The notes below the pieces were generated by a model, which saw nothing but the letters and a program-made list of their open reading frames with translations, was not told the origin of the DNA and searched no databases. Positions 1-64,000 of a stretch of DNA of 64,000 nt are shown in pieces; the first letter of the stretch is position 1; the number at the start of each line of letters is the position of its first letter. Source of the stretch: Pseudobdellovibrionaceae bacterium. GTDB lineage: Bacteria > Bdellovibrionota > Bdellovibrionia > Bdellovibrionales > UBA1609. The translations under genes were made by a program, and so were the position numbers. Location of the stretch: positions 1 through 64,000 of the forward strand of contig CANEZP010000016.1 of the NCBI GenBank assembly GCA_947444305.1, in the 5' to 3' direction.

Positions 1-1
1 A

Positions 2-73
2 ATAATCTTGTTCACGACCGCGTACGTCTTCGGCAATCTCAAAACACTCCGCGAAGCCCGCATGGTCAAATGA
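2..73 (+). CDS. C-terminal end of a gene entering from the left
   Basis: An open frame enters from the window edge and stops with TGA at 71-73, giving 23 residues that start IILFTTAYVF and end in a basic stretch (KTLREARMVK). The hydrophobic run followed by a charged tail resembles the end of a membrane protein whose last helix stops just before the cytoplasmic side. Nothing more can be said because the rest lies outside the window. It could also be a chance open frame, as 24 codons is short. Confidence 0.35.
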   Translation: MILFTTAYVFGNLKTLREARMVK

Positions 74-480
74 ATGGGCAATCTCGAATCAAGGGGCCGA
101 GCACTTTTCGGATTTCCTTTAAGCAACTCACCACCAAAACAATCCGGCCGCCTTCCAAAACCTTCACCCACAAACTCTTTTTGAACCTTACGCTTCGACA
201 TAAAACCTTCTAGCACACACGTGATTTGATATAAATCATTAATGTATATTTATGCATTGCGGCCGCTAGCAGCAACCGATTACTTTTAATATTTTCTCGT
301 CCGAGAATCGTACGGCAAAACTATTCTTATAAAATGCGAACACGATCCAGGATTGTCTTCTTTAATTTCACCCATCGCTCCTTAACCATTCGGTAGCGGC
401 ACAATGCCTTGAGGAATAGACTTTACGCCTGCGATATCAATTGGGCGAGGTTCCGTTTGGTTCAAATCCGTTGTTCGCAT

Positions 481-571
481 TACCTACACTTACCGTTCGC
501 GTCCACTCCCACTACATCTAACCTCCACCTACACTTCCACCTAGATCTACACCTACACCATCGCTCCCCCG
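481..571. repeat. Low-complexity CCTACA/CCACCT-rich tract
   Basis: The top strand is almost free of G, and short units such as CCTACACTT, CCACCTACA and CTACACCTACACC recur with approximate period 6. It is not a perfect tandem array. It may be slipped-strand low-complexity DNA. No function is evident. Confidence 0.4.
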
Positions 572-618
572 CATCTAACTGAGGCGATAGTTCTAGATCG
601 GATCGGCACGGAGTATGC

Positions 619-697
619 GGCTTCGATAGCCCCATCTGAAAGGTGCGTAGTCTGTGCGTCCTGCAGGGGCCTTCCTACGCCGTCCGCGGCGTAGGAA
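619..697 (+). ncRNA. Structured intergenic element, copy 1 (possible small RNA or terminator module)
   Basis: The element begins with a small hairpin, GGCT-TCGAT-AGCC, runs through CCCCATCT, and ends in a perfect 11-bp hairpin (672-682 with 687-697) closed by a TCCG tetraloop of the stable UNCG type. A diverged relative lies at 50635-50713. There the first hairpin keeps pairing by a U-A to U.G change and the last keeps the same TCCG loop on a different stem sequence. Conserved structure with changed sequence suggests an RNA, but with two copies the evidence is limited. No U-tract follows the last hairpin. Confidence 0.35.
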
Positions 698-901
698 ACT
701 AAGAAATTAAATCGGATTTATTTTTTAAGTCGGACCGGCGGGATGCCGGTTCGAAAAGCACTCTCAGGATGGAAGATTTTTGCGCGGGCAAGATGGGCTG
801 AGCTTGTGAGAAGTCGCGAGGCTCTTCTGACCTCACCGTTACCGTTTCACCTCCACCCGAATCAATAAAAACCCACCCACCCCAAACGTGTGCGTCCAAA
901 A

Positions 902-930
902 TTGGACACGGTATGTGGCTCGTGTATGGT
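902..930 (+). promoter_or_regulatory. Candidate sigma70-type promoter
   Basis: TTGGAC (902-907) and TATGGT (925-930) are separated by 17 bp, ahead of the small exported protein starting at 1016. The -35 box is the right half of a near-palindrome, GTCCAAAATTGGAC (894-907), which also occurs as its reverse complement at 10075-10088, so this could be an operator overlapping a promoter. The boxes match the general consensus only partly. Confidence 0.35.
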
Positions 931-1015
931 GACGCAAACCTTGCAATTGAAGCTTGGCTTTACATGGTGCCCGCATCTGCTAAGACAAAGCTAAACTTTT
1001 TAGGAGGATTCCCCT

Positions 1016-1537
1016 ATGAAAATGATCTTGCTCGCGCTTACGCTCGTGACCGTTTCGGCCCAGGCCGCCCCGAAGGCTTGCGATGACTTTATGGTTTGCG
1101 GAACTTACGAAGGCACCGGAGCTAGCTACGATGACAAAAATCAGAAGCGAGACGAATCGGATTTTGTCGAGAGCTGGTCCCTGACCGCGGTCGATGACCT
1201 GACGATTCGCTTTGAGCAATCCATGTATCCCGAGGGCAAACCCGAAGAAGTTTTCTATCGTTTAGATTTAGACATCGTATTTCAAGCCGACGGCACCTAC
1301 AAGGCCATCCGCCGCGGCACGAATCGTCTCTACGCCGCCGGCATTTGCCAAACGGGCCGCGTTTGTACGCTGAGCATGATTCCGTTCGACTGGAAGAATC
1401 CCGAAACCGGCGAAACGGGCGTCACCGGCAACGTCAACATTCTCCGCTTCGAAAATAACAAGCTCAGCCGCGAGATGATGGCCAGCGTATTTGAAGGCAA
1501 GCTGAGCTTCCAACGCGCTTCATTGACCAAGAAGTAG
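1016..1537 (+). CDS. Small exported protein of unknown function
   Basis: I do not recognise the family. The 173-residue product has a clear Sec signal peptide (MKMILLALTLVTVSAQA, cleavage before APKACDD), so it should be periplasmic or secreted. Mature cysteines at CDDFMVC near the N-terminus and at GICQTGRVC in the middle suggest two disulphides. The rest is polar with alternating hydrophobics, as in a small beta-rich domain. The start is well supported by AGGAGG at 1002-1007. The gene stands alone, converges on the next one and is followed by a long hairpin. Confidence 0.8.
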   Translation: MKMILLALTLVTVSAQAAPKACDDFMVCGTYEGTGASYDDKNQKRDESDFVESWSLTAVDDLTIRFEQSMYPEGKPEEVFYRLDLDIVFQADGTYKAIRRGTNRLYAAGICQTGRVCTLSMIPFDWKNPETGETGVTGNVNILRFENNKLSREMMASVFEGKLSFQRASLTKK

Positions 1538-1545
1538 TTTCATCA

Positions 1546-1577
1546 CGACGGGTTTTCTAAAACTTAGAAACCCGTCG
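1546..1577. terminator. Hairpin between convergent genes
   Basis: Arms 1546-1560 and 1564-1577 (CGACGGGTTT-CTAA and its complement) pair over 14 bp with one bulged T and a 3-nt loop. It lies exactly between two converging stop codons. There is no U-run on either side, so it would serve as a bidirectional, imperfect terminator. That role is an inference from position. Confidence 0.5.
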
Positions 1578-1579
1578 GC

Positions 1580-1966
1580 CTACTTACAGAAAAATTTGGT
1601 TTCTTGTTTTAGCTCGAGGTTGCGTCTTGCGCCCGAGGTCTTAATGTAAGCGGTCGAGAAATTCGGCGTACTCGTCATCGGGCTGACCGGCAGTCGCACG
1701 CTGATCGAAGCGCCCCTGCGGACACCGACGTAGGTATTCGACACAATCGCGCCGCGCCCTAAGACCCCTTTGGTTGAGATCTCATCAAACTTTAAAGCGG
1801 TGCTGCCTTCACTCTCGACTTCAATCAGCTTCAGAGTAAATTCCGAATCCCACGTCAAATGCACGATCAACGCGGTTTCCGTCGAGGTACACCGCTCCAT
1901 CCCCGCGAAGGCGGACGAACAGTTGAGCAGAACGAAAGTTAAAAATAAGTTTTTGAAATGGAGCAC
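1580..1966 (-). CDS. Small exported protein of unknown function
   Basis: The 128-residue product starts at GTG, preceded by AAGGG, and has a signal peptide (LHFKNLFLTFVLLNCSSAFA, then GMERC). The mature part has cysteines near both ends (GMERC and FFCK), which could form one disulphide, and a beta-strand-like pattern. Bdellovibrio-type genomes carry many such small exported proteins. The LLNC within the signal could suggest a lipobox, but AFA|G is the better cleavage site. Function unknown. Confidence 0.7.
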   Translation of the reverse strand: MLHFKNLFLTFVLLNCSSAFAGMERCTSTETALIVHLTWDSEFTLKLIEVESEGSTALKFDEISTKGVLGRGAIVSNTYVGVRRGASISVRLPVSPMTSTPNFSTAYIKTSGARRNLELKQETKFFCK

Positions 1967-2031
1967 GCGCCCTTATAGGCAACGGCCCCCCGGCTGTCAA
2001 AAGCTGGTGCAGGTTTACGCAGGATTGATCT

Positions 2032-3447
2032 CTACCCTCGCGACGGACCCGTGTACAAGAAAGGCAATGCCGTTCGCCGGCCGGCCGTGGTCATCCACGA
2101 TTGGATGTTGGGTCGCTTGACCTCCGACGCGTAGGAGTCGATGTAGCGCCCATAGCCCGCCCCGGCCACGGTCTCGTAATCGGCGGAGCTAAGTCCCATG
2201 CAATTCATAAGCGTGACCAAAAGATTGTTTAAGGGAATGCCGAGCCTCTGATCCCGTTGTTCATGAACGGCGAGACTATCGTGCCGGTAATCCACGAAGT
2301 AGCCGGTGCGCATTTGCCCGGCCGCCCCGCCCGCGAGCATGACCGCGAAATCATCGACCGTGTGTTGATCGTCGATTTGCGCCACCGCGTACTGCATACC
2401 CCAATAGACGAGAGAGTTATCGAGCAGAGTTCCGGTTCCGTCAGAAATCCCGTTCAAAATTTTCAAAAATTCGGCAACACGATCACCTGATTTAGCGATG
2501 TCACCGAGGAAGCCCGACGGGCCGCCGAACACGCCGTGGTGTTCTCCGTGGCGGGTTCCGTAACCTTGCGACATTCCTAGCGTGACGCTCGCGACGCGGG
2601 TCATGTCACAAGCCATCGCCGCGGCCAGAATCCTGAATTGATTCTGTACCAACAGATCGACCGAACTTTCCGCTTGCTGCGTAGGCGTGGTGCACATCGG
2701 CGGGGTTCCCGATTGATCCGAAGCAAGCCCGCGCTGAATATCGCTAATTAAATCCATGTAATCGCTCAATCGTTTTTTATCGGCGGAGCTTATTCGTGAA
2801 CTGTCGCGCGTCGAGCGGTAGTCTTCGAAAACACCTTGGATGATATCGATATGCTGCGAAGGCGGCGGCGCGGCCTGCGCCCCGAATCCGGTGGCAAAAA
2901 TATCGTAGAGCGCCGTCGACTGTTTCGTGGGCCGCACCATCTGAAGATTCGTGGCTCCCCTGCGAAACGAGAACGTGCGGTTGTTACTGTAGTCATCGCT
3001 CGAAAGCGGCGCCATGAATATGTGCCGGCGGTTCTGGGCCGTATTCGGGCCGTAGACCTTAGCGGACTTTGAAATGACGACGTCCACCGACTCTTGGTTC
3101 GTGATCGGTGCGGCTTCGTCGTTGTCTATATTCGGCCCGTAACTGGAGGCGCAGGTCGCCATACAGAAATTGTGATTATGACTGTCGGCCTGGACGTCCA
3201 AGCCTCGCAATACATTTATTTTGCCGCGTAAGGGATTGAAACCGGCGCCGATAATTTGCGAAAGGGCCGCGGGATTTTGTGCCGACAACAAACCGTAATC
3301 CACGTGCGGAGCGAATTTAGTCGGAGCCGTCAGACTTCCGTAATACTGGGAGTTGGTCACCGAAAATGGATTTAAGATTTGTACGTAGCGCACGGGGCGT
3401 ATGCTCTGCGCCCAGAGAGAGGATCTAAAAGAACCGCCCCGAGACAA
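2032..3447 (-). CDS. DUF1552 family protein, N-terminus probably damaged
   Basis: The 471-residue product resembles DUF1552 proteins: the PVRYVQILNPF opening, INVLRGLD, a HNHNFCMATC stretch, the SVDVVISKS segment, and a C-terminal GEHHGVFG region. These proteins are normally exported and usually sit beside a DUF1592/DUF1588 gene; no such partner is here. The function of the family is not established. The longest frame opens at TTG (3447) and lacks a complete signal peptide. A separate frame starting at an ATG near 3511 (MSQLETFKRL...) stops only a few bases earlier, so a frameshift in the signal region is possible. Confidence 0.7.
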   Translation of the reverse strand: MSRGGSFRSSLWAQSIRPVRYVQILNPFSVTNSQYYGSLTAPTKFAPHVDYGLLSAQNPAALSQIIGAGFNPLRGKINVLRGLDVQADSHNHNFCMATCASSYGPNIDNDEAAPITNQESVDVVISKSAKVYGPNTAQNRRHIFMAPLSSDDYSNNRTFSFRRGATNLQMVRPTKQSTALYDIFATGFGAQAAPPPSQHIDIIQGVFEDYRSTRDSSRISSADKKRLSDYMDLISDIQRGLASDQSGTPPMCTTPTQQAESSVDLLVQNQFRILAAAMACDMTRVASVTLGMSQGYGTRHGEHHGVFGGPSGFLGDIAKSGDRVAEFLKILNGISDGTGTLLDNSLVYWGMQYAVAQIDDQHTVDDFAVMLAGGAAGQMRTGYFVDYRHDSLAVHEQRDQRLGIPLNNLLVTLMNCMGLSSADYETVAGAGYGRYIDSYASEVKRPNIQSWMTTAGRRTALPFLYTGPSRG

Positions 3448-3562
3448 AAGTCTACTCGCGCGTTATAAAGACATTGAGACGCTTGAACGTTTCAAGCTGA
3501 GACATATGTATCGAAAAGTGTTCAACGCGGTGACAACGCCGGCCGGCCTGCTATCTTTAGAT

Positions 3563-3703
3563 ATGGCTCATAGCAAGCTTGAATACTACTTCACCGGGCC
3601 GCTACAGCATGATCTTCTTTTTGAGATCACGGCCGGCCTTATCGTTCTCGCGATCCTCATCGGCTTGTGGAAATTCCTGAAAATGGAATGGCCGAAGTTT
3701 TAG
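3563..3703 (+). CDS. Small single-span membrane protein
   Basis: The 46-residue peptide MAHSKLEYYF... has one strong transmembrane helix (ITAGLIVLAILIGLWKFL) and a basic/aromatic C-terminus (KMEWPKF). The frame is open further upstream, to 3401, but that part lies over the neighbouring divergent gene. Another possible start is ATG at 3506. No clear ribosome binding site decides between them. Function unknown; it may be a small membrane-associated regulator or a chance hydrophobic frame. Confidence 0.4.
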   Translation: MAHSKLEYYFTGPLQHDLLFEITAGLIVLAILIGLWKFLKMEWPKF

Positions 3704-3713
3704 GAATCGCGAT

Positions 3714-4067
3714 CTAAAAACTTATTCCGAAAAATCTCAGTAGCTTCACGTACGCAAAATAAATCAGCGCCATGAGTAGACAGGCCCAAGTTAAGCTTGG
3801 CCAGAATGACCAACCCAACCGCAGTAATAACGACAGCACCAGGAAGAACGCGATCGACGGCAACACGATCAAGGCAATCCCGTCGGATAAACCGATCACC
3901 GCTTTCAGATCGTGCGTATCTTTATAAAGCCAAATTAACGCAAGGATTGAAGTTAAAGGAAGCGACGCAATCAAAGCCGCGAAGCCGGGACTTCGCCGCG
4001 CCACTTCGGAAATAAGACCGACGAGAATGCCCGAGGTCACACACTTTAAAATAAAATAAGAATTCAT
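3714..4067 (-). CDS. DUF3147 family membrane protein
   Basis: The 117-residue product is almost entirely hydrophobic, with four predicted helices. It carries the family-like LISEVARRSPGFAALIASLP segment followed by LIWLYKDTHD, and ends in LLRLGWSFWPSLTWACL. This matches my memory of DUF3147, small inner-membrane proteins of unknown function found across proteobacteria. The gene converges with the preceding small membrane protein. Length is usual for the family. Confidence 0.75.
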   Translation of the reverse strand: MNSYFILKCVTSGILVGLISEVARRSPGFAALIASLPLTSILALIWLYKDTHDLKAVIGLSDGIALIVLPSIAFFLVLSLLLRLGWSFWPSLTWACLLMALIYFAYVKLLRFFGISF

Positions 4068-4194
4068 GACTACACTCCGATCCGTCCGGGCACAATTTGC
4101 CGATGCCCTTTGCCCAGCTTTGGTTACTGGATCTTGAGAGCACGCGCGACTTTCCCCATACTTGTTTAATCAACACAATCAACAAAGGATATTT

Positions 4195-4932
4195 ATGACG
4201 TTCAGGATGAACATCATTGGCCTTGCGCTATTTTCAACAACCTTGATGATCAGCGGCTGCGGCAACGCCATGGAAAGCCAAAAACCCCTTCAGACATTAA
4301 ATGAAAATCAAAATGACCGCAATGACAAGGATTCGAACAAAAACGCCACTCCCGACGAAGACGAGTATCTCGAACACTTTGAAGAAAACTTAGTCTTCCC
4401 GCTCGCGTGCAAAGCCGCGACGCGTGCGCAGATCAGCGTCGTTAATCAAGGCAACGCTAAAAAAGAAAGTTTCCTACAAAAATGCGCGCGCGACACCGGT
4501 GGTAGCGCCTGGTGCGCACAATTGATCCGCCCGAACCCGAGTAGCGTTTCTATCTTCCGTTGCACTTACGGCGCTACTCAAGTCCACCAACTGATCAACC
4601 CGAACGAAACGAGCTGGAAGCACGCCATCGGTGCCGTAAAGCTGATCGTCGATCTTGAACAAAAAGGTTTACGCGTTTGCCAAATTTATAACTGGTGGCG
4701 TCCCGAACCTTACAACAAAAACGTGGGCGGCGCGGCCGGCCGGCACCCGCTCGCCACGTCGGTCGACGTTCGCTTTTGCTCGAATGCCGACGCGAACCGC
4801 GCCTTCGACGAACTGTGTAAATACCGTAAGCAAGGTCGCATCCGCGCGATCGGCCATTACGGCACGAGCGCACTTCACTTCGGCGTCGGCGACTCAACCG
4901 CCAACACTTGGGGCCGCACCTGTCCTAAGTAG
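4195..4932 (+). CDS. Lipoprotein with peptidase M15-like domain
   Basis: The 245-residue product starts at ATG 4195 after AAAGGA and has a lipoprotein signal with lipobox LMISGC (Cys22). A charged Asn/Asp/Lys-rich linker follows. The C-terminal third holds RHPLATSVDVRF and GHYGTSALHFGVG. His184, Asp191 and His228 fit the Zn-binding His-x6-Asp...His pattern of M15-type D,D/L,D-peptidases acting on peptidoglycan. Many cysteines suggest disulphides. The canonical catalytic Glu is not obvious, so it may be a binding relative rather than an active enzyme. A cell-wall role would fit a periplasm-invading lifestyle, but that is inference. Confidence 0.6.
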   Translation: MTFRMNIIGLALFSTTLMISGCGNAMESQKPLQTLNENQNDRNDKDSNKNATPDEDEYLEHFEENLVFPLACKAATRAQISVVNQGNAKKESFLQKCARDTGGSAWCAQLIRPNPSSVSIFRCTYGATQVHQLINPNETSWKHAIGAVKLIVDLEQKGLRVCQIYNWWRPEPYNKNVGGAAGRHPLATSVDVRFCSNADANRAFDELCKYRKQGRIRAIGHYGTSALHFGVGDSTANTWGRTCPK

Positions 4933-4947
4933 TTCGTAGGGTATGAC

Positions 4948-5529
4948 TCAATCCGGGAGGGCGTCGTAGAAGTCGCTGAGATCCAGCTTCGCGGCGTCCC
5001 CGGCCGATAAGGTCTTTAGATATTCCTCGGCGGGTAGGAATGAAATCTCGTAGTCCATTCGCTCACTCAATTTTTCAAGCACGGAAGAATCCGCAACCGC
5101 GGGTTCGTCCCAAAACATCTTCTTGATGTAGGCCTTCAGCGGCAACACCGTAGGTTCATTGCCGAAATCATAATCGAAAATGTTCCCGTCGTATTGAAGC
5201 ACCACGTGATGAGAAAAATTGAACACGCCGGGCACGAAGCGAATGTCGCCACTCGGAACGGGCAATAATTCATCGCCCGAATTGCGACGATGAATCACCG
5301 AAAACCGGTAGCCTTCGTTGGTGATAACCCCGACCCTCGCCCGCCCGAGATCGACGCCTTGGTCGCGTAACCTGATTAAAAGCTGCTCGATATTGATCCC
5401 GCATTTTCCTTCACGGTAGCCGCTTTGGAATGTTCGCGTAAACTCCGAGACGACGGCGGGAGATGCATTCGCTACCGCCCCGGGCGCGAGAAGAACCGAG
5501 ATGAGTAGGCCGAAAAAGACGGTTCTCAT
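4948..5529 (-). CDS. Exported putative papain-like (Cys-His-Asp) protein
   Basis: The 193-residue product has a signal peptide ([20 protein letters not shown]). It has a [11 protein letters not shown] motif with Cys43 at the start of a helix, then [20 protein letters not shown] with His107/His108 and Asp119/Asp121. This order (Cys on a helix, His on a strand, Asp on the next strand) is that of transglutaminase/papain-like amidohydrolases. I cannot name a family. Its ATG overlaps the TGA of the upstream helicase gene by 3 bp, so the two are probably co-translated, which is surprising for an RNA helicase and an exported protein. Confidence 0.55.
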
Positions 5530-8069
5530 TCCCCCGCCTTGCCGACCTCGTCGATACTTTGGAACACCAACGCCGTAGCATTTTCTTGTAAGGCGCCGAG
5601 GTCAACTTCGAGCCGGAGCATCCAATCGTTGTGCTCCTCCCCGTCGACAAGAATTTGCTCCACCGAAGCGTAATTTCCGTTGAAGGTGATCTTCGAGTTC
5701 TGCGGGTGCCTCGCCGCGGGGTCGGTTCGTAGTTCGGGATGCTCGGCGTGAAAAGCCGTCATGCGTTCTTCGAGGAAAGTTTCATTCGCCAACTCGCTCG
5801 GCTGCAATAGGCCCGCGGCGGCACCGTAATCCCGGTGCGCTAAGGCTCGTACTAATCCGTGCACTTGGTTGCGAATTAACCGGGCCAAAACTTTTTGGTC
5901 TATCGCTTTCTCGGTGGCCGCCGCTTCGGCCTTGGCCGGGCCATCCGCCGCTCGAGACGCGCCCATGTTCAAGCTCGCATCGCGCATTTTCTCCCAGTCA
6001 TCAAGCAGACTCGAATCCACGGCGCGAACCATCGTGCCGATGTAAACGGCGATGGCTTGCAATTCTTCGTTCTTGGCGGCGTCGGGCACGGTTTGTTCGA
6101 GCACCTTATACACCTCCGAGAGGTAGCGGAGCAAAAGGCCTTCGACCCGCTGAAGATCGTAATCACGAATGTACTCGGCGAACGAGTTGAAATTCTCGTA
6201 CATCTCACGCGCGATGGACTTCGGCCGGATATTCTCCTGCCCGACCCACGGGTGCGCGTCGCGAAAGTTATTGAAAGTGTCGTAAATAAAATCGCGGTTG
6301 GGTTTAGGATACTCGAGTTTATCGAGCTCTTCGATGCGCTCATCGTATTCGATACCCGCGGCTTTCATCTCGCCCATCTTGATCGTTTTTACGCGATCGA
6401 GTTGCTTGCGTAGAATTTGGTCGGGGCTTTCTAAAATCGACTCAACCAGGGTCAAAGCATCGAGGGCGTAATTTTCCGACGCCGGATCCAAAACTTTTAA
6501 CGTGTCCAGCAGGTACAACGCCAAGGTCTGATTGAGCGAGAAATCGATTTGCAGATCGGTGTTGATGCGGATCTTCGTTTCACCTGCTTCGCGTGAGACA
6601 ACGACGATTTTTCGGTCAAGCAGCGAACGGAAAAGCGCGAACGCCGATTTGCGTAAATGCCGTTTGTTGCCGTCGTCGCCGTGCGAAGCACGAATCAACT
6701 TTTGCATCGCACGTGGCCCGTTCTCGCGGCCTAAAACGTTAAGCAACATACCGTGATCCACCTTGAAGCGGGACAAAAGCGGTTCGGGTTTGCTGTTCTG
6801 TAATTTTACGAACGTCTCTTTGGTCCACATGACGAACCCACGCGGTGGCGGATTGCGCAGCACGATCTTACGCATGCGCTTGGCGTCGCCTTCGGCCTTT
6901 GCTTTCAAGCGTAGATTTTCGATCACGTGAGCCGGCGCTTGCGCAACGACCGTCCCGCGCGTGTCGAACCCGCGGCGTCCCGCACGGCCGGCGATCTGGT
7001 GGAAATCACGAACGCTTAAAATCGCGGTTTTCTCGCCGTCGTACTTACACAGCTTGGTGAACAACACCGTTCGGATCGGAACGTTCACGCCAACGCCGAG
7101 CGTGTCGGTCCCGCTGATCACTTTTAACAACCCCGCCTGCGCAAGCCGTTCGACGAGCACGCGGTACTTCGGCAAGAGACCCGCGTGATGCAAACCGATA
7201 CCGTGCTTCAACAGCCGCTGGATATCTTTGCCGTAGGGGCTTTGGAATTTAACGTCGTTCAGGGCTTCCTGGATTTTGTCTTTTTCTTCCCGCGAAGAAA
7301 AATTCACGCTTAAGAGATTTTGCGCTTCTTCGGCGGCTTCCCGCTGCGAGAAGTTGACCAAGTAAATGGGACTGAGCCCCTGCCCGACCAAATCGGCAAC
7401 GGTTTCGTGGAGCGGAGTTTCTTTGTATTCGAAATCAAGCGGCACCGGCCGGTCGGTCGACGTGACAATCAGAGTTTGCTGATGATTTAAACTCGTCATC
7501 TTCTCGGCAAAGAAGTCCATGTCCCCGAGCGTAGCCGACATCAAAAGAAAACGCGTTTGCGGCAACGCCAACAACGGCACCTGCCATGCGACGCCACGCT
7601 CTTTGTCCGAGTAATAATGGAATTCGTCCATCACAACATCGTCCACTTTGGCGAGTGGCCCTTCACGTAGCGCAAGGTTCGACAAAATTTCGGCCGTGCA
7701 GCAGATGATCGGCGCTTGCGCGTTAACCGATCCGTCACCGGTGATCATCCCCACCTGCTCGGGCCCGAAGGCCGCGCAGAGATCACGAAACTTTTCGTTC
7801 ACCAGCGCTTTGATGGGACAGGTGTAAAAAGACCTGCGCCCCCGGGCGAGCGATTGGAAGTGCAGCGCCAAGGCGACTAGAGACTTCCCCGAACCCGTCG
7901 GTGTATTGAGGATGATGTTCTTGCCTTCGAACAAACCTAGAATGGCTTCTTCCTGCGCGGGATAGAGCTCGAGATCTTTGTAGGCAAGGTAATCGAGAAA
8001 CTTATCTAAAATTGAATCGGCGTTCGCCTCATTTTTCGGGGGCAAACGCCAGTAAAGTGGCCAATCCAT
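5526..8069 (-). CDS. Ski2-like DEAD/DEAH-box RNA helicase with DUF3516 C-terminus
   Basis: The 847-residue protein has the superfamily 2 helicase motifs in order: Walker A TPTGSGKS (56-63), motif II as DEFH (148-151), SAT (178-180), and the motif VI region [12 protein letters not shown]. The C-terminal part begins around [16 protein letters not shown] and matches the DUF3516 extension seen in actinobacterial and deltaproteobacterial Ski2-type helicases. The likely role is ATP-dependent unwinding in RNA processing or repair; the substrate is unknown. It has the usual family length. It is the first gene of a two-gene unit with the exported protein downstream. Confidence 0.85.
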
Positions 8070-8217
8070 GCGGCGACTCTAACAGCTTGGTTCGCCGCAG
8101 GCCAGCGACAAGCGTGGGTGATCCGGCCGGGGCCGACGCTTAGAGCCGCTCTACATACTGTCATCATGGAACGATACAGTAGCGTGAGGTCGCCATGTAC
8201 GGCTTTCTAGGGAGTTT

Positions 8218-8823
8218 TTAGTCCAAAAGAGAAAGCTGCGCGCCCGCGTAATGCCTACGGATGGCTTCGGTGTACGACGTGATCCGGTGAATGAAGGCCA
8301 TATTTGCGGCCGAAGAAGCGTTCGGGATCGCGAGCATCGTGATCACGCCGTTGATGTCACGTCGATGATAGGCCGTTTGAGTTTTGTGCTCGACAAAAAG
8401 CTGCAGCTGAAATTCGGGCTCTAGCCAGCCGAGCACCGGGTCGGCAAGCGTGTGAAAGTCGCAGCCGCCGAAAAAAATCTCGGTTTCGAGCGCGAGCGCC
8501 GGACCGTTGTGGAGCAGAGTGCCGTTGCCGCAATTCAGGCGGAACAAATCGTCGAACGCCATCTTCGCCGCCTGGTAGGCTTCGCGCAATTCGCGGGGCA
8601 GGGAAACCTTCGGTAAACGAGATTTCGTTTTCACCGGTGCGGGCCGATGGTGCTCGCCCAATTCTTCACTGAACGACAACTGCGAGAACTGATCGTTCCA
8701 CCCGACTTGCCCTACTCGCCTCGCGCAAGTCGGCCCCATGGTGTTGGTCGCGCCTTCGCTACTGGGATTGAACGGTCGGTTGCACGCTTGGCAGATCGGT
8801 TTTGCGGAAGATCGTAGGCTCAC
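8218..8823 (-). CDS. Hypothetical protein with N-terminal zinc-ribbon-like motif
   Basis: The 201-residue product starts at GTG after GAGGAG. The N-terminus has CQAC (residues 12-15) and a later GPTCARRV cysteine (33), a short zinc-binding-like knuckle. The segment TNTMGPTCARRV is reminiscent of the small zinc motifs of DUF6011-like proteins. The rest is soluble, with one central alpha/beta region and a helical C-terminus. No signal peptide is present, so it should be cytoplasmic. Function unknown. Confidence 0.65.
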   Translation of the reverse strand: MSLRSSAKPICQACNRPFNPSSEGATNTMGPTCARRVGQVGWNDQFSQLSFSEELGEHHRPAPVKTKSRLPKVSLPRELREAYQAAKMAFDDLFRLNCGNGTLLHNGPALALETEIFFGGCDFHTLADPVLGWLEPEFQLQLFVEHKTQTAYHRRDINGVITMLAIPNASSAANMAFIHRITSYTEAIRRHYAGAQLSLLD

Positions 8824-8962
8824 TTGAGCTCCTCTTCCGTTATTTTAAAAGCACCTTACGCGAACATCCTAGCGCGAAACGCGGAAGCCGCGACGTAGGT
8901 CGCGGAAGGAAAGGGTATGCTCCCGCCACCACAATGGCACCCGGTTTGCTCACTCAACCTTA

Positions 8963-9487
8963 ATGATGAAACAAGTGCTTCTCATTTTTTCTCTGCTTAC
9001 CCTGACGGCTGCCGCGGCCGCGGAACGGCCCTTTACCCTCCGCGATTTGTCGGTGATCGGCTGCAATTTCGACGAGGTCCGCGTGCATGAGTACCTTCGA
9101 CACGGATTCGAGAATCTTGATAAAGTGAATCCAGAACTGGCGGCTAATATCAAAGCCGCGACCCAAAATCGTCCGCTCAAGATCTATTGCGACGTCCTCT
9201 CGGCCTCGGCACCGATTTACTATTCACCCGACGAGCAAGCGATTCATATTCGTAAGACAAACGACGGTCGCGGTAGCACGGGATCAAACATCTGGCATGA
9301 ATTTCTACACTTCGGCGGGCTCGAACACATCACGCTTCCCGACGAACCGACCGCCGAAATGGTCTTCACGAAAGATCCAACGTACGCGTGTCATCTGACC
9401 GGGTTCCCTGATTTAGCCGAACGGATCCCGGTCACGGCCGAAGTTTTGACGCAAGCACGCGAGCTCTGCGCTTCCGTCAAACTCTAG
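8963..9487 (+). CDS. Small exported metzincin-like metalloprotease candidate
   Basis: The 174-residue product has a signal peptide (MMKQVLLIFSLLTLTAAAAA). It carries HEFLHFGGLEH at residues 112-122, an exact HExxHxxGxxH motif with His112, Glu113, His116, Gly119 and His122, the zinc-binding signature of metzincins. The protein is small for the clan, and the usual Met-turn is not certain; AEMVFTK (131-137) is a candidate. Cysteines at 34, 76 and later ones suggest disulphides. No ribosome binding site is evident before either of two adjacent ATGs (8963, 8966). It would act in the periplasm or outside. The family was not identified. Confidence 0.65.
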   Translation: MMKQVLLIFSLLTLTAAAAAERPFTLRDLSVIGCNFDEVRVHEYLRHGFENLDKVNPELAANIKAATQNRPLKIYCDVLSASAPIYYSPDEQAIHIRKTNDGRGSTGSNIWHEFLHFGGLEHITLPDEPTAEMVFTKDPTYACHLTGFPDLAERIPVTAEVLTQARELCASVKL

Positions 9488-9500
9488 AGAGTCGAAAAAA

Positions 9501-10007
9501 CTAATTACGAGACGCGCGTTTCTTCACCGGCTTCTCGGCACGGCGGGGAACCAAGTTGCCGTTTTCGTCGATCGTCGCGTTCCATGAATTATTGCTGATG
9601 TACTCGAGCTGTTTCGCGCTCAGGCTTTTCGCGTAGTGGCCGCCGGTATCGAGACAACCGAAACCGTACACGCCGTACTCACACGCGATCTGCCCGTTGT
9701 TGACGTAGTAAACGCCGAAGCCTTCGCGCGTGCGCTGCATGCTCACCGAGACTTGGTCGACCGGTACGCCGTAAGTCGTCGCGAGCGCTTCCCGGGTCAG
9801 GGTCACCTGCGCGTTACGGCGAAGCTCGTTCACCTGTTGTTGGCGGGCTTCCATGTTTTCACGGAATGTAATTTCTCGTTTCTCGACCTCGCTGCGTGGA
9901 GTGCAGCGCCCGGGCTGCAGGATCTGCGCCCAGAAATACATGTCCTCGCACGCGGCGTGCGCGAGGCTACCTGAAACGGCTAAAACCAAAAGCATATACT
10001 TTGTCAT
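9501..10007 (-). CDS. Exported protein of unknown function
   Basis: The 168-residue product has a signal peptide (MTKYMLLVLAVSGSLAHA then ACEDMYFW). Its start is supported by AAAGGAG ahead of the ATG. The mature protein has cysteines at ACED, GRCTP, ACEYG and FGCLD, so two disulphides are plausible, a helical charged middle (EKREITFRENMEARQQQVNELRR), and a basic tail. Not recognised. It converges with the metzincin-like gene with only 13 bp between stops. Confidence 0.7.
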   Translation of the reverse strand: MTKYMLLVLAVSGSLAHAACEDMYFWAQILQPGRCTPRSEVEKREITFRENMEARQQQVNELRRNAQVTLTREALATTYGVPVDQVSVSMQRTREGFGVYYVNNGQIACEYGVYGFGCLDTGGHYAKSLSAKQLEYISNNSWNATIDENGNLVPRRAEKPVKKRASRN

Positions 10008-10074
10008 AAATTCTCCTTTGCGCTGGAGCTAAATCAGTGCGCAGCTCCCGTCAAAGGCGGAATGAAAATTCCGG

Positions 10075-10088
10075 GTCCAATTTTGGAC
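10075..10088. promoter_or_regulatory. Near-palindrome GTCCAA-TT-TTGGAC
   Basis: GTCCAATTTTGGAC is the exact reverse complement of the 14-mer at 894-907. A related palindrome, TCCAAA-T-TTTGGA, lies at 13417-13429, directly before another exported-protein gene. Here it sits between the stop of the 10089 gene and the start of the divergently read 9501-10007 gene. Three similar sites near exported-protein genes could be operator sites. This is a pattern observation only. Confidence 0.3.
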
Positions 10089-10445
10089 TCAACCGATTTG
10101 TTCCTTGATGGAAGCAGTGGCCCAAAACGAGTTCGCCATGGGAAGGCGGATGGGCTTCGAGCCTTCGAAGAGTGGTTCGATCCGTTTCATATATTCTTTA
10201 ACCGACGGGATATCTTTCGTCGACGTCGCCGAGGCTTTGCGTTCGACGGCAAATAAATAATACGAAATTAGGTAAACACCACCTTCGAGTTCCGCCACGA
10301 ACGAAACGTCCCCGCTAAGCCCAATTTCTTTCATTCGGTTGAGGTAATCGGGGCCGATTAGGTTTTCGCCGTACTTCAATACTTCGCGCAGCTCTTGTGC
10401 CGTCACACCGTCTTTTGCTCTGTAGATTTCAAGTTCCTGGGTCAT
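10089..10445 (-). CDS. Hypothetical small cytoplasmic protein
   Basis: The 118-residue product starts MTQELEIYRAKDGVTAQEL; a longer frame to 10520 would run into the divergent neighbour. No signal peptide or membrane helix is present. It reads as alpha/beta with a DVSFVAELEGGVYLISYYLFAVERK core that may be paired strands. No ribosome binding site is obvious. Not recognised. Confidence 0.6.
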   Translation of the reverse strand: MTQELEIYRAKDGVTAQELREVLKYGENLIGPDYLNRMKEIGLSGDVSFVAELEGGVYLISYYLFAVERKASATSTKDIPSVKEYMKRIEPLFEGSKPIRLPMANSFWATASIKEQIG

Positions 10446-10527
10446 TGTACGGTGGTACAAGAAGGCAAACGGAAGATCAATGGATCCCTCACTTGCCCGG
10501 GAGCGGTCGCGAACGTACATTCATCCC

Positions 10528-10848
10528 ATGTCCAGCCCGAATTCAATCAAGATCTCCGTTTGTAAATCGTGTCTTAAAGATCTCGATTTCAAACCCAGCA
10601 AGTTCGGCGAGAAGCTTGCGGAGCAACTCGAGGCCGTGATCCATTCTGAGCACGAAATAAAAATTGAAATCACGTCTTGCTTAAAGATTTGCCCGACTAA
10701 AAACATCGCGTTCTCACTCCGCACGAAGAGCGACGGGGTTAAACAAAAGGCCGTCCGCACGACCGCGCTGGGCCCGAACGTCGGCGGCGTAATCAAAGAA
10801 GTCCTAAGCCTCGTCGACAAAGCCTTGCAAAAAGAACGCACCGTTTAA
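10528..10848 (+). CDS. Thioredoxin-fold 2Fe-2S-type (DUF1636-like) protein
   Basis: The 106-residue product begins MSSPNSIKISVCKSCLKD and later has IEITSCLKICPTKNIAF. A CxxC near the N-terminus and a CxxxC after the central strand is the four-cysteine arrangement of thioredoxin-like 2Fe-2S ferredoxins and of DUF1636 metal-binding proteins. It is cytoplasmic, with no signal peptide. The likely role is redox or metal handling; the partner is unknown. The stop codon TAA lies inside a 23-bp direct repeat (10842-10864), so the repeat and gene end are fused. Confidence 0.65.
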   Translation: MSSPNSIKISVCKSCLKDLDFKPSKFGEKLAEQLEAVIHSEHEIKIEITSCLKICPTKNIAFSLRTKSDGVKQKAVRTTALGPNVGGVIKEVLSLVDKALQKERTV

Positions 10849-10864
10849 ATTCCAGAAAAGAAAC
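10842..10864 (+). repeat. Direct repeat copy 1 (23 bp core)
   Basis: CGTTTAAATTCCAGAAAAG followed by AAAC matches the copies at 13309-13331 (one mismatch) and 15001-15023 (identical). This copy overlaps the stop codon of the preceding gene. Its left flank (GAACGCA) is shared with copy 2, but its right flank differs. Confidence 0.85.
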
Positions 10865-11047
10865 CATGCGTAAACGCACAACCGAGTGCGCAGGGCTCAG
10901 ATGTTTGAGTCGCCTCGTGTCGCGGTGATCTCGTCTCATTCTGATCCAACCTAAATAAACAGGCCGGTTTTAAATTTAGGCGCTGAAAATGGGCCCGCAC
11001 GGGCTTATGATGAATTCTCCCGACTCATTCTTCCCGAAGAGGTCTCA

Positions 11048-12157
11048 TTGAAGCGTTCGAAGCTGATCAAGAGCGCGGCCACGGCCTGCGTCGCCGCGGT
11101 AACCGTCTTTGCGTTTCAAAATTGCGGCGCAAAACTTCAACCCTTTCAAACAAGTTCGCCTTCGACCACTCCCGGGGTGGATTCAGGCCTCGATACGACG
11201 TTGCTTCCGCAAGAACCGCCGGTCGTACCGCCGACGATCCCCGTGCCCCCGGCGCCTCCCCAACCCCCGGTCGTAAAACAGATCGAGAACAAGGCTTGGG
11301 AAAAAATCACGACGATGAACGCGCCCGGCGGCCGCCAACGCGGCACCGTGGTGTGGACCGGTTCGAAGATGATCATCTGGGGCGGAGACTATAACTCCGC
11401 TACGCCAGCCTCGCCCGACGGGTCTATCTATGATCCTGCCACTAAAATCTGGAAGCCGATTTCGACGGTGAACGCCCCGGTCGCGAGGCGCTACCACAAT
11501 GCGATTTGGGACGGCTCAAGAATGCTGATCTTCGGCGGCGGTCCGCTGCTCTACGCTACGGATAAAAAGATTGAGGGAACCTACGCTTACGATCCTGTTA
11601 ATGATAGTTGGTCAAAACTCGCCGATCCTGGAATGGCCGGAAACATGGGAATGTCCGTTCTGTACAACGGCAAAGTCGTGTCTATTGGTTACGCCTTTGC
11701 CAAAACTTACGACTCTGCCGCCAACACGTGGAGCGAAGAACCATTGCCGCTTCTCTCCTCCTCGCTCAATACCTTTTACCACGCGGCTTCTAGTATGGTC
11801 GGCTCAAAAATTTTCGTCCTTAACCCTTGGATGTATCCATCGGATCACGGCGAGATATTTACGTATGACTTCGCGACGAAGACCAAAACGGAAATACAAT
11901 TCCCGAAACGGACGGTACATACCTTTCCGGCCTTTGCTTACACGGGCAAAGAGATTTTGATCTGGGGTACGCTTTACGGCTTCTCTTCACCTACGGCGGC
12001 AGGTGAAATCTATAATCCCGAAACGAACACGTGGACAACGATGACGGAAGTGAACAACCCGGGTCCGAAGATCGAGTATCCCCGGGGCGTCTGGACCGGA
12101 AAAGAGTTCCTCGTTTTCGACGAGAACAATCCTTCCGTGATATGGTCACTGAAATAG
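11048..12157 (+). CDS. Kelch-repeat outer lipoprotein
   Basis: The 369-residue product starts at TTG after GAAGAGG. It has a lipoprotein signal ending AFQNC|GAK (the FQNC lipobox is typical of Bdellovibrio lipoproteins), then a Pro/Val-rich linker (about 55-75). Kelch-type blades follow with recurring MIIWGGDYN, MLIFGGGPL and ILIWGTLYG strands and W-x-x-(I/M)-(S/T) turns such as AWEKITTMNAPG. At least five blades are visible, giving a beta-propeller anchored at the cell surface or periplasm. Kelch propellers usually bind proteins or glycans; the ligand is unknown. Confidence 0.8.
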   Translation: MKRSKLIKSAATACVAAVTVFAFQNCGAKLQPFQTSSPSTTPGVDSGLDTTLLPQEPPVVPPTIPVPPAPPQPPVVKQIENKAWEKITTMNAPGGRQRGTVVWTGSKMIIWGGDYNSATPASPDGSIYDPATKIWKPISTVNAPVARRYHNAIWDGSRMLIFGGGPLLYATDKKIEGTYAYDPVNDSWSKLADPGMAGNMGMSVLYNGKVVSIGYAFAKTYDSAANTWSEEPLPLLSSSLNTFYHAASSMVGSKIFVLNPWMYPSDHGEIFTYDFATKTKTEIQFPKRTVHTFPAFAYTGKEILIWGTLYGFSSPTAAGEIYNPETNTWTTMTEVNNPGPKIEYPRGVWTGKEFLVFDENNPSVIWSLK

Positions 12158-12161
12158 CTAA

Positions 12162-12180
12162 CCCGGCGGCGTTGGCCGGG
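12162..12180. terminator. GC-rich hairpin between convergent genes
   Basis: CCCGGC (12162-12167) pairs with GCCGGG (12175-12180) around a 7-nt loop, midway between two converging stop codons. There is no U-tract, so termination is inferred from position only. Confidence 0.4.
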
Positions 12181-12197
12181 GTCTCTCAAACCGAAAA

Positions 12198-13241
12198 TTA
12201 GCGAGTCGCGTCCGCAGGCTTCGAATTCGGCGACGATTCCTTTTTATTCGAAGCGCGAATCGCCGCGGCCGCGATTTGCAAAGCTTCATCTTTCATAGTT
12301 AGCGAAACTTTGTTCGCGTTTTTCTCGTCGCAAGGGACCATTTTGCCGCCGAAGGTTTTCTTCACGAAACTGTCGTCGACTTTTTGTTCGTTGTCGGGGC
12401 GTGTAGGATTCCATACGAGCTCCATATATTTCCCCCCGGCCATGCTTAATCCCGCTAATTCCGGAAAGTAGGCGTCGAGCACTCCATCTTTACCTTGAGT
12501 TTTTTGCCTGCGATCAAAGTCCCGAAAAACTTCGTACTGCTTATATACCTGCTTCATGTCCGGATTCATGAACCCACCATGCACGACGTACATATTATCT
12601 TTGCAGGTGATAGAACCTTTCTTATTAAGGTTGCCGGCCATACGAATGAGGGGTGACGCTATCGCCGAAACTGCGGTCATGCTCGTCCCCGCGACTCCCA
12701 AGATGACGACGTTTGTGAAACCTTTCGCTGCGTGATACGGCACGGCCACCAACGCCGCCTGAGCGGCTTCGAGGGCGTCAAAAGCGTAGGCTTTTGGAAG
12801 GATAAAAGAATCAAGACCTGCCCGCTTCCGCTCCGTCATCGCGGCGTACACGCCACGAAAAGCTTCGTCGGCCGACTTGTAATCGTCCATCTTCAGGCGA
12901 ACACCGTCTTGGGTCACCCATACTCCGGGCGTTTGTTCGGTCAGAGACGCTTGGCCAAAGGTGACCTTGTCGCCCTCCACTTTCCCCGGCTTCACGGGCG
13001 TCTCAAGATTCACCTTCTTCAACCGCAAATAATCGAGGATCGCGGCGTGTTCAAGCTCGGTAAGTAGACCGACGTCGCGGTGAGCGCTGAGGTAGGTCTC
13101 AAATGTTGAAAAAGCATTTAAGTTCTTAGCGAATTCCGAGAGCTTCGGTGAGGGCGTCTTCGCCGGCGCCGCAAACGCCGCCGGCCCAGATACAGATATG
13201 GATACCGACAATATCAAAACAAAATTTGTATAAAATGTCAT
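12198..13241 (-). CDS. Exported protein of unknown function
   Basis: The 347-residue product has a signal peptide (MTFYTNFVLILSVSISVSGPAAFA). A helical segment follows. The middle holds YAFDALEAAQAALVAVPYHAAKGFTNVVILGVAGTSMTAVSAI, a hydrophobic stretch that could be a membrane or membrane-inserting hairpin, then SITCKDNMYVVHGGFMNPDMKQ. The C-terminus ends in a charged Ser/Asn/Lys tail. The family was not recognised. It lies within the segment bounded by direct-repeat copies 1 and 2, converging with the Kelch gene. Confidence 0.7.
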   Translation of the reverse strand: MTFYTNFVLILSVSISVSGPAAFAAPAKTPSPKLSEFAKNLNAFSTFETYLSAHRDVGLLTELEHAAILDYLRLKKVNLETPVKPGKVEGDKVTFGQASLTEQTPGVWVTQDGVRLKMDDYKSADEAFRGVYAAMTERKRAGLDSFILPKAYAFDALEAAQAALVAVPYHAAKGFTNVVILGVAGTSMTAVSAIASPLIRMAGNLNKKGSITCKDNMYVVHGGFMNPDMKQVYKQYEVFRDFDRRQKTQGKDGVLDAYFPELAGLSMAGGKYMELVWNPTRPDNEQKVDDSFVKKTFGGKMVPCDEKNANKVSLTMKDEALQIAAAAIRASNKKESSPNSKPADATR

Positions 13242-13308
13242 ATGAGACTCCCCTTCCCCAAAAGCGTAAGGGCCAGACTCAGCGCAAGCAAGCGCCGAAT
13301 GAACGCAG

Positions 13309-13331
13309 CGTTTAAACTCCAGAAAAGAAAC
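13309..13331 (+). repeat. Direct repeat copy 2
   Basis: CGTTTAAACTCCAGAAAAG plus AAAC differs from the other copies by one C for T, making GTTTAAAC a perfect 8-bp palindrome. With copy 3 the identity extends outward to GCAG on the left and GGCGCGT on the right, 34 bp in all with that single mismatch. It sits between two divergent genes. Confidence 0.85.
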
Positions 13332-13436
13332 GGCGCGTGAACACGCTCAGAATGGCGATGATTTTAGGTGAGTTTTTTCAAACCACGTTGACGGTTAAGT
13401 TGTCCCGCGGCCATTGTCCAAATTTTGGAGGATCCC

Positions 13437-14972
13437 GTGAAAGATATTCTTCTACTTCTCTTGCTCGTGGCCATCGCGCCTGCGCAGGCGGCGCTACCAA
13501 AGTTGAACGAAGAGATCTCCGACTTTTGCGTGAGTTACGAACGCAATGACCATCACGATCCGACGGAAGATCAGCTGATCGACGCCATTTTATCCAACAA
13601 AACAAATCAGCCCGGCGCGGGTGATGAAGCGGAACGCTTAAAAAATCAAATTACCAATTTCGCGATCGCCGCGGGACTATACAGCAAGAATTTTTCGGCC
13701 TCCGTTCTGCTCAACTTTTGCGGACCAAGCGCCGTCACCCTGAAAACATCCAAATCGGTGGCAAGTAAGATTGCCGCACACTTCGAGACCGTGGGCGTGA
13801 GAATCTCGCCCCACGGTAAGGAATGGATAGATCCCGTCCCGAAACAGATCCGCGATCTGGTCCTGGCCGAGGGAAATGATATCCTCACCGATTACGCCGT
13901 CAACCTTACGAACGAGGGCACAACCGAAATCAGACAACGGTTCGCGGAATGGGAAGCACGGGAATACCAAGTGTCCCCCGGCGTGACCCGAACCGCCGCC
14001 GTCATTTTGCAAGCGGGCGATCTGCACGTCGGCTCAAGACGAGAGCTTGGCGTGCTCGAAAGATTGGCGCGAAAGCTCAACGAAAGACCCGAATCCACGC
14101 TCCGTGAGCGCATCGATCAGGTGATCTCACGAATGCAGCCGTCGCTTGGGCTCGACATACGCACGCTAGAGAATTTGAAACACCACGTGCCGCACTTAAA
14201 AAACGTTCTCTCCGAACAACAACAGATGGCTGAGCACGTAAGCTCTTTGAGTGCGGACCGAAAAATCCTCGATGCACGTATTAAGATTGTTTCGGATGAA
14301 CTGTGGATTGACCTGGTTGAGATCCGTTCGATCGACGAATATAACCCCGAAACATACGACGCAATCGCTTTCAATCTGCTCCGAAAACTCGACCGGCTCG
14401 AAAAGGAATTCAGTGAGCAAGAACTTACGGATGTCATCAACCGCACGATCACCATCTGGAATTGGTTTGAGGAACGCGGTCTTCACGTGGCCGAAGGCGA
14501 GGCGCGCTTCGGCCCGTTAACGAGAAGATTGTTTGAGCGATTAGGTGAATACCAAGGTCTGGACCCTTACGCATTCGTTCTGCTCAAAGCTTTAGGAGCC
14601 AACGCTTACAAAGCCCGGAGCGCACCGCCCGAATCACGGGTCATCAAAGCTTACGCCGATATGTGGAAGACAATGCCGATGAAACCTTTGGGCAAAAACA
14701 CGAATGCTTTACTGCCCGTTCGCCACTTCGGAGATTTATTCAACGTCCACGGACTGAATGACCTATCGGTCACCGAAGGACTTAACTTCATCGACCACTG
14801 GTTTGAACGGCACGCGATCCCCACGGTTGCCCGCAACGAACAGATGGGCATTCCCTTGGACGTGCACCGCGCGGAATTGTCCGAGCGTCGCTCGCGATAT
14901 TTAGAACAACGCGGCCTCGACGGTTGCGAGTCGCTGCTCTCATCGTGGATAAAGAAACAAGCGAAGAAATGA
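13437..14972 (+). CDS. Exported protein of unknown function, 511 residues
   Basis: The GTG at 13437 is preceded by GGAGGA and opens a signal peptide (KDILLLLLLVAIAPAQAALP). Upstream in-frame codons would place charged residues before it and were not chosen. The mature protein is largely helical with long charged heptad-like segments around VLSEQQQMAEHVSSLSADRKI. It has few cysteines (SDFCVSY, LNFCGPS, DGCESLL). Not recognised. The gene fills the 1.7-kb segment between direct-repeat copies 2 and 3. Confidence 0.7.
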   Translation: MKDILLLLLLVAIAPAQAALPKLNEEISDFCVSYERNDHHDPTEDQLIDAILSNKTNQPGAGDEAERLKNQITNFAIAAGLYSKNFSASVLLNFCGPSAVTLKTSKSVASKIAAHFETVGVRISPHGKEWIDPVPKQIRDLVLAEGNDILTDYAVNLTNEGTTEIRQRFAEWEAREYQVSPGVTRTAAVILQAGDLHVGSRRELGVLERLARKLNERPESTLRERIDQVISRMQPSLGLDIRTLENLKHHVPHLKNVLSEQQQMAEHVSSLSADRKILDARIKIVSDELWIDLVEIRSIDEYNPETYDAIAFNLLRKLDRLEKEFSEQELTDVINRTITIWNWFEERGLHVAEGEARFGPLTRRLFERLGEYQGLDPYAFVLLKALGANAYKARSAPPESRVIKAYADMWKTMPMKPLGKNTNALLPVRHFGDLFNVHGLNDLSVTEGLNFIDHWFERHAIPTVARNEQMGIPLDVHRAELSERRSRYLEQRGLDGCESLLSSWIKKQAKK

Positions 14973-15000
14973 TGTCTCTGCGGTCACAACTTCGATGCAG

Positions 15001-15023
15001 CGTTTAAATTCCAGAAAAGAAAC
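15001..15023 (+). repeat. Direct repeat copy 3
   Basis: It is identical to copy 1 over the 23-bp core and shares the wider GCAG...GGCGCGT context with copy 2 (14997-15030). It begins 28 bp after the stop codon of the 511-residue protein. All three copies have the same orientation. Confidence 0.85.
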
Positions 15024-15106
15024 GGCGCGTTCATGGTGCTGACCACTTTGAAGTTCTTGTCCCAGCAAAGCGATAAATAAACCGATGATGCGCACTTTTA
15101 CTTACA

Positions 15107-15466
15107 TCAGTCCGTCTTTAGGCACTTATTTACCTCGCGGCTGTCCTCCGCAAGAAGGTAGATTTCTTTGAGGCTGGTAAAAGTCCGTAGTTTGTAGTCG
15201 TCCACCTGATAAGTGGTCGACCAGTGACGTCCGTGATCGTAATCTTTGCGATTCGATGCGTACCCCGAAGACGACGACCACAATTCTCCGGAGTTTTTAT
15301 ACACCTGCAGAGTGTAGAGGTGCATTGGTGTCGCCTGTACCTCTACATCTTGGATAGAGACTTCGGCCCTCGCTCCGAGGGAGACCAAGTTACACGTGAA
15401 GTTTGCCGCGTGCGTTTGGAACGAGAAACCAAACAGTATTAAAAGCGAGAGCATCATTGAGTTCAT
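15107..15466 (-). CDS. Small exported protein of unknown function
   Basis: The 119-residue product starts at ATG 15466 after GGGGG and has a signal peptide (MNSMMLSLLILFGFSFQTHA). The mature protein begins ANFTCNLVSLG, ends NKCLKTD, and has a beta-rich pattern (AEVSIQDVEVQATPMHLYTLQVYK). The two cysteines may form one disulphide. A longer frame upstream overlaps the repeat at 15538 and was not used. Function unknown. Confidence 0.65.
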   Translation of the reverse strand: MNSMMLSLLILFGFSFQTHAANFTCNLVSLGARAEVSIQDVEVQATPMHLYTLQVYKNSGELWSSSSGYASNRKDYDHGRHWSTTYQVDDYKLRTFTSLKEIYLLAEDSREVNKCLKTD

Positions 15467-15537
15467 CGATATTTTCCCCCACAAGAAGTTGCGAAGATTA
15501 AAATCGATAACGAAGGTTACGTCATTCGCGAAATGTG

Positions 15538-15704
15538 TCCCAGCGGCGCTCCTCCGTCCATGGATACGTCTGGTTCGAACGCTCAGCACGAGCAGCACTA
15601 GAAGCTGCGCTTCTAGTGCTGCTCGAAATTCGTGGCCGTCTGCCCCGAGTCACATGCTTCGCATGCCCCACTGGTCGCGTTCTCACTTCAAATCCAGTCG
15701 CGCC
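15538..15704 (+). repeat. tRNA-Pro-tail-bearing element, copy 1 (with inserted hairpin)
   Basis: It shares nearly all its sequence with copy 2 but is interrupted by about 42 bp that carry a perfect hairpin. It ends in TTCAAATCCAGTCGCGCC (15687-15704), identical to 18 bp of the 3' end of tRNA-Pro, in the opposite orientation to the real tRNA gene nearby. Confidence 0.75.
15589..15625. repeat. Perfect 17-bp inverted repeat with 3-nt loop
   Basis: Arms 15589-15605 (CGAGCAGCACTAGAAGC) and 15609-15625 are exact complements around TGC. It is present in copy 1 and replaced by CCGGCC in copy 2, so it was gained or lost after duplication. It is too perfect and long to be chance. There is no U-tract. 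Confidence 0.8.
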
Positions 15705-15836
15705 GTGAGCGTTCACGCGAACAGTCCGCCGGTGGCGGACAACACATTAGCAAATTTAAGATTGGGGAGTCAGGAAGACGACCAAGAGGTCGCCTTAAAT
15801 TTGGTCGGCATGAGACGTAATCGCCCGTCCTCGTGT

Positions 15837-15967
15837 TCCCAGCGGCGCTCCTCCGTCCATGGATGCGTTTGGTTCGAACGCTCAGCCGGCCTTCGTGGCC
15901 GTCTGCCCCGAGTCACATGCTTCGCATGCGCCACGGGTCGCGTTCTCACTTCAAATCCAGTCGCGCC
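15837..15967 (+). repeat. tRNA-Pro-tail-bearing element, copy 2
   Basis: This copy is 131 bp. Apart from the absence of the hairpin insert it differs from copy 1 at only a few positions. It ends in the same 18-bp tRNA-Pro tail (15950-15967), which forms an inverted repeat with the tail of the real tRNA-Pro at 16033-16050. Confidence 0.75.
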
Positions 15968-16027
15968 CGCCGAGGGTGCGTTGGTGAAGTGAATCTTCTT
16001 ATTTCTAGATTTTCTTTTTGATTTAAA

Positions 16028-16104
16028 TGGTCGGCGCGACTGGATTTGAACCAGCGACCTTCTGCACCCCAAGCAGATGCTCTACCAAGCTGAGCCACGC
16101 GCCG
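16028..16104 (-). tRNA. tRNA-Pro (anticodon GGG)
   Basis: The minus strand folds as a full cloverleaf of 77 nt: acceptor CGGCGCG/CGCGCCG, D-stem GCTC/GAGC, anticodon stem TCTGC/GCAGA with loop TTGGGGT (anticodon GGG), T-arm GCTGG-TTCAAAT-CCAGT, discriminator A and an encoded CCA (16028-16030). It reads the CCC/CCU proline codons. The neighbouring repeats carry copies of its last 18 bases before the discriminator. Confidence 0.97.
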
Positions 16105-16180
16105 ACTGACTTTTGATTGTCAGACCCGAAAGTATGGTCAGGCTCCCGAAATGGCAACAGAAATTAGCCCACAACGCGCC

Positions 16181-16999
16181 TTACGAAGGCTTCACGATTT
16201 GGTGCGCGCCTAAATTCCAGTCCAGCGCCGGATTGAGCAAGCGCGGGGCCGTGAGCGTTTTGTCGCGGGCCTCTCGGAAAGCCACGAAATCGGCTTTGGA
16301 GGTCGATTCACGCAAGTGGATATTTGATTGGCGTTGCTCACCGACCGTAGTGCGGTAGCGTAGCGATCGGCCGCCCGGCTGGTAGTCGTGGCCGACGAAG
16401 ATTTCGAAATTCTCGGGCATGGCAAAGATTTTGCCCCAGACCGAATCGTACAAAGTCGAGGCCGAGCCGCCCGGGAAATCGCAACGTCCAACGCCCCCGT
16501 CGGGCATAAACATAACGTCGCCCGTGAAGAGCCAGGAGCCGATCCGAAACGTCGTGCAGGCCGAAGTGTGACCCGGCGTAGCCAGAGCTTGGATGCGAAT
16601 TGAACCCGCCGTAAATTCCTCACCGTCGCGGCAGAAGCGGTCGATGTCCTTTAAGCCGCCCTCTTTAGGCCAGCCAAAAACCTTAGCGAAAATAGTGTAG
16701 ACGCCTTTAAGCGAATCGCCGGCGACGATCTCCGCGGCCTCGCCCGATTTTTTAAATTCCGGCGCGCTCGAAAGATGATCGGCGTGCGCGTGCGTTTCTA
16801 AAACCATGTGCACGCGCAGGTCTTCGGCTTTTAAAAAATGGCTAATCTTTCGTTTCGATTCGAGCGAGGTAATTTGCGTCGCCGGATCGTAGTTCAAAAC
16901 GGGATCAATGATGACCGCGTCGCGCGAGGTTTTGTCCCACACGACGTAAGTGAGCGTCGAGGTCGCTTTGTCGAATAAGTAGTGAACGCCCAGATTCAT
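16181..16999 (-). CDS. MBL-fold persulfide dioxygenase-like hydrolase
   Basis: The 272-residue product has the metallo-beta-lactamase motif THAHADHLSS, then the second His in LATPGHTSACTTF, the Asp in LFTGDVMFMPDGG, and the last His in FVGHDYQPGGR. The fold and the GR-CDFPGGSA segment match the ETHE1/Blh persulfide dioxygenase branch rather than glyoxalase II. The likely reaction is oxidation of glutathione or low-molecular persulfide to sulfite in the cytoplasm. Its ATG overlaps the stop of the MerR regulator gene by 4 bp, suggesting coupled translation. Confidence 0.8.
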   Translation of the reverse strand: MNLGVHYLFDKATSTLTYVVWDKTSRDAVIIDPVLNYDPATQITSLESKRKISHFLKAEDLRVHMVLETHAHADHLSSAPEFKKSGEAAEIVAGDSLKGVYTIFAKVFGWPKEGGLKDIDRFCRDGEEFTAGSIRIQALATPGHTSACTTFRIGSWLFTGDVMFMPDGGVGRCDFPGGSASTLYDSVWGKIFAMPENFEIFVGHDYQPGGRSLRYRTTVGEQRQSNIHLRESTSKADFVAFREARDKTLTAPRLLNPALDWNLGAHQIVKPS

Positions 17000-17463
17000 A
17001 GAAGCAATTGGCGGATGGCCGTGATTTCGTCCATGAGGTCGAAAACTTTGTCCTTAGCCTCTTCGATATGTTCGGCGATCGTTTTGATTTGTTTCACGCG
17101 AACATTGTCTTTTTTCAATTTCTTAAGCGCCGAGCGTGCGCCCTCGATCGAGAAGCGGTCGCGGTACAAAAGCTTTTTGATCAGCATCAAATTTTCAACG
17201 TCTTTGCGTTCGTACATGCGCTGATTGTGCTTGCTCTTCTTGGGCTTAAGAACTTCGAACTCGGTTTCCCAGTAGCGCAAAACGTAGGGCTTAACGCCGA
17301 GCAGGTCCGCGACTTCGCCGATTTTGAAGGCTAACTTGTCGGGAATTTTGGATAACTCGCTCGACAATTCAGGATCAACTTCAACTTGTACCGGTGAGGG
17401 CACGTTGATCGCGGGAGCGTAGCGCTTTTCAACTTCGGTACTTAGAACGACTTCTTCCGTCAT
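16996..17463 (-). CDS. MerR-family transcriptional regulator
   Basis: The 155-residue protein carries a MerR-type winged-helix domain: KIGEVADLLGVKPYVLRYWETEF, then a wing and YERKDVENLMLIKKLLY. A coiled-coil helix follows (residues about 110-150). There is no cysteine-based metal site, so the effector is not a typical MerR metal. A MerR gene right after ihfA in a pheST operon is a known arrangement in delta-type proteobacteria. It overlaps the MBL gene and may regulate that or be a nucleoid-linked regulator. Confidence 0.85.
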   Translation of the reverse strand: MTEEVVLSTEVEKRYAPAINVPSPVQVEVDPELSSELSKIPDKLAFKIGEVADLLGVKPYVLRYWETEFEVLKPKKSKHNQRMYERKDVENLMLIKKLLYRDRFSIEGARSALKKLKKDNVRVKQIKTIAEHIEEAKDKVFDLMDEITAIRQLLL

Positions 17464-17466
17464 GGA

Positions 17467-17808
17467 TTAATCCTCGTCATCTTCGGTCACGAGACTGGGG
17501 TCTTCACCGTTCAACAAAGCCTTCAACACTTGTGAAGGCCGGAACGTCAGAACCCGCCGCGCGCTAATTTTTATTTGGTCACCCGTCTGTGGATTGCGTC
17601 CGATGCGCTCTTTTTTGCCGCGGACAATAAAATTACCGAAACCCGAGATTTTCACTTTGTCGCCGTTTTGCAAAACGGTCTTTAACTGATCGAAAACCAT
17701 TTCGACCAATTCCGAGGCTTCCTTTTTCGAGAAACCAATCTTTTGGTAAACCTTCTCGATGATGTCGGCTTTCGTCATGGTGGAGCGGCTGGTGTTCTGG
17801 CCGGGCAT
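17467..17808 (-). CDS. ihfA: Integration host factor alpha subunit
   Basis: The 113-residue protein has the HU/IHF fold. MTKADIIEKVYQKIGFSKKEASELVEMVFD forms the helices, NGDKVKISGFGNFIVRGKKERIGRNPQTGDQIKI is the beta-arm with the conserved NP tip that intercalates DNA, and RRVLTFRPSQVLKALL completes it. It bends DNA in the nucleoid. A ten-residue N-terminal extension and acidic tail exceed the usual ~100 residues; the start at 17808 has GAGGAA before it, while an inner Met (MTKAD) is possible. It follows pheT, the order seen in many proteobacteria. Confidence 0.93.
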   Translation of the reverse strand: MPGQNTSRSTMTKADIIEKVYQKIGFSKKEASELVEMVFDQLKTVLQNGDKVKISGFGNFIVRGKKERIGRNPQTGDQIKISARRVLTFRPSQVLKALLNGEDPSLVTEDDED

Positions 17809-17905
17809 TCAATTCCTCTCGGGTATAAGTTTGGTGATTAAACCAATACGAAAAGGCTAACAAGTCCTTGAAAAATCTCAAGATTTTATTGCAAGGATAG
17901 TTGAC

Positions 17906-20338
17906 TCAGCGCACCTTAACCGAGAGCTTTTTCTCCACGTTGGCGACGATTTGATTTTGCAAGCCGGTCAGACGCTCATCGTTAAGCGTGCCTTCAACGT
18001 CCTGGTAAATCATGCGGTAAGCCACGGAGACGAAGCCTTCGGGCAAATTGCCGCCCTCAAATACGTCGAATATCCCGATCGATTGTAGAACCGAGCCCGC
18101 CGTCTTTTTGATTTCGGCCGCAACCTGCGCCGCCGCGACGGTTTTGGGCAGAACGAAAGCAATGTCACGCTCGACCGCCGGAAATTTCGAAACGGGTTTA
18201 AACTTTACGGTACGCGGCTGCCCGCGCGACAAAGCTTTGAGATCGAACTCGCCGACCGCGACACCCGTGCGGATTTTTTCGTTCATCAGCCACTGCGGGT
18301 GCACGCTGCCGAGCGCGCCGACGTTGCGGCCTTCGACGAACAAAGTCGCGCATTGCACGGGATGAAATAACGAAGCGGCGTTCGCCCAAGCGTTCCACTG
18401 CGGGCCGTTGATCAAAAGCTTTTCTAAAATCGCGTTCACGCGTGATTTCAGGTCGAAAAAGCAAAAGTCTTCTTTCGAATTTTTATTCCAGAGCCCAACT
18501 TCATTGCCCCAAGCGACGACGGCCAAACGCGGCTCTTGCACGTAACCTTCGGGCCCATGTTTGAAGACGTAGCCGACTTCGAATAATAAACCATGCCCGT
18601 TGCCGTAGCGATAATTGTGGCTCATGTTTTTAAGCAATCCCGGCATGAGCGAAACGCGCATGACATCGAGATCTTCGCTCAAAGGATTACGCAAAGTGAT
18701 CGCGCGTGAGTCCATTTCTAGCCCGCCGGCGCGGTAGGCTTCGATGGCACCGAGCACCGACGCTTGGTACTTCGAACCCGTGAAGCCGTAATTCACCGTT
18801 TGCGAAAGTCCCGCCCCGCGCGCCAATTCGCCGACGCGGTTTTCAAAGATATAAGTTTTGTCGTAATCGAGCGGAGCGTAATTCAAGACCGGCAGAGTCT
18901 CGGGGATGTGTTCGTAGCCTTGCAAACGGCCGAACTCTTCGACGAAATCGACCTCTTGCTCGAGATCCATGCGGAAGTCGGGAGGCGTAACCTGAAACTC
19001 GGCGTCGCTCCCCGCCACTTCGCAACCTAATCGCTGAAGCCAGGTTTTGAGATCCGCGGCCGACACCGCGTAACCCAACTTTTGCCCGATGAACTCGGCG
19101 CGAACGGCGATGGCCGGCCGCTCTTTTTTGCCGGGGTAAAGGTCCCAGTGATCGGCGGCGACTTCGCCGCCCGCTAAACTTTGAATCATGGCGCAAGCCC
19201 GTTCGCTGGCCCGCAAAACTCCCGAAGGATCGGTCCCCCGCGAAAAACGGTAAGCCGAATCCGTTTGCAAGCCGTGACGACGCGCGGTCTTGCGCACGCT
19301 ATCCATTGCGAAGTGCGCCGACTCGATGAAAAGCTCGGTCGTGTCGTCGCCGACGCCGGAGTTCGCCCCGCCGATCGCGCCCGCGATGCAAACCGCGCGT
19401 TCGCCGTCGCGAATGGTGAGTTCGTCGCCGTTCAGCTTCAAACCGGTGCCGTCGAGCGTTTTGAAATCCTCACCGACGACGGCCTTCGCCACGATGATTT
19501 TGCGGCCCACTAATTTGGCGACGTCGAAGGCGTGCAACGGTTGCCCGAGGTCCATCATAATAAAATTAGTCACGTCGACGACGTTGTTGATCGAATTCAA
19601 ACCCACGGATTCGAGCCGCGCCTTCAACCATGCGGGGCTTGCGCCCACCTTCACGCCCTTAAGTAAGCGACCGGTGTAGCGCGGGCAAAGTTTTTCGTCG
19701 GCAAGTTCGAGCGTGACCGATTTGCTCGACAACGAAGGCGAAGTTTTTATTTCTAATTTCGGCTGCAGCAACGGACGATCGAGCAAACACGAAAGCTCGC
19801 GCGCGACCCCGAGGTGAGAAAGGCAGTCCGCGCGATTGGGCGTGACGTTGACTTCAAGTACAACGTCATCGAGCTTCATGTACGACGCGAAGGACTGACC
19901 CACGGGCGCATCGGCCGGCAGGATCATGATGCCTTCGGATTCTTTTTTTAAACCGAGTTCACTCTCGCTCGCGAGCATGCCGAGGCTCTCGACATCGCGG
20001 ATTTTTGATTTCTTGATTTCGAAATTACCCGGCAACACGGCCCCGGGAAGCGTCGCCACGACCTTGTCGCCTTCTTTATGATTCTTAGCACCGCACACGA
20101 TTTGGCGCGGCTGTCCCTCGCCGCAGTCCACTTGGCAAACCGTCAAGCGATCGGCGTTCGGGTGGCGCTCAAGTTTCACGATGTGGCCGACGACCACGTT
20201 CTTGTATTTCAAAGCGGCGTTCTCGACGCCTTCGACTTCGAGCCCCGCGCCGGTCAGCAACCGCGCGATCTCTTCCGGTTTATCGAGGTGATCCTTGATA
20301 TCGATGTGATCGCAAAGCCAGGTTAGTGAGATTTTCAT
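17906..20338 (-). CDS. pheT: Phenylalanyl-tRNA synthetase beta subunit
   Basis: The 810-residue protein shows the PheT domain order: N-terminal tRNA-binding OB domain ([24 protein letters not shown]), the B3/4 editing domain ([14 protein letters not shown] onward), the B5 domain, the catalytic-like core, and the C-terminal ferredoxin-like anticodon-binding domain ([19 protein letters not shown]). With PheS it forms the heterotetramer that charges tRNA-Phe. Length is normal for the family (about 800). Its start overlaps the PheS stop by 4 bp, which helps keep subunits balanced. Confidence 0.97.
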
Positions 20339-21372
20339 AGATTGAATTGTCCCAGGAAGCGTAAATCGTTTTCGGCAAACAGGCGAATGTCGTCGATGCC
20401 GTACTTAATCATGGCCATGCGTTCGATGCCGAAGCCAAAAGCGAAACCTTGCCATTGCTTCGGATCGATCTTCACCGCTTCGAACACGCGCGGATTGACC
20501 AACCCGCTGCCGCCGATTTCGATCCATCCCGTTTGTTTACATAAACGGCAGCCCTTTGCGGAGCAGATCGGGCACGAGCAATCAAACTCGGCCGACGGTT
20601 CGGTGAACGGGAAAAAGCTCGGGCGAAAGCGCACTTTAACCGCACTACCAAAAAGCTCTTTAAGCACGAACGCAATCGTGCCCTTCAGGTCGGCCATCGA
20701 AACGTGCTTATCGACCAGCAAGCCCTCAATCTGATGGAAGTTGGGCGAGTGCGAAATGTCGCTGTCTTTGCGAAAGACCGAGCCGGGCGCGAGCGCACGG
20801 AACGGCGGCTTTTCGGTCAGCAGCGTGTGAATTTGAATCGGCGACGTGTGCGTGCGTAGTACGTGATCGTCGTCGATATAGAAGGTGTCTTGCATATCGC
20901 GCGACGGGTGATCGGGCGGAATGTTCAGGGCTTCGAAATTGTACCAATCTTTTTCAATCTGCGGACCGGTACGGACGGTGTAACCCAGGCGTGAAAGTAT
21001 GCCGACGACTTCGTCCATCACGAGGTAGATCGGGTGCTTGGCGCCCGCGGCCATCGCAGGCCCCGGCAACGACACGTCGACCGCATCTTTTTTGACCTTG
21101 TCCATAAGGGCGGCGTTTTTGAGTTCTTCTTCGCGGGCGACGTAGGCCTCTTCGAAGGCGACCTTCGCGCGGTTTACTTCTTTACCGAAGCCGGGCTTGT
21201 CCTCCTTCGGGAGTTTGCCCATCTCGCGCATGATATCGCTTAAAAAGCCTTGTTTACCGGCGAACGCCACTTTCGCGTCGTACAAAGCTTGAAGCTCTTG
21301 TGCCGAGGCGACGAGAGCCAGCGTTTGCGCCAACTTATCGTTAAGATTGGAAATTAACTGAGACGGATTCAT
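20335..21372 (-). CDS. pheS: Phenylalanyl-tRNA synthetase alpha subunit
   Basis: The 345-residue protein begins [16 protein letters not shown] with the N-terminal coiled coil. It has class II motif 2 ([26 protein letters not shown]), the [20 protein letters not shown] segment, and motif 3 ([22 protein letters not shown]). The CxCPIC...GCRLCKQTG cysteines are those of the zinc-binding variant. A longer frame reaching 21543 was rejected because it overlaps rsmG. Start 21372 gives the usual length. It diverges from rsmG with a very short gap, so one or both promoters must lie inside coding sequence. Confidence 0.97.
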
Positions 21373-21396
21373 GCGGCCATGGTACAAGAGCCCCCT

Positions 21397-22146
21397 ATGA
21401 AGCGCAACAGTAAGGATAAGCCGAAACGCGCGGGCCGCGGCGTCCACCGCATGCCCGAAAAAATCTATTCTTTTTCCGAGGCCGACGACCGTCTGTACGA
21501 CATCTTTCGCCACCACGGATTCGAAGATTTTCCGCACGAGCAACGCAAGCGGCTGGTTGAGTTTTACTTACTGCTCATGGATCACCAGCTCACCGACAAC
21601 GTCACCCGCCTGGTTAAGTTTCGTGACATCGCGATCAAACATTTTATCGACTCGCTCATCGTGCCCCGCATGGTGAAGCTCGAGTTTCCGCTGCTCGATG
21701 TGGGCACCGGTCCCGGGTTCCCCGGTATCCCGCTCAAAATTCTTTATCCCAAAGATAAAATCGTGCTCGCCGAAGGCGTTCGCCGCCGCGTGGATTTTTT
21801 AAAAGCCGTGCGCGAAGAGATGAAACTCGAACACCTCGACATCATCGGCCGCAACATCGACGACACTTTTCAATTGCCGATGAAGGGCGTAATCACCCGC
21901 GCGCTCGAAGAGATCCCGAACACCTTACGCAACATCAGCCAGTGCCTGGCCATCGGCGGTAAGGTTTATTTCATGAAGGGCCCGGGCGTCGATCCGGAGC
22001 TTAAACGCGCCGTTAAAGAATGGGACAAATTCTTCCGCTTGGTTGAAGACCACGATTACGAAATCCCGAACAGCCCGAACAAACGCCGGCTCGTCGTTTT
22101 CGAAAAGATCGCGACGCCGATTTTCGAACACTCCGAGGAAGAATGA
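21397..22146 (+). CDS. rsmG: 16S rRNA (guanine527-N7)-methyltransferase-like
   Basis: The 249-residue protein has a basic N-terminal extension, then [32 protein letters not shown], and the SAM-binding motif [22 protein letters not shown] (motif I), followed by [11 protein letters not shown]. This is the GidB/RsmG pattern; the enzyme methylates G527 of 16S rRNA. In this family the usual NLT is here NVT. AAGAG precedes ATG 21397; ATG 21451 is an alternative that leaves room for divergent promoters. The stop overlaps the next start by 4 bp. Confidence 0.85.
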
Positions 22147-22862
22147 ACGAGATCACTAGCGCGCAAAACGGCAAATACCGCCGCTGGCTCAGCCTCCTCG
22201 AAAGCAAAGGGATCAAGAAAGAGGGCGCGGCCCTCGTCAGCGGCGAAAAGCTCGTTCAAGAATTAATCGCCGATTCTCCCGATTTGATCGAAGAGATTTT
22301 ATTGCCGCCGAAAGCCAAGGCGGAGGCCACGCCGTTCCCAACGACGCTGCTCGCGAGTCCGCTGTTCCGCGAACTTGACGTGATCGGCACGCACAGTCCA
22401 CTCGCGGTAATTAAGACCAAACCCATCCCCGAGTGGGAACCCGGCCCGCCGGCGGGACTCGAACTGATCGTGTCTCTCTCGGACCCCTCAAATCTCGGGG
22501 CGCTTTTAAGGTCCGCCGAAGCGTTCGGCGCCACGCGGGTTATCCTCACGAAAGAATGCGCGTCGCCGTATTTACCGAAGGCGCTCAAAGCGGCCTCGAA
22601 CGCCACGTTCCGTGTGAAATTGGCGAGCACCGGATCACTTAAAGATTTAAAAATTGAAAATGCGTTCGGCCTGGATATGGAAGGCGAAGATCTCGCTCAA
22701 TTCACTTGGCCGCGTGACGCGCACTTGATTCTCGGCGAAGAGGGGCAAGGGCTGCCCCCTACCCTTAACATTAAACGTTTAAAAATTGCGATGAGCGGAA
22801 AAATCGAAAGCCTCAACGCCACGGTCGCGGCTTCGATTGCGCTCTTTAGTTACCGCGCTTAG
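22143..22862 (+). CDS. TrmH/SpoU-family RNA 2'-O-methyltransferase
   Basis: The 239-residue protein has the SPOUT knot motifs: LIVSLSDPSNLGALLRSAEAFG (motif 1, with the N-x-G-A-x-x-R-S-A core), LILGEEGQGLPP (motif 2) and IESLNATVAASIALFSYR (motif 3). The N-terminal part is a substrate-binding region (ALVSGEKLVQEL). It methylates a ribose in tRNA or 23S rRNA; which site cannot be said from sequence alone. It is translationally coupled to rsmG, forming an RNA-modification pair. Confidence 0.88.
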   Translation: MNEITSAQNGKYRRWLSLLESKGIKKEGAALVSGEKLVQELIADSPDLIEEILLPPKAKAEATPFPTTLLASPLFRELDVIGTHSPLAVIKTKPIPEWEPGPPAGLELIVSLSDPSNLGALLRSAEAFGATRVILTKECASPYLPKALKAASNATFRVKLASTGSLKDLKIENAFGLDMEGEDLAQFTWPRDAHLILGEEGQGLPPTLNIKRLKIAMSGKIESLNATVAASIALFSYRA

Positions 22863-22877
22863 CTTAATCTACGTAGC

Positions 22878-23999
22878 TTAACGCGGGTGCCGGATTGAAG
22901 GCACGGCCGGCGAAGACCTTAGCTCAAACAATTCAACCAAGTTGCCGTTGAAGGCCGTCCAGTAATCATCGACCAATCCGTTCGTACGGACCAATTGGTA
23001 TTCACCGTTGAACGAACCGTCGACGGGACTAAATCTCCCGCGCACTTCGGCCTCGACGGTCTCGAAGCTGTTGCCCTTACGCATTTGCAACCGGCCCTGA
23101 GTGATCAATTCCAAACCGGCGGCCTGGTATTCGAAATTCATGCGGTCGGTCGACAGCAATATTCGGTGATCTGCGCCGAAGGTCCACGCGAAACCTTCCC
23201 GGCCCACGCCTTCGAAGCTAATGCTGCTGATGGAGCGGTCAGGATTGAATGAAACTTGCGACGCTTTGTATTCGGGATCGCCGCCTTTGCAAGCGATGGT
23301 TCCGGGCACGACCTCGCAAATTTTTTCGGAGCCACGGAACAGCGGAAAACGCATTTTTCCGATTTCGAAGAATTGCATACGCGAATGCATGAACGCCTGA
23401 ATCCATTGTTGATCACTGACCAACTCAGGGCGTTCCTGGAAGATTAAGCTGACCAGGTAACGAATGCCGATCGAGTGCTCAACGCCGTGACGAAGACCGA
23501 TACGGTACAACACCTCGTGCATGACCAAACCGGCTTTATCGAACTCTTCGAGTTGGTTCCATAAATTCGCGTTGATCAAGAACCACGGATCGTCCTCGAA
23601 CATAGGAACACTTTGGTTCGCGATCTGCTCGACGTGACAGCCGGGCAAACGCAGCTTGTGGTAGCTATCGTTAATGTCTTCGAGTTCAATATCGAATTCT
23701 TTGACGTTTTTATCCTCGAAGTTAGCGATCTCCATGCGCAGCAATTGCGCGAGCTCGGGAAAACGCCGGCCTAAGCGGTTCACAACCGCGGTCAACTTAT
23801 CGGAGTATGTCGCGCCGGGGGGATTCCACAAAAGGATCGTGCGTTTACGCAAAACACGCGATTCAACGAAATCCAGCAATTGCACTTTAGGCGTGCGATT
23901 AGGGCAAACCGAAACGTCGCCACCATTGCCGATGATTTTAGAACTTAACGCCGGCGTCGCCAGCAGCAACAATAGTGCAAGAGCCATTAAGCGTTTCAT
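22878..23999 (-). CDS. Exported protein with HEVLYR motif
   Basis: The 373-residue product has a signal peptide (MKRLMALALLLLLATPALS). Its N-terminal half contains a conserved-looking block, FDKAGLVMHEVLYRIGLRHG, after a NANLW stretch. Bdellovibrio-type genomes hold several exported proteins with such a GL-(V/L)-(M/I)-HE-(L/V)-LY-R block. The His-Glu is protease-like, but the third ligand of HExxH is absent (HEVLY), so zinc-protease activity is unproven. The C-terminal half looks beta-rich, with repeated FS/F-(D/E)-G strands. Its start overlaps the stop of the upstream TIGR02147-type regulator by 4 bp. Confidence 0.7.
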   Translation of the reverse strand: MKRLMALALLLLLATPALSSKIIGNGGDVSVCPNRTPKVQLLDFVESRVLRKRTILLWNPPGATYSDKLTAVVNRLGRRFPELAQLLRMEIANFEDKNVKEFDIELEDINDSYHKLRLPGCHVEQIANQSVPMFEDDPWFLINANLWNQLEEFDKAGLVMHEVLYRIGLRHGVEHSIGIRYLVSLIFQERPELVSDQQWIQAFMHSRMQFFEIGKMRFPLFRGSEKICEVVPGTIACKGGDPEYKASQVSFNPDRSISSISFEGVGREGFAWTFGADHRILLSTDRMNFEYQAAGLELITQGRLQMRKGNSFETVEAEVRGRFSPVDGSFNGEYQLVRTNGLVDDYWTAFNGNLVELFELRSSPAVPSIRHPR

Positions 24000-24784
24000 T
24001 CCGCCTCCACCAAAGGGAAAAGCTGGACGCTCAGAACGTAAACGGCGTCTTTTTCACCGCCGTGACTGAGTTTCGAAATTTTCCGCTGAAATTCTTTGAT
24101 CGTGTTTTTCAATTCGGGCAAGGCCTTAGCGCTGACGGCGAACGTGTGCGATGAGTACTCGCGCTTTTCCATATCGACGGTGTCGACCGCGTTGATCGCT
24201 TTCGTCAAAATCTGTTTATGATGTTCGCGGATGGTGCGCGACGGCACTCCGCTTGGCAATTCAAGATCGCGGGCGGTCTGACGTAGGACATCGTTTTCTT
24301 TCGAGAGCAATCCGAGCAAAACCAACCGATCGATCGCTTCGCGAACGAGATCCGCGGGCAGGGCTAATTTTTCGGCGATCCAGGCGGGATCCGATTTAAA
24401 ACCGCGCAGTTCCGTCATCTCGAGGATTGCCATGTGATACCAATCACGAATGGCCGAGAACTTTTCGAGGCTAAGCTCATCGAGCCGTTCTTGCCGGATG
24501 TGCGAGAGCGCCACCACGGCCTGCTGCCGGGCCACCCGGCTGCGTGCGTGCTGAGATTCAACGAGGGCTAGGAACAACTGTTTCTCGTCGTCGCGCATTT
24601 GTAAGCGGGTCGCGATCGTCTCGGCTTTAGCGACCGAGATACCGCAAAGGCCGCGCAAGTTTTGCGAAAGTTTGGACGCCGGCATCCCTAAGTCGCGGGC
24701 GTAGGCTCGCAGCGAGTAGTGCGCGTTGCGACTGCGGCGGGAACGGAATTCTTCGAGTAAAAAATCTTGATACTGAATCGCCAT
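23996..24784 (-). CDS. TIGR02147-family (DUF4423) putative regulator
   Basis: The 262-residue protein begins YQDFLLEEFRSRRSRNAHYSLRAYARDLGMPASKLSQNLRGLCGISVAKAETIATRLQM, a helix-turn-helix region. It continues with the FSAIRDWYHMAILEM segment typical of TIGR02147 proteins, which are expanded in Fibrobacter and Bdellovibrio. A second winged-helix-like part follows (WIAEKLALPADLVREAIDRLVLLGLL). The role is thought to be transcriptional regulation; targets are unknown. Translational coupling to the exported HEVLYR protein suggests a regulator-plus-target or sensor pair. Confidence 0.8.
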   Translation of the reverse strand: MAIQYQDFLLEEFRSRRSRNAHYSLRAYARDLGMPASKLSQNLRGLCGISVAKAETIATRLQMRDDEKQLFLALVESQHARSRVARQQAVVALSHIRQERLDELSLEKFSAIRDWYHMAILEMTELRGFKSDPAWIAEKLALPADLVREAIDRLVLLGLLSKENDVLRQTARDLELPSGVPSRTIREHHKQILTKAINAVDTVDMEKREYSSHTFAVSAKALPELKNTIKEFQRKISKLSHGGEKDAVYVLSVQLFPLVEAE

Positions 24785-24854
24785 GAGGATCGCTGGATAG
24801 CACTACGACGCTATGCACTCAAGTCGAAGTAACGTTGTGTTACCTTATTACAGC

Positions 24855-25745
24855 TTATGGCTTCGGAATGGGTATGAGCGTGGATTTTAGGTTCTCGGGT
24901 GGATCCGTTTTCCACAGGCTCAACACGTAGCCGCCGCCCCCGCTGCCCGTGGGTTTAACCGCGGCGGCGCCATTCGCGCGTAAATCTTGGAGGTGATGGC
25001 CGAGATCCCCCGTGCTCAAGCCCCATTCATTAAAACATTCGCCCGCCATCGAAAGCGCCCGTCGTAACGACTCGAAAGCATCGCGCGAGGAATCGGTCAG
25101 CGCGCCTTCGCACATCACGACCGCCTCACGCATTTGACCGTCGAGGGCCCGCGCTTTTTCCGGATCGGTATCAAACAACCGTTTTACTTTGCTCACGCAG
25201 TCTGAAGTCATGCCTCGCGCGCCGCAGTACGAGAGATAAAGTTGCGGCCACCACACGGGCGTGAGCACGCGGCGTTCGCCGCCGCGAACAAAGTAAATAC
25301 CTTGTGCCGAAAGCGAGACCGCGAGATCGACGCCCGAACTTTCACCGTGGAAAAGATCTTCGAGCGAACGCGAGAATTCGTAAACGTCGGTGCCGGGAAG
25401 ATAGCCCTGGCTTTCGCACCACCGCCCAATGGCCCCGCACAAGGCCGCCGAGGCCCCAAGCCCCGCCCCGACGGGTAAAGCGCTTTCAATTCGGAATTTG
25501 CCTTTGAGCGGCTCGGGCACGCCGGCGCGCTTGGTGGCATTTTCGATTACACCGTGAAAAAGTAAACGCAGCTCCTCACCGTGCTCGCCCGCAAAGTCGG
25601 CCGATAAGGCTTCGTTCGAGGGTTCAAACGAAAGATCCAGCGCACGGTTCGTTAACGGGAAGGCGATCGCCGGGCATCCGCGCAACACGGAATGTTCGCC
25701 GGCCAAGATCCACTTGGCGAACGTTCGCGTGCGGAAAGGCGTCAC
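24855..25745 (-). CDS. mvk: Mevalonate kinase
   Basis: The 296-residue GHMP kinase has KWILAGEHSVLRGCPAIAFP (motif 1), LPVGAGLGASAALCGAIG (motif 2, phosphate-binding loop), HGESSGVDLAVS, and GSGGGGYVLSL (motif 3). It phosphorylates mevalonate using ATP. The start is GTG at 25745, overlapping the TGA of the upstream decarboxylase gene (GTGA) with GGAG about 7 bases before; a TTG at 25757 is less likely. It is the last gene of the mevalonate operon. Confidence 0.88.
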   Translation of the reverse strand: MTPFRTRTFAKWILAGEHSVLRGCPAIAFPLTNRALDLSFEPSNEALSADFAGEHGEELRLLFHGVIENATKRAGVPEPLKGKFRIESALPVGAGLGASAALCGAIGRWCESQGYLPGTDVYEFSRSLEDLFHGESSGVDLAVSLSAQGIYFVRGGERRVLTPVWWPQLYLSYCGARGMTSDCVSKVKRLFDTDPEKARALDGQMREAVVMCEGALTDSSRDAFESLRRALSMAGECFNEWGLSTGDLGHHLQDLRANGAAAVKPTGSGGGGYVLSLWKTDPPENLKSTLIPIPKP

Positions 25746-26686
25746 AGCAAACTCCAACTCGCGATGGTCTTGAACGGTTTAAGCCATTCCTTCGCGAGCG
25801 CGCGCTGATCTTGCCTGAGCAATACGTGAACGTTCGCGCCGGCATCCATCGTGACGAGCGGCCCGTCGCCGGTCGCGTTCCAAATGCCGCGCAAATGGGA
25901 CAAGACTTCGAGCGTGCCGGGCTGCATGTAGCCGAAGTGCGGATCGCTTGTTTCGAAAAGCGCGTGCATGTCCCAAAATTCGGCCCAGCAAATTTCGTAA
26001 GCGGCTTTCCACTCACCCGCTTTGATCGAAGTGCAGAACTGGTCCATGCGGTCTTCGGCCCGGCGTTTACGGCCGTCGAATAAGCGGCTAGTCGTCACGC
26101 GCACGTGGGCATCGCTGCTCGAAACTTCCTTGCGGCCTTCTTCAACTAAAATGACCGCGTGATCGAGATTGATGTCGAGGTGCGCGCCCTCCCCGCCTTC
26201 GGATCGCCAGATAGACCACGGCGCGAAAAATGAACGGCAAGACGAACCCGAACCCGAACGGCTTAGCCGGGACATTTCCGAAATCTCGATTTTAAGTTTG
26301 GGATTATTACGTTCGGCGAGCGCGGCCGTCGCCTTAGTTAAAGCCGCGAAACTCGAGGCGGAGCTGGCCAAACCGCAATCGGCCGGAAAATTATTCGCGG
26401 AGGAAATCGTGTAGTTGCCTTGAATTTGCCACTGCGTTTTCAGTCGGTCGAAATGATTTAAAAATTTCGCGAGGCCTTTCTCGCTGAGTTCGATCGGCTG
26501 CAATCCGGCTAACGGTTTCCATTCGTCACGGCCGAGCTCGTTCGCTTCGATAACGACGAAGCTGCGCAAATGCTCAAGCGTAAACGATAAGGAAGCGTTG
26601 CTGGGCAGATTCACTTCGTTTTTCGTTTTGCCCATGTACTTGATGATCGCGATATTGCTAGGGGCCGAGGCCTCGATGGGTTTCAC
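25742..26686 (-). CDS. mvaD: Diphosphomevalonate decarboxylase
   Basis: The 314-residue GHMP protein begins KPIEASAPSNIAIIKYMGK. It has NNFPADCGLASSASSFAALT (the phosphate-binding loop), SRSGSGSSCRSFFAPW, and LVTMDAGANVHVL with the catalytic-region Asp. It converts mevalonate diphosphate to isopentenyl diphosphate with ATP hydrolysis. The start is GTG at 26686, sharing one base with the stop of the kinase gene before it, and CAGGAG lies upstream; a longer frame to 26866 overlaps that gene and was rejected. Confidence 0.9.
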   Translation of the reverse strand: MKPIEASAPSNIAIIKYMGKTKNEVNLPSNASLSFTLEHLRSFVVIEANELGRDEWKPLAGLQPIELSEKGLAKFLNHFDRLKTQWQIQGNYTISSANNFPADCGLASSASSFAALTKATAALAERNNPKLKIEISEMSRLSRSGSGSSCRSFFAPWSIWRSEGGEGAHLDINLDHAVILVEEGRKEVSSSDAHVRVTTSRLFDGRKRRAEDRMDQFCTSIKAGEWKAAYEICWAEFWDMHALFETSDPHFGYMQPGTLEVLSHLRGIWNATGDGPLVTMDAGANVHVLLRQDQRALAKEWLKPFKTIASWSLL

Positions 26687-27588
26687 TACGATTTCTCCTG
26701 AATATTCTGATGATTGATCTCTAGGCCGGCGCTTAACTCCGTCGTGACGAAGGGCATACCTTGCGCTTCGGCGAAGCCCGCGGCTTCCGCCAAGTTCGCT
26801 TTTTCGAAAAGCAATAAGATGGTATCCGCACCCCACGCGCCGCAACCCTTCGCGCCCAGGCACCACGGTTGCGCCTTAAACGTCTTCAGCAATTCGGTCG
26901 TCCGCGCTGTTTGTAGATCAAGTCCACGTAGCGCGTTTTCGTAATCGCCGACCGCGCCGACGAGCTCAGCCGCCGAGCCTTCACTAAATTTGTTTATGGC
27001 ACTTTCGGCAACCGGGATCAAAGCCTGCAGCGGTTCGCGTGACAAGTTCAGCAGATGAAGGTGCGTCGGTATCTTTATCCCCGTCCGGACGATCGCGAAC
27101 GCCAATCCCGGATGCCGCCACGACAAAGCCTCGGCGCGAATGTTTCTCATATCGACGGCGCAGACCCCGCCTTTAAGCTGCGCCAAGAGATCGGCTCCGC
27201 TGCCCGAACCGCCCGAACAAACCTGGTAGTCGTTAAAAATATCGTCGGGATTGAGTTGCGGGGATTGATTTGCATTTTGCAGCAGCGTCGTGAATGCGTG
27301 ACAGAATAAAAACTGCGCGCCGGATGCCCCGAAGCCGCCGCGGCGCTCGTGCGGATCCTGAAAGTCTAAACGCCAACCCTCGAGCAATGGCCGGCGTTGG
27401 CGCAACCAAACCTCGGCCGGTGACCCCGGCGGAATTCCGCGAAGTTCGGGCTCGCCAAGGCCGGACACCTTCTCGAAAATCATTTCGAAGCGTGGCGTGG
27501 TGTTTAACACGAGCGCCGGGCCGCCGACCAAGACCGCGTATTCCCCGGTGAGGAAGGTTTTGCTCGGAGCCGTCATGGTCCATTTCAT
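26686..27588 (-). CDS. Phosphomevalonate kinase (GHMP family)
   Basis: The 300-residue protein has SKTFLTGEYAVLVGGPALVL at the N-terminus, then a GGFGASGAQFLFCHAF loop in place of the usual GLGSSAA, YQVCSGGSGSGADLLAQL, and a C-terminal LGAKGCGAWGADTILLLFE. By elimination and by its place among four other mevalonate genes it should phosphorylate phosphomevalonate. The altered loop (Phe for Leu) and short length make direct naming less certain than for its neighbours. ATGA overlap with the reductase gene upstream. Confidence 0.78.
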   Translation of the reverse strand: MKWTMTAPSKTFLTGEYAVLVGGPALVLNTTPRFEMIFEKVSGLGEPELRGIPPGSPAEVWLRQRRPLLEGWRLDFQDPHERRGGFGASGAQFLFCHAFTTLLQNANQSPQLNPDDIFNDYQVCSGGSGSGADLLAQLKGGVCAVDMRNIRAEALSWRHPGLAFAIVRTGIKIPTHLHLLNLSREPLQALIPVAESAINKFSEGSAAELVGAVGDYENALRGLDLQTARTTELLKTFKAQPWCLGAKGCGAWGADTILLLFEKANLAEAAGFAEAQGMPFVTTELSAGLEINHQNIQEKS

Positions 27589-28892
27589 GGAAGTTCGCGG
27601 GCCCTTTGCGAGCGGAACTCTTTTAAGACTTCGATGGCGTGCGAAAGCGAGATGCGCTTGTGCAGCGACAGAATTTCCTCGAGCCGTTTTTGTACGAACG
27701 GCATCTCACGCTCGGTCGCGCCGGCACCTAAAGTTAAATTCTTGATGTGCAATTTCATGTGGCCTTCGATGATGCCGACCGTGGTCAACGCCCTAAGCGC
27801 GCCGAGGTTTTGCACCAGACCGACCGAAGCGCAGATGCGCGAAAGGTCTTCGGCGTGTTCGACCCGGAGCATGCGCAAGCACATCTTCGCCGTCGGGTGA
27901 AGCGTCGTAACGCCGCCGACGATGCCCAAAATCACCGGCGCTTCGAACAGACCGACCAAACGGTTCTTCTCGCGGCGCCAACGGGTGATGGAACGGTACT
28001 GGCCCGTTTGCGTCGCGTACGCGTGCACGCCCGCCTCGACCGCACGCCAGTCGTTACCGGTCGCGATCAAAATCGGATCGATGCCGTTGAGCACGCCTTT
28101 GTTATTGGTCGCCGCGCGGTACGGATCCATTTGCGCAAAGAGTGAGGCCTCTTCGATTTTTTCCATCAACTCAGGGTCGAGGCCCGTCATTTCGATGTGC
28201 GCCCGAGTCAGCCGTGAGTCGACTAGGTTCGAGAGAATGCACATCGTTACTTTTTCGCCGGTGACGCTTTCGACCGGTAGTTTTAAATATTCACAGACTT
28301 GATTAATGATGTTCGCGCCCATGGCGTCGCACGGATCGGCGTAAACGTGAATGACGGCCATGTCGCCGCCGTCGCCGCGGTCCACTCGGCGGACCTCGAT
28401 GCGTTTTACGCCCCCGCCGCGCGCGACGAGCCCGTGCGCGACGTCGGTGTTGGCCAATTCAACCCACTGGGCTTCGAAAGACTTTACGATTTGGACGAAG
28501 CGTTTGTAGTCGCTGACTTTCGCGATTTGAATCTGCCCGATGATTTCGCGGCCGATGGTTTCGGTTTTGATGTGGCCGTGCTCACGGACCCACTTCGCCG
28601 TTTTTGAAGCGGCGGCAATGATCGAAGTCTCTTCGACCGCCATGGGAATCGCGTAGGACTCACCGTCGATTTCAAAATTGGTGGCTACGCCCAAGGGCAA
28701 TTGAAAATAACCGAGCACGTTTTCGATGAATTTTTCGGCGAGCTCGATGGGCACTTGCGCGCCCGCGCGCAAAAACCGTGCGTCTTCTGAAGTCAGCGCG
28801 CCCATTTCGATCAAACGAATGAGGCGTTCCTCACGGGCTAACTTTGAGAAGCCCTGAAAAAGCTCTTGCATGCGGTCTACTTTGCTCGCCAC
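27585..28892 (-). CDS. mvaA: Hydroxymethylglutaryl-CoA reductase, class II type
   Basis: The 435-residue protein has ENVLGYFQLPLGVATNFEIDG, YAIPMAVEETSIIAAAS (the substrate-binding E-x-x-x), DAMGANIINQVCEYL (the cofactor-binding DAMG-x-N), NKGVLNGIDPILIATGND, and a C-terminal LHKRISLSHA with the catalytic-type His. This matches the soluble bacterial class II enzyme, reducing HMG-CoA to mevalonate with NAD(P)H. The start is GTG after AAGGTG. HMG-CoA synthase is not in the window. Confidence 0.93.
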   Translation of the reverse strand: MASKVDRMQELFQGFSKLAREERLIRLIEMGALTSEDARFLRAGAQVPIELAEKFIENVLGYFQLPLGVATNFEIDGESYAIPMAVEETSIIAAASKTAKWVREHGHIKTETIGREIIGQIQIAKVSDYKRFVQIVKSFEAQWVELANTDVAHGLVARGGGVKRIEVRRVDRGDGGDMAVIHVYADPCDAMGANIINQVCEYLKLPVESVTGEKVTMCILSNLVDSRLTRAHIEMTGLDPELMEKIEEASLFAQMDPYRAATNNKGVLNGIDPILIATGNDWRAVEAGVHAYATQTGQYRSITRWRREKNRLVGLFEAPVILGIVGGVTTLHPTAKMCLRMLRVEHAEDLSRICASVGLVQNLGALRALTTVGIIEGHMKLHIKNLTLGAGATEREMPFVQKRLEEILSLHKRISLSHAIEVLKEFRSQRARELP

Positions 28893-28896
28893 TTGT

Positions 28897-29940
28897 TCAC
28901 CTTTTTAGACAAACCTTTTTAAGAGCTAAATCTGCAATATTTTTCGAACCCGTACAAAACAAAACCGTTCTTAATTCATACTCGAAGACATCCATCCGGT
29001 GGAGTAGAGCGCCTTCTCCAGCGACCGCGGCTTCGAGCACGGCTTGCGCAAAGCCAACCGTGTTTGCACCGAGAGCGAGTAGCTTAGCGGCATCAAGTCC
29101 TGAACGCACTCCGCCCGAAGCCCAGATTTCGTACTTAGGACGAATATCCACCGCATTGCAGACGGATTCAACGGTGGAGACACCCCAGTTCGCGAACGTT
29201 TTTGCCGCCGTGGCCTGGACCGAATCTTGGCTCGCGCGCGCGCCTTCGATGCGACCCCAATGGGTACCGCCGAGGCCGCTGACGTCGACCGCCTTCACGC
29301 CGGTGGCTTTCAATTTTTTGAGCGTAGCTTTTGAAAAACCGCAGCCGGTTTCTTTCACGATCACGGGCACGCTGAGCGTTTTTGCCAAACGCTCGAGCGC
29401 CTTGAACCCGCCCTTGAAATTGGTCGTTCCTTCGGGCTGCATGACCTCTTGAAGGGCATTCAGATGAACGATCATCGCTTCGGCTTCGAGCGCCTCGACG
29501 AGCTTTTCAACCGCGGATGTTTTTGTCTGAATCAACTGGGCGATGCCTAAGTTTCCGAGCAGGCTTACGCCGGGCACGGCTTTACGGATCGAGCGCCACT
29601 CGGCCGCCGCTTCGGGATTCGCCAATTCTTTGCGCTGCGAACCGACGCCCATGCGCCAGCCACGATGCGCGCAGGCTTTCGCCAACAGCAAATTAAGATT
29701 GGTTGAGTCCTGATGACCACCGGTCATCGAGCTAACTAAGAATGGAGTTTTATATTTTTTCTTGAGCGATGTTTGCGAAATATCGGTTTCGCTAAAATTG
29801 AGATCGGGAAGAGCTTCGTGGGTCAGAAGAACCCGGTCTAAACCGGATTCTCCCTTAGCTTGATTTTTCTCGCTTAACGAGAGCCGAATATGATCACGCT
29901 TGCGCGCTTCAAATTGCTTGTTCGGCTCGGTCGTTGCCAC
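28897..29940 (-). CDS. fni: Type 2 isopentenyl-diphosphate delta-isomerase
   Basis: The 347-residue FMN-dependent enzyme has KRDHIRLSLSEKNQAK, FLVSSMTGGHQDS (the MTGG motif), HLNALQEVMQPEGTTNFKG, VIVKETGCGFSK, VDVSGLGGTHWGRIE, and IWASGGVRSGLDAAKLLALGA. It interconverts IPP and DMAPP, the final step before isoprenoid chain synthesis. The start is GTG. It begins 10 bp after the rplT stop and ends 4 bp before the reductase start, so it links the ribosomal-protein genes to the mevalonate operon. Confidence 0.93.
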   Translation of the reverse strand: MATTEPNKQFEARKRDHIRLSLSEKNQAKGESGLDRVLLTHEALPDLNFSETDISQTSLKKKYKTPFLVSSMTGGHQDSTNLNLLLAKACAHRGWRMGVGSQRKELANPEAAAEWRSIRKAVPGVSLLGNLGIAQLIQTKTSAVEKLVEALEAEAMIVHLNALQEVMQPEGTTNFKGGFKALERLAKTLSVPVIVKETGCGFSKATLKKLKATGVKAVDVSGLGGTHWGRIEGARASQDSVQATAAKTFANWGVSTVESVCNAVDIRPKYEIWASGGVRSGLDAAKLLALGANTVGFAQAVLEAAVAGEGALLHRMDVFEYELRTVLFCTGSKNIADLALKKVCLKR

Positions 29941-29950
29941 GATTCAGGCC

Positions 29951-30325
29951 CTAAGCTTGGGCTGTTTTCGTGGCCGGCACGTGCTTCATAGCGGTCTGGC
30001 AAATCGAGGCGAAAGCATTCACGTCGTTGATGGCGAGATCGCTCAAAACCTTGCGGTCGAGTTCGATACCGGCTTTTTTCAAAGCGCCCATCAATACGGA
30101 ATAGCTTGTGCCATGCAATCTTGCACCGGCGTTGATACGCGCGATCCACAAAGCGCGGATTTCACGCTTCTTCGTGCGGCGATCGCGGTATTCGTACTTC
30201 ATTGCACGATCGACTTTTTCACGCGCGTGGATGAACGCTCTCGAATTGGCCGATACGAAACCGGCGGCTCTCTTCAATAATCTTTTGTGACGACGACGGG
30301 TAACTACCCCACCTTTAACACGCAT
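29951..30325 (-). CDS. rplT: 50S ribosomal protein L20
   Basis: The 124-residue basic protein begins MRVKGGVVTRRRHKRLLKRAAGF and has YRDRRTKKREIRALWIARINAG and GTSYSVLMGALKKAGIELDRKVLSDLA, the hallmark L20 blocks. It binds 23S rRNA early in assembly and often represses its own operon. Length is slightly above the usual 117-119 because of a TKTAQA tail. rpmI lies upstream; fni follows with a 10-bp gap. Confidence 0.98.
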   Translation of the reverse strand: MRVKGGVVTRRRHKRLLKRAAGFVSANSRAFIHAREKVDRAMKYEYRDRRTKKREIRALWIARINAGARLHGTSYSVLMGALKKAGIELDRKVLSDLAINDVNAFASICQTAMKHVPATKTAQA

Positions 30326-30338
30326 TTCTCATACTCCT

Positions 30339-30530
30339 TTAAGGCAACAAACAACGAGTGATTTGGTACTCGTTAGCAGGGTCTACATAAGCCGGGGCAC
30401 CGGCGAGACGTTTACGTTTAGATGACTTGTTGCTCAGGATGTGGCGCATACGCGCTTGTCCACGTTTGATCTTTCCGCCGGCCTTCACGCGAAAGCGCTT
30501 CTTGGCCCCGGAGTGGGTCTTCTGTTTCAC
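30339..30530 (-). CDS. rpmI: 50S ribosomal protein L35
   Basis: The 63-residue basic protein begins [24 protein letters not shown] and has [15 protein letters not shown], matching L35. The start is GTG at 30530 with GGAGG upstream, giving the usual length; a longer frame to 30575 is not supported. It precedes rplT by 13 bp. Unlike the common thrS-infC-rpmI-rplT order, infC is 1.8 kb upstream with accessory genes between. Confidence 0.95.
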
Positions 30531-30608
30531 TGTTTTTCCTCCAACGACCGTAGGCGATGACGGATAACCCGGCATTCTTTGGGAGCCTGACGAAGTTGTA
30601 ATTCATTG

Positions 30609-30637
30609 GGAATACTGACTGCGGCCGAAAGGGGCAA
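30609..30637 (-). promoter_or_regulatory. Candidate promoter for rpmI-rplT-mevalonate unit
   Basis: On the minus strand TTGCCC (30632-30637) and TATTCC (30609-30614) are spaced by 17 bp, about 80 bases before the rpmI start. A separate promoter is needed if the accessory genes upstream are not co-transcribed. The -10 match is moderate. The 80-nt leader could hold an L20 regulatory structure, but I could not identify one. Confidence 0.3.
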
Positions 30638-30763
30638 GGAATCTCTGTGTTTAGCGCCGTTTCCACGTAATTATTGCACTGCGCTGCGCGACCCGCAGGA
30701 ACCGGCTTACACGGTATCGATGAACAGATACGTGAAGCCGGTGCGGGAAGAAAGCGTATACGT

Positions 30764-31087
30764 CTAAAGCTCGGCGATCACGGCTGTGGGGCAATTGTAG
30801 GCCTCACCCTTCGGTGATTTAAAATCGCTGCTGTGATCGGAAACCAGGATATTGCCGCCCATCTTGGCGGTTAGGTTTCGCATCCGGTCCACGTTGTTGT
30901 CGGCTTGGCCTAAGCCGATGCTTTGACCCATGCCGAGCTTGACGGCTCCGAGCGCCCGGCATTTATCGCCCAACATCGCGCGCTCGCGAACGACTTTGAC
31001 CTTCGCACCTTCTTTGTTCAATACCGCGCATGCGGAGAGGGCCGCGGCGGCGACCGACAACCAAACTAATTTCATTACATATTTCAT
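30764..31087 (-). CDS. DUF4156-like lipoprotein
   Basis: The 107-residue product starts at ATG after GAGGAG and has a lipobox ALSACAVL. The mature protein has KVKVVRERAMLGDKCRALGAVKLG, a central helix, and AYNCPTAVI at the end. The two cysteines (DKC and YNC) and the GxxxxL-G order match DUF4156 envelope lipoproteins, small beta-alpha folds of unknown function. It lies between infC and rpmI with the exported gene at 31299 divergent to it. Confidence 0.75.
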   Translation of the reverse strand: MKYVMKLVWLSVAAAALSACAVLNKEGAKVKVVRERAMLGDKCRALGAVKLGMGQSIGLGQADNNVDRMRNLTAKMGGNILVSDHSSDFKSPKGEAYNCPTAVIAEL

Positions 31088-31298
31088 GACTACTCCTCGT
31101 GTGATTGGAAAGCGCGTATTCCAATCGTTTAATCTGCGGAAGTAAACAATTCGGGGATGTTCGTATAAGGCGCGTCTGGATGCCCCCGCCGCCGAAGCCG
31201 ATTCAAATTGAGACGAACCGTAGTCGGCCTAAACCGGGCGAAATTGTCAGAGGTCAAACCGGGCGTGAAAGCCTAAACTGATTTTACTGGGGGATTGA

Positions 31299-31694
31299 AT
31301 GAAAAACTTTTTGTACTTCGTTTTTACGGTTGTTGCTTTGATGGGTGCTCACGCGCGGGCCGAAGAGCCTAATTGCAGCGTGGTTGAGGTGAATTTCACT
31401 AGCTCACTTTCTGAATTCAATTCGGCAAAAGGTCAATTTTGCGAGGCTTCGAAAAAATGTGGGCAGGATTTCGGCGAGGCAGGAAATAGCAGCTACGATA
31501 ATTGCGTAGCGTCTTCGCGACGCGAGCTGGATGAAACCGCGAAGATCTTAACCGCCTGGGAACTCGCCCGCTGCGAAGCTCCCCCGCCCGAAGATGATCT
31601 CTACTATTTGTGCGGCAGCAACGACTTAGAAGAGAAAGAGCTTAAAGATTATAAAATCTCGCCCGCGCTTTCTAATTCGGTCGCGAACCGCTAG
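31299..31694 (+). CDS. Small exported protein of unknown function
   Basis: The 131-residue product starts after GGGGGA and has a signal peptide (MKNFLYFVFTVVALMGAHARA). Mature cysteines at NCS, FCEASKKC, DNCVASS, RCEAPP and YYLCGS point to up to three disulphides. The sequence is helical and acidic. Not recognised. It is the only plus-strand gene in the interval that splits the translation operon. Confidence 0.7.
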   Translation: MKNFLYFVFTVVALMGAHARAEEPNCSVVEVNFTSSLSEFNSAKGQFCEASKKCGQDFGEAGNSSYDNCVASSRRELDETAKILTAWELARCEAPPPEDDLYYLCGSNDLEEKELKDYKISPALSNSVANR

Positions 31695-31709
31695 TTCTTA
31701 CTCTTACTC

Positions 31710-32369
31710 TTACTTCGCGAGCGTCGTTAAGATCTGCACCGCGGGCGCTTGGCTTAACGAAATCTGCAGAAAGTACTTCTTGCCGGCCTGGAGGTTGTAC
31801 TCGACGGCCTTAAAGATCTTTGCGCAGCCCGTTTGCATTTCGAATCTCGCGGCGCTCACCGTCTTCGCCCCGGCTTCATCGCCGGGGTTTACTTCGACCA
31901 AATCCAGCCATACCTTTGAACCCATCGCGACCCGGTAAAGCCCGTCTTCTTTGACTTCCATCGCCGCGAGTCCGGCATGAACGACGTCACCCTTCGCCGG
32001 TTCTTTCTCCGGCTTGATGAGCAAACTGACTTTTTTCTGAGGGTAAAGCGTAAGGTTAATCTTTTTATCGGAGGGAAGCTCGGTCGTCGACTTATCGTCC
32101 TGCGCACCTTGGATGCGTATTTCTTTTTTATCCCACTCGGCCATTTGGCGCGCGAGCGGAATCTTGAAATTCTCGCAACCGCCTTCCATTTCGGACATAG
32201 GGCGCGCGGCTTGTTTCGGCTCGCCCATTTTCATGTCGGTCGCCTTGCCCATTTTGCCCGCGGCAAGCGCTTCGACCGCAAGGTTCGCGGCAAAAAGCAG
32301 AATCGTTACGCCTAAAAAAGAAAAAGCCGCTCGCGCGGCTTTTTGCTTACTCTTTGTCGTCGTCTTCAT
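31710..32369 (-). CDS. Exported protein overlapping the infC end and terminator
   Basis: The 219-residue product starts at ATG 32369 with GAAGAAG upstream, inside the last codons of infC. A Lys-rich n-region (MKTTTKSKQKAARAAF) leads into a hydrophobic h-region ending EALAA|GKM. The signal-peptide codons QKAARAAFSF coincide with the infC terminator hairpin and its U-tract. The mature part has CENFKIPLARQMAEW, then a beta-rich domain with TLYPQKKVSLLIKPE and YFLQISLSQAPAVQIL. The family was not recognised. No initiation codon lies between the hairpin and the signal peptide, so the overlap is needed for export. Confidence 0.7.
   Translation of the reverse strand: MKTTTKSKQKAARAAFSFLGVTILLFAANLAVEALAAGKMGKATDMKMGEPKQAARPMSEMEGGCENFKIPLARQMAEWDKKEIRIQGAQDDKSTTELPSDKKINLTLYPQKKVSLLIKPEKEPAKGDVVHAGLAAMEVKEDGLYRVAMGSKVWLDLVEVNPGDEAGAKTVSAARFEMQTGCAKIFKAVEYNLQAGKKYFLQISLSQAPAVQILTTLAK
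32312..32344 (-). terminator. Intrinsic terminator of infC, inside the next gene's signal peptide codons
   Basis: On the minus strand a 9-bp stem (32336-32344 with 32323-32331, AAAAGCCGC/GCGGCTTTT) with loop GCGA is followed by TTTTTCTTTTTT. It starts 3 bp after the infC stop codon. It is a textbook rho-independent terminator, yet it is also coding for the exported protein read from 32369. Confidence 0.88.
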
Positions 32370-33027
32370 CGGCTTCTTCTTCAAGAGGCTCGAGCGGGGC
32401 TTCGGGCTTAGCGTTGGTCTTGAGGTACTCTTTCACCTTTACGGGATCGGGAGCGAGCAACAAGAATGCCTGCTTACCTTCAACGCGCGGTGAAGTTTCA
32501 ACGATGGCGATGTCGATCAACATTTTCTCGACCCGGCGAAGTGTCGCAATACCGTATTCTTGGTGCGCAAGTTCGCGGCCCATGAAACGTAAGTTCACCT
32601 TTACCTTGTCGCCTTCAAGCAAGAAACGTCTGGCGTGACGAACCTTCACTTCGATGTCGTGAGCGTCGGTTCGCGGGCGAACTTGGATCTCTTTGACCGT
32701 GATGACGGTTTGCTTTTTCTTGGCTTCTTTATCTTTTTTCTTATTCTCGTACTTGTACTTGCCGTAATCCATGATTTTGCAAGTCGGCGGAGTTGCGGTG
32801 GGCGCAATTTCTAACAAATCCAAACCACGTGACTCGGCGATGGCCAGCGCTTCACGCGCGCTCATCACTCCGACCATGGTACCTGCTTCGTCAATCAGGC
32901 GCACTTGTTGTGCGTAGATCTCGCCGTTGACCCGTAGGCCGCCGTCATCGCGTTTACCTTTACCGAATTTACCGCGATCGCCTGGACGGCCGCCGCCACC
33001 CGGGGGTGGACCTTTAAATGGACGAAT
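32347..33027 (-). CDS. infC: Translation initiation factor IF-3, ATT start
   Basis: The 226-residue product has a Pro/Gly/Arg-rich N-terminal extension, then the IF3 N-domain (RVNGEIYAQQVRLIDEAGTMVGVMSAREAL), LDLLEIAPTATPPTCKIMDYGKYKYE, and the C-domain (VKEIQVRPRTDAHDIEVKVRHARRFL), ending in a long acidic tail (EPLEEEADEDDDKE). AGGAGG (33034-33039) lies 6 bases before ATT at 33025-33027. No ATG, GTG or TTG fits, and ATT is the known infC start in other bacteria, where IF3 represses itself. The start overlaps the thrS end by 14 bp. Confidence 0.95.
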   Translation of the reverse strand: MRPFKGPPPGGGGRPGDRGKFGKGKRDDGGLRVNGEIYAQQVRLIDEAGTMVGVMSAREALAIAESRGLDLLEIAPTATPPTCKIMDYGKYKYENKKKDKEAKKKQTVITVKEIQVRPRTDAHDIEVKVRHARRFLLEGDKVKVNLRFMGRELAHQEYGIATLRRVEKMLIDIAIVETSPRVEGKQAFLLLAPDPVKVKEYLKTNAKPEAPLEPLEEEADEDDDKE

Positions 33028-35005
33028 GTTTTGCCTCCTGGTTTGAGTTTTTAACGGGCACCGGAAAAACACTTTCCAGCTTCCGTTCTTTGATCTCGTG
33101 GTTCAGCTTTTCCACAAACTCCGGGAAAGGCATGCCTTCGATAATCGTTCCGTTCTTGAGACGTACGGAAACGGTTCCGTTGTCTTTTTCTTTATCACCT
33201 AAAATCAACATGTAAGGCACCTTCTGCATTTGGGCCTCACGAATTTTGTAACCAAGTTTTTCGCCGCGTTCGTCGACGAACGAGCGTACGCCTGCCGCTT
33301 TTAGCTCGGCCTGCAGTTTATTTGCGTACTCGATTTGCCGGTCGGTAATGCTAAGCAAAGCGACCTGCACCGGGCTCATCCACGTCGGGAAGTGACCGGC
33401 GGTGTGCTCGAGATAAACCCCGATGAAGCGCTCGAGCGAACCTAAGATCGCGCGGTGAAGCATCACGGGCTGGTGCTGGGTGTTGTCCTCGCCGATATAC
33501 GAAAGGTCGAACGCCTTAGGCATATTGAAGTCGAGTTGCAAAGTACCGAGCTGCCAAGGGCGCTTCAGCGAATCGATGAACATGATGTCGAGCTTCGGAC
33601 CGTAAAACGCGCCGTCGCCGGCGTTGATCGTGTACGGCAGATTCAAACCCTTGAGCGCTTGCTCGAGCGCACCTTCGGCACGATCCCAAACATCGTCGGC
33701 ACCCATGCGCTTCGCCGGTCTGGTCGAGAGGAAGATCTTGTAATTGTCCATGCCGAGGGCGTGGTAAACCTCGTTCAGCATCGACATGAAATTTGAAATC
33801 TCAGTCTGCATTTGGTCGTAACGGCAGAAGATGTGCGCGTCGTCCTGGCAGAATGTTCTTACGCGCATCAAACCGTGCATGACCCCGCTGCGCTCATAGC
33901 GGTGCAAACGACCGAAGTCGGCGATGCGCCACGGAAGCTCGCGGTACGATTTGCGCTCGGAATTGTAGAGCACGCAATGGCCCGGGCAATTCATCGGTTT
34001 AAGCGAAAAATCGCGCTCGTCAACTTTGGTGAAGTACATGTTCTCGCGGTAATTTTCGTAGTGACCCGACTGGTGGTACAGGTCGACGTCGTAAACTTGC
34101 GGCGTGATGACTTCGCTATAATTGTATTTCAGATACTTATCGCGCATGAACGCCTGGAGCTGATTGTAAATGATCGAGCCCTTGGGCGTGAAGAACGGGC
34201 TGCCGGGCGCAAGTTGGTGAAAATGGAAAAGACCTAAATCTTTGCCGAGCTTGCGGTGGTCGCGCTTTTTCGCTTCTTCGATATTGTGAAGATGCTCTTC
34301 TAATTCTTTTTTGTCGTTGAAGGCGGTCGCGTATACGCGCTGGAGTTGCGCGTTTTTTTCGTCACCGCGCCAGTAAGCTCCGGCTAAGCTCAAAACTTTG
34401 AACGTTTTGATTTGACCCATGCGCTGCACGTGCGGGCCTTTACATAAGTCGAACCACACCGGTCCCTGCTTATAGATACCGACCGTAGTCTCACCCTTCG
34501 CCGCGAGGTCGCGAATAAGCTCGGCTTTGAAGCGCTCGCCCATCTTTTCGAAAGTTTCGATGGCTTTCGCGATCGGCCAATCTTCGCGCACGACTTGCTC
34601 ATCGCGCTTAACGATTTCACCCATGCGCTTTTCAATCTGCACGAGATTTTCGGGCGTGAACGCAAACGGTGAATCGAAGTCGTAGTAGAATCCGTTTTCG
34701 ATGACGGGACCGATCGTCACTTTCACTTCGGGCCACAATTCTTGAACGGCTTGTGCCATCAAATGGGCGCCCGAGTGGCGGATCACATCGATCGACTCCG
34801 CATTTTTTTGCGTGAGGATCGTCACCTTCTGCCCGTCTTTGAGTTTGGTGCGCAGGTCGAGCACTTCCGGATTGCCCTCGATCTTACCGCCGAGCGTGTC
34901 CTTGGCCAAACGCGGCCCGATCGACTCGGCCACTTCGAGAATCGTGGGCTCATGGTCAAAGGACTTCACTGAATTATCAGGGAGAAAAATTCGCACTTCG
35001 CTCAT
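33014..35005 (-). CDS. thrS: Threonyl-tRNA synthetase
   Basis: The 663-residue protein has an N-terminal TGS domain (MSEVRIFLPDNSVKSFDHEPTILEVAESIG), the editing domain with RHSGAHLMAQAV (HxxxH), and the catalytic core with MNCPGHCVLYNSERKSYRELPWRIADFGRLHRYERSGVMHGLMRVRTFCQDDAHIFC. The ligands are Cys of MNCPGH plus two His. The C-terminal anticodon domain includes SPVQVALLSITDRQIEYANKL. Length is normal. No Shine-Dalgarno precedes ATG 35005; a 33-codon leader ORF ends 5 bases upstream, so initiation may be coupled. Confidence 0.97.
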   Translation of the reverse strand: MSEVRIFLPDNSVKSFDHEPTILEVAESIGPRLAKDTLGGKIEGNPEVLDLRTKLKDGQKVTILTQKNAESIDVIRHSGAHLMAQAVQELWPEVKVTIGPVIENGFYYDFDSPFAFTPENLVQIEKRMGEIVKRDEQVVREDWPIAKAIETFEKMGERFKAELIRDLAAKGETTVGIYKQGPVWFDLCKGPHVQRMGQIKTFKVLSLAGAYWRGDEKNAQLQRVYATAFNDKKELEEHLHNIEEAKKRDHRKLGKDLGLFHFHQLAPGSPFFTPKGSIIYNQLQAFMRDKYLKYNYSEVITPQVYDVDLYHQSGHYENYRENMYFTKVDERDFSLKPMNCPGHCVLYNSERKSYRELPWRIADFGRLHRYERSGVMHGLMRVRTFCQDDAHIFCRYDQMQTEISNFMSMLNEVYHALGMDNYKIFLSTRPAKRMGADDVWDRAEGALEQALKGLNLPYTINAGDGAFYGPKLDIMFIDSLKRPWQLGTLQLDFNMPKAFDLSYIGEDNTQHQPVMLHRAILGSLERFIGVYLEHTAGHFPTWMSPVQVALLSITDRQIEYANKLQAELKAAGVRSFVDERGEKLGYKIREAQMQKVPYMLILGDKEKDNGTVSVRLKNGTIIEGMPFPEFVEKLNHEIKERKLESVFPVPVKNSNQEAKHSSI

Positions 35006-35009
35006 GCGA

Positions 35010-35111
35010 TTACAATTTTAAGGCTCGGCCGGAAACGGCCAGCCTCGCTGTCGTCACATTGATGGTGATGATGGAGGCTACGCAGGAGATGGAAGGGGAC
35101 ACAAAAATCAT
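35010..35111 (-). CDS. Putative thrS leader peptide, 33 residues
   Basis: ATG (35109-35111) opens 33 codons ending in TAA at 35010-35012, four bases before the thrS ATG. The peptide includes ASIITINVTTA, with three Thr codons (ACC, ACG, ACA) and four Ile codons near the middle. The frame is too short for usual gene calling. No strong ribosome binding site precedes it. The placement and codon content suggest a regulatory leader peptide, but a chance open frame is possible. Confidence 0.4.
   Translation of the reverse strand: MIFVSPSISCVASIITINVTTARLAVSGRALKL
35022..35079 (-). promoter_or_regulatory. Mutually exclusive hairpins before thrS
   Basis: On the minus strand AGCCTC (35074-35079) can pair with GAGGCT (35041-35046). 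Alternatively GGCTGGCCG (35036-35044) pairs with CGGCC-G-AGCC (35022-35031) around a 4-nt loop, forming a strong hairpin right before the thrS start. The two share GGCT, so only one can form at a time, the arrangement of an attenuator. The downstream stretch is UUAAAAUUG, not a U-run, so control of translation is more likely than of termination. Confidence 0.45.
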
Positions 35112-35337
35112 TACGAAAACTTAGCCCCGAATGACCCTCTAAGTCAATGTTTAGCCCGTTTACCGCGGCTCGTCTGGGGCGCGACCTTAGACGGAAGTGC
35201 GCCGTCGAACGCCCGCTCGAGCTGCTTTTCGTCACCCCGCTTCTCTCCTTGGCCGCCTTATTTGCGCGCACGCGTCCGGGGCCGGGTGCAGGCCTTGCAA
35301 TTCTGGTCTGGCTCAACCAATTGAAACGAGATTCACG

Positions 35338-36189
35338 ATGCGCGTCTTCCTCAGACTTGCTCTGGCTTCGAGCTTGTTCCTCGCCGGCCCATTATGGGCG
35401 AAGCAAGACCGCGAGGCTACCCCGCTTCCCGCTCCCGTCGCGGAATGCCAGCGGGTGCTCGAAAAGCAGCCGGCGAAAATCGACCGGTCCAACGTCCGCG
35501 CGTTCGTCGATAATATCAAAAACGAAAACCTGGCGGGCCTCGACTCAAGATCTCTGATTAACCTTATCAACCTGAAATTTCCCGAAGTCGTTTCAACGAA
35601 TCTCTCCCGCGCGTTCACGCCCGACAGTTCGGCGGCATTGGCGGAATCTTCGGTTCGCCCTGCAACCCTCGCGGACATCGCGCAGATCGAGGCGATTGCC
35701 GACACCCTGCAAATGAAACCCGGCGAAACCGGCGATCGCGGTTTTCTTTCCAGTCGCATCACGACGGACGAGCTTAAGGAAATCATCAAGGATGGTTTAT
35801 CATTCGTCTACGAAGACGAATCCGGAATTCAAGGCTTCACGCTGATGTTCTCTTGTAAAAGCGAATACGGCCGTTGGAAATCGGGCTGGCTGGAGAAAGC
35901 TTCCTACGTCCCCGGCATCGAAGTGAATACGATCATCAAGCCCGTAATCGCGCGCGCGATCGCGACTCGGGCCGGTGCACCGATCGGGATCGGCCACAAA
36001 ATGCGCACGTACATCGCGCAGTGGTTGGCCGCGCACGGGGGCGCAACCGTGATCGGTAAGATTTCGTTGTTCCCGCTCAACGACACGTCGATGAAGGTTC
36101 ATTTAAAAGACGGCTTTTCGATTATCGGGAATTACGTGGATGATCATCTGCAGTCTTGGGCGATCGTCGCGAAGCCCGCGGGATTTTGA
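35338..36189 (+). CDS. Exported GNAT-like acetyltransferase
   Basis: The 283-residue product starts at ATG 35338 with a signal peptide (MRVFLRLALASSLFLAGPLWA). After a linker and a helical part (about 30-95), residues about 105 onward look like a GNAT fold: VRPATLADIAQIEAIADTL (beta1-alpha1), IQGFTLMFSCKSEYG, then YVPGIEVNTIIKPVIARAIATRAGAPIGIGHKMR and VHLKDGFSIIGNYVDDHLQSWAIVA. The classical acetyl-CoA loop (Q/RxxGxG/A) is unclear. Acetyl-CoA is not expected in the periplasm, so either the protein is injected into prey or it binds another ligand. This is speculation. Confidence 0.6.
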   Translation: MRVFLRLALASSLFLAGPLWAKQDREATPLPAPVAECQRVLEKQPAKIDRSNVRAFVDNIKNENLAGLDSRSLINLINLKFPEVVSTNLSRAFTPDSSAALAESSVRPATLADIAQIEAIADTLQMKPGETGDRGFLSSRITTDELKEIIKDGLSFVYEDESGIQGFTLMFSCKSEYGRWKSGWLEKASYVPGIEVNTIIKPVIARAIATRAGAPIGIGHKMRTYIAQWLAAHGGATVIGKISLFPLNDTSMKVHLKDGFSIIGNYVDDHLQSWAIVAKPAGF

Positions 36190-36348
36190 TCCAGCGTCGG
36201 CGAAAGAAGTCGCACCGACTCCTTGGGTCCGAACAAAATACCTCAATTAACGTTATTTATACGCGACGTCTCCTGTCTGGAAAGGAAAAGCTGCGTTAAA
36301 TTTTAATGATGGATGGAATCGCAAGGTTAACGCGAGCGCTACGAACCA

Positions 36349-36372
36349 CCCCCCACTCCTGGCAGTGGGGGG
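36349..36372. repeat. Dispersed GC hairpin, copy 1, at the end of the act operon
   Basis: CCCCCCACT (36349-36357) pairs with AGTGGGGGG (36364-36372) around CCTGGC, followed by CGCCT. A close relative, CCCCACT-CCTGGG-AGTGGGG followed by AGCGCCT, lies at 55346-55367. Both come directly after operon-ending stop codons. It may help termination or protect mRNA 3' ends. Confidence 0.65.
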
Positions 36373-36377
36373 CGCCT

Positions 36378-37571
36378 TTAGTAAACGACGTGGTGGTGGT
36401 TGGATTCGAATTGGCGTGGGTCTTTGACCGGGACGATGGCGTGCGTCCCGAGGAAGCGCATGACCATGAACAGGAAGGCGCCCGCGAAGCCGAGCCAGCA
36501 GCCGATTTCCGGGAAACCGAAGATGACCGATTCCGAATTCAAGTTCGGGTAGATCAACCAGTAGAGATCCACGTACTGCATGACCAGGATCAAAATCGAA
36601 ATGGCGGTCAGGTGCATGTGCGAACGTTTCGCCCAACGGGGCAGCAACGCCAAGAACGGAACCACAAATTTAAAGAGCAGCAACGAGGCGGTCACGTAGA
36701 GCCACGAACCGGTCACGCGGGGCATGAAGAAGGTCGTTTCTTCCGGCAAGTTGGCGTACCAGATCAACATGTACTGTGAGTACGCGATGTAGGCCCAGAA
36801 GACGGTGAACGCGAAAAGGTATTTACCTAAATCGTGCAAGTGATTGTCGTCGACGAAGCCGGTGAGTAGGCCCCGGCGCATGCAGTAGATGACCAACAAA
36901 ATCATAGTCGCCATCGTGCTTTGGAAAAGGCCCGCGAAAAGATAAACGCCGAAGATGGTGCTAAACCAGTGAGCGTCTAAGCTCATGATTAAGTCCACGC
37001 CAAAGAGCGAGAACGAAAGCGCGAAGATCAACAAGAAGCCAATCCCCCACCCGACTGATTTTTGGGTGATGGATTCGTCGCCGGTCTTATCTTGCTCGAT
37101 CGAGCCGCCGATCAACTTGTGTTTGAACAGCAACCAAAGCCCGAAGAAGACGACCAACCGGATCACGAAGAAAGTCGTGTTGAGGTAAGCGGCCTTGTGT
37201 TGCAAAAGTGCGTCGGCCGAAACGACTTCGGGACGCATCCATTCGTACAAAGACTTACCACCGAAGATCAAAACCAAAGCGCCGGCGAAGGCAACCGGCA
37301 AGTACGCGGTCAGAGCTTCGGAGAATCGGCGAACGTTAACGACCCAACCCGACTTCGTCACGAAGTTGATGGCCGCGAAAAACAAACCGCCGATGCCGAG
37401 GATGAAGAAATAAAAATAGCCCGTCAGGTAGGCGTGCCAGGCGCGTTCGGCGTTTGTCATCAAGGCTACGGCGAACGAGGCGACGCCGATAAACATCAGC
37501 ACGGCGCTTAAGGTCTTCGTCCCGCTTGAGACGATCAACGGACCCGGATTTTTGTGAGCGACATCTGCCAT
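36378..37571 (-). CDS. actF: Alternative complex III subunit ActF
   Basis: The 397-residue membrane protein has about ten helices. Its features are AWHAYLTGYFYFFILGIGGLFFAAINFVT, WLLFKHKLIG and FVDDNHLHDLGKYLFAFTVFWAYIAYSQYMLIWYANLPEETTFF, typical of the ActF-type quinol:cytochrome c oxidoreductase subunit, related to the ActC/NrfD fold. It is the last gene of the actABCDEF operon. The complex oxidises quinol in the inner membrane and hands electrons to a soluble cytochrome or oxidase. The start has AGAGGAT upstream. Confidence 0.88.
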   Translation of the reverse strand: MADVAHKNPGPLIVSSGTKTLSAVLMFIGVASFAVALMTNAERAWHAYLTGYFYFFILGIGGLFFAAINFVTKSGWVVNVRRFSEALTAYLPVAFAGALVLIFGGKSLYEWMRPEVVSADALLQHKAAYLNTTFFVIRLVVFFGLWLLFKHKLIGGSIEQDKTGDESITQKSVGWGIGFLLIFALSFSLFGVDLIMSLDAHWFSTIFGVYLFAGLFQSTMATMILLVIYCMRRGLLTGFVDDNHLHDLGKYLFAFTVFWAYIAYSQYMLIWYANLPEETTFFMPRVTGSWLYVTASLLLFKFVVPFLALLPRWAKRSHMHLTAISILILVMQYVDLYWLIYPNLNSESVIFGFPEIGCWLGFAGAFLFMVMRFLGTHAIVPVKDPRQFESNHHHVVY

Positions 37572-37582
37572 TTTACTATCCT

Positions 37583-38176
37583 CTATTTACTAACGGATTG
37601 TTTCTGCAAGGACCGGACGTAATTTACAACGGCCCAGCGAGTGTGTTTTTCATCAGCGGGAATTTGCCCACCGTACGAACCCATCACGCCTTTACCCATC
37701 ACGATCGCGTAGTGGATGCGACCGTCTTTATATGCGCGCGCTTCGTCCGACACGAGGACGCGAGGTTTGATCGGCATGTGCGGCGTGATCGAACCGTCGT
37801 TGTGCCCGGCGGCCCCGTGGCAAAGCGCGCAGTAAATATCGTACTGCACGCGGCCCATGGTCAGCGTTTCGGGTGACATATCACCGGCGAGCGGATTGAC
37901 GTCGTTGTCGGCACCGGCGGGATCGGTCGCGTATTTGTAGGGAGTGTGCCCACGCGAGACCGTATGCGCGGGCGGCGTGCGCATCTGAACGACATCACCC
38001 TGTGCAGGATCCCAGTCCTGCGATTTGATGCTGACTTGATCCATCATGTTTTGGTTCAGCTCGATGTTCGTTTGGTTCTTGCTGGCATTACAACCGGCAA
38101 TCATGAATGCCAACGCGCAAACGCCGGTCAGGGCGGAAGCACTTTTCGAATTGAGCGTGGTGATAAGATTCTTCAT
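37583..38176 (-). CDS. actE: Alternative complex III cytochrome c subunit ActE
   Basis: The 197-residue product has a lipoprotein signal (ALAFMIAGCNAS, lipobox Cys). A long linker leads into one haem-binding motif, YDIYCALCHGAAGHNDG. A downstream MGKGVMGSYGG gives a Met axial-ligand candidate. This fits ActE, the mono-haem lipoprotein of alternative complex III. The gene starts right after the actD stop. Haem attachment would be by the ResB/CcsA system encoded just upstream. Confidence 0.88.
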   Translation of the reverse strand: MKNLITTLNSKSASALTGVCALAFMIAGCNASKNQTNIELNQNMMDQVSIKSQDWDPAQGDVVQMRTPPAHTVSRGHTPYKYATDPAGADNDVNPLAGDMSPETLTMGRVQYDIYCALCHGAAGHNDGSITPHMPIKPRVLVSDEARAYKDGRIHYAIVMGKGVMGSYGGQIPADEKHTRWAVVNYVRSLQKQSVSK

Positions 38177-38717
38177 TTAAAACTCCGCCCTTTTGATATC
38201 GACGGCACCGTGGTCTTTAAAAATTTGTTCTAATTGCGGACCGTTGAACCCTTTGGATCCCTCGGGAACCCAGATTCCGAACTTGTGCGAGCTGAGCGCG
38301 GGATCAATCACCGGCGGATCGACTTGCGGCAGACCGCAGATGAAGATCAGCGCACCGACCGAAGCGAGCGCCGCGAAGAGGATCGTGCATTCGAACATGA
38401 TCGGCACGAACGCGGGCAGTGACCACATCGGTTTACCACCGATGATGAGCGGCCAATCAACGGCCGAAGCCCACCACGTGAACCAAGTTCCGAAACTGAA
38501 ACCGATCAGACCAAAAACGAAAGTGACCCAAGGGATGAACGAGCGCGGAATCCCGATCGCGTCGTCGATTCCGTGCAAGGGGAAAGGCGAGATCGCCTCG
38601 ATTTGCGTGAAACCCGCTTGGTGAACTTTAGATGCGGCCGCGACCATTTTGTGTTCGTCATCCCAGATACCGGCCACTCCCCGGCGCGAGGCCGGGCGGG
38701 CGAAGGCGATGACTTTC

Positions 38718-38731
<14 letters not shown>
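38177..38731 (-). CDS. actD: Alternative complex III subunit ActD (DUF3341)
   Basis: The 184-residue protein has an N-terminal soluble part ([41 protein letters not shown]), then two transmembrane helices ([20 protein letters not shown] and [22 protein letters not shown]), and a cytoplasmic tail. This is the DUF3341/ActD pattern. ATG 38731 has AGGAGG before it and overlaps the actC end by 14 bp; the longer frame was not chosen. It is a small membrane anchor subunit of the complex. Confidence 0.9.
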
Positions 38732-40081
<1,350 letters not shown>

Positions 40082-40082
<1 letters not shown>

Positions 40083-43000
40083 TAGTGACCTCCTTCAGCG
40101 GGCACGGGCGGCGGCGGCGGATCGTGCGGCGGCATGGGCGGATGACCGGGACCTGCATCGGGCGGCGGCGGACCTCCGTGCGGCAAAGGCTCCCCTGCCC
40201 GACCGTGAGCCGGAGGTTTGTGCCCTTGGCCGTGCGGCGCGCCGGGTACGGGTTCGTGAGCCGGAGCCCATTTCAACTTATCCGTGTTACGAACTTTGAC
40301 TTGGTAGCGAACCGAAGGCTTCACGTTCAATTCATCGAGCAAAGCGTAAGCCTTGGGCGAATCAAATTCACCGCGAACCATGGACTTGGTGTCGTTCAAA
40401 TCACCGAACGTAATCGCGTTCGACGGACAGCTTTGTTGGCAGGCGGTCTTCACGTCACCGTCACGAAGTTTAGTGTCGTGAACTTTGTGTTGCGCTTTGA
40501 CGCCGCGGATCCGGTGAATACAGAACGTGCACTTCTCCATAACACCGCGGTTACGAACCGTAACTTCGGGATTCAACGCCATTTGGCGCGGAGCTTTGAC
40601 GTCCGTGTAGCTGAACCAGTTAAAGCGGCGCACTTTGTACGGACAGTTGTTTGAACAGTACCGCGTACCGACGCAGCGATTGTAGATCATGTCGTTCGTG
40701 CCTTCGTCCGAGTGAACGGTGGCGATAACGGGGCAAACCGTTTCGCAAGGCGCGTTGTCACAATGCATGCACAGCAAAGGCTGATGCACGACATCGGGAT
40801 CTTCGGGCGTACCGACGTAGTAACGATCGATGCGCATCCACTGCATTTCGCGGCCGTCGATTACGTTTTTGCGGCCGACGCTGGGAATGTTGTTTTCGGA
40901 TTGGCAAGCGATCACGCACGAACCGCAACCGGTGCAGGTGTTCAAATCGACGACCATGCCCCACTTGTTGCCGTTGTACTTGTGCTCGGACCACATGGTG
41001 GTGAGATTGTGACGGTGCACTTGGCCGCCGGGATCTTTCATGTGATCGGCGAGAGTTTCTTCGACGACGATTTGCCGGCCTTCCATCACGTGGTGACCTT
41101 GGGTGACGGCAAGCTCCGTCTTTTTCGTTAATGGCTTGATCGTCGTTTCGAGACCGGCGGTGACCGCGCGTCCGTCGACCCACTGGGCGAGCGTCATCGC
41201 GTTTGCGCCGATGCCGTCGACGACCGAACCACCGCCGTTGCGACCGTAACCGAAAGCCACACCAACGACGCCGTCGGCTTGACCGGGTTGAATGTGCGCG
41301 GGCAATTCAATTTTTTTATCGCCGACGGTCAGTTGAACGTACTGGCCTTCTTTGATTTTAAGCTGAACCGAATCTTTGGGCGAAATACATGCGTAGTTGT
41401 CCCAGCAAACTTTGGTTACGGGATCAGGTAGCTCTTGCAGCCAAGGCACGTTAGCCAAACGGCCGTCGCCGATCCCGACTTTTTGGTAGATCGCCAATTC
41501 AAAGCCCGCGCGCTTAGCGGTCGGCTTCACGTTCGCTAAGGTTCCGGAAGCGAGCGAGCGTGAGCCGGCGGCGCCGTTCGAACCCTGCATCACGCCCGTT
41601 TGCAAAACGTCGTTCCAGTAATCTTCGAAGTTTAACTTGCCGGTTTTGCCGGCGCTTAACGTTTTCCAGCTGGCGTTGAGGTAATCGTACCAAGTTTCGG
41701 AAGCTTTCGCTTTGGCCGAACCTTTGCCCGCACCTTTAAGCCAAGCGAGCATGCTGTCTTGAAACGCGCGCGTGTTGTGTAAAGGCTGAATCGTGGGCTG
41801 CTGAATGCTGAGCGCGCCACCGAGCGATTGCATATCGCCCCAGTTTTCGAGCGCGTGGTGATCGGTCGCGACGTAGTCGGCCAATCGAGCGGTCTCGTCA
41901 TTGCGGTCGCCGGTGGTGATGATCATTTCGACGTTGCTCAAGGCTTCGCGGAATTTCGAATTTTCGGGCAACGAGTACACCGGGTTCGAACCATGAACGA
42001 TGAGGGTCGTGATTTCTTTTTTGTTTAAAGCGTTGAGCAAATCGCCGATCGGAGCGCCGCGCGTGACCGAGCGGCCCGTTTCGATCGTTTTGCCGTCATT
42101 TTCTAAAACGGCGTTCAAGAAATTGGCCGCGACCTGCAGAGCGACGCCGAAATCTCCGTCGGCCGACATGCCGCCCGCGAGAACCAGCGATTGACCTTTG
42201 TTCTTCCAAAGTTCTTCGGCAACTTCGCCGACGTTGATCCCGAGATCTTCGCGTGACTTCGAAAAACCCGAGAGGACGCGAACGACGCCGTCATCGCTTG
42301 CGTAGCGTGACGATTTACGAACGACGACCAATTCGTGCAACAAAGCCATAACGACGTCGAGCGATTGCGACGGACGAATGCGGTAGCGCTTATCGGCGTT
42401 ACTGCCCGTCAACGACATCAAAGATTCGAAAACGACGAGCTTGCTCATGCCCTCGGTCGATTTTTTGCGGCCCATGGCGAACTGGCGCTGGAAAGTGACC
42501 GGCGCGACCCAAGTGCCTAAGAAATCGTTATTGATCGCAACCACGATCTTTGCGCGATCGATATTGTAATTCGGAATGGTCGCGCTACCGTACGAAGCTT
42601 TTTGTGCTTCGACCAACGAGGCGTACGAAACGTCATCATATTGATAAATCTTGCCGCCGAAGGCGCCGGCGAATTCTTCCATCAGGGCTTGGGTCGTGGG
42701 CGACGAGTGATTGTGCGTAAGCAAAGCAACTTTGCCTTTGCCCAATTGCTCGGTCACCGCTTTATCGAGATCTTCCCAACGGGCGTTGATGATTTCGCGG
42801 TTCGTGCGGTTTTTATTCTGAAGATTGCGCTTGGGCGCGGTGTAACGATCGGGATCGTAAAGGCGCAAGATGTCGGCGTGCGCGCGGGAGGACATGGATC
42901 CCATGTTCGCCGGGTGATCGGGGTTACCTTCGATTTTGATCGGGCGACCGTCGCGGGTCGTAACTAAAATCCCGATCGCTTCCATCCCATCAACGAAGGA

Positions 43001-43288
43001 CGAGGCGTAGTAATTCGGTAAGCCATGAACGATGTCTTGCGGCTTTTTCGCGTAAGGAATGATCTTTTGAGCGGGCCGGCGCACGCAACCGAAAGAGGTC
43101 AGCGCGAGCGAAGCGCCCATCAGCTTTAAGAAGTCGCGGCGGGCCGTGCCGCCGACGCCGTCGCCTGATTGCAGCGGGCTCGTCCGAAATTCTTTCTCGG
43201 CAAATGTTAAAAACTCGGGATCTTGGCGCCACTGTTCTAAGCTCAGCCAAGGTTTGCCAGACGGTTTATTAGAAGAAGTTTGATCCAT
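40082..43288 (-). CDS. actB: Alternative complex III iron-sulfur subunit ActB
   Basis: The 1068-residue protein has a twin-arginine signal ([20 protein letters not shown]), a molybdopterin-oxidoreductase-like domain lacking the cofactor in known complexes, and a ferredoxin-type domain with four cysteine clusters. The clusters are [36 protein letters not shown] with the upstream CVG, and [10 protein letters not shown] with CQQSC. Known ActB holds 3[4Fe-4S] and one [3Fe-4S]. A His/Pro/Gly-rich tail of about 60 residues ends it and looks unusual for the family. It sits on the periplasmic side, passing electrons to ActA/ActE. Confidence 0.93.
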
Positions 43289-43300
43289 GTGTGCCTCGTC

Positions 43301-43834
43301 CTAGTAGTGGCAAGTGCTGCAATTTATCGGGGCGTGATTTTCTTTTTCGCGATGGCAGTTCACGCAAAAGCCCATCGACAAGCTTTGGACTTGTTTGACC
43401 TTCTCCATCTCGGCCACGTTGCCGTGACAAACGGTACAGTCTTTACCCGCTTTGATGTGCGGAGCGTGATTGAACTTCACGTGATCGGGCAACAGGTTGA
43501 CCTTGTTCCACGCGATGGATTTGCCCGAATTGTAAGCCTCGGTCAGCTTTTGAATGTGTGGGCTGTCGGTCTTAACGACCAAGTGACAATTCATGCAGAT
43601 ATTAAGAGGAGGAACCGAAGCGTGGCGCGATTTGTCTACGCCCGTGTGGCAGTACTTACAGTTGATCTGCAATTGGCCCGCGTGCTGCTTATGGGAATAA
43701 GGAATGGGTTGGTCGGGTTCGTAGCCTTTGTTGTATCCGATAACGATTTTGTTGTTGGTGAGTGCCCAAATGAACACCGACAAACCGCCCAACAGGCCGA
43801 ATACAACGACGGCACCTACGATCTTTTTCGCCAT
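43301..43834 (-). CDS. actA: Alternative complex III pentahaem cytochrome c ActA
   Basis: The 177-residue product has an N-terminal membrane anchor (GAVVVFGLLGGLSVFIWAL) and five CxxCH motifs: CKYCH, CMNCH, CTVCH, CVNCH and CSTCH. This is the five-haem count of ActA. His residues at SHKQHAG and FNHAPH could be distal ligands. It opens the act operon and is 86 bp downstream of ccsA, so the haem-insertion genes are probably read into it or share a promoter region. Confidence 0.95.
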   Translation of the reverse strand: MAKKIVGAVVVFGLLGGLSVFIWALTNNKIVIGYNKGYEPDQPIPYSHKQHAGQLQINCKYCHTGVDKSRHASVPPLNICMNCHLVVKTDSPHIQKLTEAYNSGKSIAWNKVNLLPDHVKFNHAPHIKAGKDCTVCHGNVAEMEKVKQVQSLSMGFCVNCHREKENHAPINCSTCHY

Positions 43835-43920
43835 AGCTAGGACCTTCTGATCACGTCAAGGTTGCAAAAAAACTTTCTCAGTTAGCTTTTAATTAATAAA
43901 TCCTTGAACTTAATGAGTCA

Positions 43921-45546
43921 TCATTTCGATTGAGAATTTTGCCGTGTGTAACGCACTGTTGAAACATACGCGACGTACAACAGATGAAGCACGACAAAAC
44001 CCGTGACGTACTCGACCCCACCCGCACCGAATCCGTAACTATGAAGTCCCGCACCCAAAACGAAGTTCACTCCGTACCAAGCCATGATCACGAGAGCGAA
44101 CGAAATAATCGCGCCGCACGCGAGCTGAAAATCTTTAACCAATCCGGCTAAGCGTCCGTGCAGTAGCGCGAGATAGCCCATCAACGCGATAAAGGCCCAA
44201 GTCTCTTTCGGGTCCCAGCCCCAAAATCTTCCCCACGAATAATCGGCCCAAACGCCGCCCAAAATTGTACCGGCGGCGAGCAATACGATTCCGATTTGGA
44301 GTGCGCGATAGATGCTCATCGTGCCGTTGCGGATTTGCACGGCGTACTTTTTTTCGTCCTTTAAATAGAAGAACAAAAGCAAATCACCCAGCGCGAAGGC
44401 CAAGAAAAAAGCGGCATAGCTGATAGTGATTATCAGTACATGGGTGCTAAGCCAGAAAGTCGAACGCAACACGGGCTCGAGCGGATGAATACTTGAATCC
44501 AAAACCGTCGGCGCGAGATCGGTTAAGATCAAACAAAAGACGGCGACCGTGGCCGAGCACATCAGCAATAATTTGTTTTTCTGAACGCGTTCGAGAATGA
44601 AGCTGAAAAGCACCGATCCCCAAGGCACCCAAACGACCGTCTCGTACATGTTCGTCACCGGCGGGCGGCCCGACAAATACGAACGCAAAATCATACCGTA
44701 CGTGTGCAACCCGAAACCAAGCGCGAGGAAGATCCACGAAGCGGTGTTCATAGACTTACGTGGCGAGAAATAATTGAAGGTTAAGCAGATCACACCGAGC
44801 AAGTACGCGATCCACGCCCATTTAAAAGGATGAAACTTGTTAAGATGTTCTTCCCAACCGATCTTCGTCATGTTGGCGTACTTCTCGGGAGCCTGGGCTC
44901 TCGCGACCGCGATAAATTCGGTCACCGCCGACTTAAACTCTTCGCTCGGCTTGGGATTCTTGCCACCGTCGGCCGCGATCGAGTCGACGAAACCTTTCGA
45001 CATCTTCATGAAGGCCGCTTGTGCATCGCCTTGAAGTTCGGGCACCGACTTCCATTTGTCGGAAGCGGGATCAGGCACGAAGCGGAGCGCCTCGCCTTTG
45101 CGGATGGCCTGAAAAAGACCAAGCTGATTCTCGAGCCGCTGGACGGCTTGGTAATAAGGATTCAACTTTTCTTGCCGGGTACGGATCGTATTGAGTTCTT
45201 GCAGAATAAGCGGCACGCGCTCGTTGGAGAATAAACTCTGGGCCGAGAAGTGTTTTTCGGTCGAGGTAATCTTCAGCGCTTCTTTAAGCCCTGCGTGGCG
45301 AACCTCAATCAACGGCAGCGTCAGCCAGTGATCGGGGACCAGCATCCACGTGAAGACCACTTCGCTCGCCGACTTATCTTCGTACTTTTTCTTACCGTAA
45401 ATTAGCTGCAAGCTTTCGCCGGCGAAGGTGCCGAACGGCTTTATCCGGCCGGCGTCTTGAATCGGCAAACCGTTAATGGGCTCCCCGACTTGCGCGAACG
45501 CGGTGCTTGCTAAAAGCAATAACGGTAAGAGAATAAATTTGATCAC
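43921..45546 (-). CDS. ccsA: Cytochrome c biogenesis protein CcsA/ResC-like
   Basis: The 541-residue protein has an N-terminal signal and extended periplasmic domain (about 20-230), then about eight helices. The haem-handling motif WGRFWGWDPKETWAFIALMGYLALLHGRL (WGxxWxWD type) is present, along with conserved histidines such as LSTHVLIITISY and GLHSYG. It is the haem-exporting/ligating half of system II. Start GTG overlaps the ResB stop (GTGA). The large N-terminal periplasmic domain is longer than in typical CcsA. Confidence 0.9.
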   Translation of the reverse strand: MIKFILLPLLLLASTAFAQVGEPINGLPIQDAGRIKPFGTFAGESLQLIYGKKKYEDKSASEVVFTWMLVPDHWLTLPLIEVRHAGLKEALKITSTEKHFSAQSLFSNERVPLILQELNTIRTRQEKLNPYYQAVQRLENQLGLFQAIRKGEALRFVPDPASDKWKSVPELQGDAQAAFMKMSKGFVDSIAADGGKNPKPSEEFKSAVTEFIAVARAQAPEKYANMTKIGWEEHLNKFHPFKWAWIAYLLGVICLTFNYFSPRKSMNTASWIFLALGFGLHTYGMILRSYLSGRPPVTNMYETVVWVPWGSVLFSFILERVQKNKLLLMCSATVAVFCLILTDLAPTVLDSSIHPLEPVLRSTFWLSTHVLIITISYAAFFLAFALGDLLLFFYLKDEKKYAVQIRNGTMSIYRALQIGIVLLAAGTILGGVWADYSWGRFWGWDPKETWAFIALMGYLALLHGRLAGLVKDFQLACGAIISFALVIMAWYGVNFVLGAGLHSYGFGAGGVEYVTGFVVLHLLYVAYVSTVRYTRQNSQSK

Positions 45547-46979
45547 GGCCTCTCCTGATGTTTGGTCTCGGCATCGCCTTGACTCGCGAGATTCTTTAAA
45601 TTGCTAAGCCACTTCACCCTGCGGAAATAAAATAAAACGATCGAACCGAGTACGATCAAGAACGAGCCCAGGTACTTTACCCAGCGGCCCGGGTCATGAT
45701 TCACCGACAAGATGGAGATCATCGGGCGCCCCGTCTCATCCTTTTCGAAGGAAGCCTGATAAAACGTAAAACCGCCATGGTGAAGCGGCTCGTTCATCGA
45801 AATCAGGACGTTGCCTTTGCCGGGTACGTCGACCTTACTCTCGTAAGTGGCGGCGCGCTCGGTGCCCTCTTGCATACCGACTTTAAAATCCGTGAGCCGT
45901 AATGGAAACGCCAATTCAATTTGCCGGAAACCGTAGCTAACGACGTAAGCCGTGTCCTCGATGAACAATCGCAATACGGAATTTACGCCGATCCAATAAT
46001 CCTGGCCGCGAAAACTAAATTTGGCCGCCGAAGTCGTGACCGGCGTGAAGTACCCGGCCTTCGAGTAAGTAACGATCTCTTTTGACCGGGGAAGGTAGCG
46101 CAAGACCCGCACCTTTAAAGCCATCCAACCGGTATCGATCGTATCCCCTTGCGCGACGGTTCCTTTTTTGCGCAAAGTTTTGTCTTTATTGTAGATGATG
46201 TAATCGAGCTTCGCGTCCTTAGGCCTTGAGATAAAAACGACTTCATTGCGGCCGGTCGGCTCAAGGACTTGGTTGGCCAAGACGATCTTTGCGGGCCCGA
46301 GATCGAGCTCGCGCATGTTCACTTTGCTTTCACGGCGGATCCACTCGGTCATGTTGACGTTCGCGTTTTCCAGCTGGATGCGGATGGCGGGACCGTCGCG
46401 CTCAAGATCACTCGGCATGATCTCGGCGTCCCGGTAGGCAAAGTGGTAGTACTCGGTGAACTTCATTTGGTCGGAACCAAGCTGCACGATGTACGGGTTC
46501 TTCTCGCTCGGCGGATGAGTAAGGAAGTCGACCGGTGATTCGAAAATGCTTTTCATGCCTTGACCGTCGAAGCTGGCAAAAACCATCAGGTCGCGATCTT
46601 TCACGGTGACGTACTTGCGCTCTTCCCCGATGTTGAAGGCCATCGATCCGTCGACGCCGTATTCTTTCGTCATCCAAGCGCCCATGAGCAAAATCAAAAT
46701 CCCGATGTGCGCCAGCACAAAGCCCGCGTGGTGCTGCTTCCAGGGCCAGCGGTCGATCATCACCGCGATCAAAGTTAGGCTAAGCATCGCGAGCACGGTG
46801 TACATGTACACCGAATTATAAACCAGCTTTTGCGCGACCTCCGCCTCCATATAGACGGCTTCGTAAATCGTACCGACCGCGGAAATTACGGCGATCGCCA
46901 AGATGATGAACACCGCGAGCTTAAGGTTCGCGAAAAAGTGGATGACCCTGTCGAAGAGCGGCGCTTGCTGTTTTTTCAT
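45543..46979 (-). CDS. resB: ResB-like cytochrome c biogenesis protein
   Basis: The 478-residue protein has three N-terminal helices (KLAVFIILAIAVISAVGTIYEAV, MYTVLAMLSLTLIAVMID and AGFVLAHIGILILLMGAWMT), a large periplasmic domain, and a C-terminal helix (YLGSFLIVLGSIVLFYF), with EPLHHGGFTFYQASF near the end. This is the ResB/Ccs1 layout, the partner of CcsA in system II haem ligation. It overlaps both neighbours by 4 bp, so FGase-ResB-CcsA are translationally coupled. Confidence 0.9.
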   Translation of the reverse strand: MKKQQAPLFDRVIHFFANLKLAVFIILAIAVISAVGTIYEAVYMEAEVAQKLVYNSVYMYTVLAMLSLTLIAVMIDRWPWKQHHAGFVLAHIGILILLMGAWMTKEYGVDGSMAFNIGEERKYVTVKDRDLMVFASFDGQGMKSIFESPVDFLTHPPSEKNPYIVQLGSDQMKFTEYYHFAYRDAEIMPSDLERDGPAIRIQLENANVNMTEWIRRESKVNMRELDLGPAKIVLANQVLEPTGRNEVVFISRPKDAKLDYIIYNKDKTLRKKGTVAQGDTIDTGWMALKVRVLRYLPRSKEIVTYSKAGYFTPVTTSAAKFSFRGQDYWIGVNSVLRLFIEDTAYVVSYGFRQIELAFPLRLTDFKVGMQEGTERAATYESKVDVPGKGNVLISMNEPLHHGGFTFYQASFEKDETGRPMISILSVNHDPGRWVKYLGSFLIVLGSIVLFYFRRVKWLSNLKNLASQGDAETKHQERP

Positions 46980-47776
46980 TTTATCTCGGGCATACGTTCG
47001 TAAATGTATTTGATGGCGGCCGTTAATTTCGCCGTCAGCTCTTTCGCCGGCCCGGGCAAAAGCTGTTTGCTTTCCTCGTCCATGTATTGCACCCGGCTGA
47101 TTTCAACCTGGATGGTGTGTTGCCCTTGATCGGGTTTGCCGTAAGTTTGCGTCACGCGCCCACCCACGTAGGGCCAGTTCAAACGCACTTTAAATCCCGC
47201 TTTTTCGTAAGCTTCGACGACGAGCTCTTTGAAAAACGGCTCGCAGGATTTGCCTTCTTGGTCGCTGATGACGATTTCGGCCCGCGTTTCACCCGGGTCT
47301 TTATGGGCGGCCGTGCCTTTCGACGGCATCGAATGCGCATCGAGGTGATAGACCTTGCCCGCGCCACGGTCGCGAAAAAAATCAAAGGTGTCGCGCACGT
47401 CGGAGTGGAAAGGCTCAAAATAGCGTGTCACCAATTGATCGTGTAAGGCTTTGGAAATCGGCTCGGGCATAATTTTGGTTCCGCGCGTGGTCTTTACCCA
47501 ATGCAGGCCCGTCGTGAATTTGCCGGAAGGATTCGGACTTCCGATGACGGAATCGGCATCGACGTCGTCGGGCAAACGGTTTAAATCGATGACGTAGCGA
47601 TGCCATTGCGTCTTTACGCACGTCAAGTTCAGCTCGGTAGTGACGGGAGCGTACAGCCGGTCGACGTAGCGGTCGATGTCGCACATTAAAATAGGTTCGG
47701 GCAGGCCTTGCAGCCACTTAGCTTCGCTTGGAACACGCTCCCCGGAATGGGGGATGGAGAGAAAAAAAGGTTTCAA
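46976..47776 (-). CDS. N-formylglutamate amidohydrolase-family protein
   Basis: The 266-residue protein starts at TTG and has FLSIPHSGERVP, CDIDRYVDRLY, WHRYVIDLNRLPDDVD, VYHLDAHSMPSKGT and TQTYGKPDQGQHTIQVEISRVQYM, the FGase (HutG-like) blocks. The family hydrolyses N-formylglutamate or other N-acyl amino acids with a metal. No other histidine-degradation gene is nearby. Its position at the head of the cytochrome-maturation unit is unexplained. It diverges from the cobalamin adenosyltransferase gene. Confidence 0.85.
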   Translation of the reverse strand: MKPFFLSIPHSGERVPSEAKWLQGLPEPILMCDIDRYVDRLYAPVTTELNLTCVKTQWHRYVIDLNRLPDDVDADSVIGSPNPSGKFTTGLHWVKTTRGTKIMPEPISKALHDQLVTRYFEPFHSDVRDTFDFFRDRGAGKVYHLDAHSMPSKGTAAHKDPGETRAEIVISDQEGKSCEPFFKELVVEAYEKAGFKVRLNWPYVGGRVTQTYGKPDQGQHTIQVEISRVQYMDEESKQLLPGPAKELTAKLTAAIKYIYERMPEIK

Positions 47777-47843
47777 GTTTGGTACCTACAAAAGTTTCGG
47801 TTATCATCTTTTAACAAATCTGGATTGGCAAGAAGAGGACGCA

Positions 47844-48413
47844 ATGAAAGCCCGCATCTACACAAAGACCGGTGATAAAGGCCAGACCTCGCTCGTGGGT
47901 GGCTCGCGTGTGTCAAAATCCGAACCCCGACTCGTGGCTTACGGCACGCTCGATGAACTCAACAGCTACTTGGGCGTAGTCCGAGTGCACTTGAGCGATC
48001 TCGGGGCGGAGCGCTCGGTCTTCGAAGCACACGTTCAGAACGTGCAAAATAATTTGTTCAATATCGGCAGCCATCTCGCCTGCGAAGACGAAAAGTTTTT
48101 GCTCCACCTACCCGGCCTCAGCTCCGACGCGCTATGGATTTTGGAAAACGACATGGACCTTTGGGAAAGTGAATTGCCGCCACTAAAAGAGTTTATCCTG
48201 CCCGGAGGCAGCCTGGCCGCCGCGCACGCTCACGTGGCGCGGACCGTTTGCCGCCGCGCCGAGCGCCAGATTGTACGTCTGAAGGCTTTCGTAAAGGTTG
48301 AAGAAGCACACGCTATTTACCTGAATCGACTCAGCGATTGGCTTTTTGTGCTCGCCCGGAAACTAAACGCCCTGCTCGGCCAAAAAGATATGACCTGGCA
48401 AAAAGGCCCCTGA
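47844..48413 (+). CDS. ATP:cob(I)alamin adenosyltransferase, PduO type
   Basis: The 189-residue protein begins KARIYTKTGDKGQTSLVGGSRVSKSEPRLVAYGTLDELNSYLG, the ATP-binding N-terminus of PduO/MMAB enzymes. It has HLPGLSSDALWILENDMDLWESELPPLKEFILPGGS and AHVARTVCRRAERQIV, the cobalamin-side motif with conserved Arg and Glu. It makes adenosylcobalamin, so a B12-dependent enzyme should exist elsewhere. ATG 47844 after AGAGGA is preferred; the longer frame overlaps the divergent gene. Confidence 0.93.
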   Translation: MKARIYTKTGDKGQTSLVGGSRVSKSEPRLVAYGTLDELNSYLGVVRVHLSDLGAERSVFEAHVQNVQNNLFNIGSHLACEDEKFLLHLPGLSSDALWILENDMDLWESELPPLKEFILPGGSLAAAHAHVARTVCRRAERQIVRLKAFVKVEEAHAIYLNRLSDWLFVLARKLNALLGQKDMTWQKGP

Positions 48414-48422
48414 TTTTTTCGC

Positions 48423-49211
48423 TTACGCTTTTTTCGGGGGCAACGGCACGAAGATCGAGACCCGCTTTTTGTACTCGGCGAAACCGGGCCGCTTTTCCAT
48501 CAGCTCTTCGAGCATATTCACGCCCGACACTTTCAGGATTAAAAACGTGATCGTGAGCGGCGAGATTACGGTCCACCAGCCTTCCAACGTCACGCACATC
48601 AAGAAAATGCCCCACCACTGAGCCACCTCCCCGAAATAATTCGGGTGTCGTGACCATGACCAAACACCTCGGTCCATGACTTTGCCCTTGTTTTGCGGAT
48701 TGTGCTGAAACTTCTTAAGCTGCGAATCGGCGACGGACTCGAAAACAAAACCGAAAACCCAGACGAGCGCACCCAGGATTACAAGTACCGACAGTTCCCG
48801 CGGCGCTTTGTCGATCGCGTGCAAAAACGAAAGCGCGATCATGTACAAGATCAACGGCTGCAACACAAAAACTTGAAGGTATGACCGCCACACCCACGTG
48901 CTGCCCCATTGCTTGCGCCAATTGTTGTAACGGACATCTTCGTGCCCCTTCTTCCAATAGCGGGAGCCGACGTAAAAGGCGAGACGAACGGCCCAGATCA
49001 CGAGCATGCCTAAAATTAAGTATTCGGTAAGGCCGAGCTCCACCGGCCGGCCCACAAAGTTCATGTAAAGTAATGCGCCCGCCGCCGTCAGCGGAAAACC
49101 GGGACCCCAAAGAACGTCGGCAATATCGTTTCGCCGGTAAAGCAGACCAAAAACCGAACCGAGTTGAAAAAGCCCGAACGCCGCGATGGCCCCGCCGATG
49201 TATGCTTCCAT
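48423..49211 (-). CDS. DUF1295 (steroid 5-alpha-reductase-like) membrane protein
   Basis: The 262-residue protein has six or so helices. The C-terminal block DRGVWSWSRHPNYFGEVAQWWGIFLM, followed by SPLTITFLILKVSGVNMLEELMEKRPGFAEYKKRVSIFVPLPPKK, is diagnostic of DUF1295. Relatives are NADPH-dependent reductases or isoprenylcysteine-methyltransferase-like enzymes; substrate unknown. The start is preceded by GAAGGAAA. The stop lies 10 bp from the converging adenosyltransferase gene. Confidence 0.85.
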   Translation of the reverse strand: MEAYIGGAIAAFGLFQLGSVFGLLYRRNDIADVLWGPGFPLTAAGALLYMNFVGRPVELGLTEYLILGMLVIWAVRLAFYVGSRYWKKGHEDVRYNNWRKQWGSTWVWRSYLQVFVLQPLILYMIALSFLHAIDKAPRELSVLVILGALVWVFGFVFESVADSQLKKFQHNPQNKGKVMDRGVWSWSRHPNYFGEVAQWWGIFLMCVTLEGWWTVISPLTITFLILKVSGVNMLEELMEKRPGFAEYKKRVSIFVPLPPKKA

Positions 49212-49229
49212 GATTTCCTTCGTTCTTAA

Positions 49230-49400
49230 CTAGAGTGGACTACGTCCGCTATTACCCAATAGATTTTGGGCGCGGGCAAGTCCGACCGCTAAAAAACGCT
49301 TGAGAACTCCCGTCCGCACGCCGCCGTCAAGGTAGAGTTCTAGACCGAGCATCGCCCCCGATGATTGCGTTTCGTCATCAACTCCGACGTTAGCCCCAAC
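49230..49400 (-). pseudogene. Possible gene remnant beyond the HNH stop
   Basis: In the frame shifted from the HNH gene, a protein-like stretch runs VGANVGVDDETQSSGAMLG and continues through LELYLDGGVR to AQNLLGN before a stop at 49230. It has alternating hydrophobics and few rare residues, as in the tail of a beta-barrel or exported protein, but has no start or ribosome binding site of its own. It could be the C-terminal remnant of a gene disrupted by the HNH gene. Weak evidence. Confidence 0.2.
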
Positions 49401-50334
49401 GCTCCAATTGAAAATGCATCTGATGAATATGATCGTGGTGAAACGAACAAAGCGTCGTGAGGTTCTCGGGATCGTTTTCACCCCCGTGCGCGACCTCTAG
49501 AATATGATGAATTTGAATCCACTGATCCGAGCCGCAACGCTTGCCGTTTTCACTCAAGTGCGTACACTGCCCAGAATCCCGAGCGAACACCGCGTGCTTC
49601 TGCGCCGCGGTCAATGGCACTCGCTTCGGAGCTCTGCGCGCGCAGAGTTCTTCGGGTTTGGCCAAATGATCATTTTGTTGTTGGATCTCTTCCGCGTTCT
49701 TTTTTAGGGCCGCCTTTGGCATCTTTGATCTTTGCTCTCGCGCCTTCCGATCCTGCGCACGTTCGGCTTTCTGGACGGGATCGTGCTTACGCAAATACTC
49801 TTCCAACGCCGCTTCGAGCGCGCATCCGACACCAATCGGCTGATTCTTCTGCGCGCGCAGAGCTTCGACTCGTTTTAGCTTCTCTAGAAACTCACCCGAA
49901 ACATGCGCCGAAATCTCAACGCACTCTTCAGATATGAACTTAACCTTTTCACATTTACTTCGCGGATTACGCCGGTCTAACTCTCGCTCGAGCTCGCGAC
50001 TTGAATGCGTTTGAGCGAAAAGGATAAGCTCAGCCGCATTTTCGGGCTTCAAAGTCGAAACCATACGATTCAAAACAAAAACCGAAAGCCCCGACTCTAA
50101 TATCTCCGGCACTTCACGCGACTTTCGAGCCACCGCGATAAAGCTGTAAGCGACGGCATCCGTAAATCCTAAAATCTCAACCGCGTAAGCGTGGACACTC
50201 GATTTGTCCAAAGCCTTATGCGTCCGACTTTGCTCGACATCTTTTAGAATCTGCACGAACTCAAGTTCAAATTTATGATAGCGAACTTTCGCCGCCAACG
50301 CACACTCATGAATCCATTTTTGTTCAGCATTCAT
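49390..50334 (-). CDS. HNH endonuclease, Bdellovibrio-type
   Basis: The 314-residue product starts at ATG 50334 after AAGGAGA. Its N-terminal half resembles the helical domain common in Bdellovibrio HNH proteins (LGFTDAVAYSFIAVARKSREVPEILESGLSV, then SSRELERELDRRNPR). The C-terminal HNH domain has CTHLSENGKRC, IHHILEVAHGG with the catalytic-type His pair, NPENLTTLCSFHH and the last His. It should cut DNA; target unknown. The gene carries two copies of a GC palindrome in two different reading frames (49632-49647 and 49848-49861). No methyltransferase partner is nearby, so it does not look like a simple restriction system. Confidence 0.85.
   Translation of the reverse strand: MNAEQKWIHECALAAKVRYHKFELEFVQILKDVEQSRTHKALDKSSVHAYAVEILGFTDAVAYSFIAVARKSREVPEILESGLSVFVLNRMVSTLKPENAAELILFAQTHSSRELERELDRRNPRSKCEKVKFISEECVEISAHVSGEFLEKLKRVEALRAQKNQPIGVGCALEAALEEYLRKHDPVQKAERAQDRKAREQRSKMPKAALKKNAEEIQQQNDHLAKPEELCARRAPKRVPLTAAQKHAVFARDSGQCTHLSENGKRCGSDQWIQIHHILEVAHGGENDPENLTTLCSFHHDHIHQMHFQLERWG
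49632..49647. repeat. CTCTGCGCGCGCAGAG palindrome, copy A (inside HNH gene)
   Basis: A perfect 16-bp palindrome that codes ELCARRA in the HNH frame. Related palindromes lie at 49848-49861, 50572-50579 (shortened) and 50612-50631. Confidence 0.85.
49848..49861. repeat. TCTGCGCGCGCAGA palindrome, copy B (inside HNH gene)
   Basis: A perfect 14-bp palindrome that codes ALRAQK in the HNH frame, a different phase from copy A. The phase change means the DNA sequence, not the peptide, is what recurs. Confidence 0.8.
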
Positions 50335-50570
50335 CTTTGTCTCCTTAAGTTGGAGTGAAGCTAACACGGGTTTTAAAATCGACATCTTGAGCTTGATGCA
50401 TCTCGCTTATAGTTCGTTGTTAAAGCTACTTACCGGGCGGATATGGCACGCGACTTTGCCGTTTTGAATTTCAAATCAAATTTTGGGAATGAAACGTGCT
50501 AGCGCTTCATTTGCGAGCCGTCAACGTCGTCAAATTATATTTACGTGGAGAAAAAATGTTAAATATCTTT

Positions 50571-50584
50571 GTGCGCGCAGAGCC
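50571..50584. repeat. Shortened palindrome, copy C
   Basis: GTGCGCGCAGAGCC carries the right half GCGCGCAGAG of the palindrome; the left half is reduced (TTTG). The inner TGCGCGCA is still symmetric. Confidence 0.55.
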
Positions 50585-50611
50585 CTTTACCACGCGAGCA
50601 TTGTTGATGTG

Positions 50612-50631
50612 AACTCTGCGCGCGCAGAGTT
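50612..50631. repeat. Extended 20-bp palindrome, copy D
   Basis: AACTCTGCGCGCGCAGAGTT is perfectly symmetric over 20 bp, the longest copy. It is 40 bp from copy C and just before the structured element at 50635. Confidence 0.85.
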
Positions 50632-50634
50632 GGA

Positions 50635-50713
50635 GGCTTCGATGGCCCCATCTTCTGTTCGCGTGGATTTGCCGTCCTTGAGAGTGGCTTCTTGCGGCCG
50701 TCCGCGGCCATAA
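50635..50713 (+). ncRNA. Structured intergenic element, copy 2
   Basis: GGCTTCGATGGCCCCATCT, then GCGTGGATTTG..CGTCCT and finally GGCCG-TCCG-CGGCC (50696-50709), aligns with 619-697 along its length. The opening hairpin and the TCCG-loop hairpin persist although the stem sequences differ. A small RNA or a mobile structured repeat is possible. Confidence 0.35.
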
Positions 50714-50931
50714 GAGTTATATATTCGGGAGAGTTATTTTTTTAAGAGAAGAGGGGGGATAATAGCCTGAAGCGGTCTGCGCGCCTCCTGATTTCTCAAA
50801 AAATTAATCTCTTCATTTCATTCCCTCTCCGCCCGGACGGCGGAGAGGCGGCACTCACACGGATGGACGGAACCCGCGCGCCGGTACGATGGGCGTTCAA
50901 AACCCAAAGCACCGCGCTCCACTAAATAAAA

Positions 50932-51642
50932 TTAATTTGCGATCGCTAAACGATTCTCGCGAAGGTTCGACCAGAACCAGGACAACATCGGATCCAGGTC
51001 GATGCTCTCCAGAACTTGCACGTCGCGCGACGTGAGGTCCAAAACTTTTTTGCCCGAGACCGAGCTGCCCGGGCCGACCATGACGAGTTTGTTTACTTCG
51101 TATTGATCGACCAAGTCGACGATCATGCGCTCGACTTCACGGACGTCCGTGTTCTGGCGCAAGTAATCGCCTTCGGGACCGCGGCAGAACACCGCGTACT
51201 CGACCAGCTGAACACCCGCGAGGATCGGCAAACCTAAAGCCGATGCCGGCGCGACCGGCGTACGCGGCTTCGCGCTGTTGGTCGCCAAGCTCTCGGTCAC
51301 CATTTCGAGAAAAGTCACCTGACCCATCGCCACGCGCATCGGTGAATCGCCGTTAATGGCGCCGACGACGTACTCCGGCATCTTGTGATTGCGGAGGTAG
51401 CGGTCAAGTAAACCGACCTGCACCACCGCGGTTGCAAAACTTTTGAGCTTAATATGACTCAGGAAGACATCGTCTTCCGAACCGATGAAATTGGCCAAGT
51501 CGAGCGGCGTCGGCGAGACTTTGTCCCATATGCCTTGCGCTTCACGGATCCGCATCACCACTTCCGGGATACGAATCACGTTCGTTCGAATGTCTTGGAA
51601 ATCTAGATTGCTCGCCCCATTGAAAACTAGTGCATCACGCAT
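50932..51642 (-). CDS. Hypothetical protein upstream of the T2SS operon
   Basis: The 236-residue cytoplasmic-looking protein has no signal peptide. A central part (GLLDRYLRNHKMPEYVVGAINGDSPMRVAMGQVTFLEMV) faintly recalls the acyltransferase (FabD) nucleophile region, with GDS in place of GHS, but other motifs are not evident. The C-terminus reads VRE-VERMIVDLVDQYEVNKLVMVGPGSSVSGKKVLDL, alpha/beta in character. It diverges from gspC. Not recognised with confidence. Confidence 0.65.
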   Translation of the reverse strand: MRDALVFNGASNLDFQDIRTNVIRIPEVVMRIREAQGIWDKVSPTPLDLANFIGSEDDVFLSHIKLKSFATAVVQVGLLDRYLRNHKMPEYVVGAINGDSPMRVAMGQVTFLEMVTESLATNSAKPRTPVAPASALGLPILAGVQLVEYAVFCRGPEGDYLRQNTDVREVERMIVDLVDQYEVNKLVMVGPGSSVSGKKVLDLTSRDVQVLESIDLDPMLSWFWSNLRENRLAIAN

Positions 51643-51931
51643 AGACCCTCCCCAGTGTCCGTGTGTTGCGGGCCGCCGTTGCGACCCTAGTTAAACCGGT
51701 GTTGTAAAGGCCCCTAACCTCAACATCACTTTACGTTTAACCTTAGTATTTCTTGAGAGACTTTCATCCCCCTACCCAAAGTGACACTAAAGCAAGGTGT
51801 ATGCCTCTTTGAGAAAGCGTCGTGAATGCCTCTTAATTTCGGGCGCGGGAAAAGCTCGACGATTGTCCATGAAATCATTGCACTCGGTTGTAATTGACGA
51901 CTTGGGCTAGCTGTTTGTTAAGCTAAAGTCG

Positions 51932-52876
51932 ATGGGTCTCTTCAGTAACAGTCGAATCTTCTCGTCGCTACCGAAAGGTTCGAAAGGCCGACCGCCGTTC
52001 GAAGCTTTCTATATCTATATCTTAGCCTTGATGTGCGGCTACTTTATCGCCGACCTTGCCGTGCTAGGCATTCGTCCCGCGATGTTGCCGACGCAAGCGC
52101 CGCCCGTTCGCCCCTCGGCACCGCTCGCGTCGAACTTTGTTAGCGAAGCGAAGTACTCGAAGATCACCGACCGCAACATGTTCAACGCCGACGGAAAAAT
52201 CCCGCCCGCACTCACCGCCGACGGCAGTGGCGGCGAAGGCGCGGTTGATTTGCCGCCCGTCGCTTCGCAGTTGCCGCTCAAATTGGAAGGCACGCTCGTT
52301 CATGCGAATCCGAAAAAGTCGGTCGCGTCTATTGCATCCAAAACAAAAAATGATGTGCAAGCGTTTATGGTCGACGGCGAAATTGAAAACATCGCGCGCG
52401 TCACCGCGATCGAACGCCGCAAAGTTATCTTTCGCAATTTGAACAACCAGCGTTTGGAGTTTATCGAAATTCCGAAAGACAATGCGGTCACGTTCGGCGT
52501 GAAAGAACCCGTCGCGGCCGGCCCGGGCATCGACAAGAAAGGTGAATTTGAATTCACCGTCGATCAGGCTTTAATCACCGCGCAAACTTCCGATCTCGGC
52601 GCGGTCTTACAACAAGCGCGCATGGTTCCGAACATCGTTCCCGGCACCGGTGGACAAGTCGCGGGTTTCCGCTTCGTTGCAATTCAGCCCGGCAGCGTGT
52701 ATGAGAAACTCGGATTCAAGCCGATGGACGTTATTAAAAAAGTGAACAACGACGACGTGAACTCCCCGACCAAAGCGATGGAAATGTACAATGCTTTGAA
52801 AACGGAAGGTCGCATCACTCTCACGGTTGAGAGAAACGGCCGTGACGAAACGTTCATCTACAACGTCAATCGATAG
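51932..52876 (+). CDS. gspC: Type II secretion system protein GspC with PDZ domain
   Basis: The 314-residue protein has one N-terminal transmembrane helix (FYIYILALMCGYFIADLAVLG). The homology region SKITDRNMFNADGKIPP and LPLKLEGTLVHANPKKSVASIASK follows, and a C-terminal PDZ-like domain (GFRFVAIQPGSVYEKLGFKPMDVIKKVNNDDVNSPTKAMEMYNALKTEGRITLTVERNG). It links the inner-membrane platform to the GspD secretin. No Shine-Dalgarno is visible before the ATG, so it may be leaderless or weakly translated. Confidence 0.93.
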   Translation: MGLFSNSRIFSSLPKGSKGRPPFEAFYIYILALMCGYFIADLAVLGIRPAMLPTQAPPVRPSAPLASNFVSEAKYSKITDRNMFNADGKIPPALTADGSGGEGAVDLPPVASQLPLKLEGTLVHANPKKSVASIASKTKNDVQAFMVDGEIENIARVTAIERRKVIFRNLNNQRLEFIEIPKDNAVTFGVKEPVAAGPGIDKKGEFEFTVDQALITAQTSDLGAVLQQARMVPNIVPGTGGQVAGFRFVAIQPGSVYEKLGFKPMDVIKKVNNDDVNSPTKAMEMYNALKTEGRITLTVERNGRDETFIYNVNR

Positions 52877-52993
52877 ATTGTTACTGCACATTAATTAGAC
52901 TTCATTTGATTTAGCACTTTAGGCAGAGAACATTACGAATAGAATATTTAGCGACGATCCGGAAGATCGACGCTGTACCCAAGGAGGGGTAGG

Positions 52994-55339
52994 ATGAACT
53001 GTAAACCCATCGTGACCGGACTTTTGTTCCTCACGCTTGCCACGCCGTCGGTGTGGGCTCAAGCTAAGGACAAGAAAAAAGCTCCGCAGCGCAGGCTCGC
53101 GCAAGAAGACGTGGGTTTCGATGAACCCGAGATGCTTCCCCCACCTCCCTCCGCTCCTACGCCGACGCCTCCGGCGGGTTCGCCCGGCGCGACCGGTAAA
53201 ACTAAGGACGGCAAACCCGTTCAAGGTTTTGTTTCGAAAAAGACCGGGAAGTCTTTAGCGGAAGCCGGCGTCGAAGACATCACCAACGAAAACTTCCCCG
53301 ACATGATCGAATCGTTCGATTACCCGAACGCGGACGTCGCCGATCTCGTGAAAGCGATCTCGGAACTAACGGGCAAAAACTTCGTCGTCGATCCGCAAGT
53401 GCGCGGTAAGATCACGATCATCGCGCCTTCGCGCTTAACGGTGGCCGAGGCGTACAAAGCCTTCTTGTCGGCCCTCGCAATTAACGGTCTCGCGATCGTG
53501 CCCGGCGACGGCTTCTACAAGATTAAACAAGCGCGCGCCGCCCAACGTGACAACATCGATACGTTCTCGGGTGCTTACTACCCGAACTCCGATCAGATGA
53601 TCACGCGGATCATCAAGCTCAAGTACATCTCGGCCGACGAAGTGAACAAACAGCTTCGTATCCTGACTTCGAAAGACGGCGAACTCGTTCCCTACACGCC
53701 CACTAACTCTTTGATCGTTTCGGACTACGGCGCCAACATGGACCGCATCATGAAGATCTTGGAGCAACTCGACGTTCAAGGCTTCGAAGAGCAGATGGAA
53801 GTTATCCGCGTGCGCTTCGCGCGCTCGAAAGACATCGGCGACTTGGTCGATCAGATCATCAACAAAGGCGAAAAGAAAAATCAATTCGGTACGGGCGTGC
53901 CCCGCTTCCGTCCCGCCGGCGGACCTGAGTCCGGTGGCGGTACGGGCGCCGAAGTTTACTCCCTCGTCGTGCCCGACGAACGCACGAACTCGATCATCGT
54001 GGTCGGTAACAAGATGGGGATCGAAAAGATCCGCAAACTTGTGAGCCGCCTCGATTACCCGATGCGCCCCGACGAACAAGGTGGCTTCTTCGTGTACTCG
54101 CTTCGTCATGCCGAAGCCGAGCCCATCGCCAACATCTTGAACGGCATCGCTTCCGAATCTAAGAAAGCGCAAGATTCCGGCGGCGCGGCCGGCGGAAATC
54201 GACCGCCCGTCATCGGCCCCGGCGGCCAAGCGCAAGTCGGCCCCGCAGCGACCGCGATCTTCGGCGGCGACGTCAAGATCTCGGCCGACAAAACGACCAA
54301 CAGCTTGATCATCGTCGCTTCCCGCCCCGATTACGAAACGCTCAAAAATCTTTTGGGCAAAATCGATATCGCGCGCGATCAAGTTTTCATCAAAGCGATC
54401 ATTATGGAAATGAACGCGGGTAAAACCGATTCTTGGTCGGTCGATGCGTACAAGTTCGCGGCGAACACCAACGGCGTCGGTCGCTTCGGGTTCCGCGGTT
54501 CGCAAGAAGTTTCGTCCTTGATCAACCCGTCGGGTGACCGCGGCGCGATCTTAGGCTTCGGGAACGGCGGCATCACAGATATCAAGATCGGCGCGGAGAC
54601 CTTCAAAGTTCCGTCTTTGATCGCTTTGGTGCGTCTGCTTACCACTCACGCTAACGGTCACATCTTGTCCACTCCGCAGATCATGGCGCTGGATAACGAA
54701 GAAGCGTTGATCGAAGTCGGAGCGAAAGTTCCCGTCGCTTTGAATGCCTCGACCGCAACCGCCGGTGTTGTCACTTCAAACGTTGAACGACAAAACGTAA
54801 CGACCAAGTTGACGCTTACTCCTTACATCTCGCCCGATACGGACGAAGTGCAAATGAAGGTCGATCAAGAGGTCGCCGATATTTCGACGACGCAGCAAAG
54901 CTCGGCCGGTGAATTGGCTAAGAACGCGATCTCGACCGACACTCGTAAAATCAAGACGCAAATCATCGTGAATAGCGGCGACACCGCGGTGCTCGGTGGT
55001 TTGATGAAAGACGTGGATAAAGAAGACGTCACCAAGGTTCCGATCTTGGGTGATATCCCGATCCTCGGTTGGTTGTTCAAAGCGCAGACGAAGCAAAAGA
55101 TTAAGAGCAATCTCGTGGTTTTCATCACCCCGAAAATCGTTCGTAATCCCGGCGACGGCGCGAAACTCGTCGACGACAAGATCAACGAGCGCATCGACTT
55201 CATCCAGAAGAACATGAGCGGTCGTGATCCCCACGGCAGCGCGATCGATAACCTGCCCCGCCTAGGTTCGGCGAAGTCGAAGAAAGAAAAAGACTCCGCC
55301 GCTCCCGCCCCCGAAGAGCCCGCGGTCGAATCGTTCTAG
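52994..55339 (+). CDS. gspD: Type II secretion system secretin GspD
   Basis: The 781-residue protein has a signal peptide (MNCKPIVTGLLFLTLATPSVWAQA) and a Pro-rich linker. The N0-N1-N2-N3 domains follow, including YPNADVADLVKAISELTGKNFVVDPQVRGKITI, DQMITRIIKLKYISADEVNKQLRIL and FFVYSLRHAEAEPIANILNGIAS. The secretin domain comes next (ALIEVGAKVPVA, VTTKLTLTPYISPDTDEV, NSGDTAVLGGLMKD, VPILGDIPILGWLF). It forms the outer-membrane channel. AAGGAGGGG precedes the start. The tail is short, without a clear S-domain. Confidence 0.97.
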   Translation: MNCKPIVTGLLFLTLATPSVWAQAKDKKKAPQRRLAQEDVGFDEPEMLPPPPSAPTPTPPAGSPGATGKTKDGKPVQGFVSKKTGKSLAEAGVEDITNENFPDMIESFDYPNADVADLVKAISELTGKNFVVDPQVRGKITIIAPSRLTVAEAYKAFLSALAINGLAIVPGDGFYKIKQARAAQRDNIDTFSGAYYPNSDQMITRIIKLKYISADEVNKQLRILTSKDGELVPYTPTNSLIVSDYGANMDRIMKILEQLDVQGFEEQMEVIRVRFARSKDIGDLVDQIINKGEKKNQFGTGVPRFRPAGGPESGGGTGAEVYSLVVPDERTNSIIVVGNKMGIEKIRKLVSRLDYPMRPDEQGGFFVYSLRHAEAEPIANILNGIASESKKAQDSGGAAGGNRPPVIGPGGQAQVGPAATAIFGGDVKISADKTTNSLIIVASRPDYETLKNLLGKIDIARDQVFIKAIIMEMNAGKTDSWSVDAYKFAANTNGVGRFGFRGSQEVSSLINPSGDRGAILGFGNGGITDIKIGAETFKVPSLIALVRLLTTHANGHILSTPQIMALDNEEALIEVGAKVPVALNASTATAGVVTSNVERQNVTTKLTLTPYISPDTDEVQMKVDQEVADISTTQQSSAGELAKNAISTDTRKIKTQIIVNSGDTAVLGGLMKDVDKEDVTKVPILGDIPILGWLFKAQTKQKIKSNLVVFITPKIVRNPGDGAKLVDDKINERIDFIQKNMSGRDPHGSAIDNLPRLGSAKSKKEKDSAAPAPEEPAVESF

Positions 55340-55345
55340 AGGTAG

Positions 55346-55367
55346 TCCCCACTCCTGGGAGTGGGGA
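55346..55367. repeat. Dispersed GC hairpin, copy 2, after gspD
   Basis: TCCCCACT (55346-55353) pairs with AGTGGGGA (55360-55367) around CCTGGG, followed by GCGCCT, matching the element at 36349-36372 at most positions. It starts 6 bp after the gspD stop. Confidence 0.65.
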
Positions 55368-55384
55368 GCGCCTCCGGACAGTGT

Positions 55385-55414
55385 AAAGGCCGCGGTCACG
55401 CGGCCTTTTGTTTT
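55385..55414 (+). terminator. Intrinsic terminator after gspD
   Basis: AAAGGCCGCG (55385-55394) pairs with CGCGGCCTTT (55399-55408) around GTCA, followed by TGTTTT. It is a strong rho-independent terminator that should end the gspCD transcript, so the following genes need their own promoter. Confidence 0.85.
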
Positions 55415-55440
55415 ACAGCACGTGAGACGCGCGTGAGACT

Positions 55441-55455
55441 GTCTCATTCTGAGAC
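55441..55455. promoter_or_regulatory. Palindrome GTCTCA-TTC-TGAGAC
   Basis: A 6-bp inverted repeat with a 3-nt centre lies 18 bp upstream of the candidate -35 box for the next genes. Its left part GTCTCATTCTGA also occurs near 10933. It is positioned where an activator or repressor could bind. No regulator was assigned. Confidence 0.35.
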
Positions 55456-55473
55456 AATGTCGTGAGCGCAATT

Positions 55474-55501
55474 TTGTTCGTCACCGCACAGCCGCTATAC
55501 A
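55474..55501 (+). promoter_or_regulatory. Candidate promoter for the cassette and gspE-K
   Basis: TTGTTC (55474-55479) and TATACA (55496-55501) are 16 bp apart, about 120 bp before the first gene. Its position right after a strong terminator supports it. Confidence 0.4.
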
Positions 55502-55623
55502 CAAATCTTGTTTCACTCTGGGGCGACGTCTCGTAAGTCTACGAAACGAGGTCTAAAATTTTTATGGCCGCCCCTTTGCTAAGTAGTAAGGCAGAACACT
55601 CCACCCGAACCTTAGGATTGAAC

Positions 55624-56235
55624 ATGAAAGCCGCCCTAGTCCTACTGTTAGCGATCTTCACGGCCCCGCTCGCCGGTGCTGAATCTATCGCTACGGGTGG
55701 TACTTTCGACGGCATCGCCCGCATCTTCACCTCTTGCGAAAACTGCAAGACGATGGAAAAGCTGCGTACCGAAGTGTTTGCTCCCGCCCACACCAACGCC
55801 CGCATGCACGACCGCGCGAAGAAGGCGGTAGGCAAAGTGATCGAAGACGCTCACCGTATTACGACCGTCGCCGAGAACGATAAAAAACAATTTCGCGGCG
55901 CCCACTACGCAAACGAAATCGAATCGTTCTTCATCCTCGCCGTCGACGCTATGCCCTACGCCGAAGATTTCGAATTGGCCGAAAACATTGCCTACATCAA
56001 TAACGAACTCGGTAGCCGCTCGATCCTCGAAAAAGTCGTTAAGGAAATGCCCGCCGGTTGCCGCAAAGACTTCGTCGTAAAATCCATCGTTTACAAAGAA
56101 TGCGAAATCGACAACGACAACGCGGCCGATGCCGCGCAGACCGCCGGCAAACCGGTTCCGAAGAAACTCGTCTGTAAGCCGCCGACCGATAACGTACAGA
56201 AGTGCGAAGCGAAAGCTATCGCCCGGGTGAAGTGA
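55624..56235 (+). CDS. Six-cysteine exported protein, first of a T2SS-embedded cassette
   Basis: The 203-residue product starts at ATG 55624 with a signal peptide (MKAALVLLLAIFTAPLAGA). Cysteines form CENC (38/41), a helical middle (about 50-140), then Cys146 and Cys160 (13 residues between), Cys184 and Cys194. The third gene of the cassette has the same pattern (29/32, 132/146, 163/174), so the two are probably paralogues. No family was recognised. TGATG joins it to the next gene. Export into the periplasm and then secretion by the neighbouring T2SS is a guess from position. Confidence 0.75.
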   Translation: MKAALVLLLAIFTAPLAGAESIATGGTFDGIARIFTSCENCKTMEKLRTEVFAPAHTNARMHDRAKKAVGKVIEDAHRITTVAENDKKQFRGAHYANEIESFFILAVDAMPYAEDFELAENIAYINNELGSRSILEKVVKEMPAGCRKDFVVKSIVYKECEIDNDNAADAAQTAGKPVPKKLVCKPPTDNVQKCEAKAIARVK

Positions 56236-57140
56236 TGAAACACCTCGCCCTTCTACTCATTATATATCTACCTTTGCAGGCATCAGCCGGAGCGTTCATG
56301 TTCGGCTCGGCTCCGAATGCAGCACCAGCGCCCGTGGCCGCTACGACACCCGTTCAGGCCGCAACGCCGAAAGCGGTTGGGACTTCGCAATTGAATTCGC
56401 CCTCACCTATCCGTAGAACGATGCCGGAGATCGCCGCCGCGTTGGCTTCGGCCGACAGCAAAACGGTCAAAGAAGATAAAAAAACCGAAGGCGGAATCTG
56501 CGTTGGTTGCGGGCCCACTACCGCTCCGAAGACCGGCCTGCAAAAGATTGATCCTTCGCACATCGCCGGCGCGACCCCGAAAGCGGTGGAAACGCGGGCT
56601 TCCAACTCAAACGGTAACGAATGTTTAAGAAAACTTATCCTCGCGTCGGCAAAGAACGTCGTTAAAAACATTTACGGCAATGCGCCCACGAGCGGTGGCT
56701 GGTGCGCAAAAGGCGTCGGTCGCAGCTTGATGAAAGCGGGCTACCAGTATCCCAGCGCCGAAGCCATCGGTTACCACACCGGCGGCCGTATGAAGCAAAT
56801 GGGTTTCGAAAATATCATGCGCAAAGGCTTAGACGCCGAGAACGCACCCCCCGGCGCCATCTTGGTATTCCGCGGTCCTTTGACGAAGATGTCACGCGCT
56901 AACGGCGGCTTGCCCCAAGGCAAAACACGCATGCAATCACGCCGTTTACGCGGTGGACGCGGCGCCGGCACATGGGTCGGGCACGTTACGATCAAGAGCG
57001 ATAAACCGGATGAATATCTGACCGACGCCTTGACCGAGGATCCCGCGGTTGCCAACCGGACCCTCGTCGCTATATATGTCCCGGTGACTTGTTCTGGTGT
57101 AACTTGTAAGGGTGCAGCCGCCCGGGCCTGCGTGGAGTAG
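56235..57140 (+). CDS. Exported CHAP/NlpC-like putative cell-wall hydrolase
   Basis: The 301-residue product has a signal peptide (MKHLALLLIIYLPLQASAG) and an Ala/Pro-rich linker with ATPKAV twice. A C-terminal domain has SGGWCAKGVGRSLMKAGY (Cys157), PPGAILVFRGP, and GTWVGHVTIKSDK (His250). A Cys at a helix start, a Pro-Gly-Asp/Ala-like turn and a later GH strand are the arrangement of CHAP/NlpC amidases; the residues fit but the family match is loose. It sits between two six-cysteine paralogues. It might be an endopeptidase or amidase acting on peptidoglycan. Confidence 0.55.
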   Translation: MKHLALLLIIYLPLQASAGAFMFGSAPNAAPAPVAATTPVQAATPKAVGTSQLNSPSPIRRTMPEIAAALASADSKTVKEDKKTEGGICVGCGPTTAPKTGLQKIDPSHIAGATPKAVETRASNSNGNECLRKLILASAKNVVKNIYGNAPTSGGWCAKGVGRSLMKAGYQYPSAEAIGYHTGGRMKQMGFENIMRKGLDAENAPPGAILVFRGPLTKMSRANGGLPQGKTRMQSRRLRGGRGAGTWVGHVTIKSDKPDEYLTDALTEDPAVANRTLVAIYVPVTCSGVTCKGAAARACVE

Positions 57141-57143
57141 AAG

Positions 57144-57689
57144 ATGAATAAATTAACGATGTTTACCACAATCATGATCTTCTCTTCGCTGACGGGTACC
57201 GCCAACGCGAAAGCGGCGAAAGGCTCTTGCGCCCGCTGCCCCGAGGTTCAAAAGCTTGAAGGCGACTTCACCGCTTACGAATACGCAAAGAAAGAAGACC
57301 GCTCCGCCGGCCGCCAGAAGATGGTTAGCGTTTTGGCGCAACTCGAGCGTTTTCACACGGCAAAAGGACGCAATCCCACCCGCGGGGAAGAGTTTCGCGC
57401 CTTGGTGAAGTTGACCGCCGCGGCCGGCCCGTACGATCAGGGCAGCGAAGCGGCCGAAAGCCTCGCCTCGCTCATCGTTGATTCCGCCGAGCTCAAAGGC
57501 ATCTTCAACGAAGTGGCCGGCTCAGTCTCCGATTCGTGCCGCCAGCAATTGCTGCGCACCACGGTTGACCAACGCCTTTGCCAAATTGAATTCGACGATC
57601 GCTCGGGCACGCTTAGCCAAGCCGAAGCTTGCATCCGCCGCCCCGTTTTTAATTACCGCGAATGCGTCGGCTTCAAAGTTAACGAATAA
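57144..57689 (+). CDS. Six-cysteine exported protein, third of the cassette
   Basis: The 181-residue product has a signal peptide (MNKLTMFTTIMIFSSLTGTANA). Cysteines are at 29 and 32 (CARC), 132 and 146, 163 and 174; the CxxC and the 13-residue gap between the third and fourth match the first cassette gene. Both have CR-(K/Q)-(D/Q) at the third cysteine and (E/Q)-C-(E/Q)-I-(D/E)-x-D at the fourth. The body between is helical and charged. Function unknown; possibly an inhibitor, chaperone or partner of the middle protein. Confidence 0.75.
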   Translation: MNKLTMFTTIMIFSSLTGTANAKAAKGSCARCPEVQKLEGDFTAYEYAKKEDRSAGRQKMVSVLAQLERFHTAKGRNPTRGEEFRALVKLTAAAGPYDQGSEAAESLASLIVDSAELKGIFNEVAGSVSDSCRQQLLRTTVDQRLCQIEFDDRSGTLSQAEACIRRPVFNYRECVGFKVNE

Positions 57690-57790
57690 ATTAAAGTTCG
57701 TTCATACGCGGCGGTTGAGGGCCCTAGTCCAACGGCTAGGCGTAATGCTTTCTTGTTCGGGAAAGCGGCTTCCTGTAGTCTTGAGACAGA

Positions 57791-59479
57791 ATGGCATCAC
57801 CGACATTTGAGAATCTGATCAAAAAAGGCACCAGCGTTAGCGAAGAGCAATTGCAATCGTTGCTTCGTTCTAGCGATCCGAAGGGCATCCCGCTCAGTGA
57901 GTTGCTCTCGAAAATGACCTTTAATACGCCCGAAGAAGCGCTTGCCGAACTTTGCCGGCACTTGCACGTCGATTACATCAAAGAAATTCCGGTGAACGAT
58001 ATCGCGGTCGACATGGTCCGCGGTATTCCGATCAACTACGCAAAGACGCAAGAAGTTTTGCCTTATAAAGAAGAGGCCGACCGCGTTTTGGTGCTTACGA
58101 CCAATCCGCTCAATCACAAAGCACTCGAAGATTTGCGCGTGAAGTTCGGTAAAAAAATTCATCCCTTGGCTACGACCTCGAGCCGCATCCAAGACGCCAT
58201 CAACCGCGTTTACGAAAAATCAACCGCGGCGCTCGAAGGGATGGAAGAGATCGACGGCGAAGAAGTGGATCTCGACGATCCCGTTATCGATTTGCTCGAT
58301 TCAGGCGATGACGACGCGCCGGTTATTAAATTGGTAAACACGCTTTTGTTCCGCGCGGTGAAAGAGAAAGCTTCCGATATTCACGTTGAGCCTTACGAAC
58401 GCGACATGGTCGTACGCTTCCGTATCGATGGCGTGTTATTTGATATTTTCAAACCGCCAAAGAAGCTACAAAACTCGATCACCTCGCGTATCAAGATCAT
58501 GGGAAATTTGAACATCGCCGAAAAGCGCTTGCCGCAAGATGGTCGGATCCCGCTCAAGCTTGCCGGTAAAGACATCGACGTTCGTTTGAGCTCGGTTCCC
58601 ACCGCGCACGGCGAACGCTTGGTTATGCGTCTGCAAGATAGATCCAACGTCGTCCTTGAGCTGCAACAGCTTGGTTTCTCGCCCGACTCGCTGATCAAGA
58701 TCGACAACTTGATGGCGAAAACCTACGGCATCTTTTTGGTCACCGGCCCAACCGGTTCGGGTAAGTCGACGACGCTGTACGCCGCCATTTCAAAAATCAA
58801 TAAGCCCGACATCAACATCATCACGGTTGAAGATCCGGTGGAGCAACGGATCCACGGCATCGGGCAGATCCAGGTTAACTCGAAGATCGGTTTAACTTTC
58901 GCGAGCGGTCTGCGCTCGATTCTGCGGCAAGATCCCGACGTCGTCATGATCGGGGAGATTCGCGATTTGGAAACCGCCGAGATCGCGATCAACGCTTCGC
59001 TGACCGGTCACTTAGTGGTCTCCACCATTCACACGAACGATTCGGCCGGCGCTTTTCCCCGTCTGATTGATATGGGTTGCGAACCGTTTTTGATCGCGAC
59101 GTCGATCATGGGCGTGGGCGCTCAGCGCTTGGTGCGCTTACTCTGTCCCCACTGCAAAGAGCCGCACGAACCGACGGCGGTTGAACTGCGCTCGCTCGAG
59201 ATCAGCCCCGAGATGGCTCGGTCCGCAACTTTCTTCAAGGCCGTGGGCTGCAACCACTGCAATCAAAAAGGTTACATCGGCCGAAGCGTTATCCAAGAGT
59301 TGATGCTGATCAACGACGATATCCGCTCGCTCATCATGAAACGCGCCGACGGTGCCACTATTAAGCGCGAAGCGATTAAATCCGGCATGACGACTTTCCG
59401 GGATCACGGGATCCAAAAAGTTTTAAGCGGCGTGACGACGATCGAAGAAGTCCTGACTTCCACCCAGATGGATGCGTAA
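57791..59479 (+). CDS. gspE: Type II secretion system ATPase GspE
   Basis: The 562-residue protein has an N-terminal MshEN-type domain (about 1-130). A central region ([35 protein letters not shown]) follows, then the Walker [11 protein letters not shown] (about 317-326), Asp and His boxes ([50 protein letters not shown]), and the zinc tetracysteine CPHC...CNHC (about 451-490). It drives pseudopilus assembly from the cytoplasm, on GspF and the inner-membrane platform. Confidence 0.97.
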
Positions 59480-59485
59480 GCGCCT

Positions 59486-60712
59486 ATGCCGATTTTTGAA
59501 TACCGCGGCTTAAATAAAAACGGCAAGTCGGTCCGCGGGACGCTCGACGCCGACAATCAGCGAAACGCCAAGTTAAAGCTTAAAAAAGACGGCATCTTTC
59601 TTACCGACATCAAAGATAAAGGCAAAGCCGCCGCCAGCAAAAAGGCGAAGGGCAAAAAGTCCGTTTCGCAAAGAGGCGTGAACGTTTCGGATTTGTCGAT
59701 GATGACCCGTCAGCTCGCCACGTTGATTCGCGCGAACATTCCGCTCGTCGAAGCGCTCAATGCCGTGTCGGAGCAAGTCGAGAATCAATTCTTGGCCGAG
59801 GTCATGTCGGACATCAAAAATCAGGTGAACGAAGGCGGCACGTTCAACAAAGCGCTCACCAAATATCCTAAGGTGTTCGATAAGATTTACGTTTCGATGT
59901 GCGAAGCCGGGGAAATGACCGGTACGCTCGACTCTATCCTAATCCGCTTGGCTGAATTTAAAGAGAGTCAGAACGCGCTCGGCGCGAAAGTAAAGTCGGC
60001 GCTCCTCTACCCGATCATGATGCTCGGGTTTACCGGAATCTTGCTCGGCGTTTTGTTCGTTTACGTTATCCCGCAGATCGTTACGGTTTTTGAATCCAGC
60101 CCCGAGCTTACGCTGCCTTGGTACACGCTCATGGTCATCGGCATGAGTAACATCATGGTGAATTACTGGCACATCATGCTCGCCGGGCTCGTCGCGACGT
60201 TTCTGGTGTTTCGCAACTGGAAGAGTACGCCGACCGGCCGCGCCCAGTGGGACGCGATCACTTTGAAGTTGCCGATGTTCGGTAAACTGACCCGCATCGT
60301 CGCCGTCAGCCGTTTTACCCGCACGCTTTCGATTTTGCTTAACGGTGGCGTGCCCATGCTCGGGGCGATGACTATCGTCCGCAACGTCGTGGATAACGAA
60401 GTGATCGCGCAAGCCATCGACATCGGCCGCGAGAATATTTCGGAGGGGGAATCGATCGCCGGCCCTTTAAAAAAATCCGGCCAGTTTCCCCCGATCGTTA
60501 TCCACATGATCAACATCGGCGAGAAAACGGGCGACCTCGAAAACATGCTGATGCAGGTTTCGGAAGCTTATGATTTTCAGGTTAAAACCGCGATCGATGG
60601 ATTGACGTCCCTTCTCGAACCGCTGATGATCATCGTGATGGGTTGCGTTATCGGAATCATCGTTTTTGCAATCATGGTTCCTATGTTTCAATTGTCGAGC
60701 TTGGGCGGCTAA
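59486..60712 (+). CDS. gspF: Type II secretion system inner-membrane protein GspF
   Basis: The 408-residue protein starts PIFEYRGLNKNGKSVRGTLDADNQRNAKLKLKKDGIFL. It has two T2SSF domains, each with a membrane-associated helical bundle, a central pair of helices (LGAKVKSALLYPIMMLGFTGILLGVLFVYVIPQIV), a second (ISEGESIAGPLKKSGQFPPIVIHMINIGEKTGDL), and a final helix (LEPLMIIVMGCVIGIIVFAIMVPMFQL). It is the platform that transmits GspE activity. Confidence 0.96.
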   Translation: MPIFEYRGLNKNGKSVRGTLDADNQRNAKLKLKKDGIFLTDIKDKGKAAASKKAKGKKSVSQRGVNVSDLSMMTRQLATLIRANIPLVEALNAVSEQVENQFLAEVMSDIKNQVNEGGTFNKALTKYPKVFDKIYVSMCEAGEMTGTLDSILIRLAEFKESQNALGAKVKSALLYPIMMLGFTGILLGVLFVYVIPQIVTVFESSPELTLPWYTLMVIGMSNIMVNYWHIMLAGLVATFLVFRNWKSTPTGRAQWDAITLKLPMFGKLTRIVAVSRFTRTLSILLNGGVPMLGAMTIVRNVVDNEVIAQAIDIGRENISEGESIAGPLKKSGQFPPIVIHMINIGEKTGDLENMLMQVSEAYDFQVKTAIDGLTSLLEPLMIIVMGCVIGIIVFAIMVPMFQLSSLGG

Positions 60713-60775
60713 GTTAAAAGTAAGAGCGTAAAACGCTTAAGAGATTCATGGTCCGCAACGGGAGAACACAAAAAT

Positions 60776-61213
60776 ATGATTCGTAAAATAGCACTTCGTA
60801 ATAATTTGATGAAAAACGAAAAGGGTATGACGCTTCTCGAGATCATGATCGTACTCGTGATCTTGGGCGGCTTGATCGCCATCTTGGCCACTCAGGTCCA
60901 AGGCCGTTTGAAAAAAGCCAAGATCCGTCAGGCGCAGATTCAAATCGCCGAGTACGGCAAGTCTTTGGATATGTACTTCACGGACTGCAACAACTACCCC
61001 TCGACCGAAGAAGGCTTGGGCGCGTTGGTTTCGGCGCCCTCGACTTGCTCGAACTGGGGTCCCGATCCCTACATCAAAAAAGTGAACAAAGACCCCTGGG
61101 GCGGCGATTTCCAATACGAATCGCAAGGCAATAACTACGTGCTCAAGAGCCTGGGTTCGGACCGCCGCGAAGCGGGAACCGGCGACGCGGCCGATATTTC
61201 GTCGGAACAGTAA
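60776..61213 (+). CDS. gspG: Major pseudopilin GspG
   Basis: The 145-residue protein has a short leader ending KNEKG|MTLLEIMIVLVILGGLIAILATQVQGRLKKAK, the type IV prepilin cleavage site with Glu5. It then has TDCNNYPSTEEGLGALVSAPS, the pseudopilin beta-loop pattern, and WGGDFQYES. It is the main subunit of the secretion pseudopilus. An intrinsic terminator follows, so downstream genes may be transcribed less. Confidence 0.95.
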   Translation: MIRKIALRNNLMKNEKGMTLLEIMIVLVILGGLIAILATQVQGRLKKAKIRQAQIQIAEYGKSLDMYFTDCNNYPSTEEGLGALVSAPSTCSNWGPDPYIKKVNKDPWGGDFQYESQGNNYVLKSLGSDRREAGTGDAADISSEQ

Positions 61214-61246
61214 GACTTGATTAAGATCAGGTGAAAAGATCTTCAG

Positions 61247-61268
61247 AAGGCCGGGCGACCGGCCTTTT
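61247..61268 (+). terminator. Intrinsic terminator after gspG
   Basis: AAGGCCGG (61247-61254) pairs with CCGGCCTT (61259-61266) around GCGA, followed by further T residues. It may be leaky because gspH-K are downstream and presumably co-transcribed; it would set the major pseudopilin above the minor ones. Confidence 0.75.
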
Positions 61269-61343
61269 GCTATTGCGCGTACTCTTCAAAAAAACCTAGA
61301 CCTCATCACGTGAGGATCGAAGCGTTTGTTAGTTAACTAAATA

Positions 61344-61988
61344 ATGCTAAGATTTCTGCGAGTGAACACACAAAAAGCATACGGTTTTACCCTGATTGAA
61401 TTGATGGTCGTTACGGCCATCATCGGCGGCATGATCGCCATCGCGATGCCTTACATGAGCAACCGCAACGCCGCGACGAAATCCTTTTTGCGTAAGATGA
61501 CCATCGCCTCGCGTGAACTCCACACCAAAGCCAAACTTCAGGGCGTGACCTACCGCCTAGTGATCGAAATGCCGCCGGTCACCGACGTGAATCGCCCGCC
61601 CGAACAAAAGATGTGGATCGAACGCGGCAACTCGCAAGTCGTCTTAAGCGAAAAAGAGGAAGAGAACGAGCGCGAACGTCTGGAAGAAACAGACGAAAAG
61701 CTTCGTAAAGATCCGAAGGGTTTCGAAGTCGACGCCGTCTTCTCGAAAAAGTTGCCCGAACTGCCGCCGGGCTTGCGTTTCGAGAAAGTGGAAATCACCC
61801 GCCTGAAATCTCCCGTCACCGAGGGCAAAGCTTTCATCCACTACCTTTCGCAAGGTTTAGTCGATGAAGCGGCCATTCACATTAAGGGCGAAAAGAACCA
61901 GGCGTGGACGATCGCCATCCACCCGCTCACCGGCAAGGCCGAGTTGATTTCGAAGTCGACCGCGCTGAAAGAGATTAAGTCGCAATGA
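61344..61988 (+). CDS. gspH: Minor pseudopilin GspH-like
   Basis: The 214-residue protein has a prepilin signal AYG|FTLIELMVVTAIIGGMIAIAMP with Glu5, then a soluble beta-rich domain. It is long for GspH because of a charged insert (EKEEENERERLEETDEKLRKDPKG). The position between gspG and gspI supports the call. The ATG 61344 and a GTG at 61362 (VNTQKAYG) are both possible starts; no clear ribosome binding site decides. Confidence 0.82.
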   Translation: MLRFLRVNTQKAYGFTLIELMVVTAIIGGMIAIAMPYMSNRNAATKSFLRKMTIASRELHTKAKLQGVTYRLVIEMPPVTDVNRPPEQKMWIERGNSQVVLSEKEEENERERLEETDEKLRKDPKGFEVDAVFSKKLPELPPGLRFEKVEITRLKSPVTEGKAFIHYLSQGLVDEAAIHIKGEKNQAWTIAIHPLTGKAELISKSTALKEIKSQ

Positions 61989-62503
61989 GGTCGCAGCGGG
62001 GTTTCACCGGTCAGAAGGGTTTCACCCTCATCGAAGTGCTCGTCGCGCTGATGATCATCGCCGCGGCGATCATGGCTTCGGCGAGCTTGTGGTCGGGTAA
62101 TTTTACGACGATGCGCAAGTCGGCGCTGAACTACGACGTGGCCACCATCCTCGAACGCAAGATGGTTGAGATCGAAGCCAAATATAAAGAGAAACCGCTC
62201 GCCGAGGTGCCCGAAGAAGAGAGCGGCGATTTCGGCAGCGACTTCCCGCAGTTTCGCTGGAAAATGAAAAGCCGCGAGATGGAGTTCCCTGACCTTACGC
62301 CGATCATCATGGGCCAGAGCGAAGAGCCGAACGAGATGCTGATCTCGATGATCAAACAAATGACCGAGTACTTGAACAAAGCAATCAAGGAAGTTCAGGT
62401 CACCGTTTTCGTAAAGCGCGGCAAACGCGAAATGGAATTCTCGGCCACGCAATACTTCGTGGATTACACTAAAGAATTCGGCGGGGGCGCCCCAACAAAA
62501 TGA
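61985..62503 (+). CDS. gspI: Minor pseudopilin GspI-like
   Basis: The 172-residue protein has QKG|FTLIEVLVALMIIAAAIMASASLWSGN with Glu5, followed by SALNYDVATILERKMVEIEAKYKEKPL. This is the GspI layout. Its ATG overlaps the gspH stop by 4 bp and its stop overlaps the gspJ start by 4 bp, so the minor pseudopilins are coupled. Confidence 0.85.
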   Translation: MRSQRGFTGQKGFTLIEVLVALMIIAAAIMASASLWSGNFTTMRKSALNYDVATILERKMVEIEAKYKEKPLAEVPEEESGDFGSDFPQFRWKMKSREMEFPDLTPIIMGQSEEPNEMLISMIKQMTEYLNKAIKEVQVTVFVKRGKREMEFSATQYFVDYTKEFGGGAPTK

Positions 62504-63399
62504 TTCGCAAAAGGCCTATCCTGAAAAACAACGGCTTCACCCTTCTCGAAGTGATCATCGCGATGATGATCATGGCGTTCTTGTCGTTGTTTACGGTCGA
62601 GGCGATTCAAAAAGCGCTTAAGACCAAAGCGAAAGTGCAAAAGGAAATCGATAAGAACTCTTCGCTCCGCGACGCCCTCCGCATCATGGAACGCGACATC
62701 AACATGGCTTTCAATTACCGCGATCCGAGCATCGAATTGTACAATAAGGCGCAAGCCGCGAATAGTAAGGCCAGCGCGGTGACGCCCGTTAAGGGTAAAC
62801 CCGCGGAGTTCGCGAACGAGACCGACGATCAATTCAAAGAACGCCTGAGAATCTTTAACGAAACCCCTAAAACCGCTAATCCCTCGAAGCAAAAAGAAGA
62901 AAAGATCGCGACCCAGTTCATCGGCGAACCGGAGGAGTTGAATTTTACAACTCTATCGAATATCCGCGTGAGCGAAGACCAAAAAATCTCGTCGCAGGCC
63001 GAGATCGGCTATAAGCTGAAATCCTGCCGCCGTCGCTCGACCCAGGAACAATCCTCGAAGTGCTTGTGGCGCCGGGTTTCGAACTTTATCCACGAAGACA
63101 TCACCAAAGCCGGCGAAGAAACCGTTTTGCTCGAGAACGTGACCGAATTTAAACTCCGCTACTTAGGCCCCGGCAAAGACGACGCTTGGCTGGACACCTG
63201 GATCACGTCGGACAAAGGCGGTGATGATGTTACGAAAAATAAATTTCCTTACGCCGTCGAGATCACCATGGCGATTAAGGAAACCGGTAGCGATGCAAAA
63301 GACAAAGTTTTGCGCATGACCGCGGTCGCGGCGATCCGCAACCCGAACAACAAAAAAGAAGAACCCAAACCAGGAGATATAGGCATTGGCACTTCCTAG
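62500..63399 (+). CDS. gspJ: Minor pseudopilin GspJ-like
   Basis: The 299-residue protein has NNG|FTLLEVIIAMMIMAFLSLFTVEAIQKAL with Glu5, then RDALRIMERDINMAF, and a long C-terminal domain with ENVTEFKLRYLGPG and FPYAVEITMAIKE, which is the GspJ pattern. The soluble domain is longer than usual (about 200), with an insert rich in Lys and Ala (about 80-150). It starts within the gspI stop and overlaps the gspK start by 14 bp. Confidence 0.85.
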   Translation: MIRKRPILKNNGFTLLEVIIAMMIMAFLSLFTVEAIQKALKTKAKVQKEIDKNSSLRDALRIMERDINMAFNYRDPSIELYNKAQAANSKASAVTPVKGKPAEFANETDDQFKERLRIFNETPKTANPSKQKEEKIATQFIGEPEELNFTTLSNIRVSEDQKISSQAEIGYKLKSCRRRSTQEQSSKCLWRRVSNFIHEDITKAGEETVLLENVTEFKLRYLGPGKDDAWLDTWITSDKGGDDVTKNKFPYAVEITMAIKETGSDAKDKVLRMTAVAAIRNPNNKKEEPKPGDIGIGTS

Positions 63400-64000
63400 T
63401 CTCCGAAAACCACTTCAATCCCAGAGTGGCGTAGCGCTCATGATCGCGTTGTTCGCGATGATGCTGCTAACCTTTATCGCGATCGAAGTGAGCTACGACA
63501 CGACGGTCGATTACGTCGTGGCTTCCCAACAGGTGAACCGCATCAAAGCGCACTACGCGGCCAAATCGGGCATCGATATCTCGCTGCTGCGAATTATGCT
63601 CTATAAACAAGCGTTGGCTTCGTTCGGTTCCCAAATTCCGGATAAGTCGCTGCTCGACCCGATCTGGAGTTTCCCTTTCATGTGGCCGCCCGTCGGATTA
63701 ACCAAGGTGAACGAAGTCGACAAGAGCATGATTAAGGATGTCGTTAAAGAATCTTTAATGACCTCGCAGTACGCAACGCAGATTTCGCCCGAAGGGGGCC
63801 GGCTCGACATCAACGATCTCGGGTCACCGTCGAAGGCGCGTAAGAAGGCGATGATCGACCAGCTCGTCAAAGTCTTCAAGAGCGAGGTCGAACACAACGA
63901 AGACTTCGCCGACAAGTATTCGGGTTACCGCTTCGAAGAATTGGTCAATAATATCGCCGACTACGTCGACGAAGATAAAGAAAGTCTCAACGGCGGCGAT
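63386..64000 (+). CDS. gspK: Minor pseudopilin GspK-like, partial (runs off the window)
   Basis: TTG at 63386 with AGGAG upstream opens a frame that stays open to the window end (205 codons). The protein reads LPSLRKPLQSQSG|VALMIALFAMMLLTFIAIEVSYD, the GspK signal, which characteristically lacks Glu5. AHYAAKSGIDISLLRIMLYK follows, then the LDINDLGSPSKA region typical of the GspK SAM-like domains. It caps the pseudopilus tip with GspI and GspJ. The start overlaps the gspJ end in a different frame. Confidence 0.88.
   Translation, partial: MALPSLRKPLQSQSGVALMIALFAMMLLTFIAIEVSYDTTVDYVVASQQVNRIKAHYAAKSGIDISLLRIMLYKQALASFGSQIPDKSLLDPIWSFPFMWPPVGLTKVNEVDKSMIKDVVKESLMTSQYATQISPEGGRLDINDLGSPSKARKKAMIDQLVKVFKSEVEHNEDFADKYSGYRFEELVNNIADYVDEDKESLNGGD

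Follow-up and report, generated by a model that had tools for sequence, protein, structure and literature searches.

The thrS-infC locus and its leader region

In this study, we analyzed a 64,000-nucleotide stretch of DNA from a Pseudobdellovibrionaceae bacterium (positions 1 to 64,000 of contig CANEZP010000016.1; hereafter the window), in which thrS and infC are preceded by a short open reading frame. The features listed first all lie on the reverse (-) strand:

32347..33027 (-): infC, overlapping the 3' end of thrS; AUU start (33027-33025) behind AGGAGG, the two within 33025-33039 in the 3' end of thrS
33014..35005 (-): thrS, threonine--tRNA ligase with TGS domain
34991..35009 (-): weak terminator-like hairpin over the thrS start, then ATTTTT, from a scan of the window
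35010..35111 (-): leader ORF of 33 codons; predicted leaderless, with the mRNA 5' end at or next to its own ATG
35020..35046 (-): hairpin GAGGCTGGCCG-TTTC-CGGCC(G)AGCCTT, -17.8 kcal/mol alone; absent from congeners G001 and G003
35049..35054 (-): Thr codons T20 and T21 (ACG ACA), 49 and 46 nt before the A of the thrS start
35064..35066 (-): Thr codon T16 (ACC), 61 nt before the A of the thrS start
35074..35079 (-): AGCCTC, alternative partner of GAGGCT at 35046-35041 (P about 0.42)
35119..35124 (-): -10-like CTAAGT, a weak match, with a spacer of 17 nt and 7 nt ahead of the leader ATG
35142..35147 (-): -35-like TTGACT of the predicted leader promoter; in relatives at the same place relative to the leader ATG

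The thrS product is a ThrRS (TIGR00418, 718 bits) whose closest named relative belongs to a Bdellovibrionaceae MAG (65%), the next reaching about 50%. The infC start is AUU or AUC after a Shine-Dalgarno (SD) sequence in many relatives, and infC of E. coli likewise begins with AUU. On the other side of thrS, an ORF without a Pfam or NCBIfam match (35197-36189, +) separates it from a gene set (36378-43288, -) which we take to resemble alternative complex III; in several relatives thrS directly follows the apparent last gene of an alternative-complex-III-like set.

The leader ORF (35111-35010) translates as MIFVSPSISCVASIITINVTTARLAVSGRALKL*. We confirm, as the initial annotation had it, that this 33-codon ORF ends 4 bases before thrS (TAA, then TCGC, then the ATG at 35005), and no SD-like motif was found upstream of that ATG. 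The window leader is atypical in that it carries three Thr in 33 codons and has no Thr in its last 12. The leader promoters, here and in relatives, are consensus matches; in the window, spacers of 16-18 nt fit about equally, and a stricter generic scan called no promoter at the leader. A transcription start downstream of the leader, which had been named as evidence against its role, is not what the DNA predicts, the predicted start being the leader ATG itself.

The last 50 nt before the window thrS are strongly folded (z -3.5) and the whole 186-nt leader is not unusual in structure (z -0.41). Two mutually exclusive pairings had been proposed at this site. Both exist, the alternative pairing with the probability listed above and the lower hairpin stem with about 0.57 in the ensemble, and the lower half of the hairpin does compete; the apical GGCCG/CGGCC helix, however, stays in both folds (P 0.94-1.0). 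Similarly, the absence of a U-run holds for the large hairpin but not for the weak one on the thrS start (35009-34991), which runs into ATTTTT. By geometry, a ribosome stalling at T21 would open the large hairpin, with about 33 nt of unoccupied RNA before the AUG; the free RNA has an energy of -25.5 when T16 occupies the A site and of -9.6 when T21 does. Neither an Rfam family nor the T-box covariance model matched window positions 33000-39000 (Rfam at E up to 1) or the corresponding sequences of 10 relatives (Rfam at gathering score), and an operator of the E. coli ThrRS type was rejected as the window loop is TTTC and not anticodon-like.

Occurrence of the leader among relatives

We searched 140 genomes of the order, a set taken as Bdellovibrionales by inference from the ThrRS matches; thrS was present in 129 and its 5' region could be read in 127. 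In 74 of the 127, an ATG-initiated ORF with 8 or more codons stops at -4 to 6 nt relative to the thrS start. Mini-ORFs that have two or more Thr among their final 20 codons and stop at most 30 nt before thrS are found in 76 of the 127 genomes, belonging to 35 of 60 genera and eight families (f8, 45/62; f1, 21/42; f5, 4/5; f7, 2/2; f3, f4, and f9, 1/1 each; f10, 1/11). Families f2 (0/1) and f6 (0/1) have no such leader, and a leader with two Thr codons is missing from 51 of 127 when counted by genome and from 25 of 60 when counted by genus; in some genomes (such as G022, G034, and G011) a coupled ORF without Thr codons is present.

Examples from relatives are MRMQISTNTTTSF, MFISKTAISMTTSF, MSDSRATANITTTSTTTGFRAS, MKQWHHEIISTLASTTIETSIATTF, and MRFCSSTALLSNKPNFLTVTTVTVVKTTTF, and the two congeners whose 5' region could be read have MSFLSHEQSLISSTTVTIF and MIFRLAHSQLFSTVTVS (read from the promoter-proximal ATG). 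The peptides barely align, their common features being the Thr codons and their place. Conservation of the Thr codons and of both stems had been suggested as a check on the leader; the codons recur in the 76 genomes, whereas the window hairpin is absent from G001 and G003. Among three regions from a sister order of the class, one (L333) has the clear leader MFFIQNAKHTTTMTTRS, another ends in LTTH but lacks an ATG close by, and the third has no leader. No Thr tract was seen in 17 regions from other classes of the phylum, in some of which the starts are uncertain. In most other-class genomes (G143-G214) the ThrRS match begins at about residue 70, the TGS domain seemingly being missing, and the regions read from these genomes have no Thr leader.

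Threonine codons and their reading frame

When compared with dinucleotide shuffles, the genus-weighted frequency of a leader ORF is 0.758 versus 0.266, that of a leader with at least two Thr is 0.508 versus 0.039 (highest of 200 shuffles, 0.124), and that of a leader with at least three Thr is 0.320 versus 0.009. Thr amounts to 15.2% versus 5.4% (z 7.7) and is the only strongly enriched leader residue, followed by M (2.7) and S (2.2), with |z| at most 2.7 for all others. Moreover, ORFs picked by promoter spacing alone, blind to Thr, were obtained from 68 genomes of 30 genera; 57 of these 68 contain at least two Thr, and in their last 12 codons ACN makes up 20.7% of the triplets in frame versus 3.3% and 2.3% in the other two frames (p 6e-6 and 8e-6). 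The restriction of ACN to the ORF frame indicates that decoding is kept rather than base composition, and the use of all four Thr codons among the leaders indicates that the amino acid is kept rather than one DNA motif. These results support the earlier claim that thrS is preceded by a leader ORF whose Thr codons are functional; by comparison with relatives, both the ORF and its Thr codons are more than chance.

In a control set of 30 genomes, we looked for ORFs of 8 or more codons that stop at -4 to 6 nt relative to the start and found one at thrS in 25 of 30, at hisS in 1 of 26, and at ileS in 2 of 28, a contrast favored by the SD preference with which the hisS and ileS starts were picked; pheS was left out because its start calls were unreliable. 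That synthetase genes here use leaders of this kind in general was rejected since hisS and ileS are nearly without an adjoining ORF and none of those present is rich in the cognate residue.

Stop-start geometry and the predicted leaderless start

The following positions refer to the 35 genera selected for at least two Thr. At positions -2 to -5, counted back from the stop, 40-49% of the residues are Thr, and the last residue is Phe in 37% or Ser in 25%. Most of the 35 genera have a gap of -1 (TAATG) to 6 nt between the leader stop and thrS. The median distance to thrS is 16 nt for the last Thr codon (at most 24 nt in 25 of 35 genera) and 38 nt for the first (at least 32 nt in 26 of 35, which leaves at least 20 nt free). 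The latter figure is based on a waiting ribosome covering about 12 nt ahead of its A site. Programmed frameshifting or read-through into thrS was rejected because the frame of the leader relative to thrS varies by genus (gaps of -1, 0, 3, 4, 5, 6, and 18). In several f8 genomes with wider gaps, a second ORF of 3-4 codons overlaps the leader stop (TAATG) and ends 3-7 nt before thrS in a relay-like manner, as seen by eye in G100, G102, G104, G105, and G094 (loci L142, L155, L167, L160, and L162).

An SD-like tetramer precedes thrS in 10 of 127 genomes and is absent from 117; GGAG-type SDs are found at infC, directly 3' of thrS, in many of the loci scored. For the 80 leaders containing two or more Thr, the best promoter scored at least 9 in 52, and in 30 of these its -10 element ended 6, 7 or 8 nt ahead of a leader ATG. 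In genus g37, which is represented by many complete genomes and is probably Bdellovibrio, the typical promoter is TTGACC-17-TACTAA/C-7-ATG. Because the predicted promoters put the 5' end at the leader ATG, the thrS transcript looks leaderless, starting at the mini-ORF. The hisS genes of G001 and G000 (L269 and L271) have a -10-like motif about 8 nt before the ATG and no SD, so that leaderless mRNAs may be common in this group.

RNA structure before thrS

The strong fold in the last 50 nt of the window does not extend to its congeners (z -0.2 in G001 and 0.9 in G003), and the mean over genera other than g37 is -0.12. Switchable hairpins, put forward in the initial annotation, are therefore not supported as a general mechanism, and a conserved RNA switch outside g37 was rejected; the window hairpin looks like a separate, species-level addition. 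Conserved alternative hairpins leading into an intrinsic terminator with a U-run were not found in the last 50 nt before thrS outside g37, the window having only the weak terminator-like site on the thrS start. The proposal that control acts on translation rather than by an intrinsic terminator is supported.

Genus g37 differs, with a mean z of -2.30. In 20 of its 23 genomes there is a stem, 5 bp or longer, with a 3' arm that ends 10-13 nt ahead of the thrS ATG; it comes in at least three different, covarying sequences (GGTCG, CTCCGG, and GCTCG types), and the mean stem score peaks there at 7.6-8.7 versus a shuffle mean of 1.1. In this genus the hairpin is therefore under selection. A tRNA-like operator was rejected in g37 since the loops differ, share no sequence, and include no anticodon-like loop. 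A start-hiding structure that a waiting ribosome could open is possible in the window and in g37 and absent elsewhere.

Discussion

As far as sequence comparison can establish it, a Thr-codon mini-ORF lies before thrS in this group. We consider it somewhat better than an even prospect that this mini-ORF is a leaderless Thr-coded leader peptide translationally coupled to thrS, through which the supply of Thr-tRNA sets ThrRS synthesis. Transcription would begin at the leader's own ATG, where ribosomes would initiate, decode the run of Thr codons, and terminate at a stop adjoining or overlapping the SD-less thrS AUG; the same ribosome would then re-initiate on thrS. The level of Thr-tRNA would thereby set the decoding rate of the Thr codons and, with it, how often thrS (and infC) is translated. 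We infer the leaderless start, the completion of the ORF, re-initiation, and sensing, the first three from the promoter spacing, the missing SD, and the stop-start adjacency, which can be read from the DNA, as can the ORF and its frame-specific Thr codons. Against this explanation count the 51 of 127 genomes without a two-Thr leader, the coupled ORFs lacking Thr in G022 and G034, the single case among 11 in f10, the 17 other-class regions with no Thr tract, and the sparse Thr codons of the window leader. The window species may have a modified version of the leader, in which an added 12-codon tail would fold into the hairpin that a ribosome at T20 or T21 would open.

The direction of such control deserves separate consideration. 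A ribosome pausing on the last Thr codons would sit over the thrS start and reduce thrS expression, while one at the first Thr codon, or at T21 of the window melting the hairpin, could raise it. Exposure of the thrS start by Thr starvation, as initially proposed, is thus geometrically possible in the window, but in most relatives the last Thr codons are so near thrS that a ribosome stalled on them would block the start. A search for thrC, considered with ilvB as a further target of such leaders, gave scores over the cut-off in 2 of 30 genomes (ilvB in 0 of 30) and no match at E 1e-20 in the window's own genome; the bacterial class probably consists largely of Thr auxotrophs. Since the adjacency and the loss of the SD would otherwise have no role, and since thrC is mostly missing, we lean slightly toward a threonine gate, in which no thrS is made without Thr-tRNA and which would suit organisms mostly lacking thrC; the homeostatic direction we place a little below even. 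A gate would amount to positive feedback on an essential gene, which is unusual for a synthetase, and a distant first Thr codon (26 of 35 genera) leaves room for direct initiation, in keeping with the reverse direction. In its strictest form, a gate free of RNA structure by which Thr-tRNA switches on both ThrRS and IF3, control would be feed-forward and opposite in sign to known synthetase attenuators; this we put forward tentatively, as possible rather than probable.

The principal alternative, which has the direction of the initial proposal and follows the logic of leaderless polycysteine leaders, is a translational attenuation relieved by starvation, in which a ribosome at the Thr codons would free the thrS start, by masking a hairpin arm or by halting traffic over the start, so that low Thr-tRNA raises ThrRS. 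Negative feedback is the usual direction of synthetase leaders such as pheM-pheST and the T-box and speaks for this alternative, as do the melting of the window hairpin by a ribosome at T21, the space left free by the first Thr codon in 26 of 35 genera, and the covarying g37 hairpin. However, conserved structure is lacking outside g37, thrS has no SD for direct initiation, in 25 of 35 genera the last Thr codons are no more than 24 nt away from thrS, and the stop-start adjacency would have no role. We regard attenuation as a real possibility but a doubtful one. Plain coupling, whereby the leader merely feeds ribosomes to an SD-less thrS and its Thr codons sense nothing, would explain the Thr-less coupled ORFs kept in G022, G034, and G011 but not a frame-specific enrichment confined to Thr, and appears improbable. 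That the window ORF arose by chance, as its three Thr in 33 codons and weak -10 might suggest, is very improbable given that its place, promoter spacing, and stop distance match those of G001, G003, and many other genera. Least probable of all is that the A/C-rich repeats work at the RNA level whether or not they are decoded, either enhancing translation or serving as a protein site: CA repeats are known to enhance leaderless and leadered mRNAs (PMC9031893), yet the ACN frame test makes this unlikely, ACN occurring only in the ORF frame though that frame varies relative to thrS, with the third position free.

For the coupled, Thr-decoding leader that we favor, IF3 itself may matter. Leaderless initiation is hindered by IF3 according to a table in PMC9031893, and re-initiation is hindered by it according to PMC2268962. 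These reports suggest the IF3 level as a second input, fed back on its own operon through the leaderless start and re-initiation.

If correct, this would show that a leaderless ORF with stop-start coupling suffices for amino-acid sensing at a synthetase gene, with no need of a T-box, a terminator or a protein operator, and that the arrangement is kept across a bacterial order. The direction of control in probable Thr auxotrophs becomes directly testable. Structure-based searches would overlook such leaders, in keeping with the lack of Rfam matches in the window and 10 relatives. A literature search, with most subscription journals outside its coverage, found no published thrS leader peptide in this group.

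With respect to known systems, pheM-pheST and thrL-thrABC are ribosome-mediated transcription attenuators, and the thrS leader, as they do, encodes a short peptide with cognate codons immediately ahead of its operon. Unlike them, it has no conserved terminator or antiterminator, its stop adjoins the gene start, and its mRNA is predicted to be leaderless. In E. coli, the thrS operator mediates autoregulation by ThrRS through a tRNA-like hairpin; the thrS-infC order is the same here and the g37 hairpin is similarly placed, just before about -12, whereas the g37 loops vary and sensing would be by codons, not by ThrRS binding. In the mycobacterial polycysteine case, ribosomes reportedly block a structure that hides the downstream ribosome binding site. 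These leaderless polycysteine short ORFs (Canestrari et al. 2020, Mol Microbiol 114:93, as described in PMC9031893) resemble the thrS leader, itself predicted to be leaderless, in being small ORFs that open an operon and carry codons for a single amino acid, whose supply is proposed to govern elongation speed and thereby how much the following gene is translated. The thrS leader differs in coding for Thr and not Cys, in its synthetase target, and in its phylum, and also in having no conserved structure over the start, an SD-less target, and stop-start adjacency; the in-frame tract of one amino acid is conserved in relatives and sparse in the window. The conserved uORF of Corynebacterium ilvBNC was likewise found by comparative genomics as a leader peptide enriched in cognate residues, although transcription attenuation of a biosynthetic operon is what is proposed there (PMC10272879). 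Taken together, the thrS leader resembles the polycysteine leaders and the amino-acid attenuators, minus a conserved RNA switch.

What the first reader, a model, noticed from the sequence alone, without database searches (positions are those of the whole stretch)
55474..57689. Three-gene exported cassette inserted between gspD and gspE
A terminator after gspD and a candidate promoter set off three exported genes before gspE. The outer two share six cysteines with matching spacing (CxxC; C-x13-C; C-x9/10-C) and CR/(E/Q)C(E/Q)I motifs, so they are likely paralogues. The middle one has Cys157 and His250 in CHAP/NlpC-like contexts. The layout (partner-hydrolase-partner) hints at a secreted cell-wall enzyme with dedicated companions, chaperones or inhibitors, handled by the T2SS. 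I know of no such standard module.
Basis: partly seen in the sequence, partly recalled or inferred. Interest (0 to 1): 0.65.

Follow-up and report, generated by a model that had tools for sequence, protein, structure and literature searches.

The report
Exported wall-cutting enzyme with paired partners
Inside the protein-export gene cluster of a Bdellovibrio relative sits an exported cell-wall-cutting enzyme, related to a known antibacterial toxin domain (Tae3), between two copies of a partner protein that probably keeps it harmless or helps it fold, and related bacteria carry other cell-wall enzymes at the same spot.

Summary
The three genes are real: all have signal peptides, ORF1 and ORF3 are homologous, ORF1 and ORF2 overlap by one base. 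ORF2 belongs to a Bdellovibrionota-wide family whose profile matches the type VI amidase effector Tae3 (PDB 4hz9, E 4.7e-7); its predicted structure aligns best with Tae3 (Z 14.4, 2.0 A over 112 residues). No T6SS sheath gene was found in 47 genomes of the family. About 22 of 36 family members sit directly in front of a small exported protein; ORF3, and through it ORF1, belong to that partner family, so the trio is a recurrent two-gene unit with the partner duplicated. gspD-gspE is normally closed (64 of 70 other genomes); in this genus and its neighbour all five genomes carry exported hydrolases there, of different families. I infer a secreted peptidoglycan amidase whose partners are periplasmic inhibitors (immunity); a Lif-type foldase role is the main rival. 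Neither activity nor T2SS export was tested.

The parts
52994..55339 (+). gspD secretin, upstream boundary
   Evidence: Pfam Secretin 3.7e-47, GspD N0 1.3e-23
55385..55408 (+). intrinsic terminator after gspD
   Evidence: 10-bp GC-rich stem plus T tail; region z -5.4
55624..56235 (+). ORF1: exported six-cysteine partner protein, 203 aa (duplicate of ORF3)
   Evidence: signal peptide MKAALVLLLAIFTAPLAGA; homology to ORF3 E 1e-6, shuffle test; no detectable relative elsewhere in the order with the two-row profile
56235..57140 (+). ORF2: exported Tae3-like peptidoglycan amidase, 301 aa; CxxC 89/92, predicted triad Cys157, His250, Asp264
   Evidence: family profile against PDB 4hz9 E 4.7e-7; VIA Z 14.4 to Tae3; conserved C, H, D columns
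56484..57137 (+). stretch modelled: CxxC linker plus catalytic domain (residues 84-301)
   Evidence: AlphaFold2 mean pLDDT 71, core blocks 83-94
57144..57689 (+). ORF3: exported six-cysteine partner protein, 181 aa, all-helical model
   Evidence: phmmer 4e-10 to the partner downstream of the nearest ORF2 relative (L147); profile-profile prob 88.6 to the Bdellovibrionota partner family; model all-helical, pLDDT 74
57791..59479 (+). gspE ATPase, downstream boundary
   Evidence: Pfam T2SSE 2.3e-143

Best explanation
The trio is an exported peptidoglycan hydrolase with a duplicated cognate partner. ORF2 has a Tae3-type papain-like (NlpC/CHAP superfamily) amidase domain with a predicted Cys157-His250-Asp264 centre behind a signal peptide and a CxxC linker; it is expected to cut peptide bonds of peptidoglycan in other cells (prey or competitors), leaving the producer through its outer membrane, plausibly by the T2SS in whose operon it lies. 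ORF3 and its copy ORF1 are small, probably disulphide-bonded helical periplasmic proteins that most likely bind ORF2 in the periplasm and block its active site until export, i.e. they act as immunity/inhibitor proteins in the manner of Tai3 for Tae3 or Bd3460 for the Bdellovibrio DD-endopeptidases. In this clade the gspD-gspE junction is a site where different hydrolase cassettes have been inserted or replaced. Shown by computation: fold and family, conserved C/H/D, signal peptides, homology of partners, conserved hydrolase-partner gene order, junction turnover. Inferred: amidase activity, substrate, inhibition by the partners, export by the T2SS, use in predation.
For: Tae3: profile hit E 4.7e-7, and 7.7e-5 with a second alignment; predicted structure ranks 4hz9/4hzb (Tae3-Tai3 complex, R. 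pickettii) first at Z 14.4, 2.0 A, 112 residues, ahead of an endolysin at 11.6 and NlpC/P60 enzymes at about 10. Conserved Cys, Gly-His and Asp in 29 members. Family in 62 of 141 genomes of the order, also in Bacteriovorax, Halobacteriovorax, Sphingomonas and Verrucomicrobia. A tightly linked small exported gene follows 19 of 36 members by a strict rule (22 by inspection), against 7 of 369 background genes; also in Bacteriovoracales. ORF3 resembles the partner of the nearest ORF2 relative, which the hydrolase tree also places closest (100/92): the pair travels together. Partners diverge faster than the catalytic domain in 78 of 78 comparisons, as immunity proteins do, though not only they. No T6SS sheath gene in 47 family genomes. 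Junction: closed in 64 of 70 other genomes; hydrolases in 5 of 5 of this clade. Precedents: Tae3/Tai3 (PMC6099711), Bd3460 (PMC4686830).
Against: No activity, binding or secretion data. The ORF3 model matches nothing significantly, and Tai3 was not among the listed matches, so similarity to Tai3 is only 'small and helical'. Foldseek alone gave no significant match for the ORF2 model. ORF1 alone has no significant similarity to partners other than ORF3. 14 of 36 family members lack a partner, including a solo copy in this genome. T2SS-linked specific chaperones (LipB/Lif, CpaB; PMC4713064) are also exported proteins with a dedicated substrate. The five junction genomes are close relatives, so 5 of 5 is not five independent draws.
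Confidence: 0.5

Rival explanations
1. The partners are enzyme-specific periplasmic foldases or export chaperones, as Lif is for T2SS lipases and CpaB for CpaA: they fold ORF2 and release it to the T2SS rather than protect the cell.
For: Gene next to its substrate, exported, helical, fast-evolving; cassette lies inside a T2SS operon. T2SS substrates with dedicated membrane-associated chaperones are documented (PMC4713064, PMC13381987). Cysteine-rich enzyme and partners.
Against: Partners seem to carry a cleavable signal peptide rather than the membrane anchor typical of Lif (reading of the sequences). Most homologous pairs lie away from T2SS genes. The related Tae3 is paired with an inhibitor (PMC6099711).
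Confidence: 0.27
2. The enzyme is an ordinary housekeeping or prey-digesting wall hydrolase co-secreted with a structural or targeting subunit; the T2SS position is accidental.
For: Solo members without a partner exist, including in this genome; unrelated insertions at the same junction occur elsewhere (outer-membrane-like protein, ABC exporter, YceI-like).
Against: Recurrent hydrolases at one junction in five of five clade genomes, of different families and, for the two Tae3-like ones, in separate places in the tree.
Confidence: 0.18
3. A mobile or defence-type toxin-antitoxin locus that merely uses the site.
For: Y1-transposase-like gene in the G001 junction; cassette phylogeny differs from species relations.
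Against: No mobile genes and no base-composition shift at the window site; all three products exported; extracytoplasmic wall-enzyme fold.
Confidence: 0.05

Closest known systems
Tae3-Tai3, T6SS amidase effector and immunity protein (Ralstonia pickettii, PDB 4hz9/4hzb)
   Same: Catalytic fold (Z 14.4), sequence profile (E 4.7e-7), conserved Cys and His, dedicated small partner (PMC6099711)
   Different: ORF2 has a signal peptide, N-terminal extension and CxxC linker; no T6SS sheath gene in the family; partner shares no detectable sequence or fold with Tai3 in these searches
Bdellovibrio DD-endopeptidases Bd0816/Bd3459 with self-protection protein Bd3460
   Same: Predator's secreted wall enzyme with a specific self-protection protein (PMC4686830; PMC10482364 calls it a co-expressed immunity protein)
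   Different: Different enzyme family and different (ankyrin) inhibitor fold
T2SS substrate-chaperone pairs (LipA-LipB/Lif, CpaA-CpaB)
   Same: Exported specific partner of a T2SS substrate (PMC4713064)
   Different: Those substrates are not Tae3-like wall amidases; no sequence relation was found here
CHAP / NlpC-P60 peptidoglycan hydrolases
   Same: Same superfamily; weak CHAP hits in 8 of 29 members (best 0.0013); NlpC/P60 structures at Z about 9-10
   Different: ORF2 itself has no Pfam hit; Tae3 is clearly closer

Membership tests
Tae3-type amidase domain | Sequence profile similarity to Tae3 | tested here: met
   hmmsearch of the family profile, 4hz9 E 4.7e-7 and 7.7e-5; a single-sequence search with ORF2 does not find it
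Tae3-type amidase domain | Tae3 fold | tested here: met
   VIA Z 14.4, 2.0 A over 112 of 118 residues, top rank; second look only, Foldseek alone not significant
Tae3-type amidase domain | Catalytic Cys and His | tested here: met
   Cys157 invariant, His250 in 27 of 29 members
Tae3-type amidase domain | Peptidoglycan amidase activity | not testable with these tools
   needs enzyme assay
T6SS effector Tae3 proper | Delivered by a T6SS | tested here: not met
   No TssC/VipB (PF05943) in 47 of 47 family genomes including this one; the control rings in E. coli; ORF2 has a Sec signal peptide
Tai3 immunity family | Sequence or fold similarity of ORF1/ORF3 to Tai3 | tested here: inconclusive
   No PDB sequence match; helical model without significant match
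Effector-immunity pair (mode of action) | Partner gene directly linked to the enzyme gene across relatives | tested here: met
   19-22 of 36 loci against 7 of 369 background; also in Bacteriovoracales
Effector-immunity pair (mode of action) | Partner binds and inhibits the enzyme | not testable with these tools
   needs co-purification and activity assay
T2SS substrate | Signal peptide, disulphide-capable exported protein, and T2SS-dependent secretion | tested here: inconclusive
   Signal peptide and cysteines present and gene in the operon; secretion not testable
Lif-type foldase | Relation to known foldases, membrane anchor | tested here: inconclusive
   No Pfam hit for ORF1 or ORF3 above the cut-off; anchor judged only by eye

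The most novel reading that the evidence does not exclude
In this lineage of predator relatives the gspD-gspE junction is a dedicated exchange site for T2SS cargo: interchangeable peptidoglycan hydrolases (Tae3-like amidases, LAS-type, M23 peptidases), most marked by a CxxC element and each followed by its own cognate inhibitor, making a T2SS-delivered effector-immunity system in bacteria without a T6SS.
Probability: 0.25. Interest if true: 0.85.

Novelty: new variant of a known kind. Interest (0 to 1): 0.62.

Why it matters
If right, bacteria of a predatory lineage without a type VI secretion system use relatives of a T6SS toxin domain as freely exported wall enzymes and guard themselves with dedicated partner proteins. 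That extends the one characterised self-protection protein (Bd3460) to a broad, recognisable class of enzyme-partner pairs, gives functions to dozens of unannotated Bdellovibrionota genes, and names a T2SS locus where cargo can be tested directly by deleting gspD or gspE.

Tried and rejected
Single-sequence searches of ORF1-3 in Pfam, PHROGs and PDB found nothing useful; a genome-contig scan with ORF2 alone found no relative, and the 29-row alignment was too divergent for the pattern search. Foldseek alone on the ORF2 model gave no significant match, VIA on its ranked chains did. ORF3 fold searches gave only generic helical repeats, best Z 8.1, within noise for helical models. Tai3 homology of the partners: not found. 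Horizontal acquisition judged by base composition: no signal. A T6SS in the family: none found. The 1557-nt gap in G122 is a break in gspD itself, not an insertion. Pfam does not recognise the hydrolase-like proteins of G001 and G002; they are called LAS-type by the motif HxxHxxGxxxD...HxH only. Papers on Bdellovibrio with immunity, CHAP or T2SS terms showed no description of this family.

Full report
Observation. The window carries a T2SS operon; gspC, gspD, gspE were checked by family models and the others by position. Three short genes for exported proteins separate gspD from gspE. ORF1 and ORF3 are truly homologous. A good terminator follows gspD; a sigma-70 promoter was not found by consensus.

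What ORF2 is. Alone it hits nothing. Two weak relatives in the same taxonomic family and one at the same junction of a congener (G003) were enough for a profile that found members in 62 of 141 genomes of the order. The 29-row alignment has an invariant Cys, the motifs AP.GA.LVY and GH.EIK, and an invariant Asp. This profile matches PDB 4hz9 (E 4.7e-7). The AlphaFold2 model of residues 84-301, made with 37 sequences, is closest to 4hz9/4hzb, titled 'type VI effector-immunity complex Tae3-Tai3 from Ralstonia pickettii' (Z 14.4 and 13.9). Endolysins, NlpC/P60 enzymes and Tae4 follow at lower Z. ORF2 is therefore a Tae3-like domain in a Sec-exported protein. A T6SS sheath protein is absent from all 47 genomes of the family, so T6SS delivery is not the route.

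What ORF1 and ORF3 are. In 19 of 36 order loci (strict rule; 22 by inspection) the hydrolase gene overlaps or abuts a small gene for an exported protein; the same arrangement follows only 7 of 369 other genes in these genomes. It recurs in Bacteriovorax and Halobacteriovorax, many partners ending in GNG. ORF3 is similar to the partner of L147 (E 4e-10 in a 23-sequence set), sharing CxxC, C-x13-C and AAGPYD; a profile of ORF1, ORF3 and L147 matches the wider partner family with probability 88.6. The hydrolase tree also puts ORF2 with L147, from another family, with support 100/92. Enzyme and partner have thus travelled together, and the window differs by a second, upstream copy of the partner. 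Partners always diverge faster than the catalytic domain (78 of 78 pairs). The ORF3 model is all-helical.

The junction. In 64 of 70 other genomes with a readable junction gspD and gspE lie within about 370 nt, mostly overlapping or a few bases apart; five carry unrelated insertions and one gap is a broken gspD (also for G009 and G032). In the window's genus and its nearest neighbour all five genomes have exported hydrolases there: the window trio; G003 with a Tae3-like protein and a partner, placed elsewhere in the tree, on a long branch; G001 with an exported 102-aa CxxC protein, a LAS-motif hydrolase and a 147-aa exported protein, behind a Y1-transposase-like gene, its contig ends overlapping by 43 bases with one mismatch so that gspE follows; G002 with a LAS-motif protein overlapping a 135-aa exported protein on the other strand; G014 with two M23 peptidases and small exported proteins, where gspD and gspE lie on different contigs so closure is not proven. 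LAS-motif relatives elsewhere also have an overlapping exported partner similar to that of G001. These genomes are relatives, so the count is descriptive, but the enzymes are of at least three families.

How it probably works. An exported Tae3-like amidase would be dangerous in the producer's own periplasm. Tae3 is blocked by insertion of a loop of Tai3 into its active site (PMC6099711), and Bdellovibrio blocks two of its own endopeptidases with Bd3460 (PMC4686830). By analogy ORF1 and ORF3 hold ORF2 inactive until export. A Lif- or CpaB-like chaperone role (PMC4713064) fits the genomic facts almost as well and cannot be excluded by sequence. Export by the T2SS is suggested by position in this clade only; elsewhere the same units lie away from it.

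Limits.

Noticed in passing
window 56499-56510 (CVGC of ORF2); L205, L206, L246, many Tae3-like loci: A CxxC element, often (K)TExGxCxxC, precedes the catalytic domain in unrelated exported hydrolases (21 of 36 Tae3-like; G001 LAS-type; M23 of G014 and G003). Among 16 M23 ORFs the three with an internal CxxC are exactly the three with a tightly linked small downstream gene (Fisher p 0.002; one further CxxC lies in a signal peptide). Possibly a handling or sorting element.
   Followed up: partly
L127, L155, L156: Three Tae3-like members have Asp in place of the catalytic His (GDVQIK/GDIQIK) yet keep the Cys and a partner gene: pseudo-enzymes or altered chemistry.
   Followed up: no
L211, L212, L214, L215, L217 and L205: A second hydrolase-partner unit: LAS-motif enzyme, mostly with SH3-like N-terminal repeats, followed at once by an exported partner of about 140-200 aa, several with a DWS..S.F.G-like motif.
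   Followed up: partly
L166-L171, L174, L176: Sphingomonas and Novosphingobium proteins fuse LysM repeats, a Tae3-like domain and a C-terminal extension, followed by a lipoprotein-like gene of about 300 aa with Cys-Ala-Asp motifs.
   Followed up: no
L142 (G000:C5:160000-164500) and L144-L146: All four genomes of the genus keep a solo Tae3-like protein of about 220 aa without a partner gene.
   Followed up: no
L205 2026-2718: Y1 (IS200/RAYT-like) transposase gene between gspD and the hydrolase cassette in G001.
   Followed up: no
window 38718-45546 (-): NrfD, molybdopterin/4Fe-4S and cytochrome c assembly genes in a row, resembling an alternative complex III cluster.
   Followed up: no
window 49390-50385 (-): HNH endonuclease-domain protein close to the T2SS operon.
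   Followed up: no
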